A stretch of 64,000 nucleotides of DNA. Origin: Aminobacterium colombiense DSM 12261. Lineage in GTDB: Bacteria; Synergistota; Synergistia; Synergistales; Aminobacteriaceae. The stretch is taken from the NCBI RefSeq assembly GCF_000025885.1, contig NC_014011.1:1612001-1676000 (forward strand), in the 5' to 3' direction. Below the pieces are notes generated by a model. It was not told where the DNA came from. It was given only the letters and a program-made list of their open reading frames with translations, and searched no databases. A program made the translations under genes and the position numbers. Shown here piece after piece: positions 1 to 64,000 of the stretch; positions within the stretch are counted from its first letter, which is position 1, and every line of letters begins with the position of its first letter.

Positions 1-693
1 CGCCAGAACAAGGGGATTTCCAAAATCGGCTAAGGACTCAATAAGCACCACTAGAAAAGCACTGGCTATACCCGGTAGACTCAATGGGAAAGTTACTTTC
101 CAGAAAGTCTGCCAGCGAGAAGCACCTACATTCATTGCCGCGTCCTCCAACGTGGGGTTAAGAGATTCAAGAACCCCACGCAGTGTTAGGTACGCTACAG
201 GAGCAAAGGTAAATATCTGAGAAAGGAGTACTCCTTTAAAACCATAGATACTGAAATTCTTCAGTCCTAATAATCCTTTCGTAATAAGGCCATTCGCTCC
301 GAAGAGCATCAATATGGCCAGTGAGCTGGTAAAGGGCGGGGAAATAATTGGTAAAATAAAAAGGATATGTAAAACCTTCTTCCCGGGAATAGCTGTCCTC
401 GTAATAGTAAAGGCTGCTATATATCCAATTGCAACACCCGCAACCCCTGTAGCTATTCCTACAAAAAGGCTATTACTCAGTGCACTTCTAAGATAACGAA
501 AAGTAAAGAAACGGCGGTAATTAACGAGGGAAAATGCTCCTTCCTGAGTTTGAAAGCTTCTAATCAGCACAGAAATGAGGGGGAAAAGAACAAAAAGAAT
601 AAGGGCAAAAGCCACAATACCCACTAAAAAAGCAAGAAGTGGGTCACGCCAAAGAAGCTGCAGTTCCCGCTTAGCTCGACGTATATATGACAT
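1..693 (-). CDS. ABC transporter permease, iron(III)/phosphonate type (3' end outside window)
   Basis: Inner-membrane permease of a binding-protein-dependent ABC importer. Reading the minus strand from an ATG at 691-693 gives an open frame running off the left edge (231 codons visible). The N-terminus reads MSYIRRAKRELQ and is followed by a strong membrane segment (about residues 19-39) and further hydrophobic helices. The ATPase-contact EAA loop is visible as EDAAMNVGASRWQTF followed by FPLSLPG. The SD AGGAGG sits 7 nt before the ATG. It lies downstream of the substrate-binding-protein gene on the same strand, so the pair is one importer. FbpB/AfuB-like permeases are often twice this size with two fused halves; the missing part cannot be judged here. 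The substrate (Fe3+, aminoethylphosphonate or a similar ligand) is inferred only from the binding protein. Confidence 0.88.
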   Translation of the reverse strand, partial: MSYIRRAKRELQLLWRDPLLAFLVGIVAFALILFVLFPLISVLIRSFQTQEGAFSLVNYRRFFTFRYLRSALSNSLFVGIATGVAGVAIGYIAAFTITRTAIPGKKVLHILFILPIISPPFTSSLAILMLFGANGLITKGLLGLKNFSIYGFKGVLLSQIFTFAPVAYLTLRGVLESLNPTLEDAAMNVGASRWQTFWKVTFPLSLPGIASAFLVVLIESLADFGNPLVLA

Positions 694-703
694 AAAAAAC
701 CTC

Positions 704-738
704 CTGAAAAAAGGGGCCAGATCTCTCCAGCCCCTTAT
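704..738 (-). terminator. Stem-loop with U-run between binding protein and permease genes
   Basis: On the minus strand AAGGGGC (736-730) pairs with GCCCCTT (717-711), followed by a T-run. It lies between the binding-protein stop and the permease SD, the usual place for a leaky terminator that lets the binding protein be made in excess. Confidence 0.55.
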
Positions 739-772
739 TGTTGACCATAGCAATATGAGAATCGCTTATTGT

Positions 773-1783
773 TTATTGACCGAGAACTTCAGTTACCCAA
801 CGATCAATAAGGCGGCTTTTTTCCTGAGCCGCTTTCTCTATGTCATAATTGATGAGTTTGATCTCAGAAAGGGGTGGCAGGCCCTCTCCCGCTGAAACAT
901 CACTTCGCACAGGGAAGAAATATGTTTTGTTTTCGCTTAAAGACTCCTGTCCCTTTTTCGAGAGTATCCAGTCAACAAGTTTGTGGGCTTCTTCTTTATT
1001 CTTTACACCCTTAATGATGGACAGGGCTGCCGCCTCATAACCCACGCCTTCTTTTGGGAAGATGACCGTTGCCGGGAATCCTTCGTCTACAAGTTTCAGG
1101 AAAGCGGGGGTAAACTGAATGGCCACCTTGGCTTCCTTAATAGCAAGGTTCTTGCTGGGTCCAGTTCCGCTCTGCGTATAGGTCTGGATATTAGGATTAA
1201 GAGCTTTCATATAGGCATAGGCTTCATCTTCTCCATAAATGCTTATAAGGGTCATCATAATAGCAAAGGCTGTGCCGGAGGATTGGGGTGAAGGCATTTG
1301 AATCATGCCTTTCAAACCTTCATGCTTCAAATCTTCCCATGACTGGGGAACTGGAATCTTTTCGGCAGCCAGTTCGTCTGGGAGAACTCCAATGCCAATG
1401 GGGTTCATATAAAAAGCATGCCAGTACCCTTCCGGATCTTTAAAATTTGCGGCAAGGCGGCTCTCTTCTGAAGAAACGTAAGGCTCTGTCAGTCCTCTTT
1501 CCCTTGCTACTATGTGATTTTCACTGGGGGCGCCAAACCAGACATCGGCCTGGGGGTTGGCTTTTTCAGCTTCGATCCGGCTAAGAGCCGGCCCGGAAGA
1601 TAGAAAAACCATCTGGACCTTTATTCCAGTCTCTTTTGTAAATGCCTCAAGAATATGACGGGCATTTTCTTCGTCCACACTTGAGTAAACAATGAGATCT
1701 CCGGCAAAAACACGGAATGGCACCATACAAAGCATTGCTAATACAACAGCAAAAACTGTGAAAATCTGAATCCTGTTCTTCAT
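773..1783 (-). CDS. ABC transporter substrate-binding protein (iron(III)/2-aminoethylphosphonate family)
   Basis: Periplasmic solute-binding protein delivering substrate to the neighbouring permease. The N-terminus (MKNRIQIFTVFAVVLA) is a signal peptide probably cleaved after VFA. The mature protein opens with DLIVYSSVDEENARHIL and continues with GIKVQMVFLSSG and QADVWFGAPSE, typical of the FbpA/FutA/PhnS superfamily of type II periplasmic binding proteins. Length (336 aa) is normal for the family. I chose ATG 1783 because GAGGAGG lies about 8 nt upstream; an in-frame ATG at 1801 overlaps that SD and adds only six residues. Only one tyrosine (VGYEAAA) is seen where iron-binding members have an adjacent pair, so an iron ligand is not assured. 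A third subunit (ATPase) is not in the window. Confidence 0.88.
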   Translation of the reverse strand: MKNRIQIFTVFAVVLAMLCMVPFRVFAGDLIVYSSVDEENARHILEAFTKETGIKVQMVFLSSGPALSRIEAEKANPQADVWFGAPSENHIVARERGLTEPYVSSEESRLAANFKDPEGYWHAFYMNPIGIGVLPDELAAEKIPVPQSWEDLKHEGLKGMIQMPSPQSSGTAFAIMMTLISIYGEDEAYAYMKALNPNIQTYTQSGTGPSKNLAIKEAKVAIQFTPAFLKLVDEGFPATVIFPKEGVGYEAAALSIIKGVKNKEEAHKLVDWILSKKGQESLSENKTYFFPVRSDVSAGEGLPPLSEIKLINYDIEKAAQEKSRLIDRWVTEVLGQ

Positions 1784-1917
1784 TAGCAAATCCCTCCTCA
1801 TACCCTTAGTTTTTACCTCTACTCATTCTGGTAAAATCAATATAACATAGAAAAAGCACCTTGCATCTCTTGCGAATTTTCATAACTTAAAGAATATATA
1901 ATCTAAACATCATTCTG

Positions 1918-1945
1918 TTGACTTTATATACTCATATCTTATAGA
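1918..1945 (+). promoter_or_regulatory. Candidate sigma-70 promoter for lplA-gcv operon
   Basis: TTGACT (1918-1923), 16-nt spacer, TATAGA (1940-1945). It would start transcription near 1952 and leave about 200 nt of untranslated leader before lplA. Confidence 0.5.
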
Positions 1946-2152
1946 CTTGTAATAAATTGAATAAGAGCGATTCGAGTTTCGTTTCATGTTCTAAGAGACT
2001 CGATGAGGCGCCGAGGAGACACTGTATGAATCATCTAAACAACGGCCAGGTTATGGAGATGGTTTTTTAGTTTTGTCTCTCTAGGGGATCGGAGCCTGCA
2101 ACGGAGGTATTGTTCTGTTGTGGGCTTTTTACATCAAAGGGGGCTAACCGCC
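1946..2152 (+). other. Long structured leader upstream of lplA-gcv; no known riboswitch recognised
   Basis: The 369-nt gap between the divergent genes (1784-2152) contains no gene that I can support. The part downstream of the candidate promoter forms a clear hairpin: TCGAGTTTC (1972-1980) pairs with GAGACTCGA (1995-2003), with one G-U pair. It is followed at 2008-2018 by GCGCCGAGGAG. That resembles the conserved GCGCCGAAGGAGC of glycine aptamers, but the 3' CUCUCAGGCAAAA element is missing, so I do not call a glycine riboswitch. Confidence 0.35.
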
Positions 2153-3160
2153 ATGCTAAAAGTTAAGACTTTTCTTGCTGAATCTCCTTTTGTTGATCCA
2201 CGGATCAACCTGGCTATTGAAGAACATCTTCTCTCACATCTTTCTAGCCATTCTGTAATTCTTTACCTTTGGCAAAATGAACATACCGTTGTCATCGGAA
2301 GAAACCAGAATGCCTGGAAAGAGTGCCGCACAAGCCTTCTATCAGAAGAGAAGGGAACTTTAGTCCGTAGGCTCTCGGGCGGTGGTGCCGTCTATCACGA
2401 TTTGGGTAATTTGAATTTCACCTTTCTTGCTTCACATCTTAGTTACGACTTCATTCGTCATATAAAAGTTCTTGTTGCTGCCTTTCGCTCCATAGGCATT
2501 CCAGCTTCCTTTAGCGGCAGAAATGATATTTTTGTAGAAAATCGCAAGGTTTCAGGCAATGCTTTTTACCAAGGCAAAGCTGGGCGATATCATCATGGTA
2601 CAATATTAATAGATGTAGACATTGACCGGATGGTCCGTTACCTTCAACCCCCCGCAGCCAAGTTAAAGGCGAAAGGGATCGATTCTGTCAAATCCCGTGT
2701 TGCAAATCTCAAAGAATTTAACACTTCTCTATCTATCGATGTGGTCAAAAAAGCGATAAAGGCTTCTTTTCTGGAAGAATATGGCGGAGAAGGTGAAAAT
2801 ATTTCCCTTTCAGATATCATGAAAAAAGAAGAAGTTAAGACCCTCTATAAAAAATATAGTAATCCTTCATGGATATATGGGCTATCTCCAGATTTTGACG
2901 TAGAAATTGAAAACCGTTTTGACTGGGGACATGTAGCGTTGGGATTTCATGTGAGAGAAGGGAGCGTGTCTCAGTGCCATATATATTCTGATGCCATGGA
3001 CGGGGATCTTATAGCAAGCCTTGCTCCCTTTTTAAAGGGAGTTCCTTTACAAGGAGATGTTCTTGCCAAGGCATTAAGAAGGAACTTCCCAGAATCAATG
3101 CCCCAGGAGGTACAGGAAATGGCATGTTGGCTCGAAAAAGATTGGGCCCATATGTTTTAG
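2153..3160 (+). CDS. lplA: Lipoate-protein ligase A
   Basis: Activates lipoate with ATP and attaches it to a lysine of lipoyl domains; likely targets here are GcvH in this operon and the E2 subunit of the convergent dehydrogenase operon. The catalytic-domain signatures are all visible: RRLSGGGAVYHDLGNLNF (about residues 74-91), GRNDIF and KVSGNAF (about 124-139), and the HHGTIL strand. The C-terminal third is the accessory domain of long LplA proteins. Length is 335 aa, close to E. coli LplA. ATG 2153 is preferred because AGGGGG precedes it by about 9 nt; the frame is open further upstream to 2120 but without a better SD. It is the first gene of the lplA-gcv cluster, consistent with local lipoylation of GcvH. 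Confidence 0.93.
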   Translation: MLKVKTFLAESPFVDPRINLAIEEHLLSHLSSHSVILYLWQNEHTVVIGRNQNAWKECRTSLLSEEKGTLVRRLSGGGAVYHDLGNLNFTFLASHLSYDFIRHIKVLVAAFRSIGIPASFSGRNDIFVENRKVSGNAFYQGKAGRYHHGTILIDVDIDRMVRYLQPPAAKLKAKGIDSVKSRVANLKEFNTSLSIDVVKKAIKASFLEEYGGEGENISLSDIMKKEEVKTLYKKYSNPSWIYGLSPDFDVEIENRFDWGHVALGFHVREGSVSQCHIYSDAMDGDLIASLAPFLKGVPLQGDVLAKALRRNFPESMPQEVQEMACWLEKDWAHMF

Positions 3161-3180
3161 CATCATACGGAGGTGAGGTT

Positions 3181-4272
3181 GTGAGACGAACAATATTCTA
3201 CGAGAAACATCTCGCTCACGGCGGGAAAATGGTCGATTTTGGCGGTTGGGAACTTCCTGTTCAATACACGGCAGGTATAGTCGAAGAACACAAGAGAGTT
3301 AGATCTGCTGCTGGTCTTTTCGACGTTTCCCACATGGGAGAAGTTAGAGTCGCGGGACCCAAAGCTGAAGCCTGGCTTCAGAACATGATGACTAACGATA
3401 TCACAGCTATGGAAAACGGACAGGTCATTTACACCTTTATGTGCTACCCCAATGGCGGGGTTGTAGACGATCTTCTTGTCTATAAGGTTTCCACAGAGAA
3501 CTACTTTTTGGTTATCAATGCTTCAAACACAGACAAGGACGTCCTCTGGTTCCACGACCATGTTACAGAAGGCGTAACTGTTGAGAATTTATCTCCTCAG
3601 TACAGTGAACTCGCCCTCCAGGGCCCCAAAGCAGAAGAGATTTTGAAAAAGATAGCTAATTTCGATCCTGCCAGCTTGGGGTTCTTCCGGTTTGTTGAGA
3701 ATGTCAAAGTGGCAGGTGTAGACGCTCTTGTGTCTCGTACCGGATATACAGGAGAAGATGGCTTCGAAATTTACATGCCATGGGACGAAGGCGCCCCTGT
3801 ATGGGATGCTGTAATGAAAGCGGGAGAAGAGTTCGGTATTCTTCCTGCAGGCCTGGGATGCCGCGATAGCCTTCGCTTTGAAGCTGGCCTCCCCCTCTAC
3901 GGTCATGAACTGGCAGCCTACATTACCCCTCTAGAGGCGGGGTTGGGGTTCTTTGTGAAGCTCAACACAGAATTTATTGGGCGACATGCTCTTGCCGCAC
4001 TCAAGGAAAACGGCGTTCCCCGCAAGATCGTCGGCCTTGAAATGATAGACAAGGGAATTCCCAGAGAGCAGTATGAAGTCAGAGCTCAGGGACGAACCGT
4101 AGGCAGGGTAACTACAGGTGGTTATTCCCCAAGCCTTGATAAGAGCATTGCTTCTGCCCTCGTTGAAGCTTCTGCGGCTGACGAAGAAGAAATGTTCATT
4201 GTTATTCACGGGAAAGAAAAGAAAGCTAAAAAGATCAAAAGACCTTTTTATCAAAAACACTACAAACGGTAA
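3181..4272 (+). CDS. gcvT: Glycine cleavage system T protein (aminomethyltransferase)
   Basis: Transfers the methylene group from aminomethyl-lipoyl GcvH to tetrahydrofolate, releasing ammonia. The N-terminus FYEKHLAHGGKMVDFGGWEL and the GLFDVSHMGEV motif are diagnostic. Further on, RTGYTGEDGFEIY and LGCRDSLRFEAGLPLYGHEL form the folate-binding and active-site region. Length is 363 aa, normal. I place the start at GTG 3181, after GGAGGTGAGG; the frame is open upstream but overlaps the end of lplA without a good SD. It lies 20 bp after lplA and 23 bp before gcvH, so it is co-transcribed. Confidence 0.95.
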   Translation: MRRTIFYEKHLAHGGKMVDFGGWELPVQYTAGIVEEHKRVRSAAGLFDVSHMGEVRVAGPKAEAWLQNMMTNDITAMENGQVIYTFMCYPNGGVVDDLLVYKVSTENYFLVINASNTDKDVLWFHDHVTEGVTVENLSPQYSELALQGPKAEEILKKIANFDPASLGFFRFVENVKVAGVDALVSRTGYTGEDGFEIYMPWDEGAPVWDAVMKAGEEFGILPAGLGCRDSLRFEAGLPLYGHELAAYITPLEAGLGFFVKLNTEFIGRHALAALKENGVPRKIVGLEMIDKGIPREQYEVRAQGRTVGRVTTGGYSPSLDKSIASALVEASAADEEEMFIVIHGKEKKAKKIKRPFYQKHYKR

Positions 4273-4295
4273 AAGAGAAAAGGAGGTTACGGATA

Positions 4296-4697
4296 ATGGC
4301 AAAAGTATTGAAAGACCTTAAGTACACAGAAAGTCACGAATGGGTGAAAGTTGAAGGCGGCAAGGCTCGTATAGGAATTACAGACTACGCGCAACATGCA
4401 ATGGGTGACATTGTTTATGTGGAACTCCCGGAAGAAGGTGCTGAATTTTCAACAGGCAGCGACCTTTGCGTAGTGGAGTCAGTAAAAGGAGCTAACGACG
4501 TGTACGCTCCTGTAAGCGGCACCGTTGTAGAAGTCAACTCAGGGCTTGAGGATTCACCTGAACTTCTCAATGAAGACGCTTACGCCAACTGGATCGTTGT
4601 ATTGGAAATGTCCGATACCTCAGAACTTGACAATCTTCTTGACGGGGAGGCCTACGAGAAGCTGTGTGACAGCCTCGAAACGAAAGAGGGGGCGTAG
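4296..4697 (+). CDS. gcvH: Glycine cleavage system H protein
   Basis: Lipoyl carrier that shuttles the aminomethyl intermediate between P, T and L proteins. The lipoylation site is Lys64 in VVESVKGANDVYAPVSG, and the family hallmark HEWVKVEGGKARIGIT is near the N-terminus. Length is 133 aa, typical. The start is ATG 4296 with AAGGAGG about 9 nt upstream. The gene sits tightly between gcvT and gcvPA. The upstream lplA probably supplies its lipoate. Confidence 0.96.
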   Translation: MAKVLKDLKYTESHEWVKVEGGKARIGITDYAQHAMGDIVYVELPEEGAEFSTGSDLCVVESVKGANDVYAPVSGTVVEVNSGLEDSPELLNEDAYANWIVVLEMSDTSELDNLLDGEAYEKLCDSLETKEGA

Positions 4698-4700
4698 TTT

Positions 4701-6047
4701 ATGGCACGTTATATTCCAAACACGGAGGAACAGCAAAAAGACATGCTCCATAGAGTGGGTGTTTCCTCTATTCAGGAACTGTTTGCTGACATCCCTGAAT
4801 CAATTCAACTAAAAGAAGATTTAAACATTCCTTCCGCTCTTTCAGAACTTGAGCTGGGCAGGCATATTCGTTCTATGGCTGCCTCTAATGCCAGCGCGGA
4901 CAAATATGCTTATTTCCTTGGCGCTGGAATATACGATCACTTTATCCCTACAGTGGTCAACCATCTGGTCAGCAGGCAGGAGTTCCTTACAAGTTATACG
5001 CCGTACCAGCCAGAAGTGAGCCAGGGTACTCTTCAGACTATTTTTGAGTATCAGACCATGATTTGCGAACTCACAGGAATGGACGTGTCCAACGCTTCCA
5101 TGTATGACGGCGCTTCAGCAATGGCTGAGGCTGCATTTATGGCAGGAGCCTCTACAAAAAGGAGCGAAGTACTCGTTGCTCGATCCGTCCACCCTGAAAG
5201 CAGGAAGGTTCTTAAGAGCTATGCCCCTTATCAGCACCTTACCGTCAAAGAGGTGGGTTTTAAGAACGGCAGCATTGACATGGAGGATCTCAACAAACAA
5301 ATTTCATCCAACACAGCAGCCGTAATCGTGCAAAGCCCGAACTTTTTTGGCGTTCTGGAAAACCTTGCTGCCATAGGGGAAGCGGCCAAGAATGCCGGTG
5401 CTGTTTTTATAGTGGCAACTGACCTCATGGCCCTTGCTCTCCTTGAGCCACCCGCAGTTTACGGAGCAGATGTGGTCATTGGTGACGGACAGCCCATAGG
5501 CAATGCCATGAATTTCGGTGGTCCTGGTTTTGGCTTTTTTGCAGTGACAAAAAAATATATGCGGAAAATGCCAGGACGAATCGTAGGACAAACACTGGAC
5601 AGGAAAGGAAACACTGCCTACGTTCTGACCCTTCAGGCTCGTGAGCAACATATTCGCAGAGAAAAAGCCACATCAAATATCTGCTCTAACCATAACCTTA
5701 ACATCGTTATGGCAGCCATATATATGAGCCTTATGGGCAAAGAAGGACTTTGTGAGGTCGCTAATGCATGTCTGCAAAAAGCAGCCTATACGAAGAAACT
5801 TCTTACAGAAAACGGAACCTTTAAATCAGCCTTTGACGCCCCCTTCTTCAGAGAGTTCGTAGTAACGCCTGAAGAGGCTCCAGTGTCAATTAACAAACGA
5901 CTCTATAAGGAAGGAATCATTGGTGGATATGACCTCTCCAAGGACTACCCTGAACTCAAAAACAGCTGGCTTGTAGCCGTTACTGAGAAACGGACCAAAG
6001 AAGAAATCCACCGCTTTGCCAAGATAGCAAGGGGGGATAAGGCATGA
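4701..6047 (+). CDS. gcvPA: Glycine dehydrogenase (decarboxylating) subunit 1
   Basis: First half of the split P protein, which decarboxylates glycine and passes the aminomethyl group to lipoyl GcvH. Characteristic motifs are [31 protein letters not shown] and [13 protein letters not shown]. At 448 aa it matches the split PA subunits of Firmicutes, Thermotoga and Synergistota rather than the fused about 950-aa form. The PLP lysine is in the partner subunit. The gene begins 3 bp after the gcvH stop and overlaps gcvPB by 4 bp (ATGA), indicating translational coupling. Confidence 0.95.
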
Positions 6048-7507
6048 TTCGACTTGTGCCGCCTATTTTTGAAACAAGCGTTCCTGGAAGAAAAGGTTAC
6101 TCTCTTCCAGAAATGGACGTCCCACAAGAGAAGCTTGAAAAACTCATTCCCGAAGCAATGTTGAGGAAAGAGAAAGCCGGCTTACCTGAAGTAAGCGAAG
6201 TGGATGTAGTCCGTCACTTCACTCGCCTTTCTCAATTGAACTTTGCCGTGGACGAAGGGCTATATCCTCTTGGTTCATGCACTATGAAATACAACCCTAA
6301 GATCAATGAAGACATGGCTAATCTGCCTGGCTTCACTGGGATACATCCCCTGCAATGCCCTCATACCGTTCAGGGAGCCCTCGCCCTTATGTACGAGCTT
6401 TCTGCCATGCTGGCAGAAATCACAGGAATGAAGGCCGTATCTCTTCAGCCTGCGGCAGGAGCCCACGGAGAGCTAACAGGGGTCATGATCATAAAAGCCT
6501 ACCACGAACATCGTGGAGACTCAAAACGTACTAAAATGATCGTCCCAGATACAGCTCACGGAACAAATCCAGCGTCCTCTGCCGTTGCAGGTTTTGATGT
6601 GGTTGAGGTTAAATCCAATGAACGTGGCAATGTTGACGTAGAGGCACTCAAAGCCCTTATGTCAGATGAGATTGCCGGAATCATGTTAACGAACCCCAAC
6701 ACTCTCGGTCTCTTCGAAGAAGACATCCTTGAAATCGCCCAAATCGTTCACGACGCAGGGGGCCTTTTATACTACGATGGAGCCAACGCCAACGCCATTC
6801 TTGGGAAAACGCGACCTGGGGATATGGGATTTGACGTGATCCATCTCAACCTTCACAAATCCTTCAGCACTCCCCATGGCGGAGGCGGTCCGGGATCTGG
6901 CCCGGTGGGTGTTTGTGAAAAACTCGTTCCCTTTTTACCAGTTCCCTCTATAGTCAAAAAAGATAATGGTTACGAATTTGACTATGACAGCCCCCTTTCC
7001 ATTGGGAAAGTTCGTTCCTTTTACGGGAACTTCAGCGTCTTAGTGCGGGCCTATACCTATATCCGCACCATGGGACCAGACGGACTGAGGGCTGTGGCTG
7101 AAAATGCGGTGCTTAACGCAAACTATGCACAGGTTCAGCTGCAAGAATACTTCGATCTCGATTTTAAGCGAATTTGCAAACATGAGTTTGTGCTTTCAGG
7201 GAGAAAACAGCACCATGAAAGCGGCGTTTCTACCTTGGATATAGCCAAACGGCTCATAGACTATGGCTTCCACCCGCCAACAGTGTATTTCCCGTTGCTC
7301 GTGGAAGAAGCAATCATGGTGGAACCGCCTGAAAGCGAAAGCAAAGAAGAAGTGGATTCTTTCATAGAGGCCATGATTTCTGTGGCAAAGGAAGCCAAGG
7401 AGAATCCTGAACGCTTCAAAGAAGCACCTTATGGAACAATTGTTTCACGGCTTGACGAAACCCTGGCCGCAAGAAAACCAGTTCTTCGCTGGAATCCAGC
7501 AGAGTAA
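6044..7507 (+). CDS. gcvPB: Glycine dehydrogenase (decarboxylating) subunit 2
   Basis: Second half of the split P protein and the PLP-binding subunit. The Schiff-base lysine is in [20 protein letters not shown]; other family blocks are [24 protein letters not shown] and [12 protein letters not shown]. Length is 487 aa, normal. The ATG overlaps the end of gcvPA. After the stop comes a good intrinsic terminator (7524-7563), so lpd downstream may be made in smaller amounts by readthrough. Confidence 0.95.
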
Positions 7508-7523
7508 AACCGGTACGTCGTGG

Positions 7524-7563
7524 GGACCCGGCAGAATACCATTTCGCCGGGTCCATTTTATTT
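7524..7563 (+). terminator. Intrinsic terminator between gcvPB and lpd
   Basis: GGACCCGGC (7524-7532) pairs perfectly with GCCGGGTCC (7546-7554), followed by ATTTTATTT. It probably attenuates rather than ends the operon, because lpd follows on the same strand with its own SD. Confidence 0.75.
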
Positions 7564-7589
7564 CAAAGTTAAGAACAGGAGGTGTGCAT

Positions 7590-8945
7590 ATGTACGACGT
7601 TATTGTTTTGGGCGGCGGCCCTGGCGGCAATAAGGCAGCTGAGCTCGCAGCCAGAAACGGTTTAAAAACAGTGATGATAGAAAAAGCCCGTCTCGGCGGA
7701 ACATGCCTGAACCGCGGCTGCATTCCTACAAAAGCATATTTTGCGCGAATCATAGGCGGCCATGGAACCATTGAAGAAATGTGGAACCATAAAGAGCAAA
7801 TCGTTGAGAAACTCAACAGTGGAATCTCCACTCTCATGAAAATGTCAGGCGTGGAAGTCGTACTGGGTACGGGAAAAATCATCAGCACTGGAGAAACCCA
7901 AATAGTAGAAGTTCAGACCAGCGAAGGGATACGGCAAATTGAAGGGAGAAACCTTATTATTGCCACCGGTGCCCGTTCCCTGGCCATGGAATTTGAAGGG
8001 GCAGACCTCCCTGGCATCATTACAGGGGATTACGCTGTAACCTATCCAGAACTCTGGAAATATCCCGACTGTGAAGAAGTAAAATCTGTAGCTGTCATAG
8101 GAGCGGGTGTTATCGCCGTGGAACTCGCTGTTCTCTTAAGACGCATGGGCAAGGAAGTCACCATCCTTAAACACTCAGACCAGGTTCTGCGCCGTGCCGA
8201 CAAAGATGTGAAAAAGAAACTCATTCAATCCCTCAAGAAGATGAAGATCACCATGGTAGATTACTTTGCCCCTGAAAAGGCTCTTCTCGAAGGAGAACAG
8301 GTCAAGGTTTGCGGAACCACGCCAAAGGGAGCTGTTGACATCAACTGCGATCGCCTTATTCTTGCCTCGAGCATGATCCCCATTCTTGATGGGTACGGAC
8401 TTGAGGATTCGGCTATAGAATACTCGAAAAAAGGCATAAAAGTAGATAAGCATATGGAAACAAATGTTCCCGGGGTATATGCCATCGGAGACGTTACTGG
8501 CGGAATGATGCTCGCCCATCTGGCAGAGTATCACGGATTGAGCGCAATCGAGCATATCCTTGGAAGAGAATATGTCATCAATCCTGACCATGTGCCATGG
8601 TGCGTCTTCTGCGACCCTGAAATCGCTGTAGCCGGTATAACGGAAGACGAAGCTGAGGCCCGCAATATTTCTGTAAAGGTTGCCAGGGCGTACTTTCTGG
8701 GGAACGGAATGGCACAGGCCCTCAATAATACAGACGGATTTGTCAAAGTTATTGCTTCTCAGGAAGATGACCGTCTGCTTGGCGTCCATATCATAGGTCC
8801 GGAAGCTTCTTCTCTTATCGGCGAAGCAGCTCTCGCTGTAGCCCAGGGAATGAAGGCAAAAGACGTGGCCCGAACCATCCACCCCCACCCAACCCTTACT
8901 GAATGTTTTAAAGATGCCCTTTTCCGCCTTGAAGAAGATTCGTAG
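7590..8945 (+). CDS. lpd: Dihydrolipoyl dehydrogenase (glycine cleavage L protein)
   Basis: FAD/NAD-dependent flavoprotein that reoxidises dihydrolipoyl GcvH. The N-terminal FAD fold is VIVLGGGPGGNKAAE. The redox disulfide is in GGTCLNRGCIPTKAYF and the NAD fold in VAVIGAGVIAVELAVLL. The second FAD motif is GVYAIGDVTGGMMLAH. The catalytic HPHPTLTE is near the C-terminus. Length is 451 aa. ATG 7590 follows CAGGAGGTG closely; longer frames upstream would read through the terminator and have no SD. This is one of two L-protein genes here: it belongs to the gcv operon, the other (8995-10482) to the convergent dehydrogenase operon. Confidence 0.92.
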   Translation: MYDVIVLGGGPGGNKAAELAARNGLKTVMIEKARLGGTCLNRGCIPTKAYFARIIGGHGTIEEMWNHKEQIVEKLNSGISTLMKMSGVEVVLGTGKIISTGETQIVEVQTSEGIRQIEGRNLIIATGARSLAMEFEGADLPGIITGDYAVTYPELWKYPDCEEVKSVAVIGAGVIAVELAVLLRRMGKEVTILKHSDQVLRRADKDVKKKLIQSLKKMKITMVDYFAPEKALLEGEQVKVCGTTPKGAVDINCDRLILASSMIPILDGYGLEDSAIEYSKKGIKVDKHMETNVPGVYAIGDVTGGMMLAHLAEYHGLSAIEHILGREYVINPDHVPWCVFCDPEIAVAGITEDEAEARNISVKVARAYFLGNGMAQALNNTDGFVKVIASQEDDRLLGVHIIGPEASSLIGEAALAVAQGMKAKDVARTIHPHPTLTECFKDALFRLEEDS

Positions 8946-8993
8946 GCAATGAATAAGCCGGAGGGAAATTACATCCTCCGGCTTATTCATTGC
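8946..8993. terminator. Bidirectional terminator between the two convergent lpd genes
   Basis: A perfect 19-bp inverted repeat (8946-8964 with 8975-8993, arms beginning GCAATGAATAAGCC) and a 10-nt loop. It starts one base after the lpd stop and ends one base before the stop of the opposite gene, so it can end both operons. Confidence 0.85.
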
Positions 8994-8994
8994 G

Positions 8995-10482
8995 CTATTT
9001 TTTTGCTGGCAGGTGAATAACCCGCCCCAAGGCTGCCAGAGCCCCTTCTGCCAAAGCTTCTCCTATGGTGGGATGGGCATGGATTGTAGAAATAATCTCC
9101 TCCGCCGTGGCCTCCAGACGAAGGGCCAAAGCTCCCTCCACAATAAGATCTGTGGCCCTTGGCCCTATGATATGTACACCCAAAATTTCATTGTACTTCT
9201 CATGGATCACGTACTTCACCAATCCATCAATGTCATTCATAATAATGCACTTTCCGTTATTAGCCAGGGGGAACCGCCCGACCTTCACCTTAAACCCCTT
9301 TTCCCGAGCCTGCCTCTCAGTGAGCCCGACCGACGCTATCTCTGGTGAGGTGTAGATTGCGCTGGGAACAGTTTTATAATCCATGGTAACAGACCTTCCC
9401 ATAATGTTCTCCGCAGCTACAATTCCCTCACGAGAGGCCACATGAGCCAGCATTATGGGAGAAGCGCAATCACCTATTCCATAAATGTGACTCACGTTGG
9501 TGCGGAGATAAGAATCAACACGGATACGCCCCTTCTCTGTTATGACTCCGGCTTTTTCAAGCCCAAGGCCATTGATAACAGGGCGGCGTCCTACAGATAC
9601 AAGCACCTTTTCGGCCTCTACGGTCACTGTTCCATCAGGACTTTCAACGCTGACTGCCAGCACGCCCGCCCTCTCCTTTACTTCTGTCACTTTAGAAGAT
9701 GTGTGAAAAACAACCTTTGAACGGGCGAGAACTCCTTTAATGATCTGAACCAATTCCTCATCCATATTAAGAAGAATGTCTGGCAGCATTTCTACCACAG
9801 TAACTTTCGTTCCCAAAGAAGCATAGATCGATGCAAACTCCATCCCAATAACTCCTCCGCCAACTACAACCATTGACGAAGGCACTTTTTCCAGGCTTAA
9901 GGCCTCATTGCTGGTAATAACACCTGGAATATCAAACCCCCGTATGGCAGGAATTACAGGCTCGGATCCTGTAGCGATAATAAAAGAATCGGCCTCAATT
10001 CTGGTTTCCCCGCCATCCTTCAGTTTTACACCCACAGAGCGAGGGGATAAAAACTTCGCGAAGCCATCAATTACTTCTACATCATTGGATTTCAGTAAAA
10101 TGCCAACACCGCCTGTCAGGTGATCCACAACCTTCTCTTTTCGCTTCATGAGGGCATTCCAATCCACTGAAACCTTCTCTGCAACAATTCCAAGATGGGA
10201 TGCCTTCTTGATGGCTGTAAAAAGTTCTACTGAATGTAGAAGAACCTTTGTAGGGATGCAGCCCACGTTAAGGCATACTCCTCCAAGACGTTTTTTCTCC
10301 ACAAGGGTCACACGGGCGCCCAGCTGAGAAGCGCGAATGGCTGCTACATACCCTCCCGGACCTCCCCCAATGATAACCACATGTTTCTTTTGCTCTCCAA
10401 CAGAAGGAAGGGGTTCTGCTATGGGAGCTGGACCTTCTGTCATTGTCAAGCCGGGTTTCGGCATTGTTATAGAATGTGCCAT
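8995..10482 (-). CDS. lpdA: Dihydrolipoyl dehydrogenase (E3) with a lipoyl-domain-like N-terminal remnant
   Basis: E3 of the adjacent 2-oxoacid/acetoin-type dehydrogenase. The FAD motif is VVIIGGGPGGYVAAI, the redox pair GGVCLNVGCIPTKVLL, the NAD motif VVVGGGVIGMEFASIYA, and the C-terminal active site HAHPTIGEA. Length is 495 aa, about 30 longer than usual. The extra N-terminus starts MAHSITMPKPGLTMTEG, nearly the same as the start of the E2 lipoyl domain encoded next door (MATLVTMPKLGLTMNSG), but breaks off into a Pro-rich linker without the lipoyl lysine. It therefore looks like a shrunken lipoyl domain. Last gene of the nine-gene minus-strand operon, 27 bp after the E2 stop. Confidence 0.93.
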   Translation of the reverse strand: MAHSITMPKPGLTMTEGPAPIAEPLPSVGEQKKHVVIIGGGPGGYVAAIRASQLGARVTLVEKKRLGGVCLNVGCIPTKVLLHSVELFTAIKKASHLGIVAEKVSVDWNALMKRKEKVVDHLTGGVGILLKSNDVEVIDGFAKFLSPRSVGVKLKDGGETRIEADSFIIATGSEPVIPAIRGFDIPGVITSNEALSLEKVPSSMVVVGGGVIGMEFASIYASLGTKVTVVEMLPDILLNMDEELVQIIKGVLARSKVVFHTSSKVTEVKERAGVLAVSVESPDGTVTVEAEKVLVSVGRRPVINGLGLEKAGVITEKGRIRVDSYLRTNVSHIYGIGDCASPIMLAHVASREGIVAAENIMGRSVTMDYKTVPSAIYTSPEIASVGLTERQAREKGFKVKVGRFPLANNGKCIIMNDIDGLVKYVIHEKYNEILGVHIIGPRATDLIVEGALALRLEATAEEIISTIHAHPTIGEALAEGALAALGRVIHLPAKK

Positions 10483-10509
10483 AAGCCGCTGCCAACCTCC
10501 TCCTTATCC

Positions 10510-11766
10510 CTACAAAAGCAACAGGTAGGGATTTTCTGCAAGTTCCTTAATCCTGGCGAGAAATTTAGCGGCATCTGCCCCATCCAGAAGGCGATGGTCT
10601 GCGCTAAGGGAGAGCATGGCCATAGGGCGAACCTTAAGTTCTCCGTCTATGACTACTGGACGATCCACAATAGTATTAATAGCCAAAATACATGCTTCTG
10701 GTGGATTCACTATGGGAGTAAAACTGTGTAAGCCAAACATTCCCATATTTGTAATAGTAAAGGTTCCGCCCTGAATCTCTTCCAGTTCAAGCTGGTTAGC
10801 ACGCGCCCTGGCCACAAGATCTTCTGTTTCTACAGCAAGCTGGGAGAGGGATTTAGTTTGAACCCCCTTCACATTAGGAACTACAAGGCCGCCTTCCAGA
10901 GCAACAGCCAATCCGATATTTGCATTTCCGTGAAGAATTACTTCCTGCCCTTCAAGGGAGGCATTGGCCATGGGATGCTCCATAAGAGCCTGAGCACATA
11001 TTTTCATGAAAATATGATTGTAAGAGATTTTCACGCCCTGTTTCGAAACAGCCACTTTCACACTCTTTCTGAAAGCTATAAGAAATGTAAAGTCAACTTC
11101 CATATTGTATGAGACTGCCGGAATGGACGTTGTGGAAAGAAGCATTCTCTCGCCAATGACCCTCCTCATGTTTGACAGAGGAATACGACGGTCCTCTGCT
11201 AAAATGCGAGATGGAAGAGAGGAAACAGTGGTCATGACATCTTCTTTCATAATACGCCCCTGCTTCTCAATGGCAGCAAGATCCACACCAAGCTCTGCAG
11301 CCATACGTTCTGCCATTGGCGACGCCTTGACCTTCTCATAGGCAGATGGGCTTTCAGCGAAGGCTACTACATCTTTTTTTACAATACGCCCCTCTGGCCC
11401 GCTCCCATGAACCTGAGATATATCAACTCCAAGGTCTCTGGCCGTTTTTTTCGCCAGGGGGGATGCTTTGATGAAACCTTTTGAAGTCAGCTCTGGAGAA
11501 ACACCTATAAGGGGCGAGTAATCTTCACCTTTTTCTCCTATGACAGCGAGAGGAGAACCCACAGAGACCTCTTCGTTGATATTCACAATAATGGCCAGTA
11601 AGAATCCTTCTTCCGGCGATTCTACATCAAAGGTCAATTTATCCGTAGCGGCGATAAATAGGATCTCTCCCTTCTTGACAGCATCCCCTTCCTTTTTTTT
11701 CCACTCAGAGACAGAACCGCTGTTCATGGTGAGTCCTAATTTTGGCATGGTTACCAGCGTAGCCAT
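10510..11766 (-). CDS. Dihydrolipoamide acyltransferase (E2) of 2-oxoacid/acetoin dehydrogenase
   Basis: Core acyltransferase moving the acyl group from lipoyl to CoA. Order of domains: one lipoyl domain (residues 1-80, lipoyl Lys43 in AATDKLTFDVES); two peripheral-subunit-binding domains in tandem (KASPLAKKTARDLGVDI..GRIVKKDV and KASPMAERMAAELGVDL..GRIMKEDV); then the catalytic domain (about 185-418) with the active-site DHRLLDGADAAKFL. Length is 418 aa, as in AcoC/PdhC proteins. SD GGAGG precedes ATG 11766. It follows dctM by 22 bp. Acetoin and pyruvate or branched-chain enzymes cannot be separated by eye, so no gene symbol is given. Confidence 0.92.
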   Translation of the reverse strand: MATLVTMPKLGLTMNSGSVSEWKKKEGDAVKKGEILFIAATDKLTFDVESPEEGFLLAIIVNINEEVSVGSPLAVIGEKGEDYSPLIGVSPELTSKGFIKASPLAKKTARDLGVDISQVHGSGPEGRIVKKDVVAFAESPSAYEKVKASPMAERMAAELGVDLAAIEKQGRIMKEDVMTTVSSLPSRILAEDRRIPLSNMRRVIGERMLLSTTSIPAVSYNMEVDFTFLIAFRKSVKVAVSKQGVKISYNHIFMKICAQALMEHPMANASLEGQEVILHGNANIGLAVALEGGLVVPNVKGVQTKSLSQLAVETEDLVARARANQLELEEIQGGTFTITNMGMFGLHSFTPIVNPPEACILAINTIVDRPVVIDGELKVRPMAMLSLSADHRLLDGADAAKFLARIKELAENPYLLLL

Positions 11767-11788
11767 AATAAACCTCCTTCCATATTGC

Positions 11789-13090
11789 TTAATAAAGATT
11801 AAAAGCTTTAGGCAAGAACGTAGAGATCGTGGGGAACAGCGTAATTACAATTAGGGCCAATATGGATGCTAACACCAGAGGCATTGCAGGTTTACTGATA
11901 TCTTCCATAGAGAGTTTACTGATATTGGCTCCCACATACAAGTTGACAGCTACAGGAGGTGTCACCTGCCCTATAGCGAGGTTAACCGTCATTACGACGC
12001 CAAACCAGATAGGATCCCATCCAAAGTGAGCCATAATAGGTATGAGAATGGGAAGAAAAACGTAGTAGATAGAAATGGCATCGAGAACCATTCCCGCCAA
12101 AAGCAAAATAACATTGATAAGCAACAAAATAACCATAGGGTTACCAGAAAGGTTTAGAAGGAGATCCGCAGCCTTATCAATAAGCCCTACTGTGGCACCT
12201 ACCCATGAGAAGAGACCGGCACAGGTAACGACGATCATGACAACGGCAGTGGAGATAACACTTGAAACAAGAATTTCGTACATAACTCTCACAGTTATGG
12301 TTCTATAGACAAAAACACCCACAAAGAGACCATAAAAAACAGCGACAGCCGCGGCTTCCGTGGGAGTAAAAATACCTCCGTAGATTCCTCCAAGGATAAT
12401 AACCGGAGTCAACAAACCCCAAAATGATTCTTTAAATGCTTTTAAGAGCTTTTCTCTCCCCCCACGGGGCTCTCCGTGATATCCGTGTTTTTTACTTATA
12501 AAATAAACAAAAAGCATTAAAAATAGAGCCACCACTATACCCGGGAAAACACCAGCCGCAAAAAGAGCGCTGACTGACGTCTCTGTAACAACGCCGTACA
12601 CAATAAATGCTATGCTTGGCGGAATGACTATTGCCAGACCAGAAGAAACAGACACTACAGCGGCAGAAAAAGCCTTATCGTATCCGGCAGCCGCCATTCC
12701 GGGGATAAGGATCAACCCGAGGGCAGCAACAGTTGCTGGGCCAGAGCCGCTGACCGCTCCCCAGAAGGTGGCCACCCCTACAGTCGCTATCGCGAGTCCT
12801 CCCGTGACGGAGCCTACCAGTTCCTTTATAAGATTGATGATCCGCACCGCAATGCCAGCTTTTTCCATAATGACCCCAGCTAAAATAAAGAAAGGAATGG
12901 CCAGAAGGGGGAATTTAGCTATGCCGGCATAAAAGTTATAGGAAATCATTTGGTGCCCCAGGCTCCAATGCCACGATACAAAAAGGGCCGATCCCCCAAG
13001 GGCCACTGCTATTGGAAACTTGAGCAAAAGGGGTATTACAAAAATAATAAGCGCCCACAAAGCGGGGTCTTTAAGAATTTCAGTCATCAT
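11789..13090 (-). CDS. dctM: TRAP transporter large permease subunit
   Basis: Multi-helix membrane subunit of a sodium-coupled tripartite (TRAP) importer. The sequence is hydrophobic throughout, with DctM signatures FPLLAIPFFILAGVIMEKAG, FWGAVSGSGPATVAALG and VIPPSIAFIVYG. Length from ATG 13090 is 433 aa, as expected. That start follows GAGGGGG; the frame is open upstream to 13228 but that part lies inside dctQ. It comes 10 bp after dctQ and immediately before E2, showing that the transporter is part of the dehydrogenase operon. Confidence 0.93.
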   Translation of the reverse strand: MMTEILKDPALWALIIFVIPLLLKFPIAVALGGSALFVSWHWSLGHQMISYNFYAGIAKFPLLAIPFFILAGVIMEKAGIAVRIINLIKELVGSVTGGLAIATVGVATFWGAVSGSGPATVAALGLILIPGMAAAGYDKAFSAAVVSVSSGLAIVIPPSIAFIVYGVVTETSVSALFAAGVFPGIVVALFLMLFVYFISKKHGYHGEPRGGREKLLKAFKESFWGLLTPVIILGGIYGGIFTPTEAAAVAVFYGLFVGVFVYRTITVRVMYEILVSSVISTAVVMIVVTCAGLFSWVGATVGLIDKAADLLLNLSGNPMVILLLINVILLLAGMVLDAISIYYVFLPILIPIMAHFGWDPIWFGVVMTVNLAIGQVTPPVAVNLYVGANISKLSMEDISKPAMPLVLASILALIVITLFPTISTFLPKAFNLY

Positions 13091-13100
13091 ATAAGCCCCC

Positions 13101-13571
13101 TCAAAACTGATGTTCTTTATAGGTTTGAATAGAATGCTGCAAAAGCCGTAAAATAATGAGCACCGAAAAAACAGGAGTAGCAATGGTATAGATCCAGACT
13201 GGGATATCCAGGGATTCTGTAGTAACATCCAAAGCTATTTCATCTATGACTTCCACATATCCATAATAGGCAAGAACAGCAAAAAACAGAATTGATGCCG
13301 CCGTAGAGAAAACAAAGCAAATCAGGCGTTTTTTGGGCGCCAAACGCTCGTAAAAAAAGGTCATACTTAAATTAGCCCCCTGTTTAAAGGCCATAGAGGT
13401 TCCAAGCATAACGAGCCATACAAAAAGATTGACCTCTATCTCTTCTGTAAAAGACAAGGGGTATTTAATAAAATACCGTGTTACAACATTGATAAAAGCT
13501 ATGCTGACCATAATCATCAGCATCACAGCGCCGACAAGCTCTTCGAAGTGGTCCCAAAGTTTTTTTAGCAT
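13101..13571 (-). CDS. dctQ: TRAP transporter small permease subunit
   Basis: Small four-helix membrane subunit of the TRAP importer. The family pattern is visible: FINVVTRYFIKYPLSFTEEI, then LFVWLVMLGTSMAFKQGANL with the conserved G and hydrophobic run, and two further helices. Length is 156 aa, normal. The start ATG 13571 has only a weak SD (AAGGGG about 13 nt upstream), and a strong stem-loop lies just before it, so translation may be modest relative to dctP. Confidence 0.92.
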   Translation of the reverse strand: MLKKLWDHFEELVGAVMLMIMVSIAFINVVTRYFIKYPLSFTEEIEVNLFVWLVMLGTSMAFKQGANLSMTFFYERLAPKKRLICFVFSTAASILFFAVLAYYGYVEVIDEIALDVTTESLDIPVWIYTIATPVFSVLIILRLLQHSIQTYKEHQF

Positions 13572-13592
13572 AAGGCCAACAACCCCTTTTTT

Positions 13593-13625
13593 ATAAGGAG
13601 GAGGAAAGGCGCTCCTCCTCCTTAT
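13593..13625 (-). other. Stem-loop between dctP and dctQ
   Basis: A perfect 13-bp inverted repeat (13593-13605 with 13613-13625, loop AAGGCGC). On the transcribed strand it is followed by A, not T, so it is not a classic terminator. It probably stabilises the dctP messenger 3' end. The arm also contains SD-like GGAGGAGG, which the stem hides. Confidence 0.5.
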
Positions 13626-13637
13626 TACAGAGTATGA

Positions 13638-14711
13638 CTACTTTACAGAAGCCATATCAGCTTCTGCGGCTTCCACAAGGTCTTTGCCGATTTTCTCTTT
13701 CCATGTATCGTAAACAGGCTTTGTCTTTTCGACAAAAACCTTTATCTGGTCAGCGCTGAGCCTTGTTATCATCATTCCCTGCTCTTCAAGGTATTTGTAG
13801 GGTTCTATGACCTGAGGCACTTCATTGATCTCCTTGAGATAGGCTAGGGAAATATCACCGTCAAGACCAACACGAGCAAGGGCCTTCTGGTATTTGGAAG
13901 CTTCTTCCACACACTCCATTATCATTTTCTGATCTTCTGAACTAAAAGATGTCCACACCCTGTTGTTTACTGCGTACAGAAGGGGATCCACCACATAATG
14001 CCAATCTGTAAGGTATTTATGGAATTCGAATACTTTGTATGGAAGGATTACAGAGTTAACAGGGTTCTCTTGCCCATCAACAACTCCCTGCTGAAATGCG
14101 GTTACAGCTTCTCCCCAGTTCATATTGATGGGATTGGCTCCCAGCGCCTTGAAAATATCGAGGTAGAGAGGGCTTCCTACTACACGAATTTTCATCCCGG
14201 CCATATCCTCGGGCGAGGAAATGGGCTTGACTCCGTTGGTGAGTTCGCGAAAGCCGTTCTCACCCCAGCCCAGAACTGTAACACCTTTTTTCTGCAAAGC
14301 ATCGGCAATGAACTTCCCAGCTTTGCCGGCCTCAATGGCGTCAAGTGCCTTATAGGGATCTGGCTGACTGGAAATAAAGAAAGGAAGGGCAAAAAGGTTC
14401 AACTCTGTTGCTTGAGGAGACCAATTAATGGTAGATGAAAGAGCAAAGTCAGCCGCTTCATTGCGTACTATCATAAACTCTGATGTCTGTTTTCCTGCCA
14501 TGAGCTGGGCAGAATAGTAGACTTTAACGTTAATTTTACCGCCAGACTTCTCTGCCACCAGTTCCGCAAACTTACCTGCTCCTTTACCCCAGGCACTCTG
14601 TGCAGCAACGTTGCAAGTCAGCTTATACTCGTCTTTATAGGCAGCAAGAGCCGGGACAGCCAGACCACAAACAAGAACACACAAAGTTAAAAAAGCAATC
14701 AGCTTACGCAT
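13638..14711 (-). CDS. dctP: TRAP transporter solute-binding protein
   Basis: Periplasmic receptor of the TRAP system. Signal peptide MRKLIAFLTLCVLVCGLA..ALA; the mature part shows the DctP-type features AEKSGGKINVKVYYSAQL, GMKIRVVGSPLYLDIFKALG and WGEAVTAFQQGVVDGQENP, with the conserved arginine that binds the ligand carboxylate in IRVVGSP. Length is 357 aa. SD ACAGGAGGG precedes ATG 14711. Family knowledge says ligands are usually carboxylates; given the operon, a 2-oxo or hydroxy acid feeding the dehydrogenase is the natural guess, but this is inference. Confidence 0.92.
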   Translation of the reverse strand: MRKLIAFLTLCVLVCGLAVPALAAYKDEYKLTCNVAAQSAWGKGAGKFAELVAEKSGGKINVKVYYSAQLMAGKQTSEFMIVRNEAADFALSSTINWSPQATELNLFALPFFISSQPDPYKALDAIEAGKAGKFIADALQKKGVTVLGWGENGFRELTNGVKPISSPEDMAGMKIRVVGSPLYLDIFKALGANPINMNWGEAVTAFQQGVVDGQENPVNSVILPYKVFEFHKYLTDWHYVVDPLLYAVNNRVWTSFSSEDQKMIMECVEEASKYQKALARVGLDGDISLAYLKEINEVPQVIEPYKYLEEQGMMITRLSADQIKVFVEKTKPVYDTWKEKIGKDLVEAAEADMASVK

Positions 14712-14845
14712 CCTTTTCCCTCCTGTTTTAAGGATAATAAAAACACCTCACGCCCGCAGCGCTCCTCTATTAGCTGTTCCCTAGCCTTCACCCCCGCTCA
14801 TTATGTAGGTAGTTAGCCTTGGAACTATATGTGAATGAACAACCA

Positions 14846-15322
14846 TTACTCTCGCTTCTTCTCCGTCACTTTAAAAAGATTAAATCCGGTTTCTTCATCA
14901 TAGGAACGAAGCATTTGCACATCAGAAAAAACGCTGATGACCACTTCCACCGTAGCGAGCACTCTATTGTTCCCCGACGGGGCAAAATGCCCCGCAACAG
15001 CATGCATATCCTCTCCTGCCACAGCACCATGAAGATGGATATCAATCTCTCCATCCTCATTTCTTCCAATAATCCCCTGAGCACCGATAAACTCGAGGGG
15101 ACCCGCCATTTGAACCGGATCAAGGTAACGAGCCTGTCCCCCTGGAAAATCCTCTGTAACACAAACCAACGTGGCACATTGAAGACTGCCTATCATGGTG
15201 CTGATGCACCCTGACTCTACATCCATTTTCTGGCAAAGGAGCCTTAGTGACTCAAAAATATCTTCATCAGGACCAAAGCGAGCCACGATCATTCTTGATA
15301 CATCTGTGGAAAAGGCCTGCAC
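14846..15322 (-). CDS. PPC/DUF296-domain protein
   Basis: A 158-aa protein whose residues about 10-135 fit the PPC domain (plants-and-prokaryotes conserved, DUF296), a trimeric fold of unknown role in bacteria. Visible hallmarks are IVARFGPDEDIFESLRLLC near the start, GSLQCATLV, and the histidine cluster IDIHLHGAVAGEDMHAVAGH. No AT-hook or other DNA-binding segment is seen, so it is unlikely to be a DNA-binding protein as in plants. The GTG start 15322 follows GGGAGGG. It lies between E1beta and dctP in the operon, so its role is probably tied to the oxoacid pathway. The exact function is unknown. Confidence 0.8.
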   Translation of the reverse strand: MQAFSTDVSRMIVARFGPDEDIFESLRLLCQKMDVESGCISTMIGSLQCATLVCVTEDFPGGQARYLDPVQMAGPLEFIGAQGIIGRNEDGEIDIHLHGAVAGEDMHAVAGHFAPSGNNRVLATVEVVISVFSDVQMLRSYDEETGFNLFKVTEKKRE

Positions 15323-15337
15323 TTCTGAATCCCTCCC

Positions 15338-16309
15338 TTACATCATGCTCTTTACGCCCTCATAAATTTTGTCGGCAGTAACACGATAGGCCTGCTCTAA
15401 AGGTTTGGCAAAGGGAATGGGGGTAAAGGGGGCTCCAATTCGAAGGATGGGGGCATCAAGATAGTCGAGACCTTCCTCTGCGACAATGGCCGCTATCTCA
15501 CCACCAACGCCACCCTGCTTTACCGCTTCGTGGGCTATGGCAAGACGATTCGTTTTCGCTACAGAATTTAAAATCGTTTTCTTATCTATAGGTGAAATGG
15601 TTCTTAGGTCGACAAGCTCTACATTTATTCCCTCTTTTTCAAGCTTTTCCGCTGCCTGGACAGCCAGATTCATAGTCATGGAATAAGAAACAAGGGTTAC
15701 ATCTGTACCCTCTTTAATGACTTTCGCCTTTCCTATGGGAGTAAAAAACTCTTCCTCGGGAACTTCTCCCTTCATGCTGAATAAAGCCTTGTGCTCAAAG
15801 TAAATAACAGGATTGTCATCGCGAATCGCGGACTTTAGAAGCCCCTTTGCATCGGCTGGATTTGAAGGAATCACAACTTTCAATCCCGGAATATGCTGGA
15901 ACCACGCCTCTACACTCTGGGAATGCTGAGCCGCAGCCTGATTAATAAGCCCATCTGGAGCCCGAAGAACCATGGGAAGAGTCTTTTGTCCTCCAAACAT
16001 ATAGTGGACCTTGGCCATCTGGTTAAACACTTCATCCATACAAACGCCAATAAAATCAGCGAAATGCATATCTGCAACAGGACGCATCCCCGCAAGGGCC
16101 GCTCCTACCGCTGCCCCCACAATAGCCGTTTCAGAGATGGGGGTGTCTCTAACTCGTTCTGTACCAAATTTGTCAGGGAGACCTTTAAACTGTCCAAAAA
16201 TGCCACCCTGCCTGGCAATGTCTTCTCCCATGACGAAGACGGTTTCATCATGAAGCATTTCTTCTTCCATGGCTTCAAGGGTCGCCTGAGAAAAGCTGAT
16301 AATCTTCAT
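15338..16309 (-). CDS. 2-oxoacid/acetoin dehydrogenase E1 beta subunit
   Basis: Beta chain of the thiamine-diphosphate E1 component. Typical blocks are FVMGEDIARQGGIFGQFKGL, DTPISETAIVGAAVGAALAG and MRPVADMHFADF (family pattern E..f), plus HSQSVEAWFQHIPGLKVV. The C-terminal transketolase domain contains LVDLRTISPIDKKTIL. Length is 323 aa, normal. It lies 15 bp after E1alpha. The combination with an Aco/Pdh-like alpha chain does not fix the substrate. Confidence 0.93.
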   Translation of the reverse strand: MKIISFSQATLEAMEEEMLHDETVFVMGEDIARQGGIFGQFKGLPDKFGTERVRDTPISETAIVGAAVGAALAGMRPVADMHFADFIGVCMDEVFNQMAKVHYMFGGQKTLPMVLRAPDGLINQAAAQHSQSVEAWFQHIPGLKVVIPSNPADAKGLLKSAIRDDNPVIYFEHKALFSMKGEVPEEEFFTPIGKAKVIKEGTDVTLVSYSMTMNLAVQAAEKLEKEGINVELVDLRTISPIDKKTILNSVAKTNRLAIAHEAVKQGGVGGEIAAIVAEEGLDYLDAPILRIGAPFTPIPFAKPLEQAYRVTADKIYEGVKSMM

Positions 16310-16324
16310 TATTCATTCACCGCC

Positions 16325-17329
16325 CTATACATAGAGATCTTCAAAGAGTTCGAAAGGCTCAGGTTCAGGAGCATTTCGAGCAAACTCGACAGCTTCTGCA
16401 ACAGACCTTTTCACGGCCTCTTCAATGGCTGTCAACTCCTCCTTGGACATCACTCCCCCTTCAATTACTTTCTGTTCAAAACGAGGGATGGGATCTGTTT
16501 CATCAAAAACCTTCTGCACTTCCTCTTTCGTTCTGTACTTTTCGGGATCTCCCACAAAATGGCCTTTGATCCGATAGGTTTTGGCCTCCAGCAATGCTGG
16601 TCCGCTGCCTCGCCTGGCCCTTTCTATAAGCTCTTGGGCCGCTTCATAGACTGCGAAAACATCGTTCCCATCAACTATGACTCCGGGTATGTCATAACCA
16701 AGCGCCCTATCCGCGATGTTTTCAACTGCTGTAGTGGTATGATAGGGCGTTGTTGAGGCCCAATGGTTATTTTCACAGACAAAAATAACGGGGAGTTTCC
16801 AGGCCGCTGCCAAATTTATACCCTCATGGAATGTACCGCGATTTGAAGCTCCGTCCCCAAAAAAAACAACTGAAACGCCATCTGTTCCTTGCATTTTCTG
16901 GGCCAGGGCCGCTCCTGCCGCGAGGGTGAAACCCCCTCCAACTATTCCATTGGCCCCAAGCATCCCTATGCTAAAATCAGCAATATGCATAGAGCCGCCC
17001 TTCCCTTTGCAATAACCAGATTTTTTTCCGAAGATCTCTGCCATCATAGGCTTTAAATCGGCTCCCTTTGCTATAGTATGGCCATGTCCCCTATGAGTGC
17101 TCTGGATATAATCCGTTTTTCTCAGGTTTGCCATAACGCCAGCGGCTACAGCTTCTTCTCCTATGTACAAATGGACAAAACCTGGAATTTCACCAGCAAA
17201 AAAGAACTCTTCGACCTTCTCTTCAAAATGACGGATCTTTACCATCGTTTCGTAGAGAGATCGAAGGGTCTCTTTGTCAAAATCTCTGACTGGAATCGCA
17301 GGTTCTTTACGAACGACTTCCGCACGCAT
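16325..17329 (-). CDS. 2-oxoacid/acetoin dehydrogenase E1 alpha subunit
   Basis: ThDP-binding alpha chain of E1, which decarboxylates the oxoacid (or cleaves acetoin) and acylates the E2 lipoyl group. The ThDP motif is GDGASNRGTFHEGIN..ENN, preceded by GKGGSMHIADFSIGMLGANG. The regulatory loop region THRGHGHTIAKG is intact. Length is 334 aa. First enzyme gene of the operon, 59 bp after the gntR stop with SD GAGGAGGGG. By family style it sits close to acetoin dehydrogenase AcoA and to PdhA, and both remain possible. Confidence 0.93.
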   Translation of the reverse strand: MRAEVVRKEPAIPVRDFDKETLRSLYETMVKIRHFEEKVEEFFFAGEIPGFVHLYIGEEAVAAGVMANLRKTDYIQSTHRGHGHTIAKGADLKPMMAEIFGKKSGYCKGKGGSMHIADFSIGMLGANGIVGGGFTLAAGAALAQKMQGTDGVSVVFFGDGASNRGTFHEGINLAAAWKLPVIFVCENNHWASTTPYHTTTAVENIADRALGYDIPGVIVDGNDVFAVYEAAQELIERARRGSGPALLEAKTYRIKGHFVGDPEKYRTKEEVQKVFDETDPIPRFEQKVIEGGVMSKEELTAIEEAVKRSVAEAVEFARNAPEPEPFELFEDLYV

Positions 17330-17388
17330 ACAGACCCCTCCTCACGATACAGTCTTGAATATTGAAATAATTTTTTAAAAAAATAAAA

Positions 17389-18018
17389 TCAGGCCATCAG
17401 ATTTCTTTTCCCAGTGAGCAGATGAAGGTGCATAGCTTCAACAGCCATCTTCGAATCATCTTTGCGAAGAGCCTCTACAATTTCGCAATGCTGGCGAAAA
17501 GACCGTTCTACACTTCCAGGACCTTTTAACACATTGACTCCGACAGAAAAAAAGCGGTCTTGCACTCGTTTGGCTGTGAAAATAATGAGGGAATTAGAAT
17601 AGATTTGCAAAAAGCAATCATGAAAATCACGATCGTACTGAAGGTACTCCGTTACATCGCCTTTTTCTATTGCTTGCTTTTGAAATGAAAGGTTACGGTC
17701 TATCTCTCTGAAGTGCTTATCTGTAAGCAGTGGGGAAACATTTTTAACGACAAATTCTTCTATGGCCATTCTCAGATCAAATATTTCGTTTGCTTCGAGA
17801 ACTGTTACATCTCGCAATGCTATCCCACGGTTGGGGAATATTTCTATGAAGCCCTCCACTTGCAGCCTTTGCAGGGCCTCACGGACAGGTGTCCTGCTCA
17901 TCTCTAATTTCTCTGCAAGAAAGTTTTCTGAAATATTGTGGTTTTTCATGTACTCTCTGTCGAGAATCAACTCTTTAATCTTTTCGTAGGCTATATCTTT
18001 TTTTCTCATTTTTAACAT
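17389..18018 (-). CDS. GntR family (FCD/FadR-type) transcriptional regulator
   Basis: Likely regulator of the downstream dehydrogenase-TRAP operon. The N-terminal winged helix is visible: AYEKIKELILDREY, then LAEKLEMSRTPVREALQRLQVEGFIEI (helix-turn-helix and wing). The C-terminal all-helical FCD ligand domain shows EIFDLRMAIEEFVV, DRDFHDCFL and RQHCEIVEAL, with the Asp/His residues that bind metal or ligand in such domains. I chose ATG 18018 (SD AGAGGTGAG), giving 209 aa. A perfect palindrome lies between its promoter and this start (18051-18072), suggesting autorepression together with the operon. Confidence 0.9.
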   Translation of the reverse strand: MLKMRKKDIAYEKIKELILDREYMKNHNISENFLAEKLEMSRTPVREALQRLQVEGFIEIFPNRGIALRDVTVLEANEIFDLRMAIEEFVVKNVSPLLTDKHFREIDRNLSFQKQAIEKGDVTEYLQYDRDFHDCFLQIYSNSLIIFTAKRVQDRFFSVGVNVLKGPGSVERSFRQHCEIVEALRKDDSKMAVEAMHLHLLTGKRNLMA

Positions 18019-18050
18019 AAGCTCACCTCTGTTATCGATATAAGCCTGCA

Positions 18051-18072
18051 TACAAGTAACATACAACTTGTA
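18051..18072. promoter_or_regulatory. Candidate operator of the GntR regulator
   Basis: TACAAGT (18051-18057), 8-nt spacer, ACTTGTA (18066-18072): a perfect 7-bp inverted repeat. It begins right after the predicted transcription start, where bound repressor would block RNA polymerase. Confidence 0.6.
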
Positions 18073-18080
18073 CACTATAA

Positions 18081-18109
18081 AGAATATCTAGAATCCTATG
18101 TCATGTCAA
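18081..18109 (-). promoter_or_regulatory. Promoter of the gntR-dehydrogenase-TRAP operon
   Basis: Minus strand TTGACA (18109-18104), 17-nt spacer, TATTCT (18086-18081). The palindromic operator follows about 9 nt downstream. Confidence 0.65.
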
Positions 18110-18126
18110 GACGAATTAATAAGAGA

Positions 18127-18240
18127 ACATTAAAATCTAAAGAGTTAATAATCGTGTTATTTCTTATGAATTATTTTGTTTAGATTCATTTTTTTTCTAA
18201 GAATTCAAGTCCCGCCTTTTAAAAGTCTTCATGGCCTTTT
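18127..18240 (-). pseudogene. Decayed partial copy of the 3' end of the gene at 18874-19335
   Basis: Bases 18127-18240 align without large gaps to about 18856-18970, which is the end of the hypothetical minus-strand gene plus its downstream flank. Both share TTATTTTGTTTA, the preceding ATTAAAAT.TAAAGA, and the later TTTTAAA... block. Identity by eye is roughly two thirds. The copy has no useful open frame. With the intact gene it brackets the macrodomain gene. Confidence 0.55.
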
Positions 18241-18345
18241 TCCGTTGCCCTTTTGACGCAAGGGGCTGACTTTAACTGTGAAAACAGTGCTTATAACATA
18301 AGGTATTGATGTTGAGATATAATTTTGTATCGGGAGGGATGGATT

Positions 18346-18855
18346 ATGAATGAAAAAATTGAATTGTTAAAAGGCGATATCACAAAAGTTGAAGTTGATG
18401 CCATAGTTAATGCAGCAAACACCACTCTTCTTGGCGGAGGTGGCGTTGATGGAGCTATTCACAGAGCCGCCGGGCCGGAGCTTCTTGAAGAATGCAGTAC
18501 CCTTGGCGGATGCGCCACAGGGGATGCAAAGATAACAAAGGGCTACCGTTTGCCTGCACGATACGTTATCCATACACCAGGTCCAGTCTGGAGGGGAGGC
18601 ACAAAGGGGGAACCCGATCTGCTGGCCTCCTGTTACCGTAAAAGTCTCGAACTGGCCGTGGAAAATGGATGTAAATCTGTTGCATTTCCATCGATAAGCT
18701 GCGGGGTCTATGGTTATCCCTTTGATCAGGCCGCTCAGATAGCCATAAGGGAGGTTTCTTCTTTTATCCAAAAAGACTCAAGACTGGAAAAGGTCATTTT
18801 CGTATGCTTTAGCCAAGAAGCTTACGATTTATACAACAAAATTCTATCGAAATAA
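18346..18855 (+). CDS. Macrodomain protein (O-acetyl-ADP-ribose deacetylase family)
   Basis: A single macrodomain of 169 aa that binds ADP-ribose and, in the YmdB/MacroD family, hydrolyses O-acetyl-ADP-ribose or mono-ADP-ribosyl groups. The diagnostic segments are present: [22 protein letters not shown] (catalytic Asn and Asp), [21 protein letters not shown], and the phosphate loop [15 protein letters not shown] 18346 follows GGGAGGGAT; an upstream TTG-type extension to 18325 has no better signal. It stands alone between divergent and convergent genes, bracketed by a gene and its decayed 3' duplicate, which hints at local insertion. Confidence 0.92.
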
Positions 18856-18873
18856 ATATTAAAATTTAAAGAA

Positions 18874-19335
18874 CTAACGACTCTGCTGTTTCTCATGGAT
18901 TATTTTGTTTAACTTCAACCCTATTTCAAGAAATTCTAGTTCGACTTTTTTAAAGACCTCGATGTCTTCTCCATAGTCTTTTTTTGAATATTCCTTGTTT
19001 CCCATACTTCTTTGATAGAGTTTTTCAGTTATGAGTTTTACACAAGAAACTGCTCTGGCCATTCCTGAAACATAGGCTCGTTGAAGAATGAGAAATTTTC
19101 CGTCCTCCGATTCATTGTCTGGACGAAAATCCCTTATGGAGCGCTTAATGTCCTCAAGTTCTACCGAAATAGCGGTGAGGGCCAAACGATTCCCCTGGTA
19201 GTCTACGGGGGTATAAATCCCGGGAAGACGTATTAATTTTCGAAGAGAAGGTTTGAAAAGGTCGTTCTGAATGTTCATGTATTGTCGTAATACGCTATTT
19301 GTTCTTCTTGCTATCTCAAGGGTTTCTGGCCGCAC
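18874..19335 (-). CDS. Hypothetical protein, helical, 153 aa
   Basis: I do not recognise a family. The protein begins MRPETLEIARRTNSVLRQ and is mostly charged and probably alpha-helical, with no signal peptide, membrane segment or metal motif. A middle segment ISVELEDIKRSIRDFRPD and a C-terminal KKVELEFLEIGLKLNKIIH could form coiled coil. A fragment resembling its 3' end recurs at 18127-18240. It lies 20 bp downstream of the secreted hypothetical gene 19356-19727 on the same strand, so the two are probably co-transcribed. Confidence 0.6.
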   Translation of the reverse strand: MRPETLEIARRTNSVLRQYMNIQNDLFKPSLRKLIRLPGIYTPVDYQGNRLALTAISVELEDIKRSIRDFRPDNESEDGKFLILQRAYVSGMARAVSCVKLITEKLYQRSMGNKEYSKKDYGEDIEVFKKVELEFLEIGLKLNKIIHEKQQSR

Positions 19336-19355
19336 TCCATACTTCTCCTTTCTTA

Positions 19356-19727
19356 TCAGTGAACTAGGGGGGCAAGTTCATTTTCAAGGGCAATCACTTT
19401 TTCCTCCAAATCCTGAAGAAGTTTCGTGTCTGCAGCAGGAGAAACTTTTATCCGCACATTGAAAAGCTGCTGACGTTTGCTTTCAACTTCTTGCAATATT
19501 GTTTGTACGATTTCTTTAGATTCCTCGTCAAGCCCTTCTACATTTGAATCTCCCGCGCTTTTTACAATTTCGGCCAGAGCTAAAGCTTTATCGGCCCTGG
19601 CTAGCAGGAATTCTGTTCCTGCTGGTCCTTCTTGGAAACGATCAGTTGGTTTGTTGTTTGTAAAACCCACGAACAATACCACTGTACAGGCAATACAGAC
19701 AAGCGCAATAAAAAGCTTTTTCTTCAT
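19356..19727 (-). CDS. Hypothetical exported or membrane-anchored protein, 123 aa
   Basis: N-terminal signal or anchor MKKKLFIALVCIACTVVLFV, then a helical, acidic domain. LLARADKALALAEIVKSAG and VQTILQEVESKRQQLFNV suggest long helices, and LLQDLEEKVIALENELAPL a short coiled coil at the end. Cys13 is in the hydrophobic stretch but no clear lipobox is present. It is positioned 100 bp after pyrE on the same strand, with no terminator visible between, so the pyr transcript may extend into it. No family recognised. Confidence 0.6.
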   Translation of the reverse strand: MKKKLFIALVCIACTVVLFVGFTNNKPTDRFQEGPAGTEFLLARADKALALAEIVKSAGDSNVEGLDEESKEIVQTILQEVESKRQQLFNVRIKVSPAADTKLLQDLEEKVIALENELAPLVH

Positions 19728-19827
19728 AAAAGCCTCCGTATTCCTTTAAGGTCTATTTATTGTACGTGCTTGGGGCTCTGTCTCCAATCCTTCACTGAGA
19801 ACATCTTCTATCGTTTGGATTTTTTCT

Positions 19828-20406
19828 TTATTTTCGGCTCCCAGGCTTTACACAGGGAATTCCTTTAGAGCACATGGGACACTCTTCCGGACTATAAACT
19901 GGAAAAGAAAGATTCCAAAGGGAAAGGGGATCATGGGGCAAAATATGTTTTCCACCGCTGCGGTTGACGATGCAAGCCGTTGCCAGCCATTTCGCTCCCT
20001 TTTCTTCCATGAGGGTGCCTACCTCTTCCACAGACCCCCCTGTTGTGATAACATCTTCAACTACAACAACTCCAGCTTTTTCGGGGAAAGGAAAACGTCT
20101 AAGACGCATTTTCCCATCTTCTCTTTCACAAAAAATGAACGGGATATCCAAAGCTCTCGCAACTTCATGGCCAATAATGAGTCCACCAATGGCCGGGGCC
20201 ACTACCACAGTAGGCTGGAGTTTTTGAACTAAGCGGGCTATTTCTTTTCCTGCAAAAGCAGCATAGGCTGGAAAACGTAAAAGAAGGGCGCATTGCAAAT
20301 AAAAAGCACTGTGCAAACCAGAAGTAAGAAGAAAATGCCCCTCTAGAAGGGCCCCGCTATCGCGCATCATTTCTTGAATACGCTCTTCTACTAATCCTCT
20401 TTCCAT
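19828..20406 (-). CDS. pyrE: Orotate phosphoribosyltransferase
   Basis: Converts orotate and PRPP to OMP, the fifth step of pyrimidine synthesis. The PRPP-binding loop is VVVVEDVITTGGSVEEV; the N-terminal substrate part has LTSGLHSAFYLQC, and a second block reads APAIGGLIIGHEVAR. Length is 192 aa. An unusual C-terminal tail has three cysteines (EECPMCSKGIPCVKPG), as also found in some clostridial and thermophile PyrE, possibly a metal or structural site. It overlaps pyrF by 16 bp. SD GGAGGGG precedes ATG 20406. Confidence 0.95.
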   Translation of the reverse strand: MERGLVEERIQEMMRDSGALLEGHFLLTSGLHSAFYLQCALLLRFPAYAAFAGKEIARLVQKLQPTVVVAPAIGGLIIGHEVARALDIPFIFCEREDGKMRLRRFPFPEKAGVVVVEDVITTGGSVEEVGTLMEEKGAKWLATACIVNRSGGKHILPHDPLSLWNLSFPVYSPEECPMCSKGIPCVKPGSRK

Positions 20407-21113
20407 CGCAACCCCTCCCCTATATCGCTCAGTATGTTACGTAGAGCTTCCAGACGATTTTCAGCTTTTAAAATAGGACGGCCTACTACAAGAAAATCTG
20501 CTCCTGCTATAATAGCACCTTTGGGGGTCGCTGTACGGGCCTGATCATCCCCTGTCGCTGAAGGACGGATTCCCGGCACCACCTTTATAAGCTCTTTCCC
20601 CCTCGTTTCATTAATAATGGGCAGATCGAGAGGAGAGCAGACAAGACCATCAATACCTGCTTCAGCACAGACAGTGGATCTGGCTCTAAGGGCATGGTCC
20701 ATAGAACATCCTGGAGTGACTTCCTGCCAAAGCTCATTATTCATGCTTGTCAATACAGTAACTCCTAAAAGGATCATTTCTCCACCAACATTGTCCCGGC
20801 CGTTGCAAGCCTCTTCAAGCATAGCCCCTCCTCCTGCTCCATGAAGGGTAAGGGCCCAAATGCCTTCATTGGCCAAAGCCTCAACCCCCATGCGGACAGT
20901 GTTGGGAATATCGTGCATTTTCAGATCCAGAAACACCTTATAGCCCATAGACATTACTTCTCTAATAAAGGGGAGTCCCCCCTTTGCATAGAGCTGATGT
21001 CCTATTTTTATGTATCGCAGCTCGCCCTGTAAAACCCCAAGCAAAAGACGGCCTTCCTCCAGGTTTTCTACGTCAAGGGCCAATATGAGACGCTCCTGGC
21101 CTTTCTCCTCCAT
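20391..21113 (-). CDS. pyrF: Orotidine 5'-phosphate decarboxylase
   Basis: Final step to UMP. The N-terminal LILALDVENLEEGRLLL and the catalytic cluster FLDLKMHDIPNTV (D-x-K-x-x-D) are plain; the phosphate-binding part is VPGIRPSATGDDQARTATP and ADFLVVGRPIL. Length is 240 aa, the group 1 bacterial form. It begins one base before the pyrD stop boundary and overlaps pyrE, so all three are translationally linked. Confidence 0.96.
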   Translation of the reverse strand: MEEKGQERLILALDVENLEEGRLLLGVLQGELRYIKIGHQLYAKGGLPFIREVMSMGYKVFLDLKMHDIPNTVRMGVEALANEGIWALTLHGAGGGAMLEEACNGRDNVGGEMILLGVTVLTSMNNELWQEVTPGCSMDHALRARSTVCAEAGIDGLVCSPLDLPIINETRGKELIKVVPGIRPSATGDDQARTATPKGAIIAGADFLVVGRPILKAENRLEALRNILSDIGEGLRWKED

Positions 21114-22049
21114 TTAAAAAACTCCTTTCCGAGCTTGGGCCCTACCTCTTAATTCACGAATATGATCAATCTTATGGCCTTCAAGGTAGGCATCCAGCCC
21201 CTTGCAAATAGACCGCGGCATATCTGAATGCACAAACATAGCTGTTCCCAGCTCTACGGCACTCGCTCCAGCAAGGATCATAGATAGAGCATCCTGCCAC
21301 GTGGAAACACCCCCGCAGCCAATAACCGGGAGAGAGGTGGCTTCGCAGACCTGCCAGACCAGCCGTAATGCAAGGGGAAAAACCGCCGGCCCTGAAAAAC
21401 CTGCAAAGGTTCTGTTAAAAACAGGCCGGCACTGATTAATATCAATAGCCATACCCAGCCAGGTGTTCGCAACGACCAGCCCATCTGCCCCCGAAGCTTC
21501 AGCAGCCAGTGCGACGCCATAAGGATCGTGGCACTGGGGAGTCAATTTTACAAGAAGAGACCCCTGCCACACTGATCGGGATGCCGCAACCGCCTGTGCC
21601 GTACTTTCCGGAGAAACTCCCCATGCCATTCCATCGCCATCCACGTTGGGGCAGGATATGTTCAATTCTACTCCTTTAATAATGTCATCATGTTCAGCCA
21701 GGGCCTTCAGAGTTTCCTGCGTTTCTTCTATACTTTCCATGACAACGTTCACAAAAAAAGGCATTCCACCTTTTCTGATCACGGGAAGAGCATTCTGCAG
21801 AAAGTCGTGAACACCAGTGTTTTGAAGACCGATACTATTCAACAGGCCACAGGATGTTTCCCATACCCTCACTCCTGTATTGCCTCGCCTTGACTTATTG
21901 CTCACCGCCTTTGTGCAAATAGCACCAACACCATCCAGATTGTTTTTATCCCAAAGATCCGCATCGTAGGGCCAGACCCCTGAAGCAATAATTACCGGCG
22001 TTTTAAGAGGAATGCCAACTAGAGTGTCTGAGAGCCTACTCCATGTCAT
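21114..22049 (-). CDS. pyrD: Dihydroorotate dehydrogenase B, catalytic subunit
   Basis: FMN subunit oxidising dihydroorotate to orotate; class 1B, using PyrK to pass electrons to NAD. Class 1 features: TPVIIASGVWPY near the start, NSIGLQNTGVHDFL, NISCPNVDGDG, and FMN site VIGCGGVSTWQDALSMILAGA with VELGTAMF. The catalytic cysteine of class 1 is in ELNISCPNVD. Start ATG 22049 (SD AGGAGG) gives 311 aa; the frame is open further, into pyrK. It overlaps pyrK by 14 bp. Confidence 0.94.
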   Translation of the reverse strand: MTWSRLSDTLVGIPLKTPVIIASGVWPYDADLWDKNNLDGVGAICTKAVSNKSRRGNTGVRVWETSCGLLNSIGLQNTGVHDFLQNALPVIRKGGMPFFVNVVMESIEETQETLKALAEHDDIIKGVELNISCPNVDGDGMAWGVSPESTAQAVAASRSVWQGSLLVKLTPQCHDPYGVALAAEASGADGLVVANTWLGMAIDINQCRPVFNRTFAGFSGPAVFPLALRLVWQVCEATSLPVIGCGGVSTWQDALSMILAGASAVELGTAMFVHSDMPRSICKGLDAYLEGHKIDHIRELRGRAQARKGVF

Positions 22050-22809
22050 TCCAGTCGACCTCCTTTGCCATGAAAAAAGGACCATCAACGCATACACGCT
22101 TAGGCCCCTTATCAGTGGAAATAACGCACCCTAGACACCCGCCGATACCGCAAGCCATCTTCATGTCAAGGCTGACCCTCACCTGACCTGCCTGTTCTAT
22201 GTACTTCCGGGCCATGGCCTTAAGCATGGGAAGAGGGCCACAGGCCCATATTTCCTCATTATTACCAAGGGTTTCTGGCAATGCCGCAAGAGCGTTTCCT
22301 TTGATTCCAAGAGTTCCATCGTCTGAACAAACCTTTATATTTTGTGTTTTCTCTTCTACATAACTGACAAAACCTCCCCAGCCCTTTCCTGGAACTCCAA
22401 GAACAAACTCCCTTTTCTTAAGCTCAGGAAAAGACTGCAAGGCAAAAAGAAGGGGGGCAGCCCCCACTGTTCCAGCAACAAAAATAATTTTTTTATCCGA
22501 TGGCCTCTCTAGATACCCGTTCCCCATGGGGCCGCGCAAATTCGCTTTTGTCCCCGGTGGAAGTGTCTTTAAAAGATGTGTAAACTTGCCAACAACCTGG
22601 ACCAGGAGTGTCACAGTTTCCGCTTCAGTAGCAGCTATAGCGAAAGGACGCCCTAACAGGGGGTCAAGAACTCCCCGCAGCCTAAGCATGACAAACTGGC
22701 CAGGCTTCGCAGAAAGGGCGACAGCTGGACAATGAAGCACCACTTCTATAACTTCTGAACTGATAAGTCTTACCTTTAAAATTGTCCCGTTATGGTCAAT
22801 TCTCTCCAT
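22036..22809 (-). CDS. pyrK: Dihydroorotate dehydrogenase B, electron-transfer subunit
   Basis: FAD and [2Fe-2S] subunit linking PyrD to NAD. The flavin motif is GRPFAIAATEAETVTLL, the NAD part IFVAGTVGAAPLLFAL, and the cluster ligands CGIGGCLGC plus a fourth Cys in KRVCVDGPFF. Length from ATG 22809 is 257 aa, typical. This start has SD GGGAGGG; an upstream in-frame start would extend into pyrC. It overlaps both pyrC (14 bp) and pyrD (14 bp). Confidence 0.94.
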   Translation of the reverse strand: MERIDHNGTILKVRLISSEVIEVVLHCPAVALSAKPGQFVMLRLRGVLDPLLGRPFAIAATEAETVTLLVQVVGKFTHLLKTLPPGTKANLRGPMGNGYLERPSDKKIIFVAGTVGAAPLLFALQSFPELKKREFVLGVPGKGWGGFVSYVEEKTQNIKVCSDDGTLGIKGNALAALPETLGNNEEIWACGPLPMLKAMARKYIEQAGQVRVSLDMKMACGIGGCLGCVISTDKGPKRVCVDGPFFMAKEVDWNDME

Positions 22810-24106
22810 AACTCCCTCCCCCATCAAACAATCGGCCCTCAATGAAGGTCATGACCGGCCAACCAGTCAGGATTTCCCCATTCCATGGTGTCATGCGGGC
22901 CTTGCTTTTCCAGGTGGACACGTCAACCACCTTTGATTCGTCAAGGTCGATAACCGTCAAATCCGCCACGGCGCCTTCAGCGATATGCCCCAGGCCTCGC
23001 CACTCTTCTGGAAGGATAGCCGCTGGTCCGGATGTGAAGAGTTCAAGGACTCTGGACAAAGAAACAGGTTTCCCCATTTTGAGCCATGTATCAAGCACTA
23101 CGGCCACAGAGCACTCAAGGGAAGCAATGCCAAAGGGGGCCTCTTCGAAAGGGAGGTCTTTTTCGTTTTCATGCCATGGCGCATGATCGGTAACTATGGC
23201 ATCAATGGTGCCGTCAGCTACTGCTGCCCACGCAGCTTTTACATCCTCCCGGCTGCGAAGGGGGGGATTGACCTTATATACGGAATGATATCGGCTCACG
23301 ATAACATTGTTTTCATCAAGGGAGAGATGATGGGGGGTTACGTCACACGTTACCGGCAACCCTTCATTTTTTGCCTCTGCTATGGCCTTGAAAGCAAGAG
23401 ATGTGCTTACATGGGTGAAGTGGATTGGGGCTTTTGTCTCTCGGCATAAAGCTATTCCACGCTCAATGTCAATATATTCAGCGGAGTGGGGAAAACCTTT
23501 CAAGCCGCTCAGAGATGAAATTCGCCCTTCATTGACCTGGCACTTTTCGGTGAGGGATATTTCCTCCGGGTGCTCCATAATGATGGCACCGATATCTTTA
23601 CAGTACAGAAGAGCTGTACGAAGAAGCTTGGACGTACGAACCGGGGCGCCATCCTCAGTGAAAAGAACTGCCCCGGCTTCACGCAAAAGCCCTAGTTCTG
23701 CCAGCAATTCTCCCTTTCTATCCTTACTGACACAGGCTCCCGGCAAAACTCTGGCGCCCCCGGCCTGGCGCCCCCTCTCAAATACGTACTTTACGAGGGC
23801 CGGTGTATCTACAGCAGGGTCAGTGTTTGGCATGGTTACAACCGTAGTATACCCTCCAGCGGCGGCGGCCTTCGAACCGCTCTCTATATCTTCTCGCCAT
23901 TCAAAACCAGGATCTCTGAAGTGTACATGAAGGTCAATAAACCCTGGGGCAAGTATTTTCCCATCAAGATCTATAACCTGCATTCCTTCCTCCATATTGA
24001 TAGAAGGTGCTATTTTCTCTATTGTGGTCCCCTTCAGCAATACATCCGCGCTTTCTTCATTGAGTTCTTTTCCATCAAAAACGCGAGCGTTTTTCAGTAA
24101 GATCAA
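22796..24106 (-). CDS. pyrC: Dihydroorotase, class I
   Basis: Zinc amidohydrolase closing carbamoyl-aspartate to dihydroorotate. The metal motif DLHVHFRDPG and VVTMPNTDPAVDT are family hallmarks; other metal histidines lie in IIMEHPEE and HFTHVST, and the catalytic Asp in VTDHAPWHENEK. Length is 436 aa, as in class I (PyrC of Bacillus type). I choose TTG 24106, because GGGAGGTG lies just upstream and it overlaps the pyrB stop as TTGA, a coupling seen across this operon. The GTG at 24127 would add seven residues without an SD. Confidence 0.93.
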   Translation of the reverse strand: MILLKNARVFDGKELNEESADVLLKGTTIEKIAPSINMEEGMQVIDLDGKILAPGFIDLHVHFRDPGFEWREDIESGSKAAAAGGYTTVVTMPNTDPAVDTPALVKYVFERGRQAGGARVLPGACVSKDRKGELLAELGLLREAGAVLFTEDGAPVRTSKLLRTALLYCKDIGAIIMEHPEEISLTEKCQVNEGRISSLSGLKGFPHSAEYIDIERGIALCRETKAPIHFTHVSTSLAFKAIAEAKNEGLPVTCDVTPHHLSLDENNVIVSRYHSVYKVNPPLRSREDVKAAWAAVADGTIDAIVTDHAPWHENEKDLPFEEAPFGIASLECSVAVVLDTWLKMGKPVSLSRVLELFTSGPAAILPEEWRGLGHIAEGAVADLTVIDLDESKVVDVSTWKSKARMTPWNGEILTGWPVMTFIEGRLFDGGGSYGEN

Positions 24107-25035
24107 TTGCGTACACCTCCCAGACACAAATAAAGCAGCGCCATTCTAACTGCGACACCGCTTCGAACCTGTTTCAAAATAATGCTCCTATCGCCATCTG
24201 CCACAGATGAGGCTATTTCCACCTCTCTGTTGATGGGACCAGGATGCATTACCACCGCATTGGCATCTGCCAGAGCAACAAGTTCTTCTGTAGCTCCATA
24301 TCGTCTGTGATATTCGTCTATAGAGGGTATCAACCCTTCTTCCTGCCGCTCTTTCTGAATTCTGAGGAGATATACCATATCGGCTCCTGCAACGGCCTTT
24401 TTAGGATCGGGCTCGTAAGCGGCTCCGAGTTCGTTATGGTACAAAGGCATTAATGTACGAGGTCCGGAGAGAACAACTTCCACTCCCATCTTACTAAAGG
24501 CCTGAATGTCGCTTCGAGCTACGCGGCTATGAAGAACGTCGCCAACAATAGCCATTCTTTTTCCCTCAAGCTTGCCAAAACGGCGCCGTGCCGCGTGAAG
24601 ATCCAATAAAGCCTGGGTGGGATGTCCATTTGTTCCGTCTCCCGCGTTAAAAACTGAGGCCCGATGAAGCTTTCTGGCCAGATAGTCTGCCGCTCCTACG
24701 GCCGAATGACGTATTACCACTGCATCAGCCCCCATGGCTTCAAGGGTCCAGGCCGTATCCCTCATAGTCTCCCCTTTACTCACGCTTGATCCCGAAGTAG
24801 ACCAGTTGACCACGTCTGCCGAAAGCATCTTTTCAGCGAGCTCAAAAGAAACCCTTGTTCGCGTAGAACTTTCAAAGAAGAAATTGACGATCATCTTCCC
24901 TCGCAAAGCGGGAACTTTTTTTATGGGACGGTTCATCAGTTCTTCCATATAGTCCGCTTGGCCTAAAAAGAACTCAAGCTCTTCTCTTGTCCAGTCTTCA
25001 AGAGAAATAAGATGCCTATGCCTCCACTGCATCAC
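24103..25035 (-). CDS. pyrB: Aspartate carbamoyltransferase catalytic subunit
   Basis: Condenses carbamoyl phosphate with aspartate. The carbamoyl-phosphate motif is FFESSTRTRVSFE; HPTQALLDL and the aspartate region MHPGPINREVEI are present. Length is 310 aa. No pyrI regulatory chain is seen, so this is probably the unregulated trimeric type, as in Gram-positives. ATG 25035 overlaps the pyrR stop by 4 bp (ATGA). Confidence 0.96.
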   Translation of the reverse strand: MMQWRHRHLISLEDWTREELEFFLGQADYMEELMNRPIKKVPALRGKMIVNFFFESSTRTRVSFELAEKMLSADVVNWSTSGSSVSKGETMRDTAWTLEAMGADAVVIRHSAVGAADYLARKLHRASVFNAGDGTNGHPTQALLDLHAARRRFGKLEGKRMAIVGDVLHSRVARSDIQAFSKMGVEVVLSGPRTLMPLYHNELGAAYEPDPKKAVAGADMVYLLRIQKERQEEGLIPSIDEYHRRYGATEELVALADANAVVMHPGPINREVEIASSVADGDRSIILKQVRSGVAVRMALLYLCLGGVRN

Positions 25036-25589
25036 GCTACTCCCCCGTTTCTTTCACAAATCACTACTTTATCCTCACCATCAAGCTCCCTGACCCTAAC
25101 CTCAACTGTTTCAGCCTTAGACGTTGGAACAGTTCGACCTATATAGTCCGCCTGAATGGGAAGCTCCCTATGCCCCCGGTCTACGAGGATAACAAGCTGC
25201 ACTCGATCAGGCCGCCCCAGATCCATCAGGGCGTCAAGGGCTGCCCGTATGGTTCGGCCTGTATAAAGCACATCATCAACAAGAACAAGTTTTTTCCCCG
25301 CAATATCTACCGGAATAGAGGTGCTATGCACGATGGGCTGTTCTTGCAATGTTGTAATGTCATCTCGATAGAGGGTGATATCAAGCTCTCCAGCGGGAAC
25401 CTTTACTCCCTCTGTTTCCTTCAAAATGCTGCGAAGGCGGCCAGCCAAATAAACGCCTCGACGCTGAATACCTAAAAGCACCACATCCTCAAGGCCTTTA
25501 TTCCTTTCCACTATTTCTACAGCGATTCGGCGAAGGATGCGTTCCATATCTCCTTCTGACAGAACAATTGCTTTTTCAATAAGAGCCAT
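25032..25589 (-). CDS. pyrR: Bifunctional pyr operon regulator / uracil phosphoribosyltransferase
   Basis: RNA-binding regulator of pyrimidine genes that also has UPRTase activity. The PRPP loop is LVLVDDVLYTGRTIRAAL; other family blocks are GIQRRGVYLAGRL, DITLYRDD and VDRGHRELPIQADYIG. Length from ATG 25589 is 185 aa, normal. That start follows GGGGGAT; the frame continues to GTG 25643 but that part is terminator sequence. The first structural gene of the operon, and its leader contains a peptide frame and an intrinsic terminator, so PyrR probably controls the operon through them. Confidence 0.94.
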   Translation of the reverse strand: MALIEKAIVLSEGDMERILRRIAVEIVERNKGLEDVVLLGIQRRGVYLAGRLRSILKETEGVKVPAGELDITLYRDDITTLQEQPIVHSTSIPVDIAGKKLVLVDDVLYTGRTIRAALDALMDLGRPDRVQLVILVDRGHRELPIQADYIGRTVPTSKAETVEVRVRELDGEDKVVICERNGGVA

Positions 25590-25710
25590 TCCCATCCCCC
25601 TTTTCCTGACAGAACAAAAAACAAGGCCACAAGCCGTTTTCACGGCCCATGGCCTTGTTCAATCTATTTCTTTCCGCAATGAATAAACCCCTTACTCCCG
25701 TCATACTCAT
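25576..25710 (-). CDS. Putative pyr leader peptide (44 aa)
   Basis: Starts at ATG 25710 (or ATG 25704), with TGAGGAGG 6-7 nt upstream, and runs 44 codons to TGA at 25578-25576, straight through the terminator and 14 bp past the pyrR start. The peptide begins MSMTGVRGLF and has no recognisable domain, as expected if only its translation matters. A ribosome on it would melt the terminator. The arrangement resembles coupled translation-attenuation of pyr operons with leader peptides (E. coli pyrBI; a PyrR-linked version is described in Thermus). A short stem TCTCA/TGAGA-like upstream may cover the SD. Confidence 0.55.
   Translation of the reverse strand: MSMTGVRGLFIAERNRLNKAMGRENGLWPCFLFCQEKGDGNGSY
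25620..25659 (-). terminator. Intrinsic terminator (attenuator) in the pyr leader
   Basis: On the minus strand AACAAGGCCA (25659-25650) pairs with TGGCCTTGTT (25629-25620), with an inner GCCGT/ACGGC helix, followed by T6. It sits 31 nt before pyrR and inside the leader reading frame. Confidence 0.8.
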
Positions 25711-25733
25711 ATCCTCCTCAAATGTTCTGAGAA

Positions 25734-25762
25734 AGTGTAACAGGAAAAAAGATTTAATGCAA
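25734..25762 (-). promoter_or_regulatory. pyr operon promoter
   Basis: TTGCAT (25762-25757), 17-nt spacer, TACACT (25739-25734) on the minus strand. The start would lie near 25727, about 10 nt before the leader SD. It lies in the short gap after the aminotransferase stop. Confidence 0.65.
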
Positions 25763-25783
25763 GCGGTTGCACAAAAAATTTTG

Positions 25784-26995
25784 CTAGTTTGCTATAACTG
25801 GCGCCGTTCTTCCAGGGTAAGCTTCGAGCCCTGCTTTTAGAATCTCCATCGCCCTGGACAAATCCTGTTCTTTCAAGACATAGGCCAGGCGGACTTCGTC
25901 TCTGCCTAACCCCGGCGTTGCATAAAAGCCCTCACCTGGAGACGCCATAACAGTCTCTCCATTAAGATCAAAATCCTGAAGCATCCATACAATAAACTTT
26001 TCAGCATTGTCCACGGGGAGTTTTACCATCATGTAGAAAGCGCCTTTAGGCTCTTCACAAATCACACCTGACATATCTTTGAGTGCCCGGTACATGATGT
26101 CTCTTCGTTTCTCGTATTCTTTGTTCACTTCTTGCAGATAGGATTTAGGGGTGGAATAAAGGGCAACGGCACCTTCCTGGTCAAGGGTGGGAGGGCTGGT
26201 GCGGCTTTGGCAAAGTTTAAGAATCTGAGCCATAAGCTCCTTATTCTTACTGATAACACAACCAATCCGGGCGCCGCATGCGCTGTATCGCTTTGAAACG
26301 GAATCTAAAATAACGACACGGTCTTCCACATCTTTCAAGTTCCCAAAACTGACGTACTCAAGATTGTTATACACAAACTCCCTGTACACTTCGTCTGCGA
26401 TGATAAAGAAATCGTGTTTACGAGCTAAAGCAGCGACTCGCTCCATCTCTTCCCTAGTGTAAACAATCCCTGTTGGGTTTCCTGGGTGGCACATAACTAT
26501 GGCTTTTGTACGCGGGGTAATTTTTTCTTCCATGCTTTCAACAGATGGGAGCCTGAACCCTTCTTCTGCCCGTGTAGTAATGGGCACAATCTTGGCGCTT
26601 ACACATTGGCTAAAAGGATTGTAGTTGGCGTAAAAGGGTTCGGGAACCAATATTTCATCTCCCGGATCACAAAGAGCCGCAAAGGCGAAGACAATGGCTT
26701 CGCTGGCTCCTGCTGTAATGAACACATGCTCTCTTCCAAGCTCCACACCATAATCTTTATAATAATTACAAATAGCATCTATGAGTCGGGTATCGCCTTC
26801 AGAAGAACCGTAGGCCAGAACCTCGTTTTTAAAATTCCCTACCGCATCAAAAAAAGCTTGCGGCGTCTTAATATCAGGTTGCCCAATATTAAGAAAATAT
26901 ATCTTTTTCCCTTTTTCTTTTGCTTCTGCGGCATAGGGAGCCAGTTTCCTGATAGGCGAAGCCTGCATTGAACAAATCCGCTGAGAGAATTTCAT
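25784..26995 (-). CDS. PLP-dependent aminotransferase, class I
   Basis: Transfers amino groups between an amino acid and a 2-oxo acid. Fold-type I signs: YGSSEGDTRLIDAI, ITAGASEAIVFAFAAL, PEPFYANY, CHPGNPTGIVYTREE, DEVYREFVYN, and the PLP lysine in SVSKRYSACGARIG. Length from ATG 26995 is 403 aa (SD AAAGGAGGAG). The family resembles AspC/aromatic or alanine aminotransferases, and the true substrate cannot be told by sequence reading. It follows panB in the same direction, with a stem-loop between, and has no terminator before the pyr promoter. Confidence 0.92.
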   Translation of the reverse strand: MKFSQRICSMQASPIRKLAPYAAEAKEKGKKIYFLNIGQPDIKTPQAFFDAVGNFKNEVLAYGSSEGDTRLIDAICNYYKDYGVELGREHVFITAGASEAIVFAFAALCDPGDEILVPEPFYANYNPFSQCVSAKIVPITTRAEEGFRLPSVESMEEKITPRTKAIVMCHPGNPTGIVYTREEMERVAALARKHDFFIIADEVYREFVYNNLEYVSFGNLKDVEDRVVILDSVSKRYSACGARIGCVISKNKELMAQILKLCQSRTSPPTLDQEGAVALYSTPKSYLQEVNKEYEKRRDIMYRALKDMSGVICEEPKGAFYMMVKLPVDNAEKFIVWMLQDFDLNGETVMASPGEGFYATPGLGRDEVRLAYVLKEQDLSRAMEILKAGLEAYPGRTAPVIAN

Positions 26996-27011
26996 AAAGC
27001 TCCTCCTTTTC

Positions 27012-27052
27012 AATAAAGGCGGCCCCGCATTAAATGCCTGACCGCCTTTATT
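27012..27052 (-). terminator. Stem-loop between panB and the aminotransferase gene
   Basis: AATAAAGGCGG (27012-27022) pairs with CCGCCTTTATT (27042-27052), an 11-bp stem. A short T stretch (TTTATTG) follows on the minus strand, so termination is likely to be partial at most. Confidence 0.45.
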
Positions 27053-27071
27053 CTATCTTATAGGTATGTTC

Positions 27072-27926
27072 TTATTCGAACTCCTTAAGCATGGCAGCAA
27101 ATTCTTCTTCTTTGCCTGGCAGAATGTGGTACACGTGGTCATCTGTGGGGAATTTTCCAGTCTTCACGTCTTCAACATATTCCTTAAAGGCTCGAATCTC
27201 TTCTTCTGCCAAATTAGCATACTTCTTAACAAATTTCGGGGTGAAAGCCTCAAAAAGACCTAACATGTCTCCGCAGATCAGAAGCTGGCCGTCGCAAGGC
27301 GCACCTGCTCCTATGGAGTACACAGGAATCTCAAGTTTCTTTGCAATATATTCTGTCAACTCTGGTGGAATAGCCTCAAGGAGTATAGAGTAGGCTCCCG
27401 CCTCCTGTATGGCCAAGGCATCTCTAATCAGCTCTCTTGCGCTCTCGGGATCCCGTCCCTGAGCTTTGAATCCGCCAAGCTGACCAGAGCTCTGTGGAGT
27501 CAGGCCAATATGTCCCATTACCAGAATGCCAGCATCGGCCAGAGCTTTGATACGGCTGATAACCCGACGCCCGCCTTCAAGTTTTACAGCATCCATATCT
27601 GCTTCTTTCATAAATCGGCCTGCGTTTCTTACTGCATCTTCATCAGAGATCTGATAGGACAAAAAGGGCATATCCCCTACGCAGAAGGTGTTGGGGGCTC
27701 CGCGGCGGACTGCCTGGCAGTGGCGAATGCAGTCATCCATAGTCACAGGAATCGTACCTTCGTATCCAAGAACAACCATCCCGAGAGAGTCTCCCACGAG
27801 GATCATGTCCATGCCTGCCTGCTCTGCGAATGAAGCCGTTGGGAAGTCGTAAGCTGTAACCCATGCAACTTTGTCGCCACTCTGTTTCATTTTGACAAAT
27901 TCCAAACGTCCTTTTTTCTTTGCCAT
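27072..27926 (-). CDS. panB: 3-methyl-2-oxobutanoate hydroxymethyltransferase (ketopantoate hydroxymethyltransferase)
   Basis: First committed step of pantothenate synthesis: adds hydroxymethyl from methylene-THF to 2-oxoisovalerate. Family motifs are WVTAYDFPTASFAEQAG, ILVGDSLGMVVLGYEGTIPV, DAVKLEGG, VMGHIGLTPQS and YSIGAGAPCDGQLL, with metal ligands in VGDSLG and KLEGG. Length from ATG 27926 is 284 aa, with SD TAAGGAGG; the frame is open upstream into iclR. panC and panD are not in the window. Next to an IclR gene with 31 bp between, it may be under that regulator. Confidence 0.95.
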   Translation of the reverse strand: MAKKKGRLEFVKMKQSGDKVAWVTAYDFPTASFAEQAGMDMILVGDSLGMVVLGYEGTIPVTMDDCIRHCQAVRRGAPNTFCVGDMPFLSYQISDEDAVRNAGRFMKEADMDAVKLEGGRRVISRIKALADAGILVMGHIGLTPQSSGQLGGFKAQGRDPESARELIRDALAIQEAGAYSILLEAIPPELTEYIAKKLEIPVYSIGAGAPCDGQLLICGDMLGLFEAFTPKFVKKYANLAEEEIRAFKEYVEDVKTGKFPTDDHVYHILPGKEEEFAAMLKEFE

Positions 27927-27957
27927 AATTACTCGCCTCCTTAGTTCATTTGAATGA

Positions 27958-28728
27958 TCAGGGAAAGCCAAGCTGCCTTGAAACTTCCATTGAGGCCCCT
28001 TGCAATCCCTTAATAAGTTCACTTTTTCTTTCTGGACCGAAAGAAGCAGCCAGGCCAGAAGTGCTCATGGCGGCCGCGATGTGTCCCTGATGATCTTTTA
28101 TAGGCACAGCTACGCAGCACAATCCCAGCTCCAGCTCCTGGTTGTCTTCCGCCCAGCCCTTTTCTTGCACCTTATGGATCTCATTGAGCAAAACTTCCCT
28201 TTCCACAATAGTATGGGGGGTAAGGGAAGGAAGTCGAGAAGGAAGAAGGCTAAAAATAGCCTCATCAGTTAAATCTGAAAGAAGTATTTTCCCTGCTGCG
28301 GTACAATAAAGGGGAATTCGTTTGCCAATGTTGGAATAATGAACATGTTGCCCCACTGGCTCCACTTTTTCTACGTATACACCCTCATCCCTGTCTCGAA
28401 TTACTAAGTGCACTGTTGTGTTGTACGCTTTTGCCAGACAGTCCATAGGAGATTTAGCGCTTAGCCGAACATCAAGATTTTGATGAACGATGTTCCCAAG
28501 CTCAAAAAGTTTAAGTCCTGGAGCAAACAGCCCTGGTGACTCTGTTTCTTCTAAAAATCCCTGCTCCACAAAAATTCGTAAAAAACGATGCACAGTAGAT
28601 TTAGGAATATCCGTATAGGAAGCAATATCAGATGCCGAAAGCCTCGGGCGACTAAAGGAAAAACTAGAAAGAATAGCCAGGGCACGATGAAGGCTTTTAA
28701 AAGAAGGTGCAGATTTCTTAGCAGGCAC
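27958..28728 (-). CDS. IclR family transcriptional regulator
   Basis: DNA-binding regulator with an N-terminal winged helix (SLHRALAILSSFS, then SDIASYTDIPKSTVHRFLRI) and a C-terminal IclR effector domain (CTAAGKILLSDL, GWAEDNQELELGLCCVAVPI). Length is 256 aa from GTG 28728, chosen because AGAGGTG precedes it by 5 nt; an ATG at 28746 lies upstream of that SD. A palindrome between promoter and start suggests autoregulation. The adjoining gene on the same strand is panB. Confidence 0.9.
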   Translation of the reverse strand: MPAKKSAPSFKSLHRALAILSSFSFSRPRLSASDIASYTDIPKSTVHRFLRIFVEQGFLEETESPGLFAPGLKLFELGNIVHQNLDVRLSAKSPMDCLAKAYNTTVHLVIRDRDEGVYVEKVEPVGQHVHYSNIGKRIPLYCTAAGKILLSDLTDEAIFSLLPSRLPSLTPHTIVEREVLLNEIHKVQEKGWAEDNQELELGLCCVAVPIKDHQGHIAAAMSTSGLAASFGPERKSELIKGLQGASMEVSRQLGFP

Positions 28729-28739
28729 CACATCACCTC

Positions 28740-28756
28740 TTCTCATAACATGAGAA
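28740..28756. promoter_or_regulatory. Candidate IclR operator
   Basis: TTCTCAT (28740-28746) and ATGAGAA (28750-28756), a perfect 7-bp inverted repeat with a 3-nt spacer, about 13 nt after the predicted transcript start of iclR. Confidence 0.5.
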
Positions 28757-28775
28757 CGTTATTTTATATAATGAG

Positions 28776-28804
28776 ATTATATCACATGCTCACCTCGTAT
28801 TCAA
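28776..28804 (-). promoter_or_regulatory. Promoter of iclR (and probably panB)
   Basis: Minus strand TTGAAT (28804-28799), 17-nt spacer, TATAAT (28781-28776). Confidence 0.6.
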
Positions 28805-28874
28805 ATATAAAAAAATGCCCCGAAAGGCATCTTTTTAAAAATCATTCCACGGAAGCAATCTTGATCAGGTGCAG

Positions 28875-29714
28875 TCAATAACCAAGGCTTTCAAGCCAGT
28901 CTAAAATATGCCCGGCCAGGGCTACACGACAGTCAGAGTAGGAATGATCCGTATTCATTATTATTTCTTTTGTCCCTTCATTGTTATATTTTCTGAGAGC
29001 TTCTACGAAGGGGGCATGATTTGTCCGCAAGGGTGTGATGTTGTCGTTTTTCGCCCCTAAAACAAGAATATTGCGGTTGATAAAGGAAGAAGCAGAGTTC
29101 ACTATGTCCCAGTCATGTAAGTGACAGCGAATTTCTTCAAGCAATGCTTCTTTATTGGTTCCATGGAGCGGAGGAGCGCCGAGTTTCAATAATAGATCAA
29201 GTTTTTTCTGGCTCTCAGAATCATTTAAACCATTTTTTCCATCAAATCCAAGATTCCATCCTGAAATAAAACAAAAGTCCCGTATACCCGGCATGGCATC
29301 GGCAACTTTAGCCATGGCAAACCCACCCATACTGTGCCCAAAGATGAGAATGCGTTCGGGATCTACCCCATAATTCTTCTGGGCGAAATCACTTTGCAAG
29401 TAACGAACGGCGTTAATAGAGTCAGAGATAACATGGGAAAAAGAATAAAAGCCCTGGCTTCCCCAACACCCCCTATATGAGAAAACCACGGTGTTGAACC
29501 CCGCCCGCCTTAGCACCTGAGCAAGATCTAAATTTTTTTCTGTGCCCGGAAAACCATGAAGAAACAGAATGGTCGGATGAGGAGGTATCCCCTGGGCTAT
29601 ATAGATCACGCCGTAAAGGTGACTTCCCTCCGAAACAAAATCAAGGGCCTCCATAGACGGAGGATAGCACCAATCCTCTATTTCAGGATCAATTTCAATA
29701 CAGGGACGATACAT
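28875..29714 (-). CDS. Alpha/beta hydrolase
   Basis: Serine hydrolase of the alpha/beta fold. Oxyanion strand ILFLHGFPGTEKN, nucleophile elbow LIFGHSMGGFAMAK (Ser of GHSMG), acid region VLGAKNDNITPL (Asp), and His in NTDHSYSDCR. Length is 279 aa, no signal peptide, so cytoplasmic. The lid region DWCYP and DSESQKKLDLLLK does not reveal the substrate. It lies 15 bp downstream of the xthA stop on the same strand. Probably an esterase or peptidase. Confidence 0.85.
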   Translation of the reverse strand: MYRPCIEIDPEIEDWCYPPSMEALDFVSEGSHLYGVIYIAQGIPPHPTILFLHGFPGTEKNLDLAQVLRRAGFNTVVFSYRGCWGSQGFYSFSHVISDSINAVRYLQSDFAQKNYGVDPERILIFGHSMGGFAMAKVADAMPGIRDFCFISGWNLGFDGKNGLNDSESQKKLDLLLKLGAPPLHGTNKEALLEEIRCHLHDWDIVNSASSFINRNILVLGAKNDNITPLRTNHAPFVEALRKYNNEGTKEIIMNTDHSYSDCRVALAGHILDWLESLGY

Positions 29715-29729
29715 GAGCCAATCACCACT

Positions 29730-30515
29730 CTATTCATCAATATTGAAAGCACCAACAACGGGAGCATGATCAGAAGGTTTTTCCCAACCTCTCGGACCTC
29801 TGTCTACATAACAGTCTTCTGATCGATGGGCAAGGGAAGAAGTAGCTAAAATGTGGTCTATTCTCCAGCCGATATTTCGCTCTAAAGCATTTTTAACCCT
29901 ATAATCAAAAAAGGAAAACTCTCCTTCTCCTGGCCGGTATTTTCTAAAGACGTCTATAAAACCCCAGGCTTTTATTTCTTCAAACTTCTTTTTTATGTCT
30001 TCATGAAAGCAAACATGATCCCTCTTGTTACCAGGATTGGTCACGTCTATATCCGTAGGGGCAACATTCATATCGCCTACCCATAATAGATCGTCTGCTT
30101 TGGAGTACTCTCTATCAAAAAGGGTCTTCAGCCGATCGAAAAAACGCATTTTGTACTGATAATCGGAATGATCTATAGATTTACCCTGTGGAACATAGGT
30201 GTTTATTATATGAACTCCCAGAACTGTTCCCCGCACGATACGAGTGGCAGGATCAGGCTCTTCTCCATCTTCTAATCCGAAATGGGGATTCATGATGGGA
30301 TGGAGACTTAAAAGGGCTACTCCGTTATAAGCCTTTTCACCTTTAAAAACCGCCTCATATCCCAGAGCTTCGAATTCTGAGGCTGGAAAGAACTGGTCTT
30401 CAGTCTTTGTTTCTTGCAGACAGAGAACATCCACTCTATTATCATGAAGCCATTGAGACAATATATGCATTCTGCTCCGAACTGAATTAACATTAAAAGT
30501 AGCAATCTTCAACAT
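29730..30515 (-). CDS. xthA: Exodeoxyribonuclease III
   Basis: Mg-dependent AP endonuclease and 3' exonuclease in base-excision repair. The N-terminus IATFNVNSVRSRM, catalytic CLQETKTED, WVGDMNVAP (Asp, Asn) and the C-terminal DHAPVVG are all intact; WRIDHILATS is conserved. Length is 261 aa from ATG 30515. The long-loop variant with HSDYQYKMRFFDRL matches the bacterial Xth rather than ExoA subfamily. Confidence 0.94.
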   Translation of the reverse strand: MLKIATFNVNSVRSRMHILSQWLHDNRVDVLCLQETKTEDQFFPASEFEALGYEAVFKGEKAYNGVALLSLHPIMNPHFGLEDGEEPDPATRIVRGTVLGVHIINTYVPQGKSIDHSDYQYKMRFFDRLKTLFDREYSKADDLLWVGDMNVAPTDIDVTNPGNKRDHVCFHEDIKKKFEEIKAWGFIDVFRKYRPGEGEFSFFDYRVKNALERNIGWRIDHILATSSLAHRSEDCYVDRGPRGWEKPSDHAPVVGAFNIDE

Positions 30516-30637
30516 CGTCACCGCTCTCACCGGCCTTTCTCGAATAATATCCACTTTACCTATTTTCACAAACGCAGGGACGTTGATTGACTCCGCTTAT
30601 TATAGAGTAATCACACTATCCACCGAAGGAGATTTAA

Positions 30638-31549
30638 CTAGCCACCATTATCTTTAATTTCGCCTTTCTTCTTCAAGGAAAGCAAGGCCAACCCGGAAAA
30701 GATAAAAAAGATTCCGGCAATCGAAGTGAAAGAAAGGCGTTCACCCAAAAGCAACACTCCCAGGATACATGCTGTCAAGGGTTCTGTTAGAGTAAGGGTG
30801 TAAGCCTTTGCTACGGGAACGATTCCAATTCCCATGGAAAAAAGAGAATAAGGCAGGGCTGTTGCAACAATACCAAGGTGGAGCGCAACACCCACTCCAC
30901 GCCATTGTGTCAGCCAGGAAACATCAAAGAAAAAAAGCAGGGGCAAAAGAAAAAGTGAACCTCCGCAAAGAGTAAGAGCGGCACTTTCTATCGGACCATA
31001 AAGAAATCGAAGGCCTTTCAACCCCATACCGCAAAGGGCATAAGAAAAAGCTGCGGAAAAGGCCATAAAAATACCGGGCAGACTTGTCTGTAAACCTTCC
31101 CCGCCGGCACTCAGCAAAACACACCCTATTACAGCCAGTGAAGTGGAAAAATACCACATTTTCTCCGGCGGCTCCTTATAAATAATATAACCCAACAAAC
31201 CTGCCCACATGGGTGCGCCGCCAACAGCCACCATTGTTCCTACTGCCACTCCTGTCATTTTAATAGCCACAAAAAAGAAAAACTGAAAACCTGCCATTCC
31301 CAAGGATGCGGGAAGAAGAACCTTTAGGGGGCATCCTCCCTTCAACCATGAGAGGCCTTTTCGAAAAATCAACAAGATGAAAAGAAATATGCCTCCGCCT
31401 GTAATACGGATAGCTCCCACAGTAAAGGGAGAAGCCCCAGACGGTGCAAAGGCCTGTGCCGTACCAGAGGTACCCCAGAAAACGCCAGCGAAAAGAACCA
31501 GAAGAGATCCTGCCATTTCCTGATGGCTAATATTCCCGCCTCTCACCAA
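30638..31549 (-). CDS. EamA family (DMT superfamily) transporter
   Basis: Inner-membrane exporter with ten helices arranged as two EamA repeats. The first repeat starts LLVLFAGVFWGTSGTAQAF and the second LPGIFMAFSAAFSYALCGM; PLTACILGVLLLGERLSF is the characteristic repeat end. Length is 303 aa. GTG 31549 follows GGAGAGGGAG; an ATG 33 nt downstream is possible. It directly follows a 2-hydroxyacid dehydrogenase (11 bp), so it might export a metabolite such as a hydroxy or amino acid, but this is guesswork. Confidence 0.88.
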   Translation of the reverse strand: MVRGGNISHQEMAGSLLVLFAGVFWGTSGTAQAFAPSGASPFTVGAIRITGGGIFLFILLIFRKGLSWLKGGCPLKVLLPASLGMAGFQFFFFVAIKMTGVAVGTMVAVGGAPMWAGLLGYIIYKEPPEKMWYFSTSLAVIGCVLLSAGGEGLQTSLPGIFMAFSAAFSYALCGMGLKGLRFLYGPIESAALTLCGGSLFLLPLLFFFDVSWLTQWRGVGVALHLGIVATALPYSLFSMGIGIVPVAKAYTLTLTEPLTACILGVLLLGERLSFTSIAGIFFIFSGLALLSLKKKGEIKDNGG

Positions 31550-31560
31550 ACTCCCTCTCC

Positions 31561-32580
31561 TTAAAATTTACATTTTTTATCTATATCCATATAGTCTCCA
31601 CGACGGATTTTCCCATGCCATGGTTCTCCACGAAGGAAGAGAAGTACATTTTCCGCGGCAGCCTGGCATGCGTCCTCCATAGCTCCGGCTACATAATTTG
31701 AGTTATGGGGAGATCCAAGGAAGTTCGAAAGTTCGAAAAATGGATAGTTCAATTGAAACTCGCCCCTCCCCCATGTGGGTTCATTCCACCAGACATCCGC
31801 TCCAGCCTGAAAATCTGGAAACCGCTGTAAATGCTCATAGAGATCTTTCTCAACAATAAGGGGGGCTCTGGCCACATTAATAAGAATTGCGTCTCTTTTC
31901 ATTATCAACAGTTGTTCTCCCCCAATGAGCCCTTTGGTCTGCTTTGTAAGGGGCAGCGTCAAAACAACTACATCGGCTTCTTGCAATACATAGGGCAAAT
32001 TTTCTAACGTCCCGACGTAATCTACTGTATCTTGGGTTCGGCCACTGGTATTGATGGCCATAATTCTCATTCCCAACGCCCGGAAGAGATTCGCAGTGTT
32101 GCGGCCTATGCCGCCATACCCCACAATACCCGCTGTCATCCCCTTGAGGTTTCTTAACAACCATGTATCCTTATCAAATTCGCCCCGAGCCAATTTCTCA
32201 TGGAGAGGTACCAAGCGCCTTACCAGCGCCATGGTCATGGCCAATACATGTTCAGCGATCTGGTACGCCCATCCCCCAGCATTACAGGCTATGGCAATAT
32301 GGGAAGGGATATCTAAAAAGGGAAGGTAATCTACACCTGTAGAAATTGTTTGCAGGAGACCGACTTTTTTTAAAAAATCGTACTCTTCCCTCTCGATCTC
32401 TTTGTTAAAGAAAAAGGAAAGAAGTACATGGGCATTCTGTAACACCTGCCGCCTTGCAGATCCATGGAAATCTTCTAAATAAAGGACATGGGCCCAAGAA
32501 TCAAGGGGATGTTCTATTCTCTCACGGATTTCGGAGTTCGCTGAGAAGGTAACGACGACTGAGTCTAATTTTTTACCCAT
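31561..32580 (-). CDS. D-isomer-specific 2-hydroxyacid dehydrogenase family protein
   Basis: NAD-dependent reductase of 2-oxo acids. The Rossmann motif is TAGIVGYGGIGRNTANLFRAL, with LINVARAPLIVEKDL (catalytic Arg region) and the His in GSPHNSNYVAGAMEDA. Length is 339 aa. The catalytic HxxSN of the family reads SPHNSNY here, intact. The substrate is not evident; close to phosphonate, glyoxylate or phosphoglycerate dehydrogenases by length. SD AAAGGAGG precedes ATG 32580. The first gene of a two-gene operon with the EamA transporter. Confidence 0.88.
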   Translation of the reverse strand: MGKKLDSVVVTFSANSEIRERIEHPLDSWAHVLYLEDFHGSARRQVLQNAHVLLSFFFNKEIEREEYDFLKKVGLLQTISTGVDYLPFLDIPSHIAIACNAGGWAYQIAEHVLAMTMALVRRLVPLHEKLARGEFDKDTWLLRNLKGMTAGIVGYGGIGRNTANLFRALGMRIMAINTSGRTQDTVDYVGTLENLPYVLQEADVVVLTLPLTKQTKGLIGGEQLLIMKRDAILINVARAPLIVEKDLYEHLQRFPDFQAGADVWWNEPTWGRGEFQLNYPFFELSNFLGSPHNSNYVAGAMEDACQAAAENVLLFLRGEPWHGKIRRGDYMDIDKKCKF

Positions 32581-32649
32581 CTTTTACCTCCTTTTCCATA
32601 CTACTTACGGTATTTTGATCATACACTATTTCTATCTCATGAGCTTTTA

Positions 32650-32678
32650 TTGTAGAACCAAGATGATAAGTGTATAAT
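32650..32678 (+). promoter_or_regulatory. Promoter of the ferritin-like gene
   Basis: TTGTAG (32650-32655), 17-nt spacer, TATAAT (32673-32678). Transcription would start near 32685, some 37 nt before the ATG. Confidence 0.6.
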
Positions 32679-32721
32679 TGCTTTACAATATAACGTTTTG
32701 GTTTAGACAGGAGGGGTCTGG

Positions 32722-33195
32722 ATGAGTGAGAAATCTTTTGAAATGAAAGAAGCGCTCAGATACGGGATTCATGCTGAGATCGAGGCTAAAAACTTTTATA
32801 CACTCTGGGCTAACCACGTCGCAGAAGAATATCTTAAAAAAGAACTATTGGAGCTTGCCGAATGGGAAAAAAACCATGAAGACGATCTGAGAAAGCTCTA
32901 TTTGAAAATGTATGGAGAGGAGTGCCCCATTGATCCCAATATGGTCGTTTCACCTGAGCTCAAGGTACAGACAAAGGACTTTGGCGAAGTCACCTCCCTT
33001 CTGCGGATTGCCGGGGCAGCCTATCTTTCAGAAATGAAAGCCATGGAATTCTATGAGCGCCTAGAAAAAGAATCTTCAGGAGAAGCAGCTCTAATTTTCA
33101 GAAAACTTAAAGATATGGAAAAAGGGCATATGGATATTACGAAAAAACGATATATGGCTATAAGGGAAGACGTTGTAGGTTTCAGAGCTTTTTAG
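32722..33195 (+). CDS. Ferritin-like (rubrerythrin-type) diiron protein without rubredoxin domain
   Basis: A four-helix bundle of 157 aa. Helix 1 reads ALRYGIHAEIEAKNFYTLW (Glu of AEIEA as metal ligand), helix 2 LAEWEKNHEDDLRKLY (E-x-x-H), helix 3 LSEMKAMEFYERLE, helix 4 LKDMEKGHMDITKK (E-x-x-H). The pattern matches rubrerythrin diiron sites. No C-terminal CxxC...CxxC rubredoxin part is present, so electrons must come from another protein, if it acts as peroxidase. SD GGAGG precedes ATG 32722. Probably part of the oxidative-stress defence of an anaerobe. Confidence 0.85.
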   Translation: MSEKSFEMKEALRYGIHAEIEAKNFYTLWANHVAEEYLKKELLELAEWEKNHEDDLRKLYLKMYGEECPIDPNMVVSPELKVQTKDFGEVTSLLRIAGAAYLSEMKAMEFYERLEKESSGEAALIFRKLKDMEKGHMDITKKRYMAIREDVVGFRAF

Positions 33196-33219
33196 AAACT
33201 TGAAATTAAATTCGGAGAG

Positions 33220-33259
33220 AAAGGCGGTCCAGGACAATTGCCGGACCGCCCTTTATATT
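33220..33259. terminator. Bidirectional terminator between ferritin-like and acyl-CoA ligase genes
   Basis: GGCGGTCC (33223-33230) pairs with GGACCGCC (33243-33250), flanked by A and T stretches. It fits the end of both convergent genes. Confidence 0.75.
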
Positions 33260-34749
33260 TATGATCGGGTACAAGCTTCTTTCTTTAGAAGACGGCGTAA
33301 CACCTTCCCCGTGTTGGAAAGAGGAAAAGTATCCATAAACTCAACGCTTCTTGGCACTTTATAGTGGGCAAGATGTTTCTTGCAGAATTCAATAACTTCT
33401 CTTTGGGTCAGATCCATCCCCTGGGTTTTTTTTACAAACGCCTTGGGCACTTCTCCATTGACCTGGTGAGGAATACCCACAACAATTGCCTGTTCAACGG
33501 CAGGATGAGTTTGCAGAATAGCCTCTACCTCCTGAGGATATACATTAAAACCCCCAACAATGATAATATCCGTCACACGATCAAGGATCTGTACATACCC
33601 TTCGTTATCAATACGCACATAGTCTCCCGTGTTGAACCAGTCGCCGTCAAAGCGATCTGCGGATTTATCCGGATCTCTAAAGTACTCAGACGTCACCGAA
33701 GCCCCTCTAACCCATAGGATCCCCTCTCTTTTTAACGTTACATCTTCTTTTGCTTCGTTAGTCAAACGCCATTCGTAACCAGAGATAAAGGGCCCCACTG
33801 TCCCGAGCTTGCGCCGCTCATAAGATGGATTGACACAAACAACTGGAGAACACTCTGTCAGGCCGTACCCTTCAAGGGCCCCGACACCAAAGTAATCCTT
33901 CACTTTTTTATCCAGCTGGACGTTGAGTCTGTCTCCTCCGCTTACGATAAGCTTCACACCCTTTGGGCAAGGAGCTCCATGATCAATGGAAGAGGTAAGG
34001 AAGGTTAACATTGTAGGAACAATGATCAACACATTGGTCTGAGACACACATATAGTCTCAAGAGTTTTATGAGGGGGCATGAAAGAAGGCAATACTGTCT
34101 GTTTCATGCCGCAGATAAGGGGCATAAGCCCTGCCACCGTGAAACCAAAGGAATGGAAATTGGGGAGGACATTCAAAAGGATATCCCCTTCTTTCAGTTC
34201 TGTCAGCTCCTTGAAAACAGTCTGAGCATTATGCATAAGGTTCCCATGAGAAAGGGGGACCGCCTTGGGAAGGCCTGTAGTCCCTGACGTGGCAAAAATT
34301 ACGGCAAGGTCTTCTTTTCCAGCCAGAGAAGGACGCCCGGCAATAGCCGTAAAGGGCGCGTCGAGAGGAGAGAGACACCAGGTTAGGGAATGTTCTGTAA
34401 GGGCTTGCTCTAAATCCTCCATTTCGGCACCAAGCACAACAGCAAAGGGATCTACAAGCTCTAGAATTCCTATGGAAGTAGGAACTCCGGCTTTTGTATT
34501 AATGGGAACAATAGCTCCCCCTAAAGACCACACTGCAAGGGAAAGTGCCAAAACCATAGGAGAGTTCGGCATCATCACTGCCAAACGATGACCCTTGCCA
34601 AAACCCTCATCTTCAAGTTTTTTCTTACACTCAATTGTCAATTCCCCAAGTTTCTGGCCTGTCCACCACTCTTCGCTCCACCACAAGACCGGTTTGTCCC
34701 AATCTTCTTGAAGCCTGTCCCATATTGCATTTTCTAACCTTATAACCAT
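33259..34749 (-). CDS. AMP-dependent acyl-CoA synthetase/ligase
   Basis: ANL-superfamily enzyme that adenylates a carboxylate and couples it to CoA. The P-loop is FATSGTTGLPKAVPLSHGN; other core motifs are GYGLTECSPVV, WFNTGDYVRID (A7-like), RVTDIIIVGGFNVYPQEVE, and the catalytic lysine in NTGKVLRRLLKK. Length is 496 aa, closest in style to fatty or aromatic acid CoA ligases. The substrate is not determined. It stands alone between terminators, on the minus strand. Confidence 0.92.
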   Translation of the reverse strand: MVIRLENAIWDRLQEDWDKPVLWWSEEWWTGQKLGELTIECKKKLEDEGFGKGHRLAVMMPNSPMVLALSLAVWSLGGAIVPINTKAGVPTSIGILELVDPFAVVLGAEMEDLEQALTEHSLTWCLSPLDAPFTAIAGRPSLAGKEDLAVIFATSGTTGLPKAVPLSHGNLMHNAQTVFKELTELKEGDILLNVLPNFHSFGFTVAGLMPLICGMKQTVLPSFMPPHKTLETICVSQTNVLIIVPTMLTFLTSSIDHGAPCPKGVKLIVSGGDRLNVQLDKKVKDYFGVGALEGYGLTECSPVVCVNPSYERRKLGTVGPFISGYEWRLTNEAKEDVTLKREGILWVRGASVTSEYFRDPDKSADRFDGDWFNTGDYVRIDNEGYVQILDRVTDIIIVGGFNVYPQEVEAILQTHPAVEQAIVVGIPHQVNGEVPKAFVKKTQGMDLTQREVIEFCKKHLAHYKVPRSVEFMDTFPLSNTGKVLRRLLKKEACTRS

Positions 34750-34887
34750 CTCAGCCCTCCATTCTCCAGATCAAGAGTCCCAAGTTCAAAAACATCGCTA
34801 ATCAGTGCTAATTTTACTTTGAAATCTCAAGAAGAGCAAAAGAGGAATATATGATAGGATTTTCTTACATAAAAAGGAGGCGCTTCT

Positions 34888-36054
34888 ATGAAAAACTACA
34901 GTGATTATACAGACCTCATTGACGAAGCCATAGAAAAAAATATAGATCCAGTCTGGGATCTGAACCTCTACATGGCCTCCCATCCAGAACTGGGGGGACA
35001 GGAATACGAAGCAAGCCGGCGAATGAAAGACATGCTTGAGAAGAGCGGATTCGCAATAACTTATCCATACTGCAATATACCGACTTCCTTTAACGCTCAA
35101 AGAGGGCAAAGGGGACCGTCTGTGGCCCTTCTGGCAGAATATGACGCTTTGCCTGAAATAGGCCATGGCTGTGGTCACTGCCTTCATGGCGGCATGACCC
35201 TGCTTGCCGGGCTCGCCCTCTCTCCGCTCCTTGAAAGAATTCCCGGCATTCTTTACGTCATTGGAACCCCTTCGGAAGAAACAAATGGCGCAAAGGTCAC
35301 ACTTGCAAAAAATGGCGTTTTTGACTCCATGGATCTGGCCATGATGATCCACTGCAATGACACCACAAACTATGTGCAGTACCGATCCCTGGCCATGGAC
35401 GCCATTGAATTTACTTTTAAGGGGCAAACTGCCCATGCTGCCGGCGCTCCATGGGAGGGACGGAACGCCCTCAATGGGGTGCAGCTTTTCTTTCACGCCA
35501 TTGACATGCTTCGACAGCATGTGAAACCAACCGTTCGAATGCATGGCATCATATCCCACGGAGGAGAAGCTCCCAATATAGTTCCAGACAGAGCTTCTGC
35601 TAAATTTTATTTTAGAGCCATGGAGAGAACGTATCTTGATAGAGTTTTGGAAAAAGCTTTTAACTGCGCGAAAGGCGCGGCTATGGCCAGTGAAACGTCG
35701 ATACAGTGGGAAAATGTGGAATTCAGTTTTGATGAGATGCGTCCAAACCATACTGCGGAAGAGATGATGGAAGAAATATTTAAAGAATGTGGAGTTGATA
35801 CAGTGAGCGCTCCCGGACCTGGAGGCTCCAGCGACATGGGCAATGTGAGTCAACACTGTCCCGCCCTTCAGCCGTTACTTGCCATTACCCAAGTGCCAAC
35901 GCCTCACCATACAAGAGCTTTTGCTGAGGCTGTGACAACTCCCGAAGCCAGGGAGACCCTGAAAACAGGAGCTCGTATTTTGGCACGAGCAGCTCTTCGA
36001 ACCTTCCTCGATTCGTTTTTTCGCGAAGAAATGAGGGCAGAATTTCTTTCATAA
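34888..36054 (+). CDS. M20 family amidohydrolase (AbgB-like)
   Basis: Zinc metallopeptidase/amidohydrolase of the M20D group, likely removing an N-acyl or p-aminobenzoyl-type group or splitting a dipeptide. Metal-site segments: AEYDALPEIGHGCGHCLHGG, TPSEETNGAKV, and C-terminal TPHHTRAF; lid domain TAHAAGAPWEGRNALNG. The sequence GHGCGH is typical of the AbgB subgroup. Length is 388 aa. SD AAAAGGAGG precedes ATG 34888. A second, more IAA-hydrolase-like M20 enzyme is encoded at 38767-39951; they are not close copies. Confidence 0.9.
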   Translation: MKNYSDYTDLIDEAIEKNIDPVWDLNLYMASHPELGGQEYEASRRMKDMLEKSGFAITYPYCNIPTSFNAQRGQRGPSVALLAEYDALPEIGHGCGHCLHGGMTLLAGLALSPLLERIPGILYVIGTPSEETNGAKVTLAKNGVFDSMDLAMMIHCNDTTNYVQYRSLAMDAIEFTFKGQTAHAAGAPWEGRNALNGVQLFFHAIDMLRQHVKPTVRMHGIISHGGEAPNIVPDRASAKFYFRAMERTYLDRVLEKAFNCAKGAAMASETSIQWENVEFSFDEMRPNHTAEEMMEEIFKECGVDTVSAPGPGGSSDMGNVSQHCPALQPLLAITQVPTPHHTRAFAEAVTTPEARETLKTGARILARAALRTFLDSFFREEMRAEFLS

Positions 36055-36063
36055 ATGCTAATT

Positions 36064-36098
36064 AAAAAGAGGCCGCCCCTAAAAGGGACGGCCTCAAA
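36064..36098 (-). terminator. Terminator after the hypothetical gene 36139-36555 (also faces the M20 gene)
   Basis: GAGGCCG (36069-36075) pairs with CGGCCTC (36089-36095), with an inner CCC/GGG pair. On the minus strand TTTTTAATT follows, a good intrinsic terminator; on the plus strand the downstream run is A-rich. Confidence 0.7.
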
Positions 36099-36138
36099 GA
36101 AAGAGATGGTAAAACATCTTCGCCATTTCTTCTTTATT

Positions 36139-36555
36139 TCATTTCAATATCTCCCAGTACCCATCCACTTCAAAGGGAAGATCTATAACTTCATTACCCT
36201 TTACAGAAATAACTTTTTCCCAATCTGGGTGGCATCGAATAGGGTAATAAGGATTTTCGTTTTCATCTTTCCATAAAAGGGGCAATGTGTATTCTTCAGC
36301 TTCAACAATAATTTGACGCTCCTCTGTCATAAATTTTCGGAAAAGGGTCAATTCCTGAAGGCCAAAGAACTCGTCACAATACCCTTTGGCGAGAGAATGG
36401 TTCTGCCTAGGAATGAGATGATAGTCGAGAAGCAAAAAATGATAGGGGGCAACACGGATCCTTTCCGCGCGGAGCGGTATCCATAAAATAGACACATCCT
36501 TTCTTTCATTCAATTCATGAAAGAAGGAAAAGGCCCTGAACACCTTTTCTGCCAT
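36139..36555 (-). CDS. Hypothetical protein, 138 aa
   Basis: I do not recognise a family. It starts MAEKVFRAFSFFHELN and lacks a signal peptide or membrane helix. Aromatic and charged residues are frequent (WIPLRAERIRVAPYHF, YYPIRCHPDWEKVIS). The C-terminal half, with VKGNEVIDLPFEVDGYWEIL, looks beta-rich. It is divergent to larB with 75 bp between starts and ends in its own terminator, which supports a real gene. No catalytic pattern is visible. Confidence 0.6.
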   Translation of the reverse strand: MAEKVFRAFSFFHELNERKDVSILWIPLRAERIRVAPYHFLLLDYHLIPRQNHSLAKGYCDEFFGLQELTLFRKFMTEERQIIVEAEEYTLPLLWKDENENPYYPIRCHPDWEKVISVKGNEVIDLPFEVDGYWEILK

Positions 36556-36630
36556 ATGAAGCGCCTCCTTGTTTTATGCTCTTCAGATCAAGTACAATCA
36601 TTTGCATATATTCCAAACAGGAAAGTTTTG

Positions 36631-37395
36631 GTGATTAAAATGGATGATCAAGAACTCAAGAAACTAACTCGTCAATTGATAGACGGCACTCTCGACACAG
36701 ACCAGTTTATCCAGAAAATAAAGAGTTTGCCTTTTCAGGATCTGGGAGAGGTAAAACTAGACACCCATCGCGCCCTCCGTAAGGGTTTCGCTGAAATCGT
36801 ATATTGTCCAGGCAAAAGTGATGAACAGCTTGAGAATATTGCCCGCGCTCTTGCAAATACAAAAGAAAATGTTCTTTTTTCCCGAGCCGCGCCCCATCAA
36901 TATGAGGTAGTTCTCTCTATACTTCACGATGCATACTACCACGAAAAGGCCAAGATGATCGGCATAAAACGCCGGGAAACACAAACAACTGTTACAGGCC
37001 TCACAGTGGTCAGCGCAGGAAGCAGCGACATCCCCGTCGCAGAAGAAGCGGCAGTAACAGCAGAATATATGGGGTGCGCCCCAAAACGACTGTACGACAT
37101 CGGCATCGCGGGACTCCATCGTCTGCTTGCCCATATTGAAACCCTTCAGTCCTCCCTGGCAATAGTCGCTGTGGCAGGAATGGAAGGGGCTCTCCCCAGC
37201 GTCCTGGCAGGCCTCGTTTCCTGTCCGGTTATAGGAGTGCCAACCAGCACCGGTTACGGAGCCAACCTTAGCGGGGTAGCTCCCCTGCTAACCATGCTCA
37301 ACTCCTGTGCCACCGGCGTTTCGGTAGTCAATATAGACAACGGCCTCGGAGCTGGATATCTCGCCGGGCGAATTGTACTTCAGTCCACCAACTGA
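36631..37395 (+). CDS. larB: Nickel pincer cofactor biosynthesis protein LarB
   Basis: In the lactate racemase pathway LarB carboxylates and hydrolyses nicotinic acid adenine dinucleotide. The AIRC (PurE-like) fold is visible: TVVSAGSSDIPVAEEAAVTAEYMG, then VAVAGMEGALPSVLAGLVSCPVIGVPTSTGYG, with GVSVVNIDNGLGAGYLAG at the end. Length is 254 aa from GTG 36631, which has SD AGGAAAG 5 nt upstream; ATG 36640 is the alternative. larA, larC and larE are not in the window, so it is isolated here. Confidence 0.9.
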   Translation: MIKMDDQELKKLTRQLIDGTLDTDQFIQKIKSLPFQDLGEVKLDTHRALRKGFAEIVYCPGKSDEQLENIARALANTKENVLFSRAAPHQYEVVLSILHDAYYHEKAKMIGIKRRETQTTVTGLTVVSAGSSDIPVAEEAAVTAEYMGCAPKRLYDIGIAGLHRLLAHIETLQSSLAIVAVAGMEGALPSVLAGLVSCPVIGVPTSTGYGANLSGVAPLLTMLNSCATGVSVVNIDNGLGAGYLAGRIVLQSTN

Positions 37396-37527
37396 CTTGA
37401 TTCCGGAGCAAGAAATTGACAAACTTGAAAAGAGAGGGAGGGGGGAGAAGAACAGGCTTCTGCGAAGTGTTATAATTCGAAGGACAGAAGATTAATGAAT
37501 GATTCTATGGGGAGGAGTGGCGCCTGT

Positions 37528-38748
37528 ATGATCAGCAGGTCACTTATCGAAAAAATATTTGCTGCCGCAAGCATTGAAAGGTGGAACGATCACCCTCGGC
37601 CCGTTCAATTTACAGAGCTGGCAAAACAGGCCCATAAAATGATCATCGCTTATGTTATTGCTCGACATGAAGAGGATCGTGGAAAATCTCTTCATTGGCA
37701 ATCCTTGATCGAGGGAGGTATCTTTGAATTTCTCCACCGAGTTATCCTCACCGACATAAAACCACCTGTTTTCCATAAACTGATGGCCCATAAAAAAGAA
37801 CGGGATAAATTGAACTTATGGGTTGTGGAACGGTTGCAAAACGATCTGGAAGCCCTTTCCCCCGCTCTTTTCAACCGTTTCAGCCACTACCTTCTGACAG
37901 ATCCCGATTCTAACCGGGAGCGTAAAATACTGCGGGCAGCCCATTATCTCGCAACAAAGTGGGAATTTGACTATATTTACGAATGGAGCCGCCCTCTTTA
38001 CGGCATAGACGCTACAAAGGACGAAATAAACAGGCAAATAGAAGAACACCGCGAACTCGGCGCGGTACAGACTATGTTAATGAACCGTGAACTCCCTGAT
38101 ACAGAAAAGGGGATCTATGGTTTTATTGCTCTTGTGGGGCAGCTGCGTTTTCAAAAACGCTGGGCTCAAACCCCCAGGATCCCGGAAACATCTGTTCTGG
38201 GACACCTGCTTATAGTTGCTATCCTTTCATATTTTATAGCCCTGGAAATAGGAGCCTGTCCCAGGCGAAGCTACAATGATTTCTTCGGTGGGCTTTTCCA
38301 CGACCTTCCAGAGGTTCTCACCCGTGATATTATTTCTCCCGTAAAAAACTCAGTGGAGGGACTTGATGACCTTATTAAGGAATACGAACGTCAGGCCATG
38401 GAAGAAAAAGTTTACCCCTTGATTCCCTTTGAATGGCGAAGGGAGATTCGCTATTTTACAGAAGATGAATTCTTAAATCGCATTTGGCCCGCAGATAACT
38501 CATCTCCCCAGATTCTTCAGTCTGAAGAAATAGAAGAAACCCTGAACAATGATGAGCAAAACCCTATAGACGGCAGAGTTATCGAAGCATGCGATAAGTT
38601 CTCTGCCTTTGTAGAGGCCTCTCTTTCCATGCGGACAGGCATTACATCCCCGGCATTGGATGAAGCCAAACGAAAACTCTATGCACGATACGCCAATAAA
38701 AAGCTTTACGGTTTTCCTGTGGGAATGCTCTTTGATTTCTTCTGGTAA
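37528..38748 (+). CDS. HD-domain (YfbR-like) hydrolase
   Basis: A protein of 406 aa with an HD phosphohydrolase fold in its C-terminal half. His and Asp ligands: ETSVLGHLLIVAIL (H), FFGGLFHDLPEVLTRDIISPVK (HD), and VIEACDKFSAFVEASL (D). The N-terminal part (to about residue 200) has no family that I recognise; MIIAYVIARHEEDRG and FLHRVILTDIKPP may be a second degenerate HD segment. ATG 37528 is preferred because GGAGGAG lies about 10 nt upstream; ATG 37495 lacks an SD. Likely hydrolyses a nucleotide phosphate. Confidence 0.75.
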   Translation: MISRSLIEKIFAAASIERWNDHPRPVQFTELAKQAHKMIIAYVIARHEEDRGKSLHWQSLIEGGIFEFLHRVILTDIKPPVFHKLMAHKKERDKLNLWVVERLQNDLEALSPALFNRFSHYLLTDPDSNRERKILRAAHYLATKWEFDYIYEWSRPLYGIDATKDEINRQIEEHRELGAVQTMLMNRELPDTEKGIYGFIALVGQLRFQKRWAQTPRIPETSVLGHLLIVAILSYFIALEIGACPRRSYNDFFGGLFHDLPEVLTRDIISPVKNSVEGLDDLIKEYERQAMEEKVYPLIPFEWRREIRYFTEDEFLNRIWPADNSSPQILQSEEIEETLNNDEQNPIDGRVIEACDKFSAFVEASLSMRTGITSPALDEAKRKLYARYANKKLYGFPVGMLFDFFW

Positions 38749-38766
38749 TCCTTTTTTGCCACTATT

Positions 38767-39951
38767 CTATCTACCTTCAAGAAAACGAAGAGCCACTGCT
38801 GCCATTAGCGCTGATCCCACTGGCAAGCAGGCTTCATCTACATCGAAAAAAGGGCTGTGCAGGGGATGAACCAATCCCTTTTCTGTGTTGCCCGTACCTA
38901 AAAGAAAATATGATCCCGGCGCTTTTTGAAGAAAATAGGCAAAATCATCAACTCCCATGTTAGGCTCTTTCATCACGTGGACCCTGTCGTCCCCCAACAA
39001 TTCTCGCCCACACGCCGCTACCAGGTGTGTCATATCCTCATCATTCACAAGGCTAGGATACCCTTCTGTAAAAGAGATCTCTCCTATAGCACCCAGAGCA
39101 TCAGGAATATTCTGGGCGACACGGCGCAGGAGCGCTCTAACAAAGAGCCGGGTATCGGGATCCATTGTTCGGATAATACCCCTCATCTCAGCTCTGTCCG
39201 CAATAATATTTCCTGCCGTTCCGGCGTGAAAAGAACCTACAGTAACCACCACAGGGTCAAAAGGAGAAGTACGCCGACTCACTATGTGCTGAAGGGCGCC
39301 TACCATCTCTGATCCTACAGCCACCGCATCAATCCCCCTGTGGGGCTCAGCTCCATGACTCCCTGAACCATGGATAACTATATGGAACATATCAGAAGCG
39401 GCCCTGAACTTACCGTAGCCAATGCCAATGGTTCCAGCTTCCAACCCAGGATCACAATGAAGACTAAAGACCGCATCCACCTTTGGGGCCTCCATTATTT
39501 TCTCTTCTATCATGGGGAGAGCTCCGCCATTTGTTTCTTCGGCAGGCTGAAAAAAGAACTTCACAGTTCCACTGAATTTTTCTCTCATGGCCGCAAGAAG
39601 GGATGCTGTTCCAAGAAGAGAGGCAGTATGAACATCATGTCCACACGCATGCATTCGTCCTTCTACTTTTGAAGCATAGACAGCCTTTGTGGCCTCATAA
39701 ACCGGCAAAGCATCCATATCCGCCCGAAAGGCTACGGTTTTGCCTCCATTACCCCCTTGAAGCACGCCAACGACACCCGTTCCCGCCACTCGGAAGTGGC
39801 GGATATCAAGGTCATCGAGTTCCTTCTCGACAAGCCTTGCCGTATTTTCACAATTAAAGTCCAGCTCCGGATTTTCGTGGATCCTACGACGTAACGCAAT
39901 AAGATATTCTTTCTTTTCCAGCGCTAAAGAATTCAGTTCTTTAAAGCTCAT
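38767..39951 (-). CDS. M20D family amidohydrolase (N-acyl-amino acid/IAA-amino acid hydrolase type)
   Basis: Zinc amidohydrolase with metal site FRADMDALPV, GRMHACGHDVHTASLLG (Cys and His), FQPAEETNGGA (Glu) and a C-terminal VDDFAYFLQKAPGSYF. Length is 394 aa. This is the IAA-amino acid/hippurate hydrolase subgroup, removing acyl groups from amino acids. ATG 39951 is followed by SFKELNSLALEK. The gene is convergent with the HD protein and divergent to the thioredoxin operon. Confidence 0.9.
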   Translation of the reverse strand: MSFKELNSLALEKKEYLIALRRRIHENPELDFNCENTARLVEKELDDLDIRHFRVAGTGVVGVLQGGNGGKTVAFRADMDALPVYEATKAVYASKVEGRMHACGHDVHTASLLGTASLLAAMREKFSGTVKFFFQPAEETNGGALPMIEEKIMEAPKVDAVFSLHCDPGLEAGTIGIGYGKFRAASDMFHIVIHGSGSHGAEPHRGIDAVAVGSEMVGALQHIVSRRTSPFDPVVVTVGSFHAGTAGNIIADRAEMRGIIRTMDPDTRLFVRALLRRVAQNIPDALGAIGEISFTEGYPSLVNDEDMTHLVAACGRELLGDDRVHVMKEPNMGVDDFAYFLQKAPGSYFLLGTGNTEKGLVHPLHSPFFDVDEACLPVGSALMAAVALRFLEGR

Positions 39952-40050
39952 GGCCAGCCTCCCACCCGTTCCAAGAACATTAATTATCTTTTTTACGGTA
40001 TCATATCAAATTTTTGCGGTAAAAAAGACTACAATAGGGATCATATACCC

Positions 40051-40078
40051 TTGACGGGTACCCAAAGTCCCGTATAAT
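40051..40078 (+). promoter_or_regulatory. Promoter of the selenothioredoxin-ccdA operon
   Basis: TTGACG (40051-40056), 16-nt spacer, TATAAT (40073-40078). Starts about 24 nt before the GTG start. Confidence 0.7.
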
Positions 40079-40108
40079 CAAGATCATAAAAACGGAGGTG
40101 CATATTCT

Positions 40109-40519
40109 GTGAAAATGCGAAATGTTATTATCATTACAATACTCCTTCTAGCAATTGGAGGAACATTTTACATACGGGAAAACGGAAGACAACAAAAGGA
40201 GCACAATGTGATCATAGCAGAAGCGCCTACAGCCCTGCCAGTCATTATAGATCTTAGTGCGGCAGGCTGACCAGCGTGTGTTCAGATGTCCAAAGTTTTG
40301 GACGATTTTTCTGCTCAATATGGTGATCAGGTTCGCGTGGAAAGGGTAGATGTAATGCAAAATTCAGAGTTAGCTCAAAAATATGAGGTCAGATATGTTC
40401 CTACCCTGGTTTTTGAAGATGGGAATGGTAACATCTTAGGGAAAGAAGTAGGCTACCTGTCTTTGGAAGAGATTATTATAAAATTGGAAGAGTATGGAAT
40501 AACTCTGACATCAAAGTAG
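40109..40519 (+). CDS. Selenocysteine-containing membrane-anchored thioredoxin-like protein (UGA at 40268-40270)
   Basis: A 136-aa thioredoxin-fold protein whose frame contains an in-frame TGA read as selenocysteine. From GTG 40109 (SD GGAGGTG at 40094-40100) the frame is open through a hydrophobic anchor NVIIITILLLAIGG, into LPVIIDLSAAG, then UGA, then P-A-C and VQMSKVLDDFSAQYGD, a normal thioredoxin helix. Sec is residue 54 and Cys 57, so the active site is U-P-A-C instead of C-x-x-C. The cis-Pro strand VRYVPTLVFEDGNGN follows. A stem-loop sits 17 nt after the UGA. It is anchored with its domain outside the cytoplasm and is next to a CcdA-like gene, which would reduce it. Confidence 0.88.
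40288..40303 (+). promoter_or_regulatory. Candidate bacterial SECIS element of the selenothioredoxin
   Basis: GTCCAA (40288-40293), loop AGTT, TTGGAC (40298-40303). A 6-bp stem with the apical G expected of bSECIS, 17 nt downstream of the UGA. The G lies 27 nt from the U of the UGA. Confidence 0.7.
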
Positions 40520-40533
40520 GCGAGGAGGCCAAC

Positions 40534-41238
40534 ATGCAGCAAATATTTGAGTCAATTTACAGCAGCCTCCATGCTTCTAGCGGATTGGCCTTGACAGCAG
40601 CTTTTGTATGGGGCGTTTTCAGCATACTCTTAAGTCCTTGCAACTTGGTGACCATTCCCCTTGTGGTAGGGTATATCGAAAGCACCCGAACTGAAAAAAG
40701 TGCTAGTGCTTTTACAATCTCCCTGGCCTTTTCCAGTGGAATATTCGTTAATCTTGCCCTTGTTGGCATGGTGCTTACCTCCACGGGAATTTTAATGACA
40801 GATATTGGCAAATATACAAACTACATTGTGGCCTGTGTCTTCTTTCTCATCGGCCTCCACCTTCTCAAAGTCATTCAAATTCCCTGGTTTGGACAAAAAG
40901 AGATTAAGGCGGGCAAAAACAGAGGACTTTCAGGAGCTCTTATTCTTGGAATTGTCTCTGGCCTGGCCCTCGGCCCTTGTAGTTTTGCCTATGTAGCCCC
41001 TCTGCTGGCCTTAACCATAAAAACTGCCGCTGTCAATTTAGTTTTCGCTCTCTCACTAGTGGTGTTTTATGCTCTGGGACACTGCTCTGTCATCGTTATT
41101 GCCGGAACATCAGCAGATTTCGTTTCTAAATTTCTTCAATGGGATGAACACTCAAAAGGGCTCACTATCGTTAATAACATTTGCGGCGTTCTCATTCTCC
41201 TGGCTGGTCTTTATTTTATATACACAGTTCCCCAATAA
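40534..41238 (+). CDS. ccdA: CcdA/DsbD-type transmembrane electron-transfer protein
   Basis: Six-helix membrane protein of the CcdA family that carries reducing equivalents from cytoplasmic thioredoxin to extracytoplasmic thiol proteins. Paired cysteines are in helix 1 (FSILLSPCNLVTIPL) and helix 4 (SGLALGPCSFAYVAPL), as in all CcdA. Length is 234 aa. It starts 14 bp after the stop of the selenothioredoxin gene with SD GCGAGGAGG, so they form one operon and probably one relay. Cytochrome c maturation partners are not seen here, so a role in disulfide reduction is more likely. Confidence 0.9.
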   Translation: MQQIFESIYSSLHASSGLALTAAFVWGVFSILLSPCNLVTIPLVVGYIESTRTEKSASAFTISLAFSSGIFVNLALVGMVLTSTGILMTDIGKYTNYIVACVFFLIGLHLLKVIQIPWFGQKEIKAGKNRGLSGALILGIVSGLALGPCSFAYVAPLLALTIKTAAVNLVFALSLVVFYALGHCSVIVIAGTSADFVSKFLQWDEHSKGLTIVNNICGVLILLAGLYFIYTVPQ

Positions 41239-41242
41239 AACC

Positions 41243-41276
41243 AAGAGGGACGCTCATTTTACTCTGCGCCCCTCTT
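41243..41276. terminator. Terminator after ccdA, usable in both directions
   Basis: AAGAGGG (41243-41249) and CGC pair with GCG and CCCTCTT (41270-41276). TTTTATT follows on the minus strand, next to the small minus-strand reading frames. Confidence 0.6.
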
Positions 41277-41475
41277 CACTTTCTGGCATTTCGACCATTC
41301 CGTCGAAAACCTTTCCCTACCGGGAATATATCAGGAATTTCTTCCTGAGGTCGACTTCTATTCAGTTGTTCGTACGTAGAAGGTTCCATTACACTTATTT
41401 TCCCATCCCCTCCTTCGCCGATCCTTTAAGCATCTTTATTCTATTCCCCTTTGTGGCAACGCGCAAAAGCTCCAC
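41276..41475 (-). pseudogene. Possible small gene broken by one frameshift (or two small frames)
   Basis: In the 416-nt gap between ccdA and the peroxiredoxin gene. A GTG at 41475 with SD AGGAG five nt upstream opens a frame VELLRVATKGNRIKMLKG.. that stops at TAA 41395. A second frame from ATG 41389 (MEPSTYEQLN...) ends at TGA 41276. Adding one A in the AAAA run near 41398 would join them into a 66-aa protein rich in Arg and Lys at the end (GKGFRRNGRNARK). A terminator with T-run follows directly. No family recognised. Confidence 0.3.
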
Positions 41476-41598
41476 GGCTTCTCCTGGAGCTCTAAGGGGC
41501 AAGAAATAGCCTATAGACTAGGCAAAGATCGCAAAAACTGTAATTATCGCATATTTTTGAATTATTACACTTGCGCTACACGCTGTGGGAGCAAAATA

Positions 41599-41626
41599 AA
41601 AGGGGTGCTGATCACTGCACCCCTTT
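41599..41626 (-). terminator. Terminator of the selenoperoxiredoxin gene
   Basis: AAAGGGGTGC (41599-41608) pairs with GCACCCCTTT (41617-41626), followed on the minus strand by TTATTTT. Confidence 0.8.
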
Positions 41627-41654
41627 ACTTCTCTGCTCTTCCTTATTACTCAAA

Positions 41655-42377
41655 TTACTTCTTGTAAACGTCACGTGGATTCCATTTTTGCCAGACCTTT
41701 GCCACGAGCTCAATACCTGGTTCAAGAACTTTGCCGCCAGGCTGCCAGCCAGACGGGGTAACTTGGGATCCACCAGTCTCTCTTACAAGTTGAAAGGCTT
41801 TTATTTGCCTAATCATTTCGTCTACATTGCGCCCCACGGGTGGAGTAAGAACCTCCATGGCCTGTATAACGCCGTCCGGATCAATAATGAAACGGCCCCG
41901 CACATCTACCCCGGCTACGGAATCATATACTCCGTAGGCGCTCCCTATGTTTCCGCCACCATCTGAAGCCATATGGAAGGGAACTCCGCCTTCCGCCATT
42001 TTCGAAAGCTCTGTGTCATTCCATACTTTATGAACAAACTGGCTGTCCACACTTACGGAAATAACTTCTACGCCAAGGCCATTAATTTCTTCATATCTGT
42101 CAGCAACTGCTGACACTTCAGTAGCTCAGACGAAAGTAAAATCTCCTGGATAGAAACATAGCAAAACCCATTTGCCTGCGAAATCAGACAATGTAACGGT
42201 CGTAAAAGTTCCTTTATAATAGGCTGGAGCTGTGAAGTCAGGAGCTTTTCTTCCTACCATAATGGTCATTTTACCCTCCTCCTTCTGTGAGGATTTTGCT
42301 TCAACTTGTTCTTTCTGAGATTCCTGTTTCTCGATTTTTGCTATAGGTACAGTGCAGCCGCTCTTTTTTTCTGTCAT
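41655..42377 (-). CDS. Selenocysteine peroxiredoxin (AhpC/TSA family; UGA at 42128-42126)
   Basis: Thiol peroxidase in which the peroxidatic cysteine is encoded by UGA. The frame reads FYPGDFTFV-U-ATEVSAVADRYEEI, where ordinary family members have FVCPTE. Without readthrough, the frame would be cut into two pieces exactly at the catalytic residue. Sec is residue 84 of the long form, or 48 counted from the internal ATG 42269, which matches the normal position of the peroxidatic residue. Both starts have a strong SD. The resolving-cysteine region reads QVTPSGWQPG, with Thr where AhpC has Cys, so it acts as a one-Sec enzyme needing an outside reductant. The C-terminal half (DSVAGVDVRGRFIIDPDG) is normal. 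Confidence 0.9.
42098..42115 (-). promoter_or_regulatory. Candidate bacterial SECIS element of the selenoperoxiredoxin
   Basis: On the minus strand TGTCAGC (42115-42109), loop AGTT, GCTGACA (42104-42098): a perfect 7-bp stem 10 nt downstream of the UGA with the same AGUU loop as the thioredoxin element. Confidence 0.7.
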
Positions 42378-42462
42378 TTACTCCCCTCCTCTCAAAAATC
42401 TCTTTAATAATATCACAATAATCAAAGGCTATTTAGAAGAATTCTTTTTATAACAAAAAGAT

Positions 42463-42726
42463 ATGATCTATCTGCAATTCTCTGCCACTTCTCTTACCGA
42501 CAGCGTTCATTTCTGGCATTTCCCATTTTTCAAATACGAGAATCCTATGGAGATAAAATCGAGGTCTCCATGGTAAATCCACGAAACATCTTAATCATTT
42601 ATTGACAATATCCGTTATAATATTAGGTGCAATGTCCCGATATGGATATTGGAAGGAGAGAAAATCTACGAAGGAATTCCTTCATGGGAAGAGCTCAAGG
42701 CATTAATAGATTCCAGACTCAGTTGA
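42463..42726 (+). pseudogene. Decayed thioredoxin-like gene
   Basis: Located in the 569-nt gap before typA. From ATG 42463 one frame reads MIYLQFSATSLTDSVHFW, where thioredoxins have a CxxC pair; here both would-be cysteines are Ser. The +2 frame then reads YGDKIEVSMVNPRNILIIY up to a TGA at 42603. The first frame then continues DNIRYNIRCNVPIWILEGEK and ends PSWEELKALIDSRLS at TGA 42726. Put together, the three parts give a normal small thioredoxin-fold order, including a cis-Pro (NVP). Two compensating indels and loss of the active site mark it as dead. The remainder of the gap (42378-42462 and 42727-42861) shows nothing that I can name. Confidence 0.5.
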
Positions 42727-42861
42727 CAATTATTCCAGCATAAAGCCTGCGAAGCGATTTTCATATTCCCACTTTTGTTTCTCATTTATAAACTTTAAAC
42801 AACAAAATAAAAGACAGTCAAAGAGAGATATTGTCTAAATGGCAACATTTGCTTCTTACGG

Positions 42862-42890
42862 TTGCTGTTTTTAGAAATTTGGCGTAAAAT
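42862..42890 (+). promoter_or_regulatory. Promoter of typA
   Basis: TTGCTG (42862-42867), 17-nt spacer, TAAAAT (42885-42890). Confidence 0.55.
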
Positions 42891-42946
42891 ATTTATTTGT
42901 TTCTGATTATTTTCAGGAAACTGTATACTTTAGGGAGTTGTTATAG

Positions 42947-44812
42947 ATGGTTCAAGCTGAAAAAATTCGCAATCTGGCAATTATAGCCCATATTGATCAT
43001 GGGAAGACCACGCTGATCGATTCTATTTTTAAGGCCGCACAAATCTTTAGAAAAGGGGCCCATATAGAAGAACGCGTTATGGATAGCAATGAACTTGAAA
43101 GAGAGCGAGGCATCACCATAAGGGCCAAGCATTGTACTGTCGAATGGAATGGATATTTGATAAACATTATAGACACTCCGGGACACGCTGACTTTTCTGG
43201 AGAAGTGGAACGCGTCCTCTCAACAGTTGATTCTGTCCTTCTGCTCGTCGATGCCAACGAAGGGCCCATGCCCCAGACACGATATGTACTCATGAGAGCT
43301 CTGGCCATGGGGCTGCGTCCTATTGTCTTTATCAACAAAGTGGACCGCCCTCACGCCAACCCCATGTCTGCGTTAAATCAGACCTTTGACCTCTTTATAG
43401 AATTAGGAGCCGCAGAAGAGCAGCTGGATTTCCCTGTTCTTTACGGATCAGGCCTGGATGGATGGGCTGTCAGAGATCTGAATAAATATGCCCATGAAGG
43501 AATGAAGCACCTCTTCGAAACTATTGCTGAGTATGTGCCTGCTCCAAAGGTGAACCTACATGCTCCCTTTCTCATGCAGGTAAGTACCCTTGCGTGGAAT
43601 GAGTACACTGGGCGAATCGGGTGCGGTAAAGTACTTCAGGGAACCCTTCGTAAAGGTGAAAATTTTATCCGTTACTCCACAAAATGGAAAAAGCCCAATC
43701 TCAGAGGAGAAGAATGGGAGATTTGCGATGAAGAACAGACCCGCTCTGTAAAAATGTGGGTTACGCGAGGACTAGAGCGTCAGGAAGTGGAAGAAATATC
43801 GGCAGGGGATATCGTCTGGATCTCCGGCCCCCAGGAGATCAACATCGGAGACACCTTCTGCTCGCCAGAGCTTGAAGGGAAGACCCTCCCTCCCCTGGCC
43901 ATAGAGGAACCTACCGTATCTATGTTCTTTTTGGTCAATACCGGACCTTTTTCAGGGCAGGAAGGACAACCTATTACTCTGCGTCAATTAAAAGCCCGCC
44001 TTGAAAGAGAAAAACATGTCAATGTCGCTCTTCGGGTAGAGGATATTGGGCGTCCTGACGGAGTAAAGGTGTCAGGACGAGGAGAGCTTCATCTTTCCAT
44101 TCTCATCGAGGAAATGAGACGGGAAGGTCTCGAATTTTGCGTATCCAAACCGGAAGTCATTACCAGGGAAGAAGATGGACGAACATTTGAGCCCATGGAA
44201 GACCTCACTATTGATGTCCCAGAGGAATATCAGGGAGTAGTATTCGAAAAACTCTCCCGAAGAAAAGCTCGACTCGTCTCTATGGATAATACCCAAACAG
44301 GTCTCGTACGGCTCTCTTTTCAGATTCCTACTCGGGGACTTATTGGGTATCGGGGAGAATTTCTTACAGACACGAGAGGCCTTGGCATTATGAATACCGT
44401 ATTTGCCGGATATGGCCCATGGGTCGGCACCATATCCCCACGCAATCGAGGAAGCCTCGTCAGCCTTGATACTGGAGAAGCGACAAGTTACCAGCTTGAG
44501 AACCTCCAGGAACGGGGAACCCTTTTCATAGAACCGGGAGAGCTTGTTTATGAGGGAATGATCGTGGGAGAAAATTCGCGCCCCGGAGATATGCCCTGCA
44601 ACCCAACTAAAAAGAAGCAGGCTACGAACCACCGCTCAGCGACAAAAGACTTGACAACCAAGCTGGATGTCCCTCGTAAAATGTCCCTTGAGAAAGCAAT
44701 GGAGTGGATTGCAGAAGAAGAGCTAGTGGAAGTAACACCCCAATCTGTAAGAATGAGAAAAGCTGTTCTTGATTATCAGGAACGAAGAAAATCCACAAAA
44801 AAAGCAAGCTAA
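42947..44812 (+). CDS. typA: Translational GTPase TypA/BipA
   Basis: Ribosome-associated GTPase of the EF-G family, involved in ribosome assembly and stress adaptation. G motifs: AHIDHGKTTLID (G1), RGITIRAKH (G2), DTPGHADFSGEVER (G3), NKVDRPHA (G4). The BipA-specific C-terminal domain is seen in TRGLIGYRGEFLTDTRG and GELVYEGMIVGEN with the typical NPTKKKQATNHRSA. Length is 621 aa, slightly over the usual 607-615. ATG 42947 follows GGGAG. It stands alone with its own promoter and terminator. Confidence 0.96.
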   Translation: MVQAEKIRNLAIIAHIDHGKTTLIDSIFKAAQIFRKGAHIEERVMDSNELERERGITIRAKHCTVEWNGYLINIIDTPGHADFSGEVERVLSTVDSVLLLVDANEGPMPQTRYVLMRALAMGLRPIVFINKVDRPHANPMSALNQTFDLFIELGAAEEQLDFPVLYGSGLDGWAVRDLNKYAHEGMKHLFETIAEYVPAPKVNLHAPFLMQVSTLAWNEYTGRIGCGKVLQGTLRKGENFIRYSTKWKKPNLRGEEWEICDEEQTRSVKMWVTRGLERQEVEEISAGDIVWISGPQEINIGDTFCSPELEGKTLPPLAIEEPTVSMFFLVNTGPFSGQEGQPITLRQLKARLEREKHVNVALRVEDIGRPDGVKVSGRGELHLSILIEEMRREGLEFCVSKPEVITREEDGRTFEPMEDLTIDVPEEYQGVVFEKLSRRKARLVSMDNTQTGLVRLSFQIPTRGLIGYRGEFLTDTRGLGIMNTVFAGYGPWVGTISPRNRGSLVSLDTGEATSYQLENLQERGTLFIEPGELVYEGMIVGENSRPGDMPCNPTKKKQATNHRSATKDLTTKLDVPRKMSLEKAMEWIAEEELVEVTPQSVRMRKAVLDYQERRKSTKKAS

Positions 44813-44825
44813 AAATACAAAAGGA

Positions 44826-44865
44826 AGCCCTCCTCAGAAATAAAGATCTGAGGGGGGCTTTTTAC
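44826..44865 (+). terminator. Terminator of typA
   Basis: AGCCCTCCTCAGA (44826-44838) pairs with TCTGAGGGGGGCT (44847-44859, one G-bulge/mismatch), followed by TTTTT. Confidence 0.8.
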
Positions 44866-44933
44866 TTGATCCTTCAATGCGCCTTATTTTCTGCGCCATG
44901 GTGAAGAGCCGCTCTTAAAGGAGTCTAGCCACG

Positions 44934-47318
44934 CTAAGTTCCTTTGTTTTCTTCCTGCCGCCGTCTTCTTTCTACTTTACTCTGGTACATCCTATCGTCA
45001 GCAATCTTCAAAGCTTCATGAAGAGAAGACGCGTCTTCCGGAACAGTGGCCACTCCAAAATCAGCTGAAATATTATGGAGCACTCCTTCCACATGAAGAG
45101 CTTCAAGACTGCTTTGCAACCGCTTAACAAGATGAAAAGCCTGCTTCTGAACAGTCCCCGGCAGTATCAAAAGGAATTCATCGCCGCCAAACCGGCCAGC
45201 TATGTCGCCAGCCCTCACACACTCACTTAAAAGAGAGGCAAATGACTTCAACACCTTGTCTCCGACAAGGTGTCCATAGGTATCGTTAATCAGTTTAAAA
45301 TTAGCCATATCTATCATAACCATACTGGCAGGATCCCCGAAACGTTCGTGGCGAGATTGCTCTTCCGCTATACGCATGGAAAGAAACCGCCTGTTCCAGA
45401 GCTGGGTCAAATCATCGATAAGGGCTTTTCTTTTCGTTTCTTCTATGGCCGTCTGTACTGCCACAAGGGCAGCAAGATGCTTTGAGAGGATCATGAAGAA
45501 ACCTTCGTCACTTTTAACAAAGGGGCTATTTTTTTCCATAGAAATGACGGCGAAAACCTCCCCGCCGAAAAGAATCGGAATATCCAGCTGAGAAGTGGTG
45601 CTCTTTGAAGAAAGGTTTACATAATAGGAAGAAGCCGCCAGGTTGGGCGTATTAATGATCTCTCCCCTTTCAGCGCACCTGATCACAAGCCCGCCGCCAT
45701 TCTCGTATAGTTTCTGCGAGTACTCGTCCAGATCTGCCATACTTACAAAGTTGGAAGCCAGGGCCCTGAGGAAAAAAGATGCGTCTTCTTTCTTCTCCAC
45801 TCTAAAAATGGATATTTTTTCATAATTGAAAACTGATGTCAACATCTGCACTACATGGGGTGCCACCTGTTCAAAATCGGCCCTCTCTACTGAAAAAGAT
45901 TGTACGATGTCAAGAAGGGTCCTGAGGCGGTTCACTTCCACGTTAAGACGGGCGAAGGATTCTTTGTTTTCAAGCTCAAGTGCCATATGTGCCGCTATAA
46001 CTCCCAAAAGCTCCTGATCCTGATTGGTTATGCCGCCTATCACATCATCATCTACGGCTACGGCTCCCCACAAGCCGTTACTTGAAATAACAGGAACTAT
46101 CAACTGGCAACGCACATCACTGTCAAGATTCAAATAGAGAGAGTCCTTTGAAACATCTGTCGCAAGATAAGGTTCCCCTGTTTCGAGAACATGAAGCAAT
46201 ATACCCTTTTCTAGTCCTTTCAAATCCTTTAATTCTTCGGGAAGTTTTCCCACCCATGTCTGCAGCGTTATTTCCTTCGAAAAACTCTCTCTAGAAAAAA
46301 CGTATACGTTTTTATACCCAAGCCTCTGGGAAAGCTGCCAGGATACAAGGGAGAAAAGCTCTTCCGCGGAACGACAAAGGGACATCCCCTGCACAATATC
46401 AAAAAGGTCTCTAAACTTTTTAAGCAAAACCTCCAGGTTTGCTTTCTGTTCCCGCGACACGTCAAGAGCATTGGAAAGGGCTTTCTGTGTAGAACTGAAA
46501 GCCTCATTGGTCCGTTTCAGCTCTGCGACATTGGCTTCCAATTTCTGTTCCACCTGCAAATGGGTTAAAATTTCACCTAAAATTACTGCAAAAAACTGAA
46601 GACCACGAAGATCTGTGGATGAAAACCGGGCCAGTTTCCTCGATTCAACAACAATCACTCCGCTTTTCTGATCTCTCCAGACGATAGGAACCACCAAACC
46701 GGATCGGGCGCCAGGCGTCCCTTCTACGTAAGGAGGGTGAGATCGAATATCATCTACGATCAGAGGCTTTCCCGAAACAAAAACCCTCGAATAGACATGG
46801 TTCTCGAATGGAACTGTTCCGTCAGGACTCACTCCTTCTCCCGTATATTCATCGTGAGCGCTTAATATCTGAAAAAGATTTCTTTTTTTGTCATAAAGGG
46901 CAACGGCAGGAGCGCTATCCGGCATGAGGCGCTTGATAAGATCCAATGCCGGAACACACACCTTTTCTATTGTTGAGGCAGAGCCAGCCTGCTTAATGTA
47001 GTCAAGGAAGACCGCCATTTCTTTTGCGGATTGGCGCCGAAGGAATTCCGAAAGACAGTACACAGCAAAGATCATGACATATAATGGAAGAGCTATCCTC
47101 AGGGGGAAATGAAAAAAAATAATATGGGCGGGGACTAAAACTGAAACAAATAAAAGCATAATTCCGTTCGCTCTTTTTGTTCCATATATGGAAAAAGCGA
47201 GAAGAAACACAAGGAGGGTCGCTGGGAAAAGAAAGATTCCGCAGCCTAGTCCCTTACCAAAGAAAAATCCAGCGGCTGAAACAAGGAGGAAAAGAATACT
47301 GCCTAACCAATCTTTCAA
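44934..47318 (-). CDS. Membrane GAF-domain diguanylate cyclase
   Basis: Makes cyclic di-GMP from GTP in response to signals. The order is: N-terminal block of about four to five membrane helices (residues 1-90), three GAF-type segments (about 115-255, 310-460, 475-620), then a GGDEF domain (DDLTQLWNRRFLS near 637; intact GRFGGDEFLLILPG near 710). An RxxD inhibitory site (RAGD) lies five residues before GGDEF, so product inhibition is expected. Length is 794 aa. The start is TTG 47318, with SD GGAGGTAG; that SD is enclosed in a perfect 7-bp hairpin (47322-47338), suggesting low or controlled translation. No EAL domain is present. Confidence 0.9.
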   Translation of the reverse strand: MKDWLGSILFLLVSAAGFFFGKGLGCGIFLFPATLLVFLLAFSIYGTKRANGIMLLFVSVLVPAHIIFFHFPLRIALPLYVMIFAVYCLSEFLRRQSAKEMAVFLDYIKQAGSASTIEKVCVPALDLIKRLMPDSAPAVALYDKKRNLFQILSAHDEYTGEGVSPDGTVPFENHVYSRVFVSGKPLIVDDIRSHPPYVEGTPGARSGLVVPIVWRDQKSGVIVVESRKLARFSSTDLRGLQFFAVILGEILTHLQVEQKLEANVAELKRTNEAFSSTQKALSNALDVSREQKANLEVLLKKFRDLFDIVQGMSLCRSAEELFSLVSWQLSQRLGYKNVYVFSRESFSKEITLQTWVGKLPEELKDLKGLEKGILLHVLETGEPYLATDVSKDSLYLNLDSDVRCQLIVPVISSNGLWGAVAVDDDVIGGITNQDQELLGVIAAHMALELENKESFARLNVEVNRLRTLLDIVQSFSVERADFEQVAPHVVQMLTSVFNYEKISIFRVEKKEDASFFLRALASNFVSMADLDEYSQKLYENGGGLVIRCAERGEIINTPNLAASSYYVNLSSKSTTSQLDIPILFGGEVFAVISMEKNSPFVKSDEGFFMILSKHLAALVAVQTAIEETKRKALIDDLTQLWNRRFLSMRIAEEQSRHERFGDPASMVMIDMANFKLINDTYGHLVGDKVLKSFASLLSECVRAGDIAGRFGGDEFLLILPGTVQKQAFHLVKRLQSSLEALHVEGVLHNISADFGVATVPEDASSLHEALKIADDRMYQSKVERRRRQEENKGT

Positions 47319-47321
47319 GAG

Positions 47322-47338
47322 ACTACCTCCAAGGTAGT
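47322..47338 (-). promoter_or_regulatory. Hairpin enclosing the SD of the diguanylate cyclase gene
   Basis: ACTACCT (47322-47328), loop CCA, AGGTAGT (47332-47338). On the minus-strand messenger GGAGGTAG, the SD, lies within the stem and loop, 5 nt before the TTG start. Confidence 0.5.
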
Positions 47339-47423
47339 ATTTTTATTTATCATTGTAACATTAAATGAAAAAGGTAATTAGAGAATATGATTTTTGTTTA
47401 TATTTTAAAAGGAGGAATGCAAC

Positions 47424-48434
47424 ATGACAACTCTTTCTGTTTTCGGCGCCGGAAGCTGGGGAACTGCCCTGGCCCATGTTCTGGCCAGCAATGGGCATCA
47501 GGTCTGCCTCTGGTGCCGTCGGCAAGAACAAGCTGAATTCATCAACTCAAAAAGAATGAACCCTGATTATTTAAAAGACATACCCCTGGCCGCTGGTATT
47601 TATGCAACGTGGCAATTAGATGAAGCTGCGACATATTCTAAAAATTGGGTTGTTGCCGTACCTACCCAGGCAATTCGCACTCTTTTCACCTCTTTGCAAG
47701 AATTTACCCCCCCTATATCCCTTTGCAATGTAGCTAAAGGGATTGAAATTGAAACATTGAAGTGTATTAGCCAGATTTCAAAGGATTTTTTCCCAGATAC
47801 ATTCTACGCCGTCCTTTCAGGTCCAAGCCACGCAGAAGAAGTTGTCAGAGGCTTCCCCACCGCAACGATTGTGGCTTCATCTTCTTTTGAAACCTGCCAA
47901 TACTGGCAGAGGCTCTTTAATTCGCCGCGGTTCAGGGTCTATACTGGCAACGATGTAGCCGGTGTAGAAATAGGAGGAGCCGTAAAAAACATTATAGCCA
48001 TTGCTTCTGGAATTGCTAAAGCAATGAACCTCGGGGATAATGCTACAGCGGCCCTTGTAAGCCGAGGGCTTGCTGAAATCATGAGACTTGGAGCAAAAAT
48101 GGGAGCCCATCCCCTCACACTGGCAGGTCTTGCTGGCGTTGGGGATCTGGTTGTTACCTGCTATAGTTTTCACTCCAGAAACTTCAGGCTGGGGAAACTG
48201 CTTGGAGAAGGCAAGAACCTGGAAGAAGCCAAAAAGATACTTGGACAGGTTGCCGAGGGTGCTTTTACTGTTCGGGCCATAGTGCATCTGGCTCGTGAGT
48301 ACGACGTTGAACTCCCTATAGCCGACTCTGTGTATCGACTATTATACGAGGGTACTTCTCCGAAGGAGGAACTTGAGAATCTTCTCACCCGAGACCCCAA
48401 GCCAGAATATCCACCTGCTATTTTCTGGTCATAA
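47424..48434 (+). CDS. gpsA: Glycerol-3-phosphate dehydrogenase [NAD(P)+]
   Basis: Reduces dihydroxyacetone phosphate to sn-glycerol 3-phosphate for phospholipid synthesis. The dinucleotide site is SVFGAGSWGTALAHVLA; catalytic and family parts are LSGPSHAEEVVRGFPT, IGGAVKNIIAIASGI (Lys), and SRNFRLGKLLGEGKN. Length is 336 aa, normal. ATG 47424 follows AAAGGAGG. It has no companion plsY or plsX nearby. The following gap carries the ferredoxin promoter. Confidence 0.96.
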   Translation: MTTLSVFGAGSWGTALAHVLASNGHQVCLWCRRQEQAEFINSKRMNPDYLKDIPLAAGIYATWQLDEAATYSKNWVVAVPTQAIRTLFTSLQEFTPPISLCNVAKGIEIETLKCISQISKDFFPDTFYAVLSGPSHAEEVVRGFPTATIVASSSFETCQYWQRLFNSPRFRVYTGNDVAGVEIGGAVKNIIAIASGIAKAMNLGDNATAALVSRGLAEIMRLGAKMGAHPLTLAGLAGVGDLVVTCYSFHSRNFRLGKLLGEGKNLEEAKKILGQVAEGAFTVRAIVHLAREYDVELPIADSVYRLLYEGTSPKEELENLLTRDPKPEYPPAIFWS

Positions 48435-48445
48435 GGGCCTTCGAG

Positions 48446-48474
48446 TTGCCTCCGTTATTAAAGTATTATATAAT
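48446..48474 (+). promoter_or_regulatory. Promoter of the ferredoxin gene
   Basis: TTGCCT (48446-48451), 17-nt spacer, TATAAT (48469-48474), 45 nt before the ATG. Confidence 0.65.
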
Positions 48475-48518
48475 CCGCTCTGTGAAGCTAATATCAATTA
48501 ACAGAGGGGGTATACATA

Positions 48519-48692
48519 ATGGCAAAAGCAGTCGTTGATAAAGATGCATGCGTTGGATGCGAAACCTGTGTAGGTGCTTGCCCTGTGGAAGCTATATCTA
48601 TGGTAGATGGCAAAGCAGAAGTTGATGCCGATACCTGCATTGAGTGCGGAAGCTGCGTTTCAGTCTGCCCGGTAAACGCCATTTCCCAGTAA
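48519..48692 (+). CDS. 2[4Fe-4S] ferredoxin
   Basis: A short electron carrier of 57 aa, too small for most gene callers' length cut-offs. Two clostridial-type cluster motifs are present: CVGCETCVGACPVEAIS (residues about 11-27) and CIECGSCVSVCPVNAI (about 40-55). SD GAGGGGG precedes ATG 48519. It has its own promoter and terminator, so it is monocistronic and probably abundant. It likely carries electrons for fermentative oxidoreductases encoded elsewhere. The minus-strand frame opposite it is a shadow. Confidence 0.95.
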   Translation: MAKAVVDKDACVGCETCVGACPVEAISMVDGKAEVDADTCIECGSCVSVCPVNAISQ

Positions 48693-48732
48693 AACTGGAA
48701 CCTGTCTATTACACATAGAATTGCAGGATATA

Positions 48733-48762
48733 GGAGAATCCATGAATGGATTCTCCTTTTTT
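48733..48762 (+). terminator. Terminator of the ferredoxin gene
   Basis: GGAGAATCC (48733-48741) pairs with GGATTCTCC (48748-48756), followed by T6. Confidence 0.9.
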
Positions 48763-48768
48763 ACTCCC

Positions 48769-49122
48769 TTATTGAACGATCATAGCGATAAAAACAAGGG
48801 GCTCTTTACCTGTATTGCTCAAGCCGTGTCTCTCACCACGGAAGGTCAGGGTCACGTCCCCAGCGCAAACTTTATGCAATGTCCCGTCATTTTCTTCGTA
48901 AAGTCCTTCCCCTGACAAAATAACGAAGCACTCCTCGTCATTTTCATGCAGATGGGCTCCAATGGAAGCCCCCGGTTCAAGGGTCATGGTTCCAATCATA
49001 GAAAAGGAGCTTCCAGAAAAACCTTCTCCCTTGGGGATAGCATACAAACAATGGAGAGAACCTGTACCTCCAGCAGGATTGTCTTTCTTCAGCTTCTGTT
49101 GCCTATCTTTGCAAATGATCAC
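48769..49122 (-). CDS. Cupin-domain protein
   Basis: Small beta-barrel protein (117 aa). The two cupin motifs are recognisable: GASIGAHLHENDEECFVILSGEG (motif 1, His-x-His and Glu) and FRGERHGLSNTGKEPLVFIAM (motif 2, His). Metal ligands H, H, E and H are therefore in place. No further domain is present, so it may be an enzyme (isomerase or dioxygenase-like) or a binding protein. It follows the PAS/GAF gene by 14 bp on the same strand, suggesting co-transcription. Confidence 0.85.
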   Translation of the reverse strand: MIICKDRQQKLKKDNPAGGTGSLHCLYAIPKGEGFSGSSFSMIGTMTLEPGASIGAHLHENDEECFVILSGEGLYEENDGTLHKVCAGDVTLTFRGERHGLSNTGKEPLVFIAMIVQ

Positions 49123-49136
49123 TTTTATTCCTCCTT

Positions 49137-51308
49137 TTATGACTCTTTCATCGTGTGAGAAACAAGAAGAACGAGTTGTTCCTTATGGGGAACGAAATAA
49201 CTAATAGTCATGGAACAATTAAAAAGATCATTGTAAAAGCTTAAAGTTTGGGGTTCTTCCTTCGCTATGACATCATTCAATTTCTCTTTGAAAACACTCT
49301 CGGCCCCTGGAAAGATCTCAAGAAAAGAGCGGCCCAGCACTTCATCATATCCATGCTTTTTTAAAAAACGTTTAGCCTGTTCATTTAACTCCACAAAGCG
49401 CACGTCAGATGGGGTTCCAAACTCGTCGTATATGATGTCAAAGACCATAAAAGGCTCACTGATCTGCCAAAAAAGAAGGCGATACTTTTCTCTATCCTGA
49501 CGAAGCATTTCGTAGGCCGCATCTCTATCCTTAAGGCTGGAGAGCATCTCTGAAAAAAGGTTGAAAAGGCCTATTTCCTCATTAGTCCAATTGAAAGAAC
49601 TTTTAATTTTTTCAAAAACTATAAAACCATCCACCTCTCCCCTAAAACGGTAAGGGATCACTAGAAAGGAGCCTATTTTATGCCGGCTCATAAAGTTTTG
49701 TATGGCCATGGCTTCTTCTGCTAGTCCAGCTTTTTCATCAAATTCTATATTAAAAGTGTCTCCGGTTTCAAGATTTGCGCAGAACCAGGGATCCTTCTGA
49801 AGAGGCAAAGCTTCCCGTTCACCTTCATACAAAGCTTTTAAAGAGGGAACATTGTGGCGGCACCATTCTGATGAGTAACGCATGACCCCTTTCCTCACAA
49901 TCACGTGGCTCACGCGGTCAGCTGCGATATATGACGCCATTTTAGGAAGAGCACCCCTCAAAGCACTCTCTAGCGAGGGGTAATTCAAAATATCCGCCGA
50001 AATTTCAGAAACCATCTGCTCTATTTTCAGTTTTCGTTTTAAAAGCATCTCTTCCCTTTTTCTCTCAGAAATATCGATATAGAGAAAGCAGATAGCAGCA
50101 ATGCCGCCAGGCATTTCCAAAGGGGAGCTATTTAAAAAAACATCGATTATCCGGCCATCTTTTCGACGACGCTGGGTTTCTATAAAAACCCTTTTTCCAT
50201 CAAGGGCCATTCGACATATGGAAAGAAACTGAGCGTGATATTTAGGCGGTATAACGAGATCCCCAAGAAATTGTCCCATAACTTCATCTTTAGAGGCAAA
50301 CCCAAACATTTTTACAAAAGCGTTGTTTACCTCAAGGGTTTTCAGCGAGGGATCCGAAATGACTATTCCGGCAGGGGAACTTTGAAAAATTTTCTCAAAT
50401 TTTCCCTTCTGAAGTTCCAATTCTCTAAGATTTTGACAAATGGTGGAAATATCAAGAGCCACTACATGGACAGTCGAGTAATCTGTTGAATCGAAAGGTA
50501 TTGACCATCTTACAAGAATTTGGGATTCGGTAGATCTACCGGTGAGGTTAAGCAAAATCTTTTTTTGAAAAAAACTCTTCTCTTCAAAGAGAGCCTCACA
50601 CTGGGTCGCAAAAAAATGGGCATTTTTACTGGAAAAAGAGTCTTGAAAAACAACCTGAAGAGCCTCCGGGGACGAAACGCAAAAGAAGTCAAGAGTGCTC
50701 CTATCTGCCTCTAAAACACGTGTAAGAGCTGTGCATGCATGGAGAAGACGGTGGTTTTCAAGTAAAAAGGCCTGTACATCCTTTTCTGCCTTCAAAGGGA
50801 TGTTTTCTTCTAAAAACTTCTTTTGTGCGGAAAGATCCTGTGTCCATTGTGTTATAGGTATGATATCACCAGTATTTTTCTTAAGAGTGCTTTTGCGAGG
50901 GACAGGCGGGGGGTTTTTATTCTCAGGATGCAATGTGCTCAAAAGCAAGCGTAATTTTTCGCCATCGAAAGGAGGGAAGATAAAAATGCTGCTTTTGATC
51001 TCCCGCGCCAAAAGATAGGCCTCATCACTAAAGAGATCTACGATGAAAACAACTCTTCCGAAGAAAAAATCCTCAGGGCCCTTGAGTAGGGCTAATTTTT
51101 TCTGGTCTGTAACAAGGGAGAGCTTTACGAACGTTATAAAGGGAGGTTTTCGCTTTATCACTATCGAAGCATCTTCGAGATTAGAAACAGCGATCATAGA
51201 ATAATCCCGCTCTAAAAGAACGCGCTCCAGAGCTGGATCTTTTTCCAAACCTTCCCCAACAAGAAGCATCAATTCTTTTTGCGAAAGTTTCTGCTCTAAC
51301 TCAATCAT
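49137..51308 (-). CDS. PAS-GAF-PAS sensory protein with no recognisable output domain
   Basis: A 723-aa cytoplasmic protein. Residues 1-125 look like a degenerate response-regulator receiver (LMLLVGEGLEKDPALERVLLERD, VVFIVDLFSDEAYLLAREI) lacking a clear phospho-Asp. A first PAS is at about 300-420 (KIFQSSPAGIVISDPSLKTLEVN, with FLYIDISERKREEMLL as PAC). A GAF-like region spans about 430-590 (MASYIAADRVSHVIVRKG, IGSFLVIPYRFRGEVDGFI). A last PAS-like part is at about 610-720 (EPFMVFDIIYDEFG). No HisKA, HATPase, GGDEF or helix-turn-helix follows. It must pass signals to a separate protein. Start ATG 51308. Confidence 0.75.
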   Translation of the reverse strand: MIELEQKLSQKELMLLVGEGLEKDPALERVLLERDYSMIAVSNLEDASIVIKRKPPFITFVKLSLVTDQKKLALLKGPEDFFFGRVVFIVDLFSDEAYLLAREIKSSIFIFPPFDGEKLRLLLSTLHPENKNPPPVPRKSTLKKNTGDIIPITQWTQDLSAQKKFLEENIPLKAEKDVQAFLLENHRLLHACTALTRVLEADRSTLDFFCVSSPEALQVVFQDSFSSKNAHFFATQCEALFEEKSFFQKKILLNLTGRSTESQILVRWSIPFDSTDYSTVHVVALDISTICQNLRELELQKGKFEKIFQSSPAGIVISDPSLKTLEVNNAFVKMFGFASKDEVMGQFLGDLVIPPKYHAQFLSICRMALDGKRVFIETQRRRKDGRIIDVFLNSSPLEMPGGIAAICFLYIDISERKREEMLLKRKLKIEQMVSEISADILNYPSLESALRGALPKMASYIAADRVSHVIVRKGVMRYSSEWCRHNVPSLKALYEGEREALPLQKDPWFCANLETGDTFNIEFDEKAGLAEEAMAIQNFMSRHKIGSFLVIPYRFRGEVDGFIVFEKIKSSFNWTNEEIGLFNLFSEMLSSLKDRDAAYEMLRQDREKYRLLFWQISEPFMVFDIIYDEFGTPSDVRFVELNEQAKRFLKKHGYDEVLGRSFLEIFPGAESVFKEKLNDVIAKEEPQTLSFYNDLFNCSMTISYFVPHKEQLVLLVSHTMKES

Positions 51309-51332
51309 AAAGCACCTCTGCTTATCTTTATA

Positions 51333-51608
51333 TTATCGAGTTTCAAGCCTTTTGTTCCTGAAATACAAACATGTATCGATTCCCACCATAATAGCATTCA
51401 TGCCGTATAAAATAATAATCCAGTTGAACCCATCATAGTCTAGGATAACATGAAGAATCCCTGCAGCATACCCTATTAAAATGATAATTAAAAAAGACAG
51501 ACTTTTACCACCAGTACTTCTGGATTTCCATGACTTATAAATAGATGCTGGCCATGCAAGTCCAAAACAAACCACCATGAGAGCTTCGAAAAGTTTACCA
51601 ATAACCAC
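51333..51608 (-). CDS. PQ-loop/SemiSWEET-like small membrane protein
   Basis: A 91-aa, three-helix membrane protein. The first segment FGLAWPASIYKSWKSRSTGG.SLSF has the proline, the WxSR/K turn and the Ser-rich loop of the PQ-loop/SWEET repeat, then LIIILIGYAAGILHVI and a third helix IILYGMNAIMVGIDTCLYF. Bacterial SemiSWEETs act as dimers transporting sugars. The Pro-Gln pair itself is Pro-Ala here, so the identity is tentative. It lies between the rpoD terminator and the sensor gene on the same strand. Confidence 0.6.
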   Translation of the reverse strand: MVIGKLFEALMVVCFGLAWPASIYKSWKSRSTGGKSLSFLIIILIGYAAGILHVILDYDGFNWIIILYGMNAIMVGIDTCLYFRNKRLETR

Positions 51609-51636
51609 TTATATTCCCTCCTTGGCATAAATGCTC

Positions 51637-51663
51637 AAAAAAGACGCGCCTTCAAGGCGCGTC
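51637..51663 (-). terminator. Terminator downstream of rpoD
   Basis: GACGCGCCTT (51643-51652) pairs with AAGGCGCGTC (51654-51663), followed on the minus strand by TTTTTT (51642-51637). Confidence 0.9.
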
Positions 51664-51685
51664 CTTAAGTGCGACTTAATAACTA

Positions 51686-52819
51686 TCAATCAAGAAAATC
51701 TCTTAATTTTTTACTACGGCTAGGATGTCGCAGTTTTCGCAAAGCTTTTGCTTCTATTTGGCGAATCCGTTCCCGTGTAACGCCGAAACGCTTGCCCACC
51801 TCTTCAAGAGTATAGGAACGGCCATCTTCTAAGCCAAAGCGATACTGGAGAACTTCCCGTTCCCTCTCTGAAAGGGCCTCAAGCATTTCGTCTATCTGCT
51901 CATGCAACAAATGACTTGCTGCCGCTTCTTCCGGGCTAGGCAAATCCCTGTCTTCAATAAAATCCCCAAGCTGGCTGTCTTCCTCTTCACCTATTGGAGT
52001 TTCAAGTGACACTGGCAACTGGGCGATACGCCTGATCTCCTCTACTTTAGACGGTTCTATTTCCATTTCTGCCGCAATTTCTTCATCTGTAGGTTCTCGA
52101 CCAAGTTTTTGAACAAGCTGCCTCGACACCCTCACCATTTTATTAATAGTTTCCACCATGTGGACAGGTACCCGGATCGTTCTGGCCTGGTCCGCAATTG
52201 CTCTGGTTATTGCCTGGCGAATCCACCATGTAGCATAGGTGCTAAATTTAAAGCCCTTTCTATAATCAAATTTCTCAACAGCCCGGATAAGACCTAAATT
52301 TCCTTCCTGGATCAAATCAAGGAACAGCATTCCCCGTCCTATATATTTTTTGGCAATACTTACCACCAGGCGAAGATTGGCATCTATTATTTGTTGCTTC
52401 GCCTCTTCTTCCCCTGCCTCCACTCGCTTTGCAAGCTCCACTTCCTGTGCCGGCTCAAGAAGGGGCACCTTCCCGATCTCTCTCAAGTACATACGGACAG
52501 GATCTGTCAAAGGAATATCATCCAGCTTCCCGATTTCTCCATCGGCAGGCTGAGCAAGAGCTTCTTCCTCCGCAATATGCTGAGCTCTTTCCTTGCCCTC
52601 TTCTTCGGTCACTTCAATCCCCATTTCCATAAGGTTTGAAACAACGTCTTCAAGAACATCCGCACTCCAGAACTCAACAGGAATAAATTTCTCAATATCT
52701 TTCTGAGTCACAAATCCCTTGGTCTGGCCTTCCTGGATAAGGTCACGGACTTTCCCCATGTAGGTGGCAAGTTCTTCTCTTGTAGCGTCTCTTTTGGTCT
52801 GCTTATTTTTGCTCTCCAT
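51686..52819 (-). CDS. rpoD: RNA polymerase primary sigma factor
   Basis: Housekeeping sigma-70. An N-terminal region 1.1-like part (residues 1-85) precedes region 1.2 ([17 protein letters not shown]). Region 2 contains [20 protein letters not shown] and [17 protein letters not shown]. Region 3 follows, and region 4 has the helix-turn-helix [25 protein letters not shown]. Length is 377 aa, the short type without a large non-conserved insertion. ATG 52819 follows AGAGGAGG. The usual partner dnaG is absent from the sequence shown; upstream lie a promoter at 52859-52887 and a terminator-like hairpin. Confidence 0.97.
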
Positions 52820-52858
52820 AAAGAGAATTATCCTCCTCTGGTTTTATTACATAACGAT

Positions 52859-52887
52859 ATTATACATACTCTTCCTTGAGCAATAAA
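52859..52887 (-). promoter_or_regulatory. Candidate rpoD promoter
   Basis: Minus strand TTTATT (52887-52882), 17-nt spacer, TATAAT (52864-52859), 40 nt before the ATG. Confidence 0.5.
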
Positions 52888-52891
52888 GCGC

Positions 52892-52929
52892 AAAAAAAGA
52901 ACAGGCCAACACATATACACTGTTGCCTG
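52892..52929 (-). terminator. Terminator-like hairpin upstream of rpoD
   Basis: CAGGCCAACA (52902-52911) pairs with TGTTGCCTG (52921-52929, one base bulged), followed by T7 on the minus strand. It lies between an extended -10 element (52972-52980) and the rpoD promoter, so it may end a short RNA of about 70 nt or attenuate rpoD. The rest of the 322-nt gap (52820-53141) has only promoter-like elements. Confidence 0.6.
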
Positions 52930-52971
52930 ATCTCTTTCTAAAGGAATTTTTGAAAATTAAAATGCCTGTTT

Positions 52972-52980
52972 ATTATATCA
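52972..52980 (-). promoter_or_regulatory. Extended -10 promoter element upstream of the rpoD hairpin
   Basis: TG-A-TATAAT on the minus strand (52980-52972), with a poor -35 (CAAAAA at 53000-52995). Transcription would start near 52965 and reach the T7 of the hairpin after about 70 nt. Confidence 0.4.
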
Positions 52981-53141
52981 TATCTGCCCAAAAATTTTTG
53001 ATTGGTGTATAATAAAGGTCACTAAAATCAATGTTAATTTAATCTAAATAACATCCTCTTCTAAAAAACATGTCGTAATCCTCGCCAATTCCGCTCTTAT
53101 ATACCTTCTATGTCTCCAAATAAGAGAGGAGATGAATAGTA

Positions 53142-54758
53142 ATGAGTTTCAGAAAGTGGTCAAAATGGGTACTTTTCTCCATTTTTATCCTTGTGGTCGC
53201 TTCTTTTCCCGCCCAGAGTTGCACAGATATTGTAGTGGGCAAAAATGCTTCCGCAGACGGTTCTGTTATCACCTCTCATACAGCTGACGGTGCTTTTTAC
53301 GATGCAAGGGTTCGCACAATTCCTGGCAAAAAACACCCAGCGGGAACTAAAGCTGACGTGTTTTGGAACATTATTATGGAAGAAGACTACGAGCCCAAAA
53401 AAATCGGTGAAATACCACAAGTTGAAGAAACTTATACATACTTCCACGTAGGGTACCCCTTTATGAATGAACATGGGGTCGCCATTGGAGAGACAACCGT
53501 TGGACAAAAGGATGAATTAAAGACATTCCGCCCCGATGCTAAAGCTATTATGACTATTGAACAGCTTGAAGTTTTCGCCCTGCAAAGGGCAAAAACAGCT
53601 CGAGAGGCAATTAAGGTCATCGGTGAACTTGGGGAAAAATATGGTTTCCTCCCTTCCTGCGGAAGTGAGGGAGAATGCCTTACAATTACAGACTCTGAAG
53701 AGGCATGGATCTTTGAGATTCGAAGCACGGGAATGATGTGGACACCAGAGAGCGGTAAACCTGGGGCAGTATGGGTTGCTCAAAGAGTTCCCGATGATTG
53801 TGTCGTTGTCGTTCCCAACATGAGCCGCATCCGAGAAGTGGACATAAATGATACGGCGAACTTTATAGCCTCTAAGGATTACATGCAGCCGGCCATTGAT
53901 CTCGGATGGTACGATCCAGCGAGCGGAAAACCCTTTATCTGGCAGCTGGCCTACTCCCCCCTTACTGGAAACGATGATTGGTCCCTTTCCTCCATGTGGA
54001 TTCGCAACCGTCTCTACACCATATACAGTCAACTTGACCCAACCCGGGAATGGGATCCCTACGCAGAAACCATGTCATATCCCTTCGCCATAAAACCCCA
54101 GAAAAAATTATCTGTTCAGGATGTAATGACGTTTTTACGAAGTCATATGGAAGGAACACCCTTTGACATGTCAGCCGAAGCAGCCTGGTTGGTGCCGGAA
54201 GGCGATAAGATGGTCAAAAGCCCCCTTGCCACTCCCTTTGTTACTAATAACCTTCGCACTCTCCTGAAGATTCCATACAATCGCCCTGTAGCAAAATGGG
54301 ACTGTGCCTACAGTTTTGTTTCCCAGGCTCGTTCTGGTTATCCGGCTCCTGTTCGAACTGTGCTCTGGTTTGGATACGACAACCCTCATACTACCTGTTA
54401 TGTCCCAATCTATTCGGGAGTTTTAGAAACCCTTGGGAGCTGGCGGGTTTTTGACCGTAATGCTTTTAGTCTCGGATCTGCTCAATGGGCTTTTATATTA
54501 GCCGATGATCTCGTTAACCATCGTTATCAAGAAGCCATACAAGATCTGGTTAAGATCAGGACACCTCTTGAAGAAGCTTTTTTCAAGGAGCTGGCTGATA
54601 TTGATGAAAAAGCCCTTGACCTCGCTAAAAATGACCCTGCAGCAGCTCAAGAGTATGTAACAGAGTATACGCAAAGCTGTATGAAAAAAGCAGAAAAAGC
54701 ATGGTGGGACCTCAACTGGCAGTTAATATCCGCATATAACAACAACAAGAAAAAATAA
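53142..54758 (+). CDS. Secreted C69 family dipeptidase (first copy)
   Basis: Ntn-hydrolase dipeptidase of the PepD/U34 family that cleaves dipeptides at the cell surface. Signal peptide MSFRKWSKWVLFSIFILVV..PAQS; cleavage would expose Cys27 (CTDIVVGKNASADGSV), the catalytic N-terminal nucleophile. Other family blocks are YTYFHVGYPFMNEHGVAIGE, RAKTAREAIKVIGELGEKYG and PDDCVVVVPNMSRI. Length is 538 aa. SD GAGAGGAG precedes ATG 53142. A paralogue lies at 58175-59818 and shares the same blocks. A genuine secreted peptide-scavenging enzyme of an amino-acid fermenter. Confidence 0.93.
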   Translation: MSFRKWSKWVLFSIFILVVASFPAQSCTDIVVGKNASADGSVITSHTADGAFYDARVRTIPGKKHPAGTKADVFWNIIMEEDYEPKKIGEIPQVEETYTYFHVGYPFMNEHGVAIGETTVGQKDELKTFRPDAKAIMTIEQLEVFALQRAKTAREAIKVIGELGEKYGFLPSCGSEGECLTITDSEEAWIFEIRSTGMMWTPESGKPGAVWVAQRVPDDCVVVVPNMSRIREVDINDTANFIASKDYMQPAIDLGWYDPASGKPFIWQLAYSPLTGNDDWSLSSMWIRNRLYTIYSQLDPTREWDPYAETMSYPFAIKPQKKLSVQDVMTFLRSHMEGTPFDMSAEAAWLVPEGDKMVKSPLATPFVTNNLRTLLKIPYNRPVAKWDCAYSFVSQARSGYPAPVRTVLWFGYDNPHTTCYVPIYSGVLETLGSWRVFDRNAFSLGSAQWAFILADDLVNHRYQEAIQDLVKIRTPLEEAFFKELADIDEKALDLAKNDPAAAQEYVTEYTQSCMKKAEKAWWDLNWQLISAYNNNKKK

Positions 54759-54777
54759 CCGAAGGAGGGAGATTTTC

Positions 54778-55362
54778 ATGAAAATAATCCCTAAGAGATT
54801 CCTGTATATGACGATACTATGTCTTATCGCTATGTTTTTTGCTATTGCTGGGGCTTTAATAGCAGCTGAAATGCCCACCGTTGAACCTCCTGTTATTGTA
54901 ACAACCTGTGGACAGAGTCCGGGCGCCGTCATGGTAAAAATGTCTCTTATGCAGTCTCAGATAACTCCTGCAGAGAATAAGAACACCATTATCGCCAGCG
55001 AACTCGCCGGGAAAGGGTATAAGACCCTCATCGTCACCACTGGAACCAGCGGCAAGGGAATGGGAGCCGCGGGCACAGACGTCAACAAAGAAATAGCCCG
55101 CTGCAAAGAACTCATCGAAGCCGCCAAAGCTGAAGGCATAGTTGTCATTACAGCCCACGTGGAAGGAATGGCCCGGCGGACGGACAGCGCTGACCAGGCT
55201 TCCATAGATGAAATAGTCCCCCTCGGCGACGCCATACTCATCGTAGCCGGCAGCAACCCGGACGGTTACTTCACAAAGCTCGCGCAGGACAATGACAAGC
55301 CTCTTATTGAGGCAAAGGACGCTCTTTCCATTGGGTCAAGCCTGAAGGAATTGAATAAGTAG
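54778..55362 (+). CDS. Exported protein, DUF-type, possible partner of the following permease
   Basis: A 194-aa protein with signal peptide or anchor MKIIPKRFLYMTILCLIAMFF..ALIAAE. The mature part has a Rossmann-like order: VIVTTCGQSPGAVMVKMSL, ELAGKGYKTLIVTTGTSGKG, then GIVVITAHVEGMARR and GDAILIVAGSNPDG. It may belong to a DUF family that is common in Synergistota (DUF6305 comes to mind, not verified). Base composition changes within the gene near 54990-55020: AT-rich before, about 63% GC after. A terminator-like hairpin follows (55369-55391). It starts 20 bp after the C69 gene, so the two are one operon. Confidence 0.6.
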   Translation: MKIIPKRFLYMTILCLIAMFFAIAGALIAAEMPTVEPPVIVTTCGQSPGAVMVKMSLMQSQITPAENKNTIIASELAGKGYKTLIVTTGTSGKGMGAAGTDVNKEIARCKELIEAAKAEGIVVITAHVEGMARRTDSADQASIDEIVPLGDAILIVAGSNPDGYFTKLAQDNDKPLIEAKDALSIGSSLKELNK

Positions 55363-55368
55363 CATCAT

Positions 55369-55396
55369 AGCCCCCGATGGAATCGGGGGCTAGTTT
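55369..55396 (+). terminator. Strong hairpin after the DUF-type gene
   Basis: AGCCCCCGAT (55369-55378), loop GGA, ATCGGGGGCT (55382-55391), then AGTTTCC. It may end transcription from the first C69 gene or act as an attenuator ahead of the permease. Confidence 0.6.
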
Positions 55397-55432
55397 CCTC
55401 TACAACGAGAGATCAAGAAAGGAAATGACCTC

Positions 55433-56761
55433 ATGTTTATACATGCAGAAGTAATTTTACTTGTAATTGCCGTGGCCTTCTTTCTCCCGAAGGTCTTGAA
55501 GCTGAGCACTGAGCTTTCCATGTTCGTTGCCGCCCTTGCGGGAGCGGCCGCCCACTCTGTAATGCTCCGCGTCACAGGAAGCCCTCACAATCCCGTATCC
55601 ATTCTTCCCATCCGGCATATTGTGGAAGGGGCCTTCACCTACTTTGACGTCTGCCTCATCTTCCTCACCGCCACCTTCTTCATGGCCCTTCTTCGTGAAA
55701 GCGGCGGGGTGGCCTTCATTGTACGGAAGATCGTTTCTACCTTCCACAAAAGACGAACAATCTGCCTTCTGCTCCTTACTTTCGTTCTCCTTCTTCCCGG
55801 AGCCCTTACCGGGTCGGGAGCGACAACGGTTCTTACCGTAGGCGCCCTTGTGGGAGCAGTGCTTTCAGCTATGGGCGTGGATGAGACGAAACGGGCCGCC
55901 ATCATCTTTTTGGGAGCGGCCATGAGCGCCGCGGCGCCTCCCATCAACCTCTGGGCCATGATGGCCGCCGCCGGCGCCAACATGCCCTATGTGGGGTTTG
56001 GGAAACCCCTTCTTGTCCTTTCAGTGGCAGGAGCCCTCTTCTCCATGTTCTGGCTTGCGGGACGGGGAGAGGGACAGGTTGACCTCGACAAGGCTCTGGC
56101 GAACCTGCCTGAAGTCCAGGAGGGGCAGAGCTGGTTCAGGGTGACCTTCCCCTTCGCTCTGCTGCTGGCCCTTGTTCTGGCGGGACGGATCTGGCCTTTC
56201 TCCATGCCCGTATTGGGGCTGCCCCTGCTTTTCATGGTCGCGTCCTTTGCCGTCGTGCTGCTGAGCCCCAAACGCCTTCATGTCTGGTCAGTCGCCTGCG
56301 CAACCGTCCATAACCTGACCACCCTCGTTGGGATCATGGTGGTGGTGGGCATCCTGATCCAGATCATGGCCCTGAGCGGAGCCCGGGGGCTCATCTCCCT
56401 GGCGGTGGTCACCCTTCCCCTGGGCGTGCTCTTCGCCACTCTCTTCATTATCCTCCCCCTTTCGGAAGGGCTGGTGCAGTATGCGGTGGCCCCCCTTATC
56501 GGCGTGCCCCTCATCATGCTTTTCAACATGCGGGGTTTAGATCCCATCATAGCCCTGTCGGCCATGGCCGTCATATGGCCTCTGGGCGACTGTCTGCCTC
56601 CCACCGCCGTTGTGGGACGGGCCACAGTGATGGAGCTGGGATATACGGGGCGGTACTTTCAGGATTTTGTGAAGGCCTGCCTGGTGCCCATGGCCTTCAT
56701 CGCCATGCTGGGGACCCTCTTTCTCATCTTCAGCACCAGATTGTCATTTCTTGGAGGCTAG
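55433..56761 (+). CDS. Ion-transporter-superfamily permease (TRAP-large-subunit-like)
   Basis: Membrane transporter of 442 aa with about 11-12 helices. The two-fold repeat typical of DctM/IT-superfamily proteins shows as TGSGATTVLTVGALVGAVL (like the SGSGPATVAALG of DctM) with AAMSAAAPPINLWAMMAA, and later LPLSEGLVQYAVAPLIGVP and WPLGDCLPPTAVVGRATVM. The usual small and binding subunits are absent; instead a 56-aa membrane protein and an exported DUF protein adjoin. The substrate is probably a carboxylate or peptide-derived compound. GC-rich, unlike the flanking genes. ATG 55433 follows AAGGAAATGA. Confidence 0.75.
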   Translation: MFIHAEVILLVIAVAFFLPKVLKLSTELSMFVAALAGAAAHSVMLRVTGSPHNPVSILPIRHIVEGAFTYFDVCLIFLTATFFMALLRESGGVAFIVRKIVSTFHKRRTICLLLLTFVLLLPGALTGSGATTVLTVGALVGAVLSAMGVDETKRAAIIFLGAAMSAAAPPINLWAMMAAAGANMPYVGFGKPLLVLSVAGALFSMFWLAGRGEGQVDLDKALANLPEVQEGQSWFRVTFPFALLLALVLAGRIWPFSMPVLGLPLLFMVASFAVVLLSPKRLHVWSVACATVHNLTTLVGIMVVVGILIQIMALSGARGLISLAVVTLPLGVLFATLFIILPLSEGLVQYAVAPLIGVPLIMLFNMRGLDPIIALSAMAVIWPLGDCLPPTAVVGRATVMELGYTGRYFQDFVKACLVPMAFIAMLGTLFLIFSTRLSFLGG

Positions 56762-56932
56762 ATGACCATGATACTTACAAATACCATCGTTATGTACCTG
56801 TATTACGCCATAACCCTCTTCTTCGGGGGGGCAATAGTGTACAACCTCATCAAGACAGAAAAAGCCCAGGACGCGGTGCTCTACTGCATTATCCTCATGC
56901 CCTTCGTGCTGAGGCTCCTTCGGTTGAAGTAG
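56762..56932 (+). CDS. Small membrane protein, 56 aa
   Basis: Begins directly after the permease stop (ATG 56762 follows TAG 56759-56761) and ends at TAG 56932. It starts MTMILTNTIVMYLYYAITLF, then GGAIVYNLIKTEKAQDAV and ILMPFVLRLLRLK: two hydrophobic segments with a charged middle. Too short for routine ORF lists. Its tight spacing between permease and the peptidase gene suggests an accessory subunit of the transporter. No homologue is recalled. Confidence 0.55.
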   Translation: MTMILTNTIVMYLYYAITLFFGGAIVYNLIKTEKAQDAVLYCIILMPFVLRLLRLK

Positions 56933-56948
56933 ACGTGAGGTGGGGAGA

Positions 56949-58118
56949 ATGAAAAATAATCTGAAAATCATCAAGATCCTTTCTTTAGTCATAGCCCTGG
57001 TCTTTGCGGCCATAGCCGGGCGAGATTTTTACGAGCACAGGCACTTTATGGAGCCGGTGGTTCCATCGCCGTCTTTAACAGAAGTGAAGAAGCTCTCTGA
57101 TTACGAACCGAGCCTGAAAGGAACAGCCAACGACAGCAACGTGTACGTCTTCGACAGCGGCGTGCCCGGTGGAACAGCTTTTCTCTTTGGAGGAACCCAT
57201 GCCGAGGAACCGGCAACCAACCTCACGGCTGCTCTTGTTGCCGAAAACGTGAAGGTCGAACAGGGACGGCTCTTTGTGATCCTCAGGGCGAACCGGAGCG
57301 CATCCACCTGCACTCGCATGGGAGAAGCCTATCCTGCCTTCTACCATGTAAAGACGTCATGGGGCGACAAGCGTTTCCGTATGGGAGACCGGTGTACCAA
57401 CCCCCTGGACTCGTGGCCTGACCCTGAGGTCTACCTCCACTATCCGAGCCGCCAGATGCTGGCCTATATGGATATACGGAATTTGAACCGGACGTGGCCG
57501 GGACGGCCCAACGGGGCCATTACCGAGCGCACGACATGGGCAATGACGCAGCTTATACGCCGGGAGAAGGTGGATATGGCCGTAGACCTTCATGAAGCGG
57601 AGCTCGAGTATCCGGTGGAAAACACCATCGTAACTCATTAGAAGGGGCAATCTGTTGCGGCCATGACCTCCATGGTGCTCACGGCGGAGCTCTTTGAAGT
57701 GCCCCTGAGCATGGAGTTCTCGCCTCAGGCCCTTCACGGCCTCTCCCACCGGGAGATCGGAGACCATACGGACGCCATGTCCCTGCTGGTTGAGGTGGCG
57801 GAACCCATGATAGACCGTATCCGTGGCATTACAGATGAATATCTGCTCATGACTGGCCGGGACGAGTTTGTGATGAAGGCCGGGGAGCATAAGTTGCTCT
57901 ATGCTCCCATCGACGAGCGGGGCTGGCCCATCGATGTGCGGGTGGGGCGTCATTCCTCGACCTTCCAGAAGATGCTTGAGTTCTACTCTTTGGAGGCTCC
58001 CGACCGTCCTATCGTCATTTCAGGGGTGCCGGGATACACGGAGGTTATAGAGAATACATTGGGAGCATATTTCCATGATCCAAAGCAAGCTCCGCCTGAG
58101 AAGGTTTTCTACGATTAG
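56949..58118 (+). pseudogene. M14/succinylglutamate-desuccinylase-like exported hydrolase with in-frame TAG
   Basis: Zinc carboxypeptidase/deacylase-type protein. Signal anchor MKNNLKIIKILSLVIALVFA; metal motif FGGTHAEEPATN (His84, Glu87) and the second His in VDMAVDLHEAELEYP. The frame is closed by TAG at 57639-57641 (codon 231), just after VENTIVTH, but continues in the same frame for 158 codons (KGQSVAAMTSMVL.. EVPLSMEFSPQALHGLSHR) with clear protein character. Reads as one 390-codon gene. Most economical is a nonsense mutation or sequencing error; pyrrolysine insertion is possible but unsupported. ATG 56949 is preferred (SD GAGGTGGGG); GTG 56940 is the alternative. Confidence 0.65.
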
Positions 58119-58174
58119 CGAGAAGATAATTGGTTTTCGGAATGGCACCACTACTAAACAAGGAGGGAAAAAGT

Positions 58175-59818
58175 ATGAATTCCAGGATGCTCAGGATAGC
58201 AACAATAGCGGCCCTTGCTATTTTCCTCGCCAGCACGCTGGCATCAGCGTGCACCACTATTATGGTAGGGAAAAAAGCATCTGTTGATGGATCTGTCATG
58301 GTAACTCATACGTGTGACGGCTGGTATGATAACCGTGTCAGGATCATCCCCGGCGAAACCCATAAAGCAGGAGAAATGACTCCTGTCTATAAAGAAATAT
58401 GCCATGGAACCCGACCAGACAAACCCCTGGTCGAGGTTGGCGAAATTCCTCAGCCCGAAGAAACGTACACCTATTTCCACGTAGGGTATCCCTTCATGAA
58501 TGAACATCAGCTCATCATAGGCGAAGATACCTGGAGCGGACGGGATGAAAACTTCTGTGACGCTGGCTGGATGATGATCGAGCAGCTTGAGGTCTTCGCC
58601 CTTCAGAGAGCAAAAACAGCTCGGGAAGCGATCCAGGTTATGGGCGAGCTTGCTGAAAAGTACGGCTATGGCGATGGCGGCGAGACTTTGACCGTTATCG
58701 ACAAAAATGAAGCCTGGATGTTCGATATTTGCGGCCCCGGTCCCCTTTGGACCCCTGAAAGCGGCAAGCCCGGCGCCATATGGGTTGCCCAGCGCGTGCC
58801 CGATGATTGTTTCACCGTAACAGCCAACCGTTCCCGAATTGGCGAAATCCACTGGGATGATAAAGAGAACTTCATATATTCTTCCAGTGTAAAAGATTTC
58901 GCAAAAGAAATGGGCTGGTGGAAAGAGGGCGAAAAATTTGTTTTCCACAAAATATACAATCCCGTCCCCTATGGGACGCCTTATTACCAGCAGCGCCGCG
59001 AGTGGAGAGTCATCAGCCTTCTTGCCCCCTCCCTCAAGATCGAAGAAGATGCGGCTGAAATGTATCCTCTAATGATAAAACCTGACAAGAAGATTTCTGT
59101 AAGGGACCTTATGGCTGTGAAGCGAGATTACCTCGAGGAGACTCGCTTTGATCTCACTCAGGGAATGGCAGCCGGCCCCTTCGGAAACCCCAACCGCTAC
59201 CCAACTCCTAGTAGTGTACGACCAGAAGACAAACAGAACGTTGACTGGACCCGGGCCATATCCATGTTCCGTTGCTCCTACAGCTTCGTAGCTCAAGCAC
59301 GGGACTGGCTGCCCGATGCTATTGGCGGCATATTGTGGTTCGGAGAAGACGCTCCCCATTCTACAGTGTACATGCCTATTTACGCTGGCGTAACATCCCT
59401 ACCCAAGAGTATTACTGAGGGAAAACGGGCCGAATTCGATAGAAACTCCGCATGGTGGGCATTCAACTTCGTCTCTAACTGGGCCGATCTCAAGTTCAGC
59501 TATATGATCAAGGACATTAAAGAAGCCCAGAAGGCTTACGAAGATGAGTTCTTCACGTACCAGCCAGTAGTAGATAAAGAAGCCGCAGCTCTTTATAAAG
59601 AGAGCCCCGAAAAGGCTAAGGCCTACCTCACGAAATACACGAACGACAGCATCAACAAGGTGGTTAACGGTTGGTGGAAATTGGGCTGGAAGCTCGTCGG
59701 CAAATATTCTGACGGATATATTACCTACCCCGACGGGAAGCAGGACTCAGTAGGGTACCCTACAGAGTGGCTTAAGGCTGTTGGTTTCGGAATAGAGGAA
59801 TCCGAACCCAAGAAATAG
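58175..59818 (+). CDS. Secreted C69 family dipeptidase (second copy)
   Basis: Paralogue of the gene at 53142. The signal peptide MNSRMLRIATIAALAIFLAS..ASA is cleaved before Cys26 (CTTIMVGKKASVDGSVMVTH), the Ntn nucleophile. It shares YTYFHVGYPFMNEH and RAKTAREAIQVMGELAEKYG with the first copy, while the middle and C-terminal parts differ. Length is 547 aa. ATG 58175 is chosen for SD AGGAGGG; an upstream start at 58130 lies before that SD. Lower GC than the block to its left. It probably cleaves peptides with a different residue preference. Confidence 0.93.
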   Translation: MNSRMLRIATIAALAIFLASTLASACTTIMVGKKASVDGSVMVTHTCDGWYDNRVRIIPGETHKAGEMTPVYKEICHGTRPDKPLVEVGEIPQPEETYTYFHVGYPFMNEHQLIIGEDTWSGRDENFCDAGWMMIEQLEVFALQRAKTAREAIQVMGELAEKYGYGDGGETLTVIDKNEAWMFDICGPGPLWTPESGKPGAIWVAQRVPDDCFTVTANRSRIGEIHWDDKENFIYSSSVKDFAKEMGWWKEGEKFVFHKIYNPVPYGTPYYQQRREWRVISLLAPSLKIEEDAAEMYPLMIKPDKKISVRDLMAVKRDYLEETRFDLTQGMAAGPFGNPNRYPTPSSVRPEDKQNVDWTRAISMFRCSYSFVAQARDWLPDAIGGILWFGEDAPHSTVYMPIYAGVTSLPKSITEGKRAEFDRNSAWWAFNFVSNWADLKFSYMIKDIKEAQKAYEDEFFTYQPVVDKEAAALYKESPEKAKAYLTKYTNDSINKVVNGWWKLGWKLVGKYSDGYITYPDGKQDSVGYPTEWLKAVGFGIEESEPKK

Positions 59819-59836
59819 GTTTCTACAGATCAACAA

Positions 59837-59871
59837 GGGGCTGCAGGAATGTTTAGCAGCCCCCTTTTTAT
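59837..59871 (+). terminator. Terminator of the second C69 gene
   Basis: GGGGCTGC (59837-59844) pairs with GCAGCCCC (59856-59863), followed by CTTTTTATT. Convergent with the gene to the right. Confidence 0.85.
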
Positions 59872-59881
59872 TCCCCAAATA

Positions 59882-60553
59882 TTATTTCGCTAATTTCACT
59901 ATTACCCCCAAGGGGGTAGGGAAAGGTTCTTCAGGAGAAGGACCTACAGCCTCTCTGGTTTCGTCGAATTCCATTTCATAGAGAAGGCGGCTGATCTCAA
60001 GATCCAATGGGTCATCGGTTTCGTAGGGAATGGCGAAGCGCAAATACCCAAACTGTTCAGCAAAATAGCTGAAACTCAGATTGCCTTTTTCTTTCATCAT
60101 GGCCGCAATCAATTTTGCCAAAAACTCCTCGTCATCGAAAAAAGGAGTGGAACTGGCAAGAACAATCGCTTTAAAGCTGCCTAAAAGCATGGACCTGTTC
60201 CTGAAGTTGCAAAGAGACACCCCTGCCCGAATGGCAAAATCTCCTTCTGTTTGACGGGCTACAAGATCCTCCATGGGTTGAGAATAACCGAACACTGCCG
60301 TAAATCCTAAAGACAATCCTTTTCCCCGCCCTGGAATAATCATACAATCCCGAAGGAATGGCCCGGCAAAGCCAATGCGTGGGCTGGAGAGGCAAAAAAG
60401 CTCACTTCCAAGGGACAAGGAAAGAGATGCCAGTGCAACAAGCTCACCGCTATAAAGATGGTTCACCGATACGGGCCGATAATCCATCCCCATTGGCAGC
60501 CACGACGCGATATCCAAATCAAGATTAACGTTCCAGTATGGAAGGTTCTTCAT
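59882..60553 (-). CDS. Hypothetical protein, 223 aa
   Basis: No family recognised. Starts MKNLPYWNVNLDLDIASWLP without signal peptide. Contains a small-residue-rich core (SGELVALASLSLSLGSELF, GRGKGLSLGFTAVFGYSQP) and an acidic, Pro-rich tail (SPEEPFPTPLGVIVK). The fold looks like an alpha/beta domain that might bind a small ligand. The gene is convergent with the C69 gene and divergent to the MATE gene. No catalytic residues can be named. Confidence 0.55.
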   Translation of the reverse strand: MKNLPYWNVNLDLDIASWLPMGMDYRPVSVNHLYSGELVALASLSLSLGSELFCLSSPRIGFAGPFLRDCMIIPGRGKGLSLGFTAVFGYSQPMEDLVARQTEGDFAIRAGVSLCNFRNRSMLLGSFKAIVLASSTPFFDDEEFLAKLIAAMMKEKGNLSFSYFAEQFGYLRFAIPYETDDPLDLEISRLLYEMEFDETREAVGPSPEEPFPTPLGVIVKLAK

Positions 60554-60675
60554 CGTTCACATACCCCCTTCCCGAGAAACAATTTGTATAATATAACGCA
60601 CTAGCCTTGTCTCCACAAGCGCTGAATTACTGGTCTGCTATACTTAAAAAAATCTTTTGAAATAGGAGGACATAG

Positions 60676-62049
60676 ATGGCTTACGAATCATCTTTTCTTG
60701 AGAAAGAATCTGTTATTCGACTGATTCCGAAGCTATCTTTCCCCGCCATGGCAGGAATGATCGCCCAGGCTCTTTATAATGTCGTGGATGCGATCTTCGT
60801 TGGGCGAGGCGTTGGGATGCTGGCCGTTGCCGGAATATCCATCGCTTTTCCCATTCAAATGATCATTATGGCAACAGCTCAAGTTATTGGAGTTGGCAGT
60901 GCCTCTATTATCTCACGAAGTCTCGGTGAAAAAAATAGGGACAAAGCAGAAAAAACTTTAGGGAATCTTATGGGCGCAACACTAGTTTTTAGTGCTGTAG
61001 TGGCAACCTTTGGACTTTATTTTCTGGAACCGATCCTTCGGCTTTTCGGAGCTACAGATGCCATTCTGCCCTTTGCAGCCACTTATATGAAAATATTGTT
61101 TCTGGGATCTGTCTTTTTTGCCTTTTCCATAGCCTGCAATAATGCCGTTCGCGCTGAAGGTAAAGCTTACTTCGCCATGATAACCATGCTCATTTCCGCA
61201 GGGGTTAACATAGTTCTTGATCCCATATTCATCTTCGGGTTTGGAATGGGCATTCAAGGAGCCGCTATTGCCACTGTCATCGCTCAGACATCTTCCGCCC
61301 TATGGCTAGGCTGGTATTACATTAGAGGGAAAAGCGAAGTTCCATTTCTGTTTAAAAACATGCGGCCCAACTATAAGATTCTGCACGAAGTGACAGCAAT
61401 AGGCCTGTCCGCGTTCCTCAGACAGGGAGCCGCAAGTATTTCACTGGTGGTCATCAACCGCCAGCTTGCCTTCTGGGGTGGCGATGCTGCCATAGCTGCC
61501 ATGGGGATACTCCTTCGAATAACCCAGTTTGCTGTCATGCCTGTTTTCGGCCTTGTCCAAGGGCTTCTTCCCATAGTAGGGTACAACTACGGTGCAAGAC
61601 TTTTTTGCAGGGTTACTACAGCCATGAAGCTTTCTATTGCTATCTCATCAGCCATCTGTACCCTAACGGGATCTCTTCTCTTTTTTGCTCCCCAGCTACT
61701 GATCCCTCTATTCACTAACAATAGGGAGGTTCTGCCTCTTGGAATCAACGCTTCCAGATATATGGCCATCGGCTTTCCCCTTATAGGGTTTCAGGTCATG
61801 GCTTCGGGTTTGTACCAGGCCATTGGCAAGACTGTTCCTGCCCTCTTTTTATCCTTGCTTCGGCAAGTATTGATCCTTATCCCCCTCGTTCTTTTCCTTC
61901 CGTATTTTTACGGATTGCTTGGGATATGGACAGCTTTTCCCATTTCTGACATACTAGCCGCTATAATAACGCTGGTTCTTTACAGAAAGGATATAAAAAG
62001 GCTTTCAACTCTCTGCGCAGAAAAGGCACAGCTGAATAAAGGAGAATAG
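60676..62049 (+). CDS. MATE family efflux transporter
   Basis: Sodium- or proton-coupled multidrug exporter with 12 helices. Family blocks: [61 protein letters not shown] and FVQ-like [19 protein letters not shown]. Length is 457 aa. ATG 60676 follows AGGAGG. It is followed 5 bp later by the DedA-like gene, so they form an operon. The substrate cannot be told; the group resembles NorM/DinF-type exporters. Confidence 0.9.
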
Positions 62050-62054
62050 ATTCC

Positions 62055-62660
62055 ATGCTTGAAGCTGCAGTAACATGGCTTGTAATAACAATTGGCAAAC
62101 TCGGATATTTAGGCATAGTTTGCCTCATGTTCCTTGAGTCTTCCTTTTTTCCCTTCCCCAGTGAAGTCGTAATCCCCCCTGCCGGGTATTTAGCCTTTCT
62201 AGGGGAAATGAACCTTTTTCTTGTAATTTTTATGGGTATTCTGGGAAGCATGCTCGGGGCGCTCTTTAATTACTGGATTTCCCTCCGATTTGGACGGCCA
62301 TTCTTTCAGAAGTATGGACGATATTTCTTTATCAGCCAATCTACCCTGGATAAAGCTGATGTTTTTTTTGCTCAACATGGCCACATCAGCACTCTTATTG
62401 GCCGCCTGCTGCCGGGGATACGACAGTATATATCCCTCCCCGCAGGCCTTTCTCGCATGCCCCTTTTTCCTTTTTGCCTTTTCACAGCCATTGGCTCAGG
62501 CCTTTGGGTTGCTGTTCTCGCCTTTGTAGGATATTGGGTTGGAAATAATAAAGAGCTAGTCTCCCAATATCTTCATAATGTCACTATTCTGGCTATTATT
62601 CTCTGCCTTCTATTGGGAGGGCTTTATGTCTTCCGTGTGAAGCAGAAAAAATCCCGGTAG
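62055..62660 (+). CDS. DedA family (SNARE-associated) membrane protein
   Basis: Polytopic membrane protein of 201 aa, involved in envelope lipid carrier recycling (undecaprenyl phosphate flipping) or proton balance in known members. The DedA signatures are [17 protein letters not shown] near the start and [22 protein letters not shown] in the middle (conserved Glu, Arg and Gly-x-x-P). Five to six hydrophobic stretches. ATG 62055 follows AAAGGAG, 5 bp after the MATE gene. Confidence 0.92.
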
Positions 62661-62685
62661 GCAAGAATACGCCCCTGTACAGGGA

Positions 62686-64000
62686 CTACTCGTCACTTAA
62701 AGCAAGAGTTGCCGTAAGAAGATGAGTATACATCGCGGGAACCTGTTGAACCCTCTGAGCAAAAGCTTCGCCTATACCACGAGCCATTTCATAATATTCT
62801 TTATTGCCCGTTCTCTTATTGAAGCGCAACAGATTCATCATGGCAACGGAATTTCCTGAAACCATAACGCCGTCTTCCCCACTCCACGGTCTGAAGAAAA
62901 GAAGCTCATCTAAGCCCGAGTTCATAAAATATCCGCCCCGTTTCGGGTCGTAAAAAATATCATTCATGGAACGAAGAAGCCCCATCCCTTTCTCACCATA
63001 GTCTTCTTCCCCTGTTGCTTCTTCCAACTCTAAAAGAGCTCTGATGAAGAAGGAATAATCGTTGAGCAACCCCGGAATATGGCCTTTGCCGTCAGCCACA
63101 GAGTGGTAGACTTCTTTTTCTTGATAAACAGCCTTTTCCAGGAGAAAATCAACTGCATTTCGGGCAGCTTCTATGAATTGCCTTTCTTCAAAGATCCGCC
63201 CAGCAAAGGCCAGGGCCTCAATCATCAAGGCGTTCCAGTCCGTTAGAATCTTTCTGTCACAGTGAGGCCGTACTCGCCTGTTTCTCGCTTCAAAGAGCAG
63301 GGCTCGGGATTTTTGTAGGCTTTGATCCAGTTTTTGAAGCTCAACATTATATGTGGCGGCAAGTTCTTCAAGTGAAGCCGGAAGAGCCAGGACATTGCCT
63401 TCCCCATGAATGCCATAGGCCTGTAAAAAAAGCTGACGGTCCTCTGAAGGCACCAGCCTGCGTATCTCCTCTTCTGTCCACACATAAAAACGTCCTTCCA
63501 CCCCTTCACTATCGGCATCCTCCGCAGCAAAGAACACTCCTTCCGGGGATCTCAGGTCTCGCAGAACATAAGCGGCTATTTCAAAGGCTATTTTCTTGTA
63601 TATGTCCCTGCCTGTCATTTCCCAGGCCGCTGTATAGGCCTTGAGAAGAAGGGCCTGATCGTAAAGCATTTTCTCGAAATGGGGAATCTTCCACTCTCTA
63701 TCTGTAGAATATCGGGCAAATCCGCCTCCTAAATGATCCCGTATGCCCCCCATAGCCATACAATCAAGTGTTTTCTCAACCATTTTGATGGCCTTTTCTT
63801 CTTTAAAAATCTTGCCATATTCAAGTAAGAAAAGAAGAACGGGGGGCATTGGAAACTTTGGAGCTTTCGAAAAACCACCCCACAAAGGATCAAAGTTTCG
63901 GCTCAATTCCTGAAAAGCCTTCTTTGCTAAGTTTTTGTCAGGGCATGTTCCCTTTTGATTAGTCATCTCTTTTTCAAGAGCATTCATAATGCTTTCTGCA
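62686..64000 (-). CDS. YyaL/SPATA20-like protein (thioredoxin-domain protein; N-terminus outside window)
   Basis: Partial. The visible part (about 438 aa to the window edge) is the C-terminal catalytic-looking module of the YyaL/spermatogenesis-associated 20 family: FDPLWGGFSKAPKFPMP, IRDHLGGGFARYSTD, WKIPHFEKMLYDQALLL and DADSEGVEGRFYVWTEEE, forming an alpha/alpha barrel. The N-terminal thioredoxin-like DUF255 domain would lie beyond 64000; no stop occurs before the right edge, so an ATG at 63987 is only a fallback start. Function of the family is unclear (nucleotide-sugar or thiol related). Confidence 0.88.
   Translation of the reverse strand, partial: AESIMNALEKEMTNQKGTCPDKNLAKKAFQELSRNFDPLWGGFSKAPKFPMPPVLLFLLEYGKIFKEEKAIKMVEKTLDCMAMGGIRDHLGGGFARYSTDREWKIPHFEKMLYDQALLLKAYTAAWEMTGRDIYKKIAFEIAAYVLRDLRSPEGVFFAAEDADSEGVEGRFYVWTEEEIRRLVPSEDRQLFLQAYGIHGEGNVLALPASLEELAATYNVELQKLDQSLQKSRALLFEARNRRVRPHCDRKILTDWNALMIEALAFAGRIFEERQFIEAARNAVDFLLEKAVYQEKEVYHSVADGKGHIPGLLNDYSFFIRALLELEEATGEEDYGEKGMGLLRSMNDIFYDPKRGGYFMNSGLDELLFFRPWSGEDGVMVSGNSVAMMNLLRFNKRTGNKEYYEMARGIGEAFAQRVQQVPAMYTHLLTATLALSDE

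Follow-up and report, generated by a model that had tools for sequence, protein, structure and literature searches.

A predicted selenocysteine thioredoxin encoded with CcdA in Aminobacterium colombiense and related Synergistota

Aminobacterium colombiense ALA-1T is a strict anaerobe that ferments amino acids. Its cells stain Gram-negative, and in section they show a thick wall with an S-layer (PMC3035294). The complete genome of the strain consists of one contig of 1,980,592 bp, from which a window of 64,000 nucleotides is considered here. Two closely spaced genes lie at positions 40109-41238 of this window (Table 1). The first starts with a GTG that is preceded by the Shine-Dalgarno sequence GGAGG at a distance of about 10 nt and by a promoter-like TTGACG-16-TATAAT about 30 nt upstream. 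A first-pass annotation, made from the letters of the sequence, described a frame that passes a TGA at the first position of a thioredoxin active site, continues as a normal thioredoxin and is followed after 14 nt by ccdA. This description holds. The frame contains a single TGA, at the position given; the readthrough product of 136 residues matches Pfam Thioredoxin (PF00085, 5e-13) as well as PF13098 (4.2e-12); and the gap between its TAG and the ATG of the next ORF, which matches DsbD_TM, is indeed 14 nt. The structure model and Foldseek agree with Pfam on a thioredoxin fold (structure models were taken as confirming folds only), and the C/U-x-x-C motif is accompanied by a cis-proline, P98, that is invariant in the alignment.

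Table 1. Features at the selenothioredoxin-ccdA locus (positions in the window)
Feature	Position	Strand	Remarks
Promoter-like site TTGACG-16-TATAAT	40051..40078	+	11/12 consensus positions; consensus match only
Predicted selenothioredoxin gene	40109..40519	+	GTG start; TGA (Sec) 40268-40270; TAG stop 40517-40519; 136 aa including Sec
Putative membrane anchor, single, residues ~4-24	40118..40180	+	hydropathy peak 1.88; helix 4-24 in structure model
Active site U-P-A-C	40268..40279	+	TGA is codon 54; Cys57 is TGT 40277-40279
Predicted bacterial SECIS hairpin GUCCAA-AGUU-UUGGAC	40288..40303	+	loop AGUU 40294-40297; 23 nt past UGA
ccdA, 234 aa	40534..41238	+	DsbD_TM match 1.9e-11; own Shine-Dalgarno
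PrxU-type peroxiredoxin gene, predicted second selenoprotein	41655..42377	-	TGA codon 84; convergent with ccdA

Does the TGA encode selenocysteine? The search for Sec machinery that the first-pass annotation had proposed recovered selA, selB, selD and a tRNA-Sec with the anticodon UCA, and selD itself carries a TGA in the context SG-U-AAKIGP. Across 151 Synergistota genomes, 27 loci have TGA as the aligned active-site codon, and most of the rest have TGC or TGT. The two further Aminobacterium genomes in the sample show TGA in this column as well. A SelA match is present in 25 of the 26 genomes with a TGA locus, the exception (G084) being a draft genome. On a tree of the exported-type loci, from which cytoplasmic-type copies were left out (25 Sec and 48 Cys rows), nine changes between Sec and Cys are needed, eight of them forced by well-supported branches. 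The homologues in this tree have Cys or TGA in the active-site column, and neither tryptophan nor a terminal stop was found there.

A true stop, a sequencing error or gene decay, leaving a pseudogene or a truncated product, would agree with the meaning of TGA under translation table 11 and with the short ORF at 40286-40519 that has its own ATG after the TGA. However, this ATG has no Shine-Dalgarno sequence and corresponds to an internal methionine in the Cys homologues. Truncation also fits poorly with the recurrence of TGA at one column in 25 exported-type loci from several families and with the hairpin kept 3' of it. Among the three congeners, codon differences past the TGA fall mostly at third positions (dS is saturated in this comparison), which argues that the downstream part is under selection as protein. 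We regard truncation as extremely improbable. The comparison supports the prediction that 40109-40519 is a selenoprotein gene with selenocysteine at the TGA: the codon recurs in independent genomes, homologues have Cys in its place, and a SECIS-like hairpin is nearly confined to the TGA copies.

The predicted SECIS hairpin lies just 3' of the UGA and has a small loop with a G in its first two positions, as is typical of bacterial elements. An Rfam search of positions 38000-44000 gave no matches, and the stability of the hairpin, taken in the window alone, is not unusual when compared with shuffled sequences (z = -0.94); the case for a SECIS element thus rests on conservation. Only loci with M-[SA]-[KR]-V-[LV] as the peptide motif at the hairpin site were compared. 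Of the 17 TGA loci in this set, 16 have all six hairpin pairs, as against 2 of 18 Cys loci (Fisher p = 6e-7, a statistic that rests on related sequences). Since the peptide motif is common to both groups, the difference must lie largely at synonymous sites. One of the pairs shows a compensatory change, from U-A to G-C, in three sequences. In phylogenetically independent pairs, the hairpin tracks Sec in about five of eight and shows the opposite pattern in almost none (median p 0.06). There is good evidence from these alignments that the predicted hairpin acts as a SECIS element. Loci of the Dethiosulfovibrio type (L058, L059, L065, L075, L078, and L079) have another hairpin, of the CGAAUCC..GGAUUCG type, slightly further 3' of the UGA. 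A reading of the A. colombiense hairpin together with ATTTTT as a terminator was rejected; the T-run is missing in both congeners.

Synergistetes are rich in selenoproteins (PMC5029168). The PrxU-type peroxiredoxin gene near ccdA has its TGA at the peroxidatic position (FTFVUATE), a TGA that is also present in both sampled congeners, and its strong hairpin shares the AGUU loop with that of the selenothioredoxin gene. This gene is a neighbour that stands outside the conserved thioredoxin-ccdA module. Additional thioredoxins occur elsewhere in the phylum. At three loci (L083, L099, and L101), a tandem paralogue with serine at the first position of the active site (SPEC or SSEC) lies beside the UPAC or CPAC thioredoxin. 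Two genomes of one family (f2) encode separate Sec-thioredoxins of cytoplasmic type with the motif UPPC (L085 and L086). Other candidate recoding events were discarded: the in-frame TAG in some homologue hits is a terminal stop, the active site there having an ordinary Cys, and a TGA inside a DsbD_TM gene of genome G077 aligns with Asp in G012.

Where would the selenothioredoxin reside? Hydropathy and the structure model agree on one hydrophobic segment near its N-terminus, after which comes a loose linker. Typical signal peptides are present in many homologues (e.g., MKALFIAVLAAVLAAVPASA in Fretibacterium), and an anchor in others. The claim of the first-pass annotation that a membrane anchor precedes the thioredoxin and that the protein is paired with CcdA is therefore borne out by hydropathy, the structure model, the signal peptides of homologues and gene order, from which we infer that the thioredoxin domain lies outside the membrane. 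Given the thick wall with its S-layer, we avoid the term periplasm and refer to the outer face of the cytoplasmic membrane.

The product of the second gene resembles CcdA in several respects. CcdA/DsbD proteins have a redox pair of cysteines, placed in helices 1 and 4 of the membrane domain; in keeping with this, Cys36 (in SPC) and Cys149 (in GPC) are invariant in 27 of 27 homologues. The CcdA structure 5vkv is its sole PDB profile match (1.7e-9) and the top fold match of its model, a match that is moderate only (E = 5.6e-3); the model itself is of moderate confidence, with a helix count roughly consistent with a six-helix-type domain. The best NCBIfam match is to ArsG (NF040495), which would be in keeping with an ArsG-type efflux permease that works with an ArsE-like thioredoxin to export aromatic arsenicals or another thiol-bound compound. 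Nevertheless, the score of 57.7 bits is far below the curated cut-off of 200, the invariant cysteine pair and the structural matches are those of CcdA, and there is no arsenic gene among the conserved neighbours, making a role in arsenical export very unlikely.

This CcdA is encoded by the only DsbD_TM gene found in the A. colombiense genome, and across the phylum a ccdA gene lies directly 3' of the thioredoxin gene on the same strand in 30 loci (21 Sec and 9 Cys; gap -4 to +18 nt). Four exported Sec-thioredoxins have no adjoining ccdA (L061, L080, L082, and L083). In the genome that carries the last of these (G013), a DsbD_TM gene was not found, so another reductant may serve its Sec-thioredoxin. 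A third gene kept beside the pair across families was looked for and not found, and no client gene is conserved there. The only other PF00085 thioredoxin in the A. colombiense genome is of the cytoplasmic CGPC type and is the likely electron donor to CcdA. The arrangement that characterises Etrx proteins, a thioredoxin outside the membrane that is encoded with ccdA, is present here as judged by sequence only.

CcdA was named for its role in cytochrome c biogenesis, and 5vkv is annotated as a cytochrome c-type biogenesis protein. Could the two genes form a classical maturation relay, with CcdA feeding a ResA- or CcmG-like thioredoxin? No Cytochrom_C_asm (CcsA/CcmF) protein was found in the complete A. 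colombiense genome, which makes this role unlikely. In profile searches the thioredoxin matches Thioredoxin and Thioredoxin_2, and not a ResA family, and the genome paper makes no mention of cytochromes (PMC3035294). Cytochrome c maturation is consequently a very improbable function of the pair.

In our proposal, the two genes at positions 40109-41238 would form an operon that encodes a thiol-reducing relay outside the cytoplasm. UGA codon 54 would be read as selenocysteine with the aid of the SECIS hairpin just 3' of it, yielding a thioredoxin domain, anchored on the outside of the cytoplasmic membrane, whose UPAC active site would attack through selenocysteine. CcdA would take electrons from cytoplasmic thioredoxin and hand them across the membrane, via Cys36 and Cys149, to the selenothioredoxin; once reduced, the latter would in turn reduce oxidised clients outside the membrane. 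An outward-facing selenothioredoxin-CcdA relay is, as a whole, a very probable explanation of the locus. Its sequence-supported parts are the TGA at a Cys position, the conservation of the SECIS hairpin, the Sec machinery, membrane targeting, the operon and the sole CcdA; the direction of electron flow and the clients are what we infer.

Which proteins might be the clients? The only MsrA found in the A. colombiense genome is itself a predicted selenoprotein with the motif GUFW (L152:1324-2097; C1:43999-44406 plus flanks), encoded far from the selenothioredoxin-ccdA locus. It has an N-terminal hydrophobic segment resembling a signal peptide, an MsrA_helical domain and no resolving Cys. Initiation at an internal ATG, which has a good Shine-Dalgarno sequence, could also yield a cytoplasmic MsrA. 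As a working hypothesis, this exported-looking Sec-MsrA is plausibly the best candidate client. Taken further, Synergistota may possess a relay with selenium in both the carrier (the CcdA-fed UPAC thioredoxin) and the end enzyme (the exported Sec-MsrA without a resolving cysteine), which would repair oxidised methionine in the envelope proteins of strict anaerobes; we put this forward as a speculative and rather unlikely scheme. Alternatively, the same relay may mainly serve misfolded envelope proteins, acting as a reductase or isomerase in quality control, and methionine sulfoxide repair would not be its principal task. DsbD-like relays feed isomerases too, and no msr gene lies beside the thioredoxin-ccdA pair, whereas the exported-looking Sec-MsrA would be a client that matches methionine repair. 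Quality control as the main task is possible, if somewhat doubtful.

For most selenothioredoxin-like proteins, there is only a sequence and no known partner. In the present case, gene order puts a name to the partner (CcdA) and to the compartment (outside), with Sec-MsrA as the candidate client, which opens the use of selenium in such a relay to testing. The predicted selenothioredoxin-ccdA arrangement is found in A. colombiense and many of its relatives, and the gene order points to a line of repair, based on selenium, that would serve oxidised proteins outside the cell. The phylum offers natural Sec/Cys pairs of one operon, with at least eight switches between the two residues, in which the putative SECIS hairpin is gained or lost with the Sec codon mostly at synonymous sites. 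The Synergistota operon may thus provide a clean setting in which to ask why selenium is kept or lost.

How does the locus compare with known systems? The first-pass annotation had regarded the combination as one that was not known. Each half is known singly, and no paper that joins a Sec-thioredoxin with CcdA was found in the open-access literature; a pairing of the two that is conserved across a phylum appears to be undescribed in the open-access papers searched. Passages of reviews list a Sec-thioredoxin family (PF00085, UxxC) and, with reports from Geobacter and Syntrophus, a thiol:disulfide interchange family of selenoproteins (PF13098, UxxC), the latter with no account of its gene context (PMC13188914, PMC9312934, PMC1794560). 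The known Sec-thioredoxins share with the A. colombiense protein the thioredoxin fold and Sec at the first active-site position. By contrast, the A. colombiense domain is predicted to face outwards and belongs to a two-gene unit with ccdA, and CcdA is not mentioned in those review passages. The cytoplasmic-type UPPC copies are closer to ordinary Sec-thioredoxins. The A. colombiense protein may belong to the same family as the PF13098 selenoproteins (e.g., WP_011366075.1), the likeness consisting of UxxC and the Pfam match alone. Phage records held ordinary thioredoxins only.

TsoB (NF045694), which resembles a rhodanese/DsbD fusion, likewise combines DsbD-like transmembrane and thioredoxin-like parts in a selenoprotein, but it is a single fusion protein that also has a rhodanese part and contains two Sec, whereas A. 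colombiense has two separate genes whose products match the TsoB model weakly (scores 21-31 versus a cut-off of 805). In phyla other than Synergistota, Sulfuricella denitrificans (plasmid pSCD) and Acetoanaerobium noterae encode an exported thioredoxin directly before or overlapping ccdA, with Cys and not Sec in the active site (CIPC and CPAC). In Sulfuricella (L155) the two genes overlap by 4 nt, and adjoining genes encode OsmC, TauE/SafE, and an RND transporter. Among characterised systems, streptococcal relays pass electrons from CcdA through a thioredoxin to methionine sulfoxide reductase, as in CcdA1-Etrx1-MsrAB2 and CcdA2-Etrx2 of Streptococcus pneumoniae and CcdA-SdbB/Sgo_1177-MsrAB of S. 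gordonii (PMC3914529, PMC7034828). In these, as in A. colombiense, ccdA is paired with a surface thioredoxin. The streptococcal thioredoxins are Cys proteins, and in S. pneumoniae lipoproteins, whereas that of A. colombiense is predicted to contain Sec, and its candidate client is an MsrA that also carries Sec and is encoded elsewhere in the genome.
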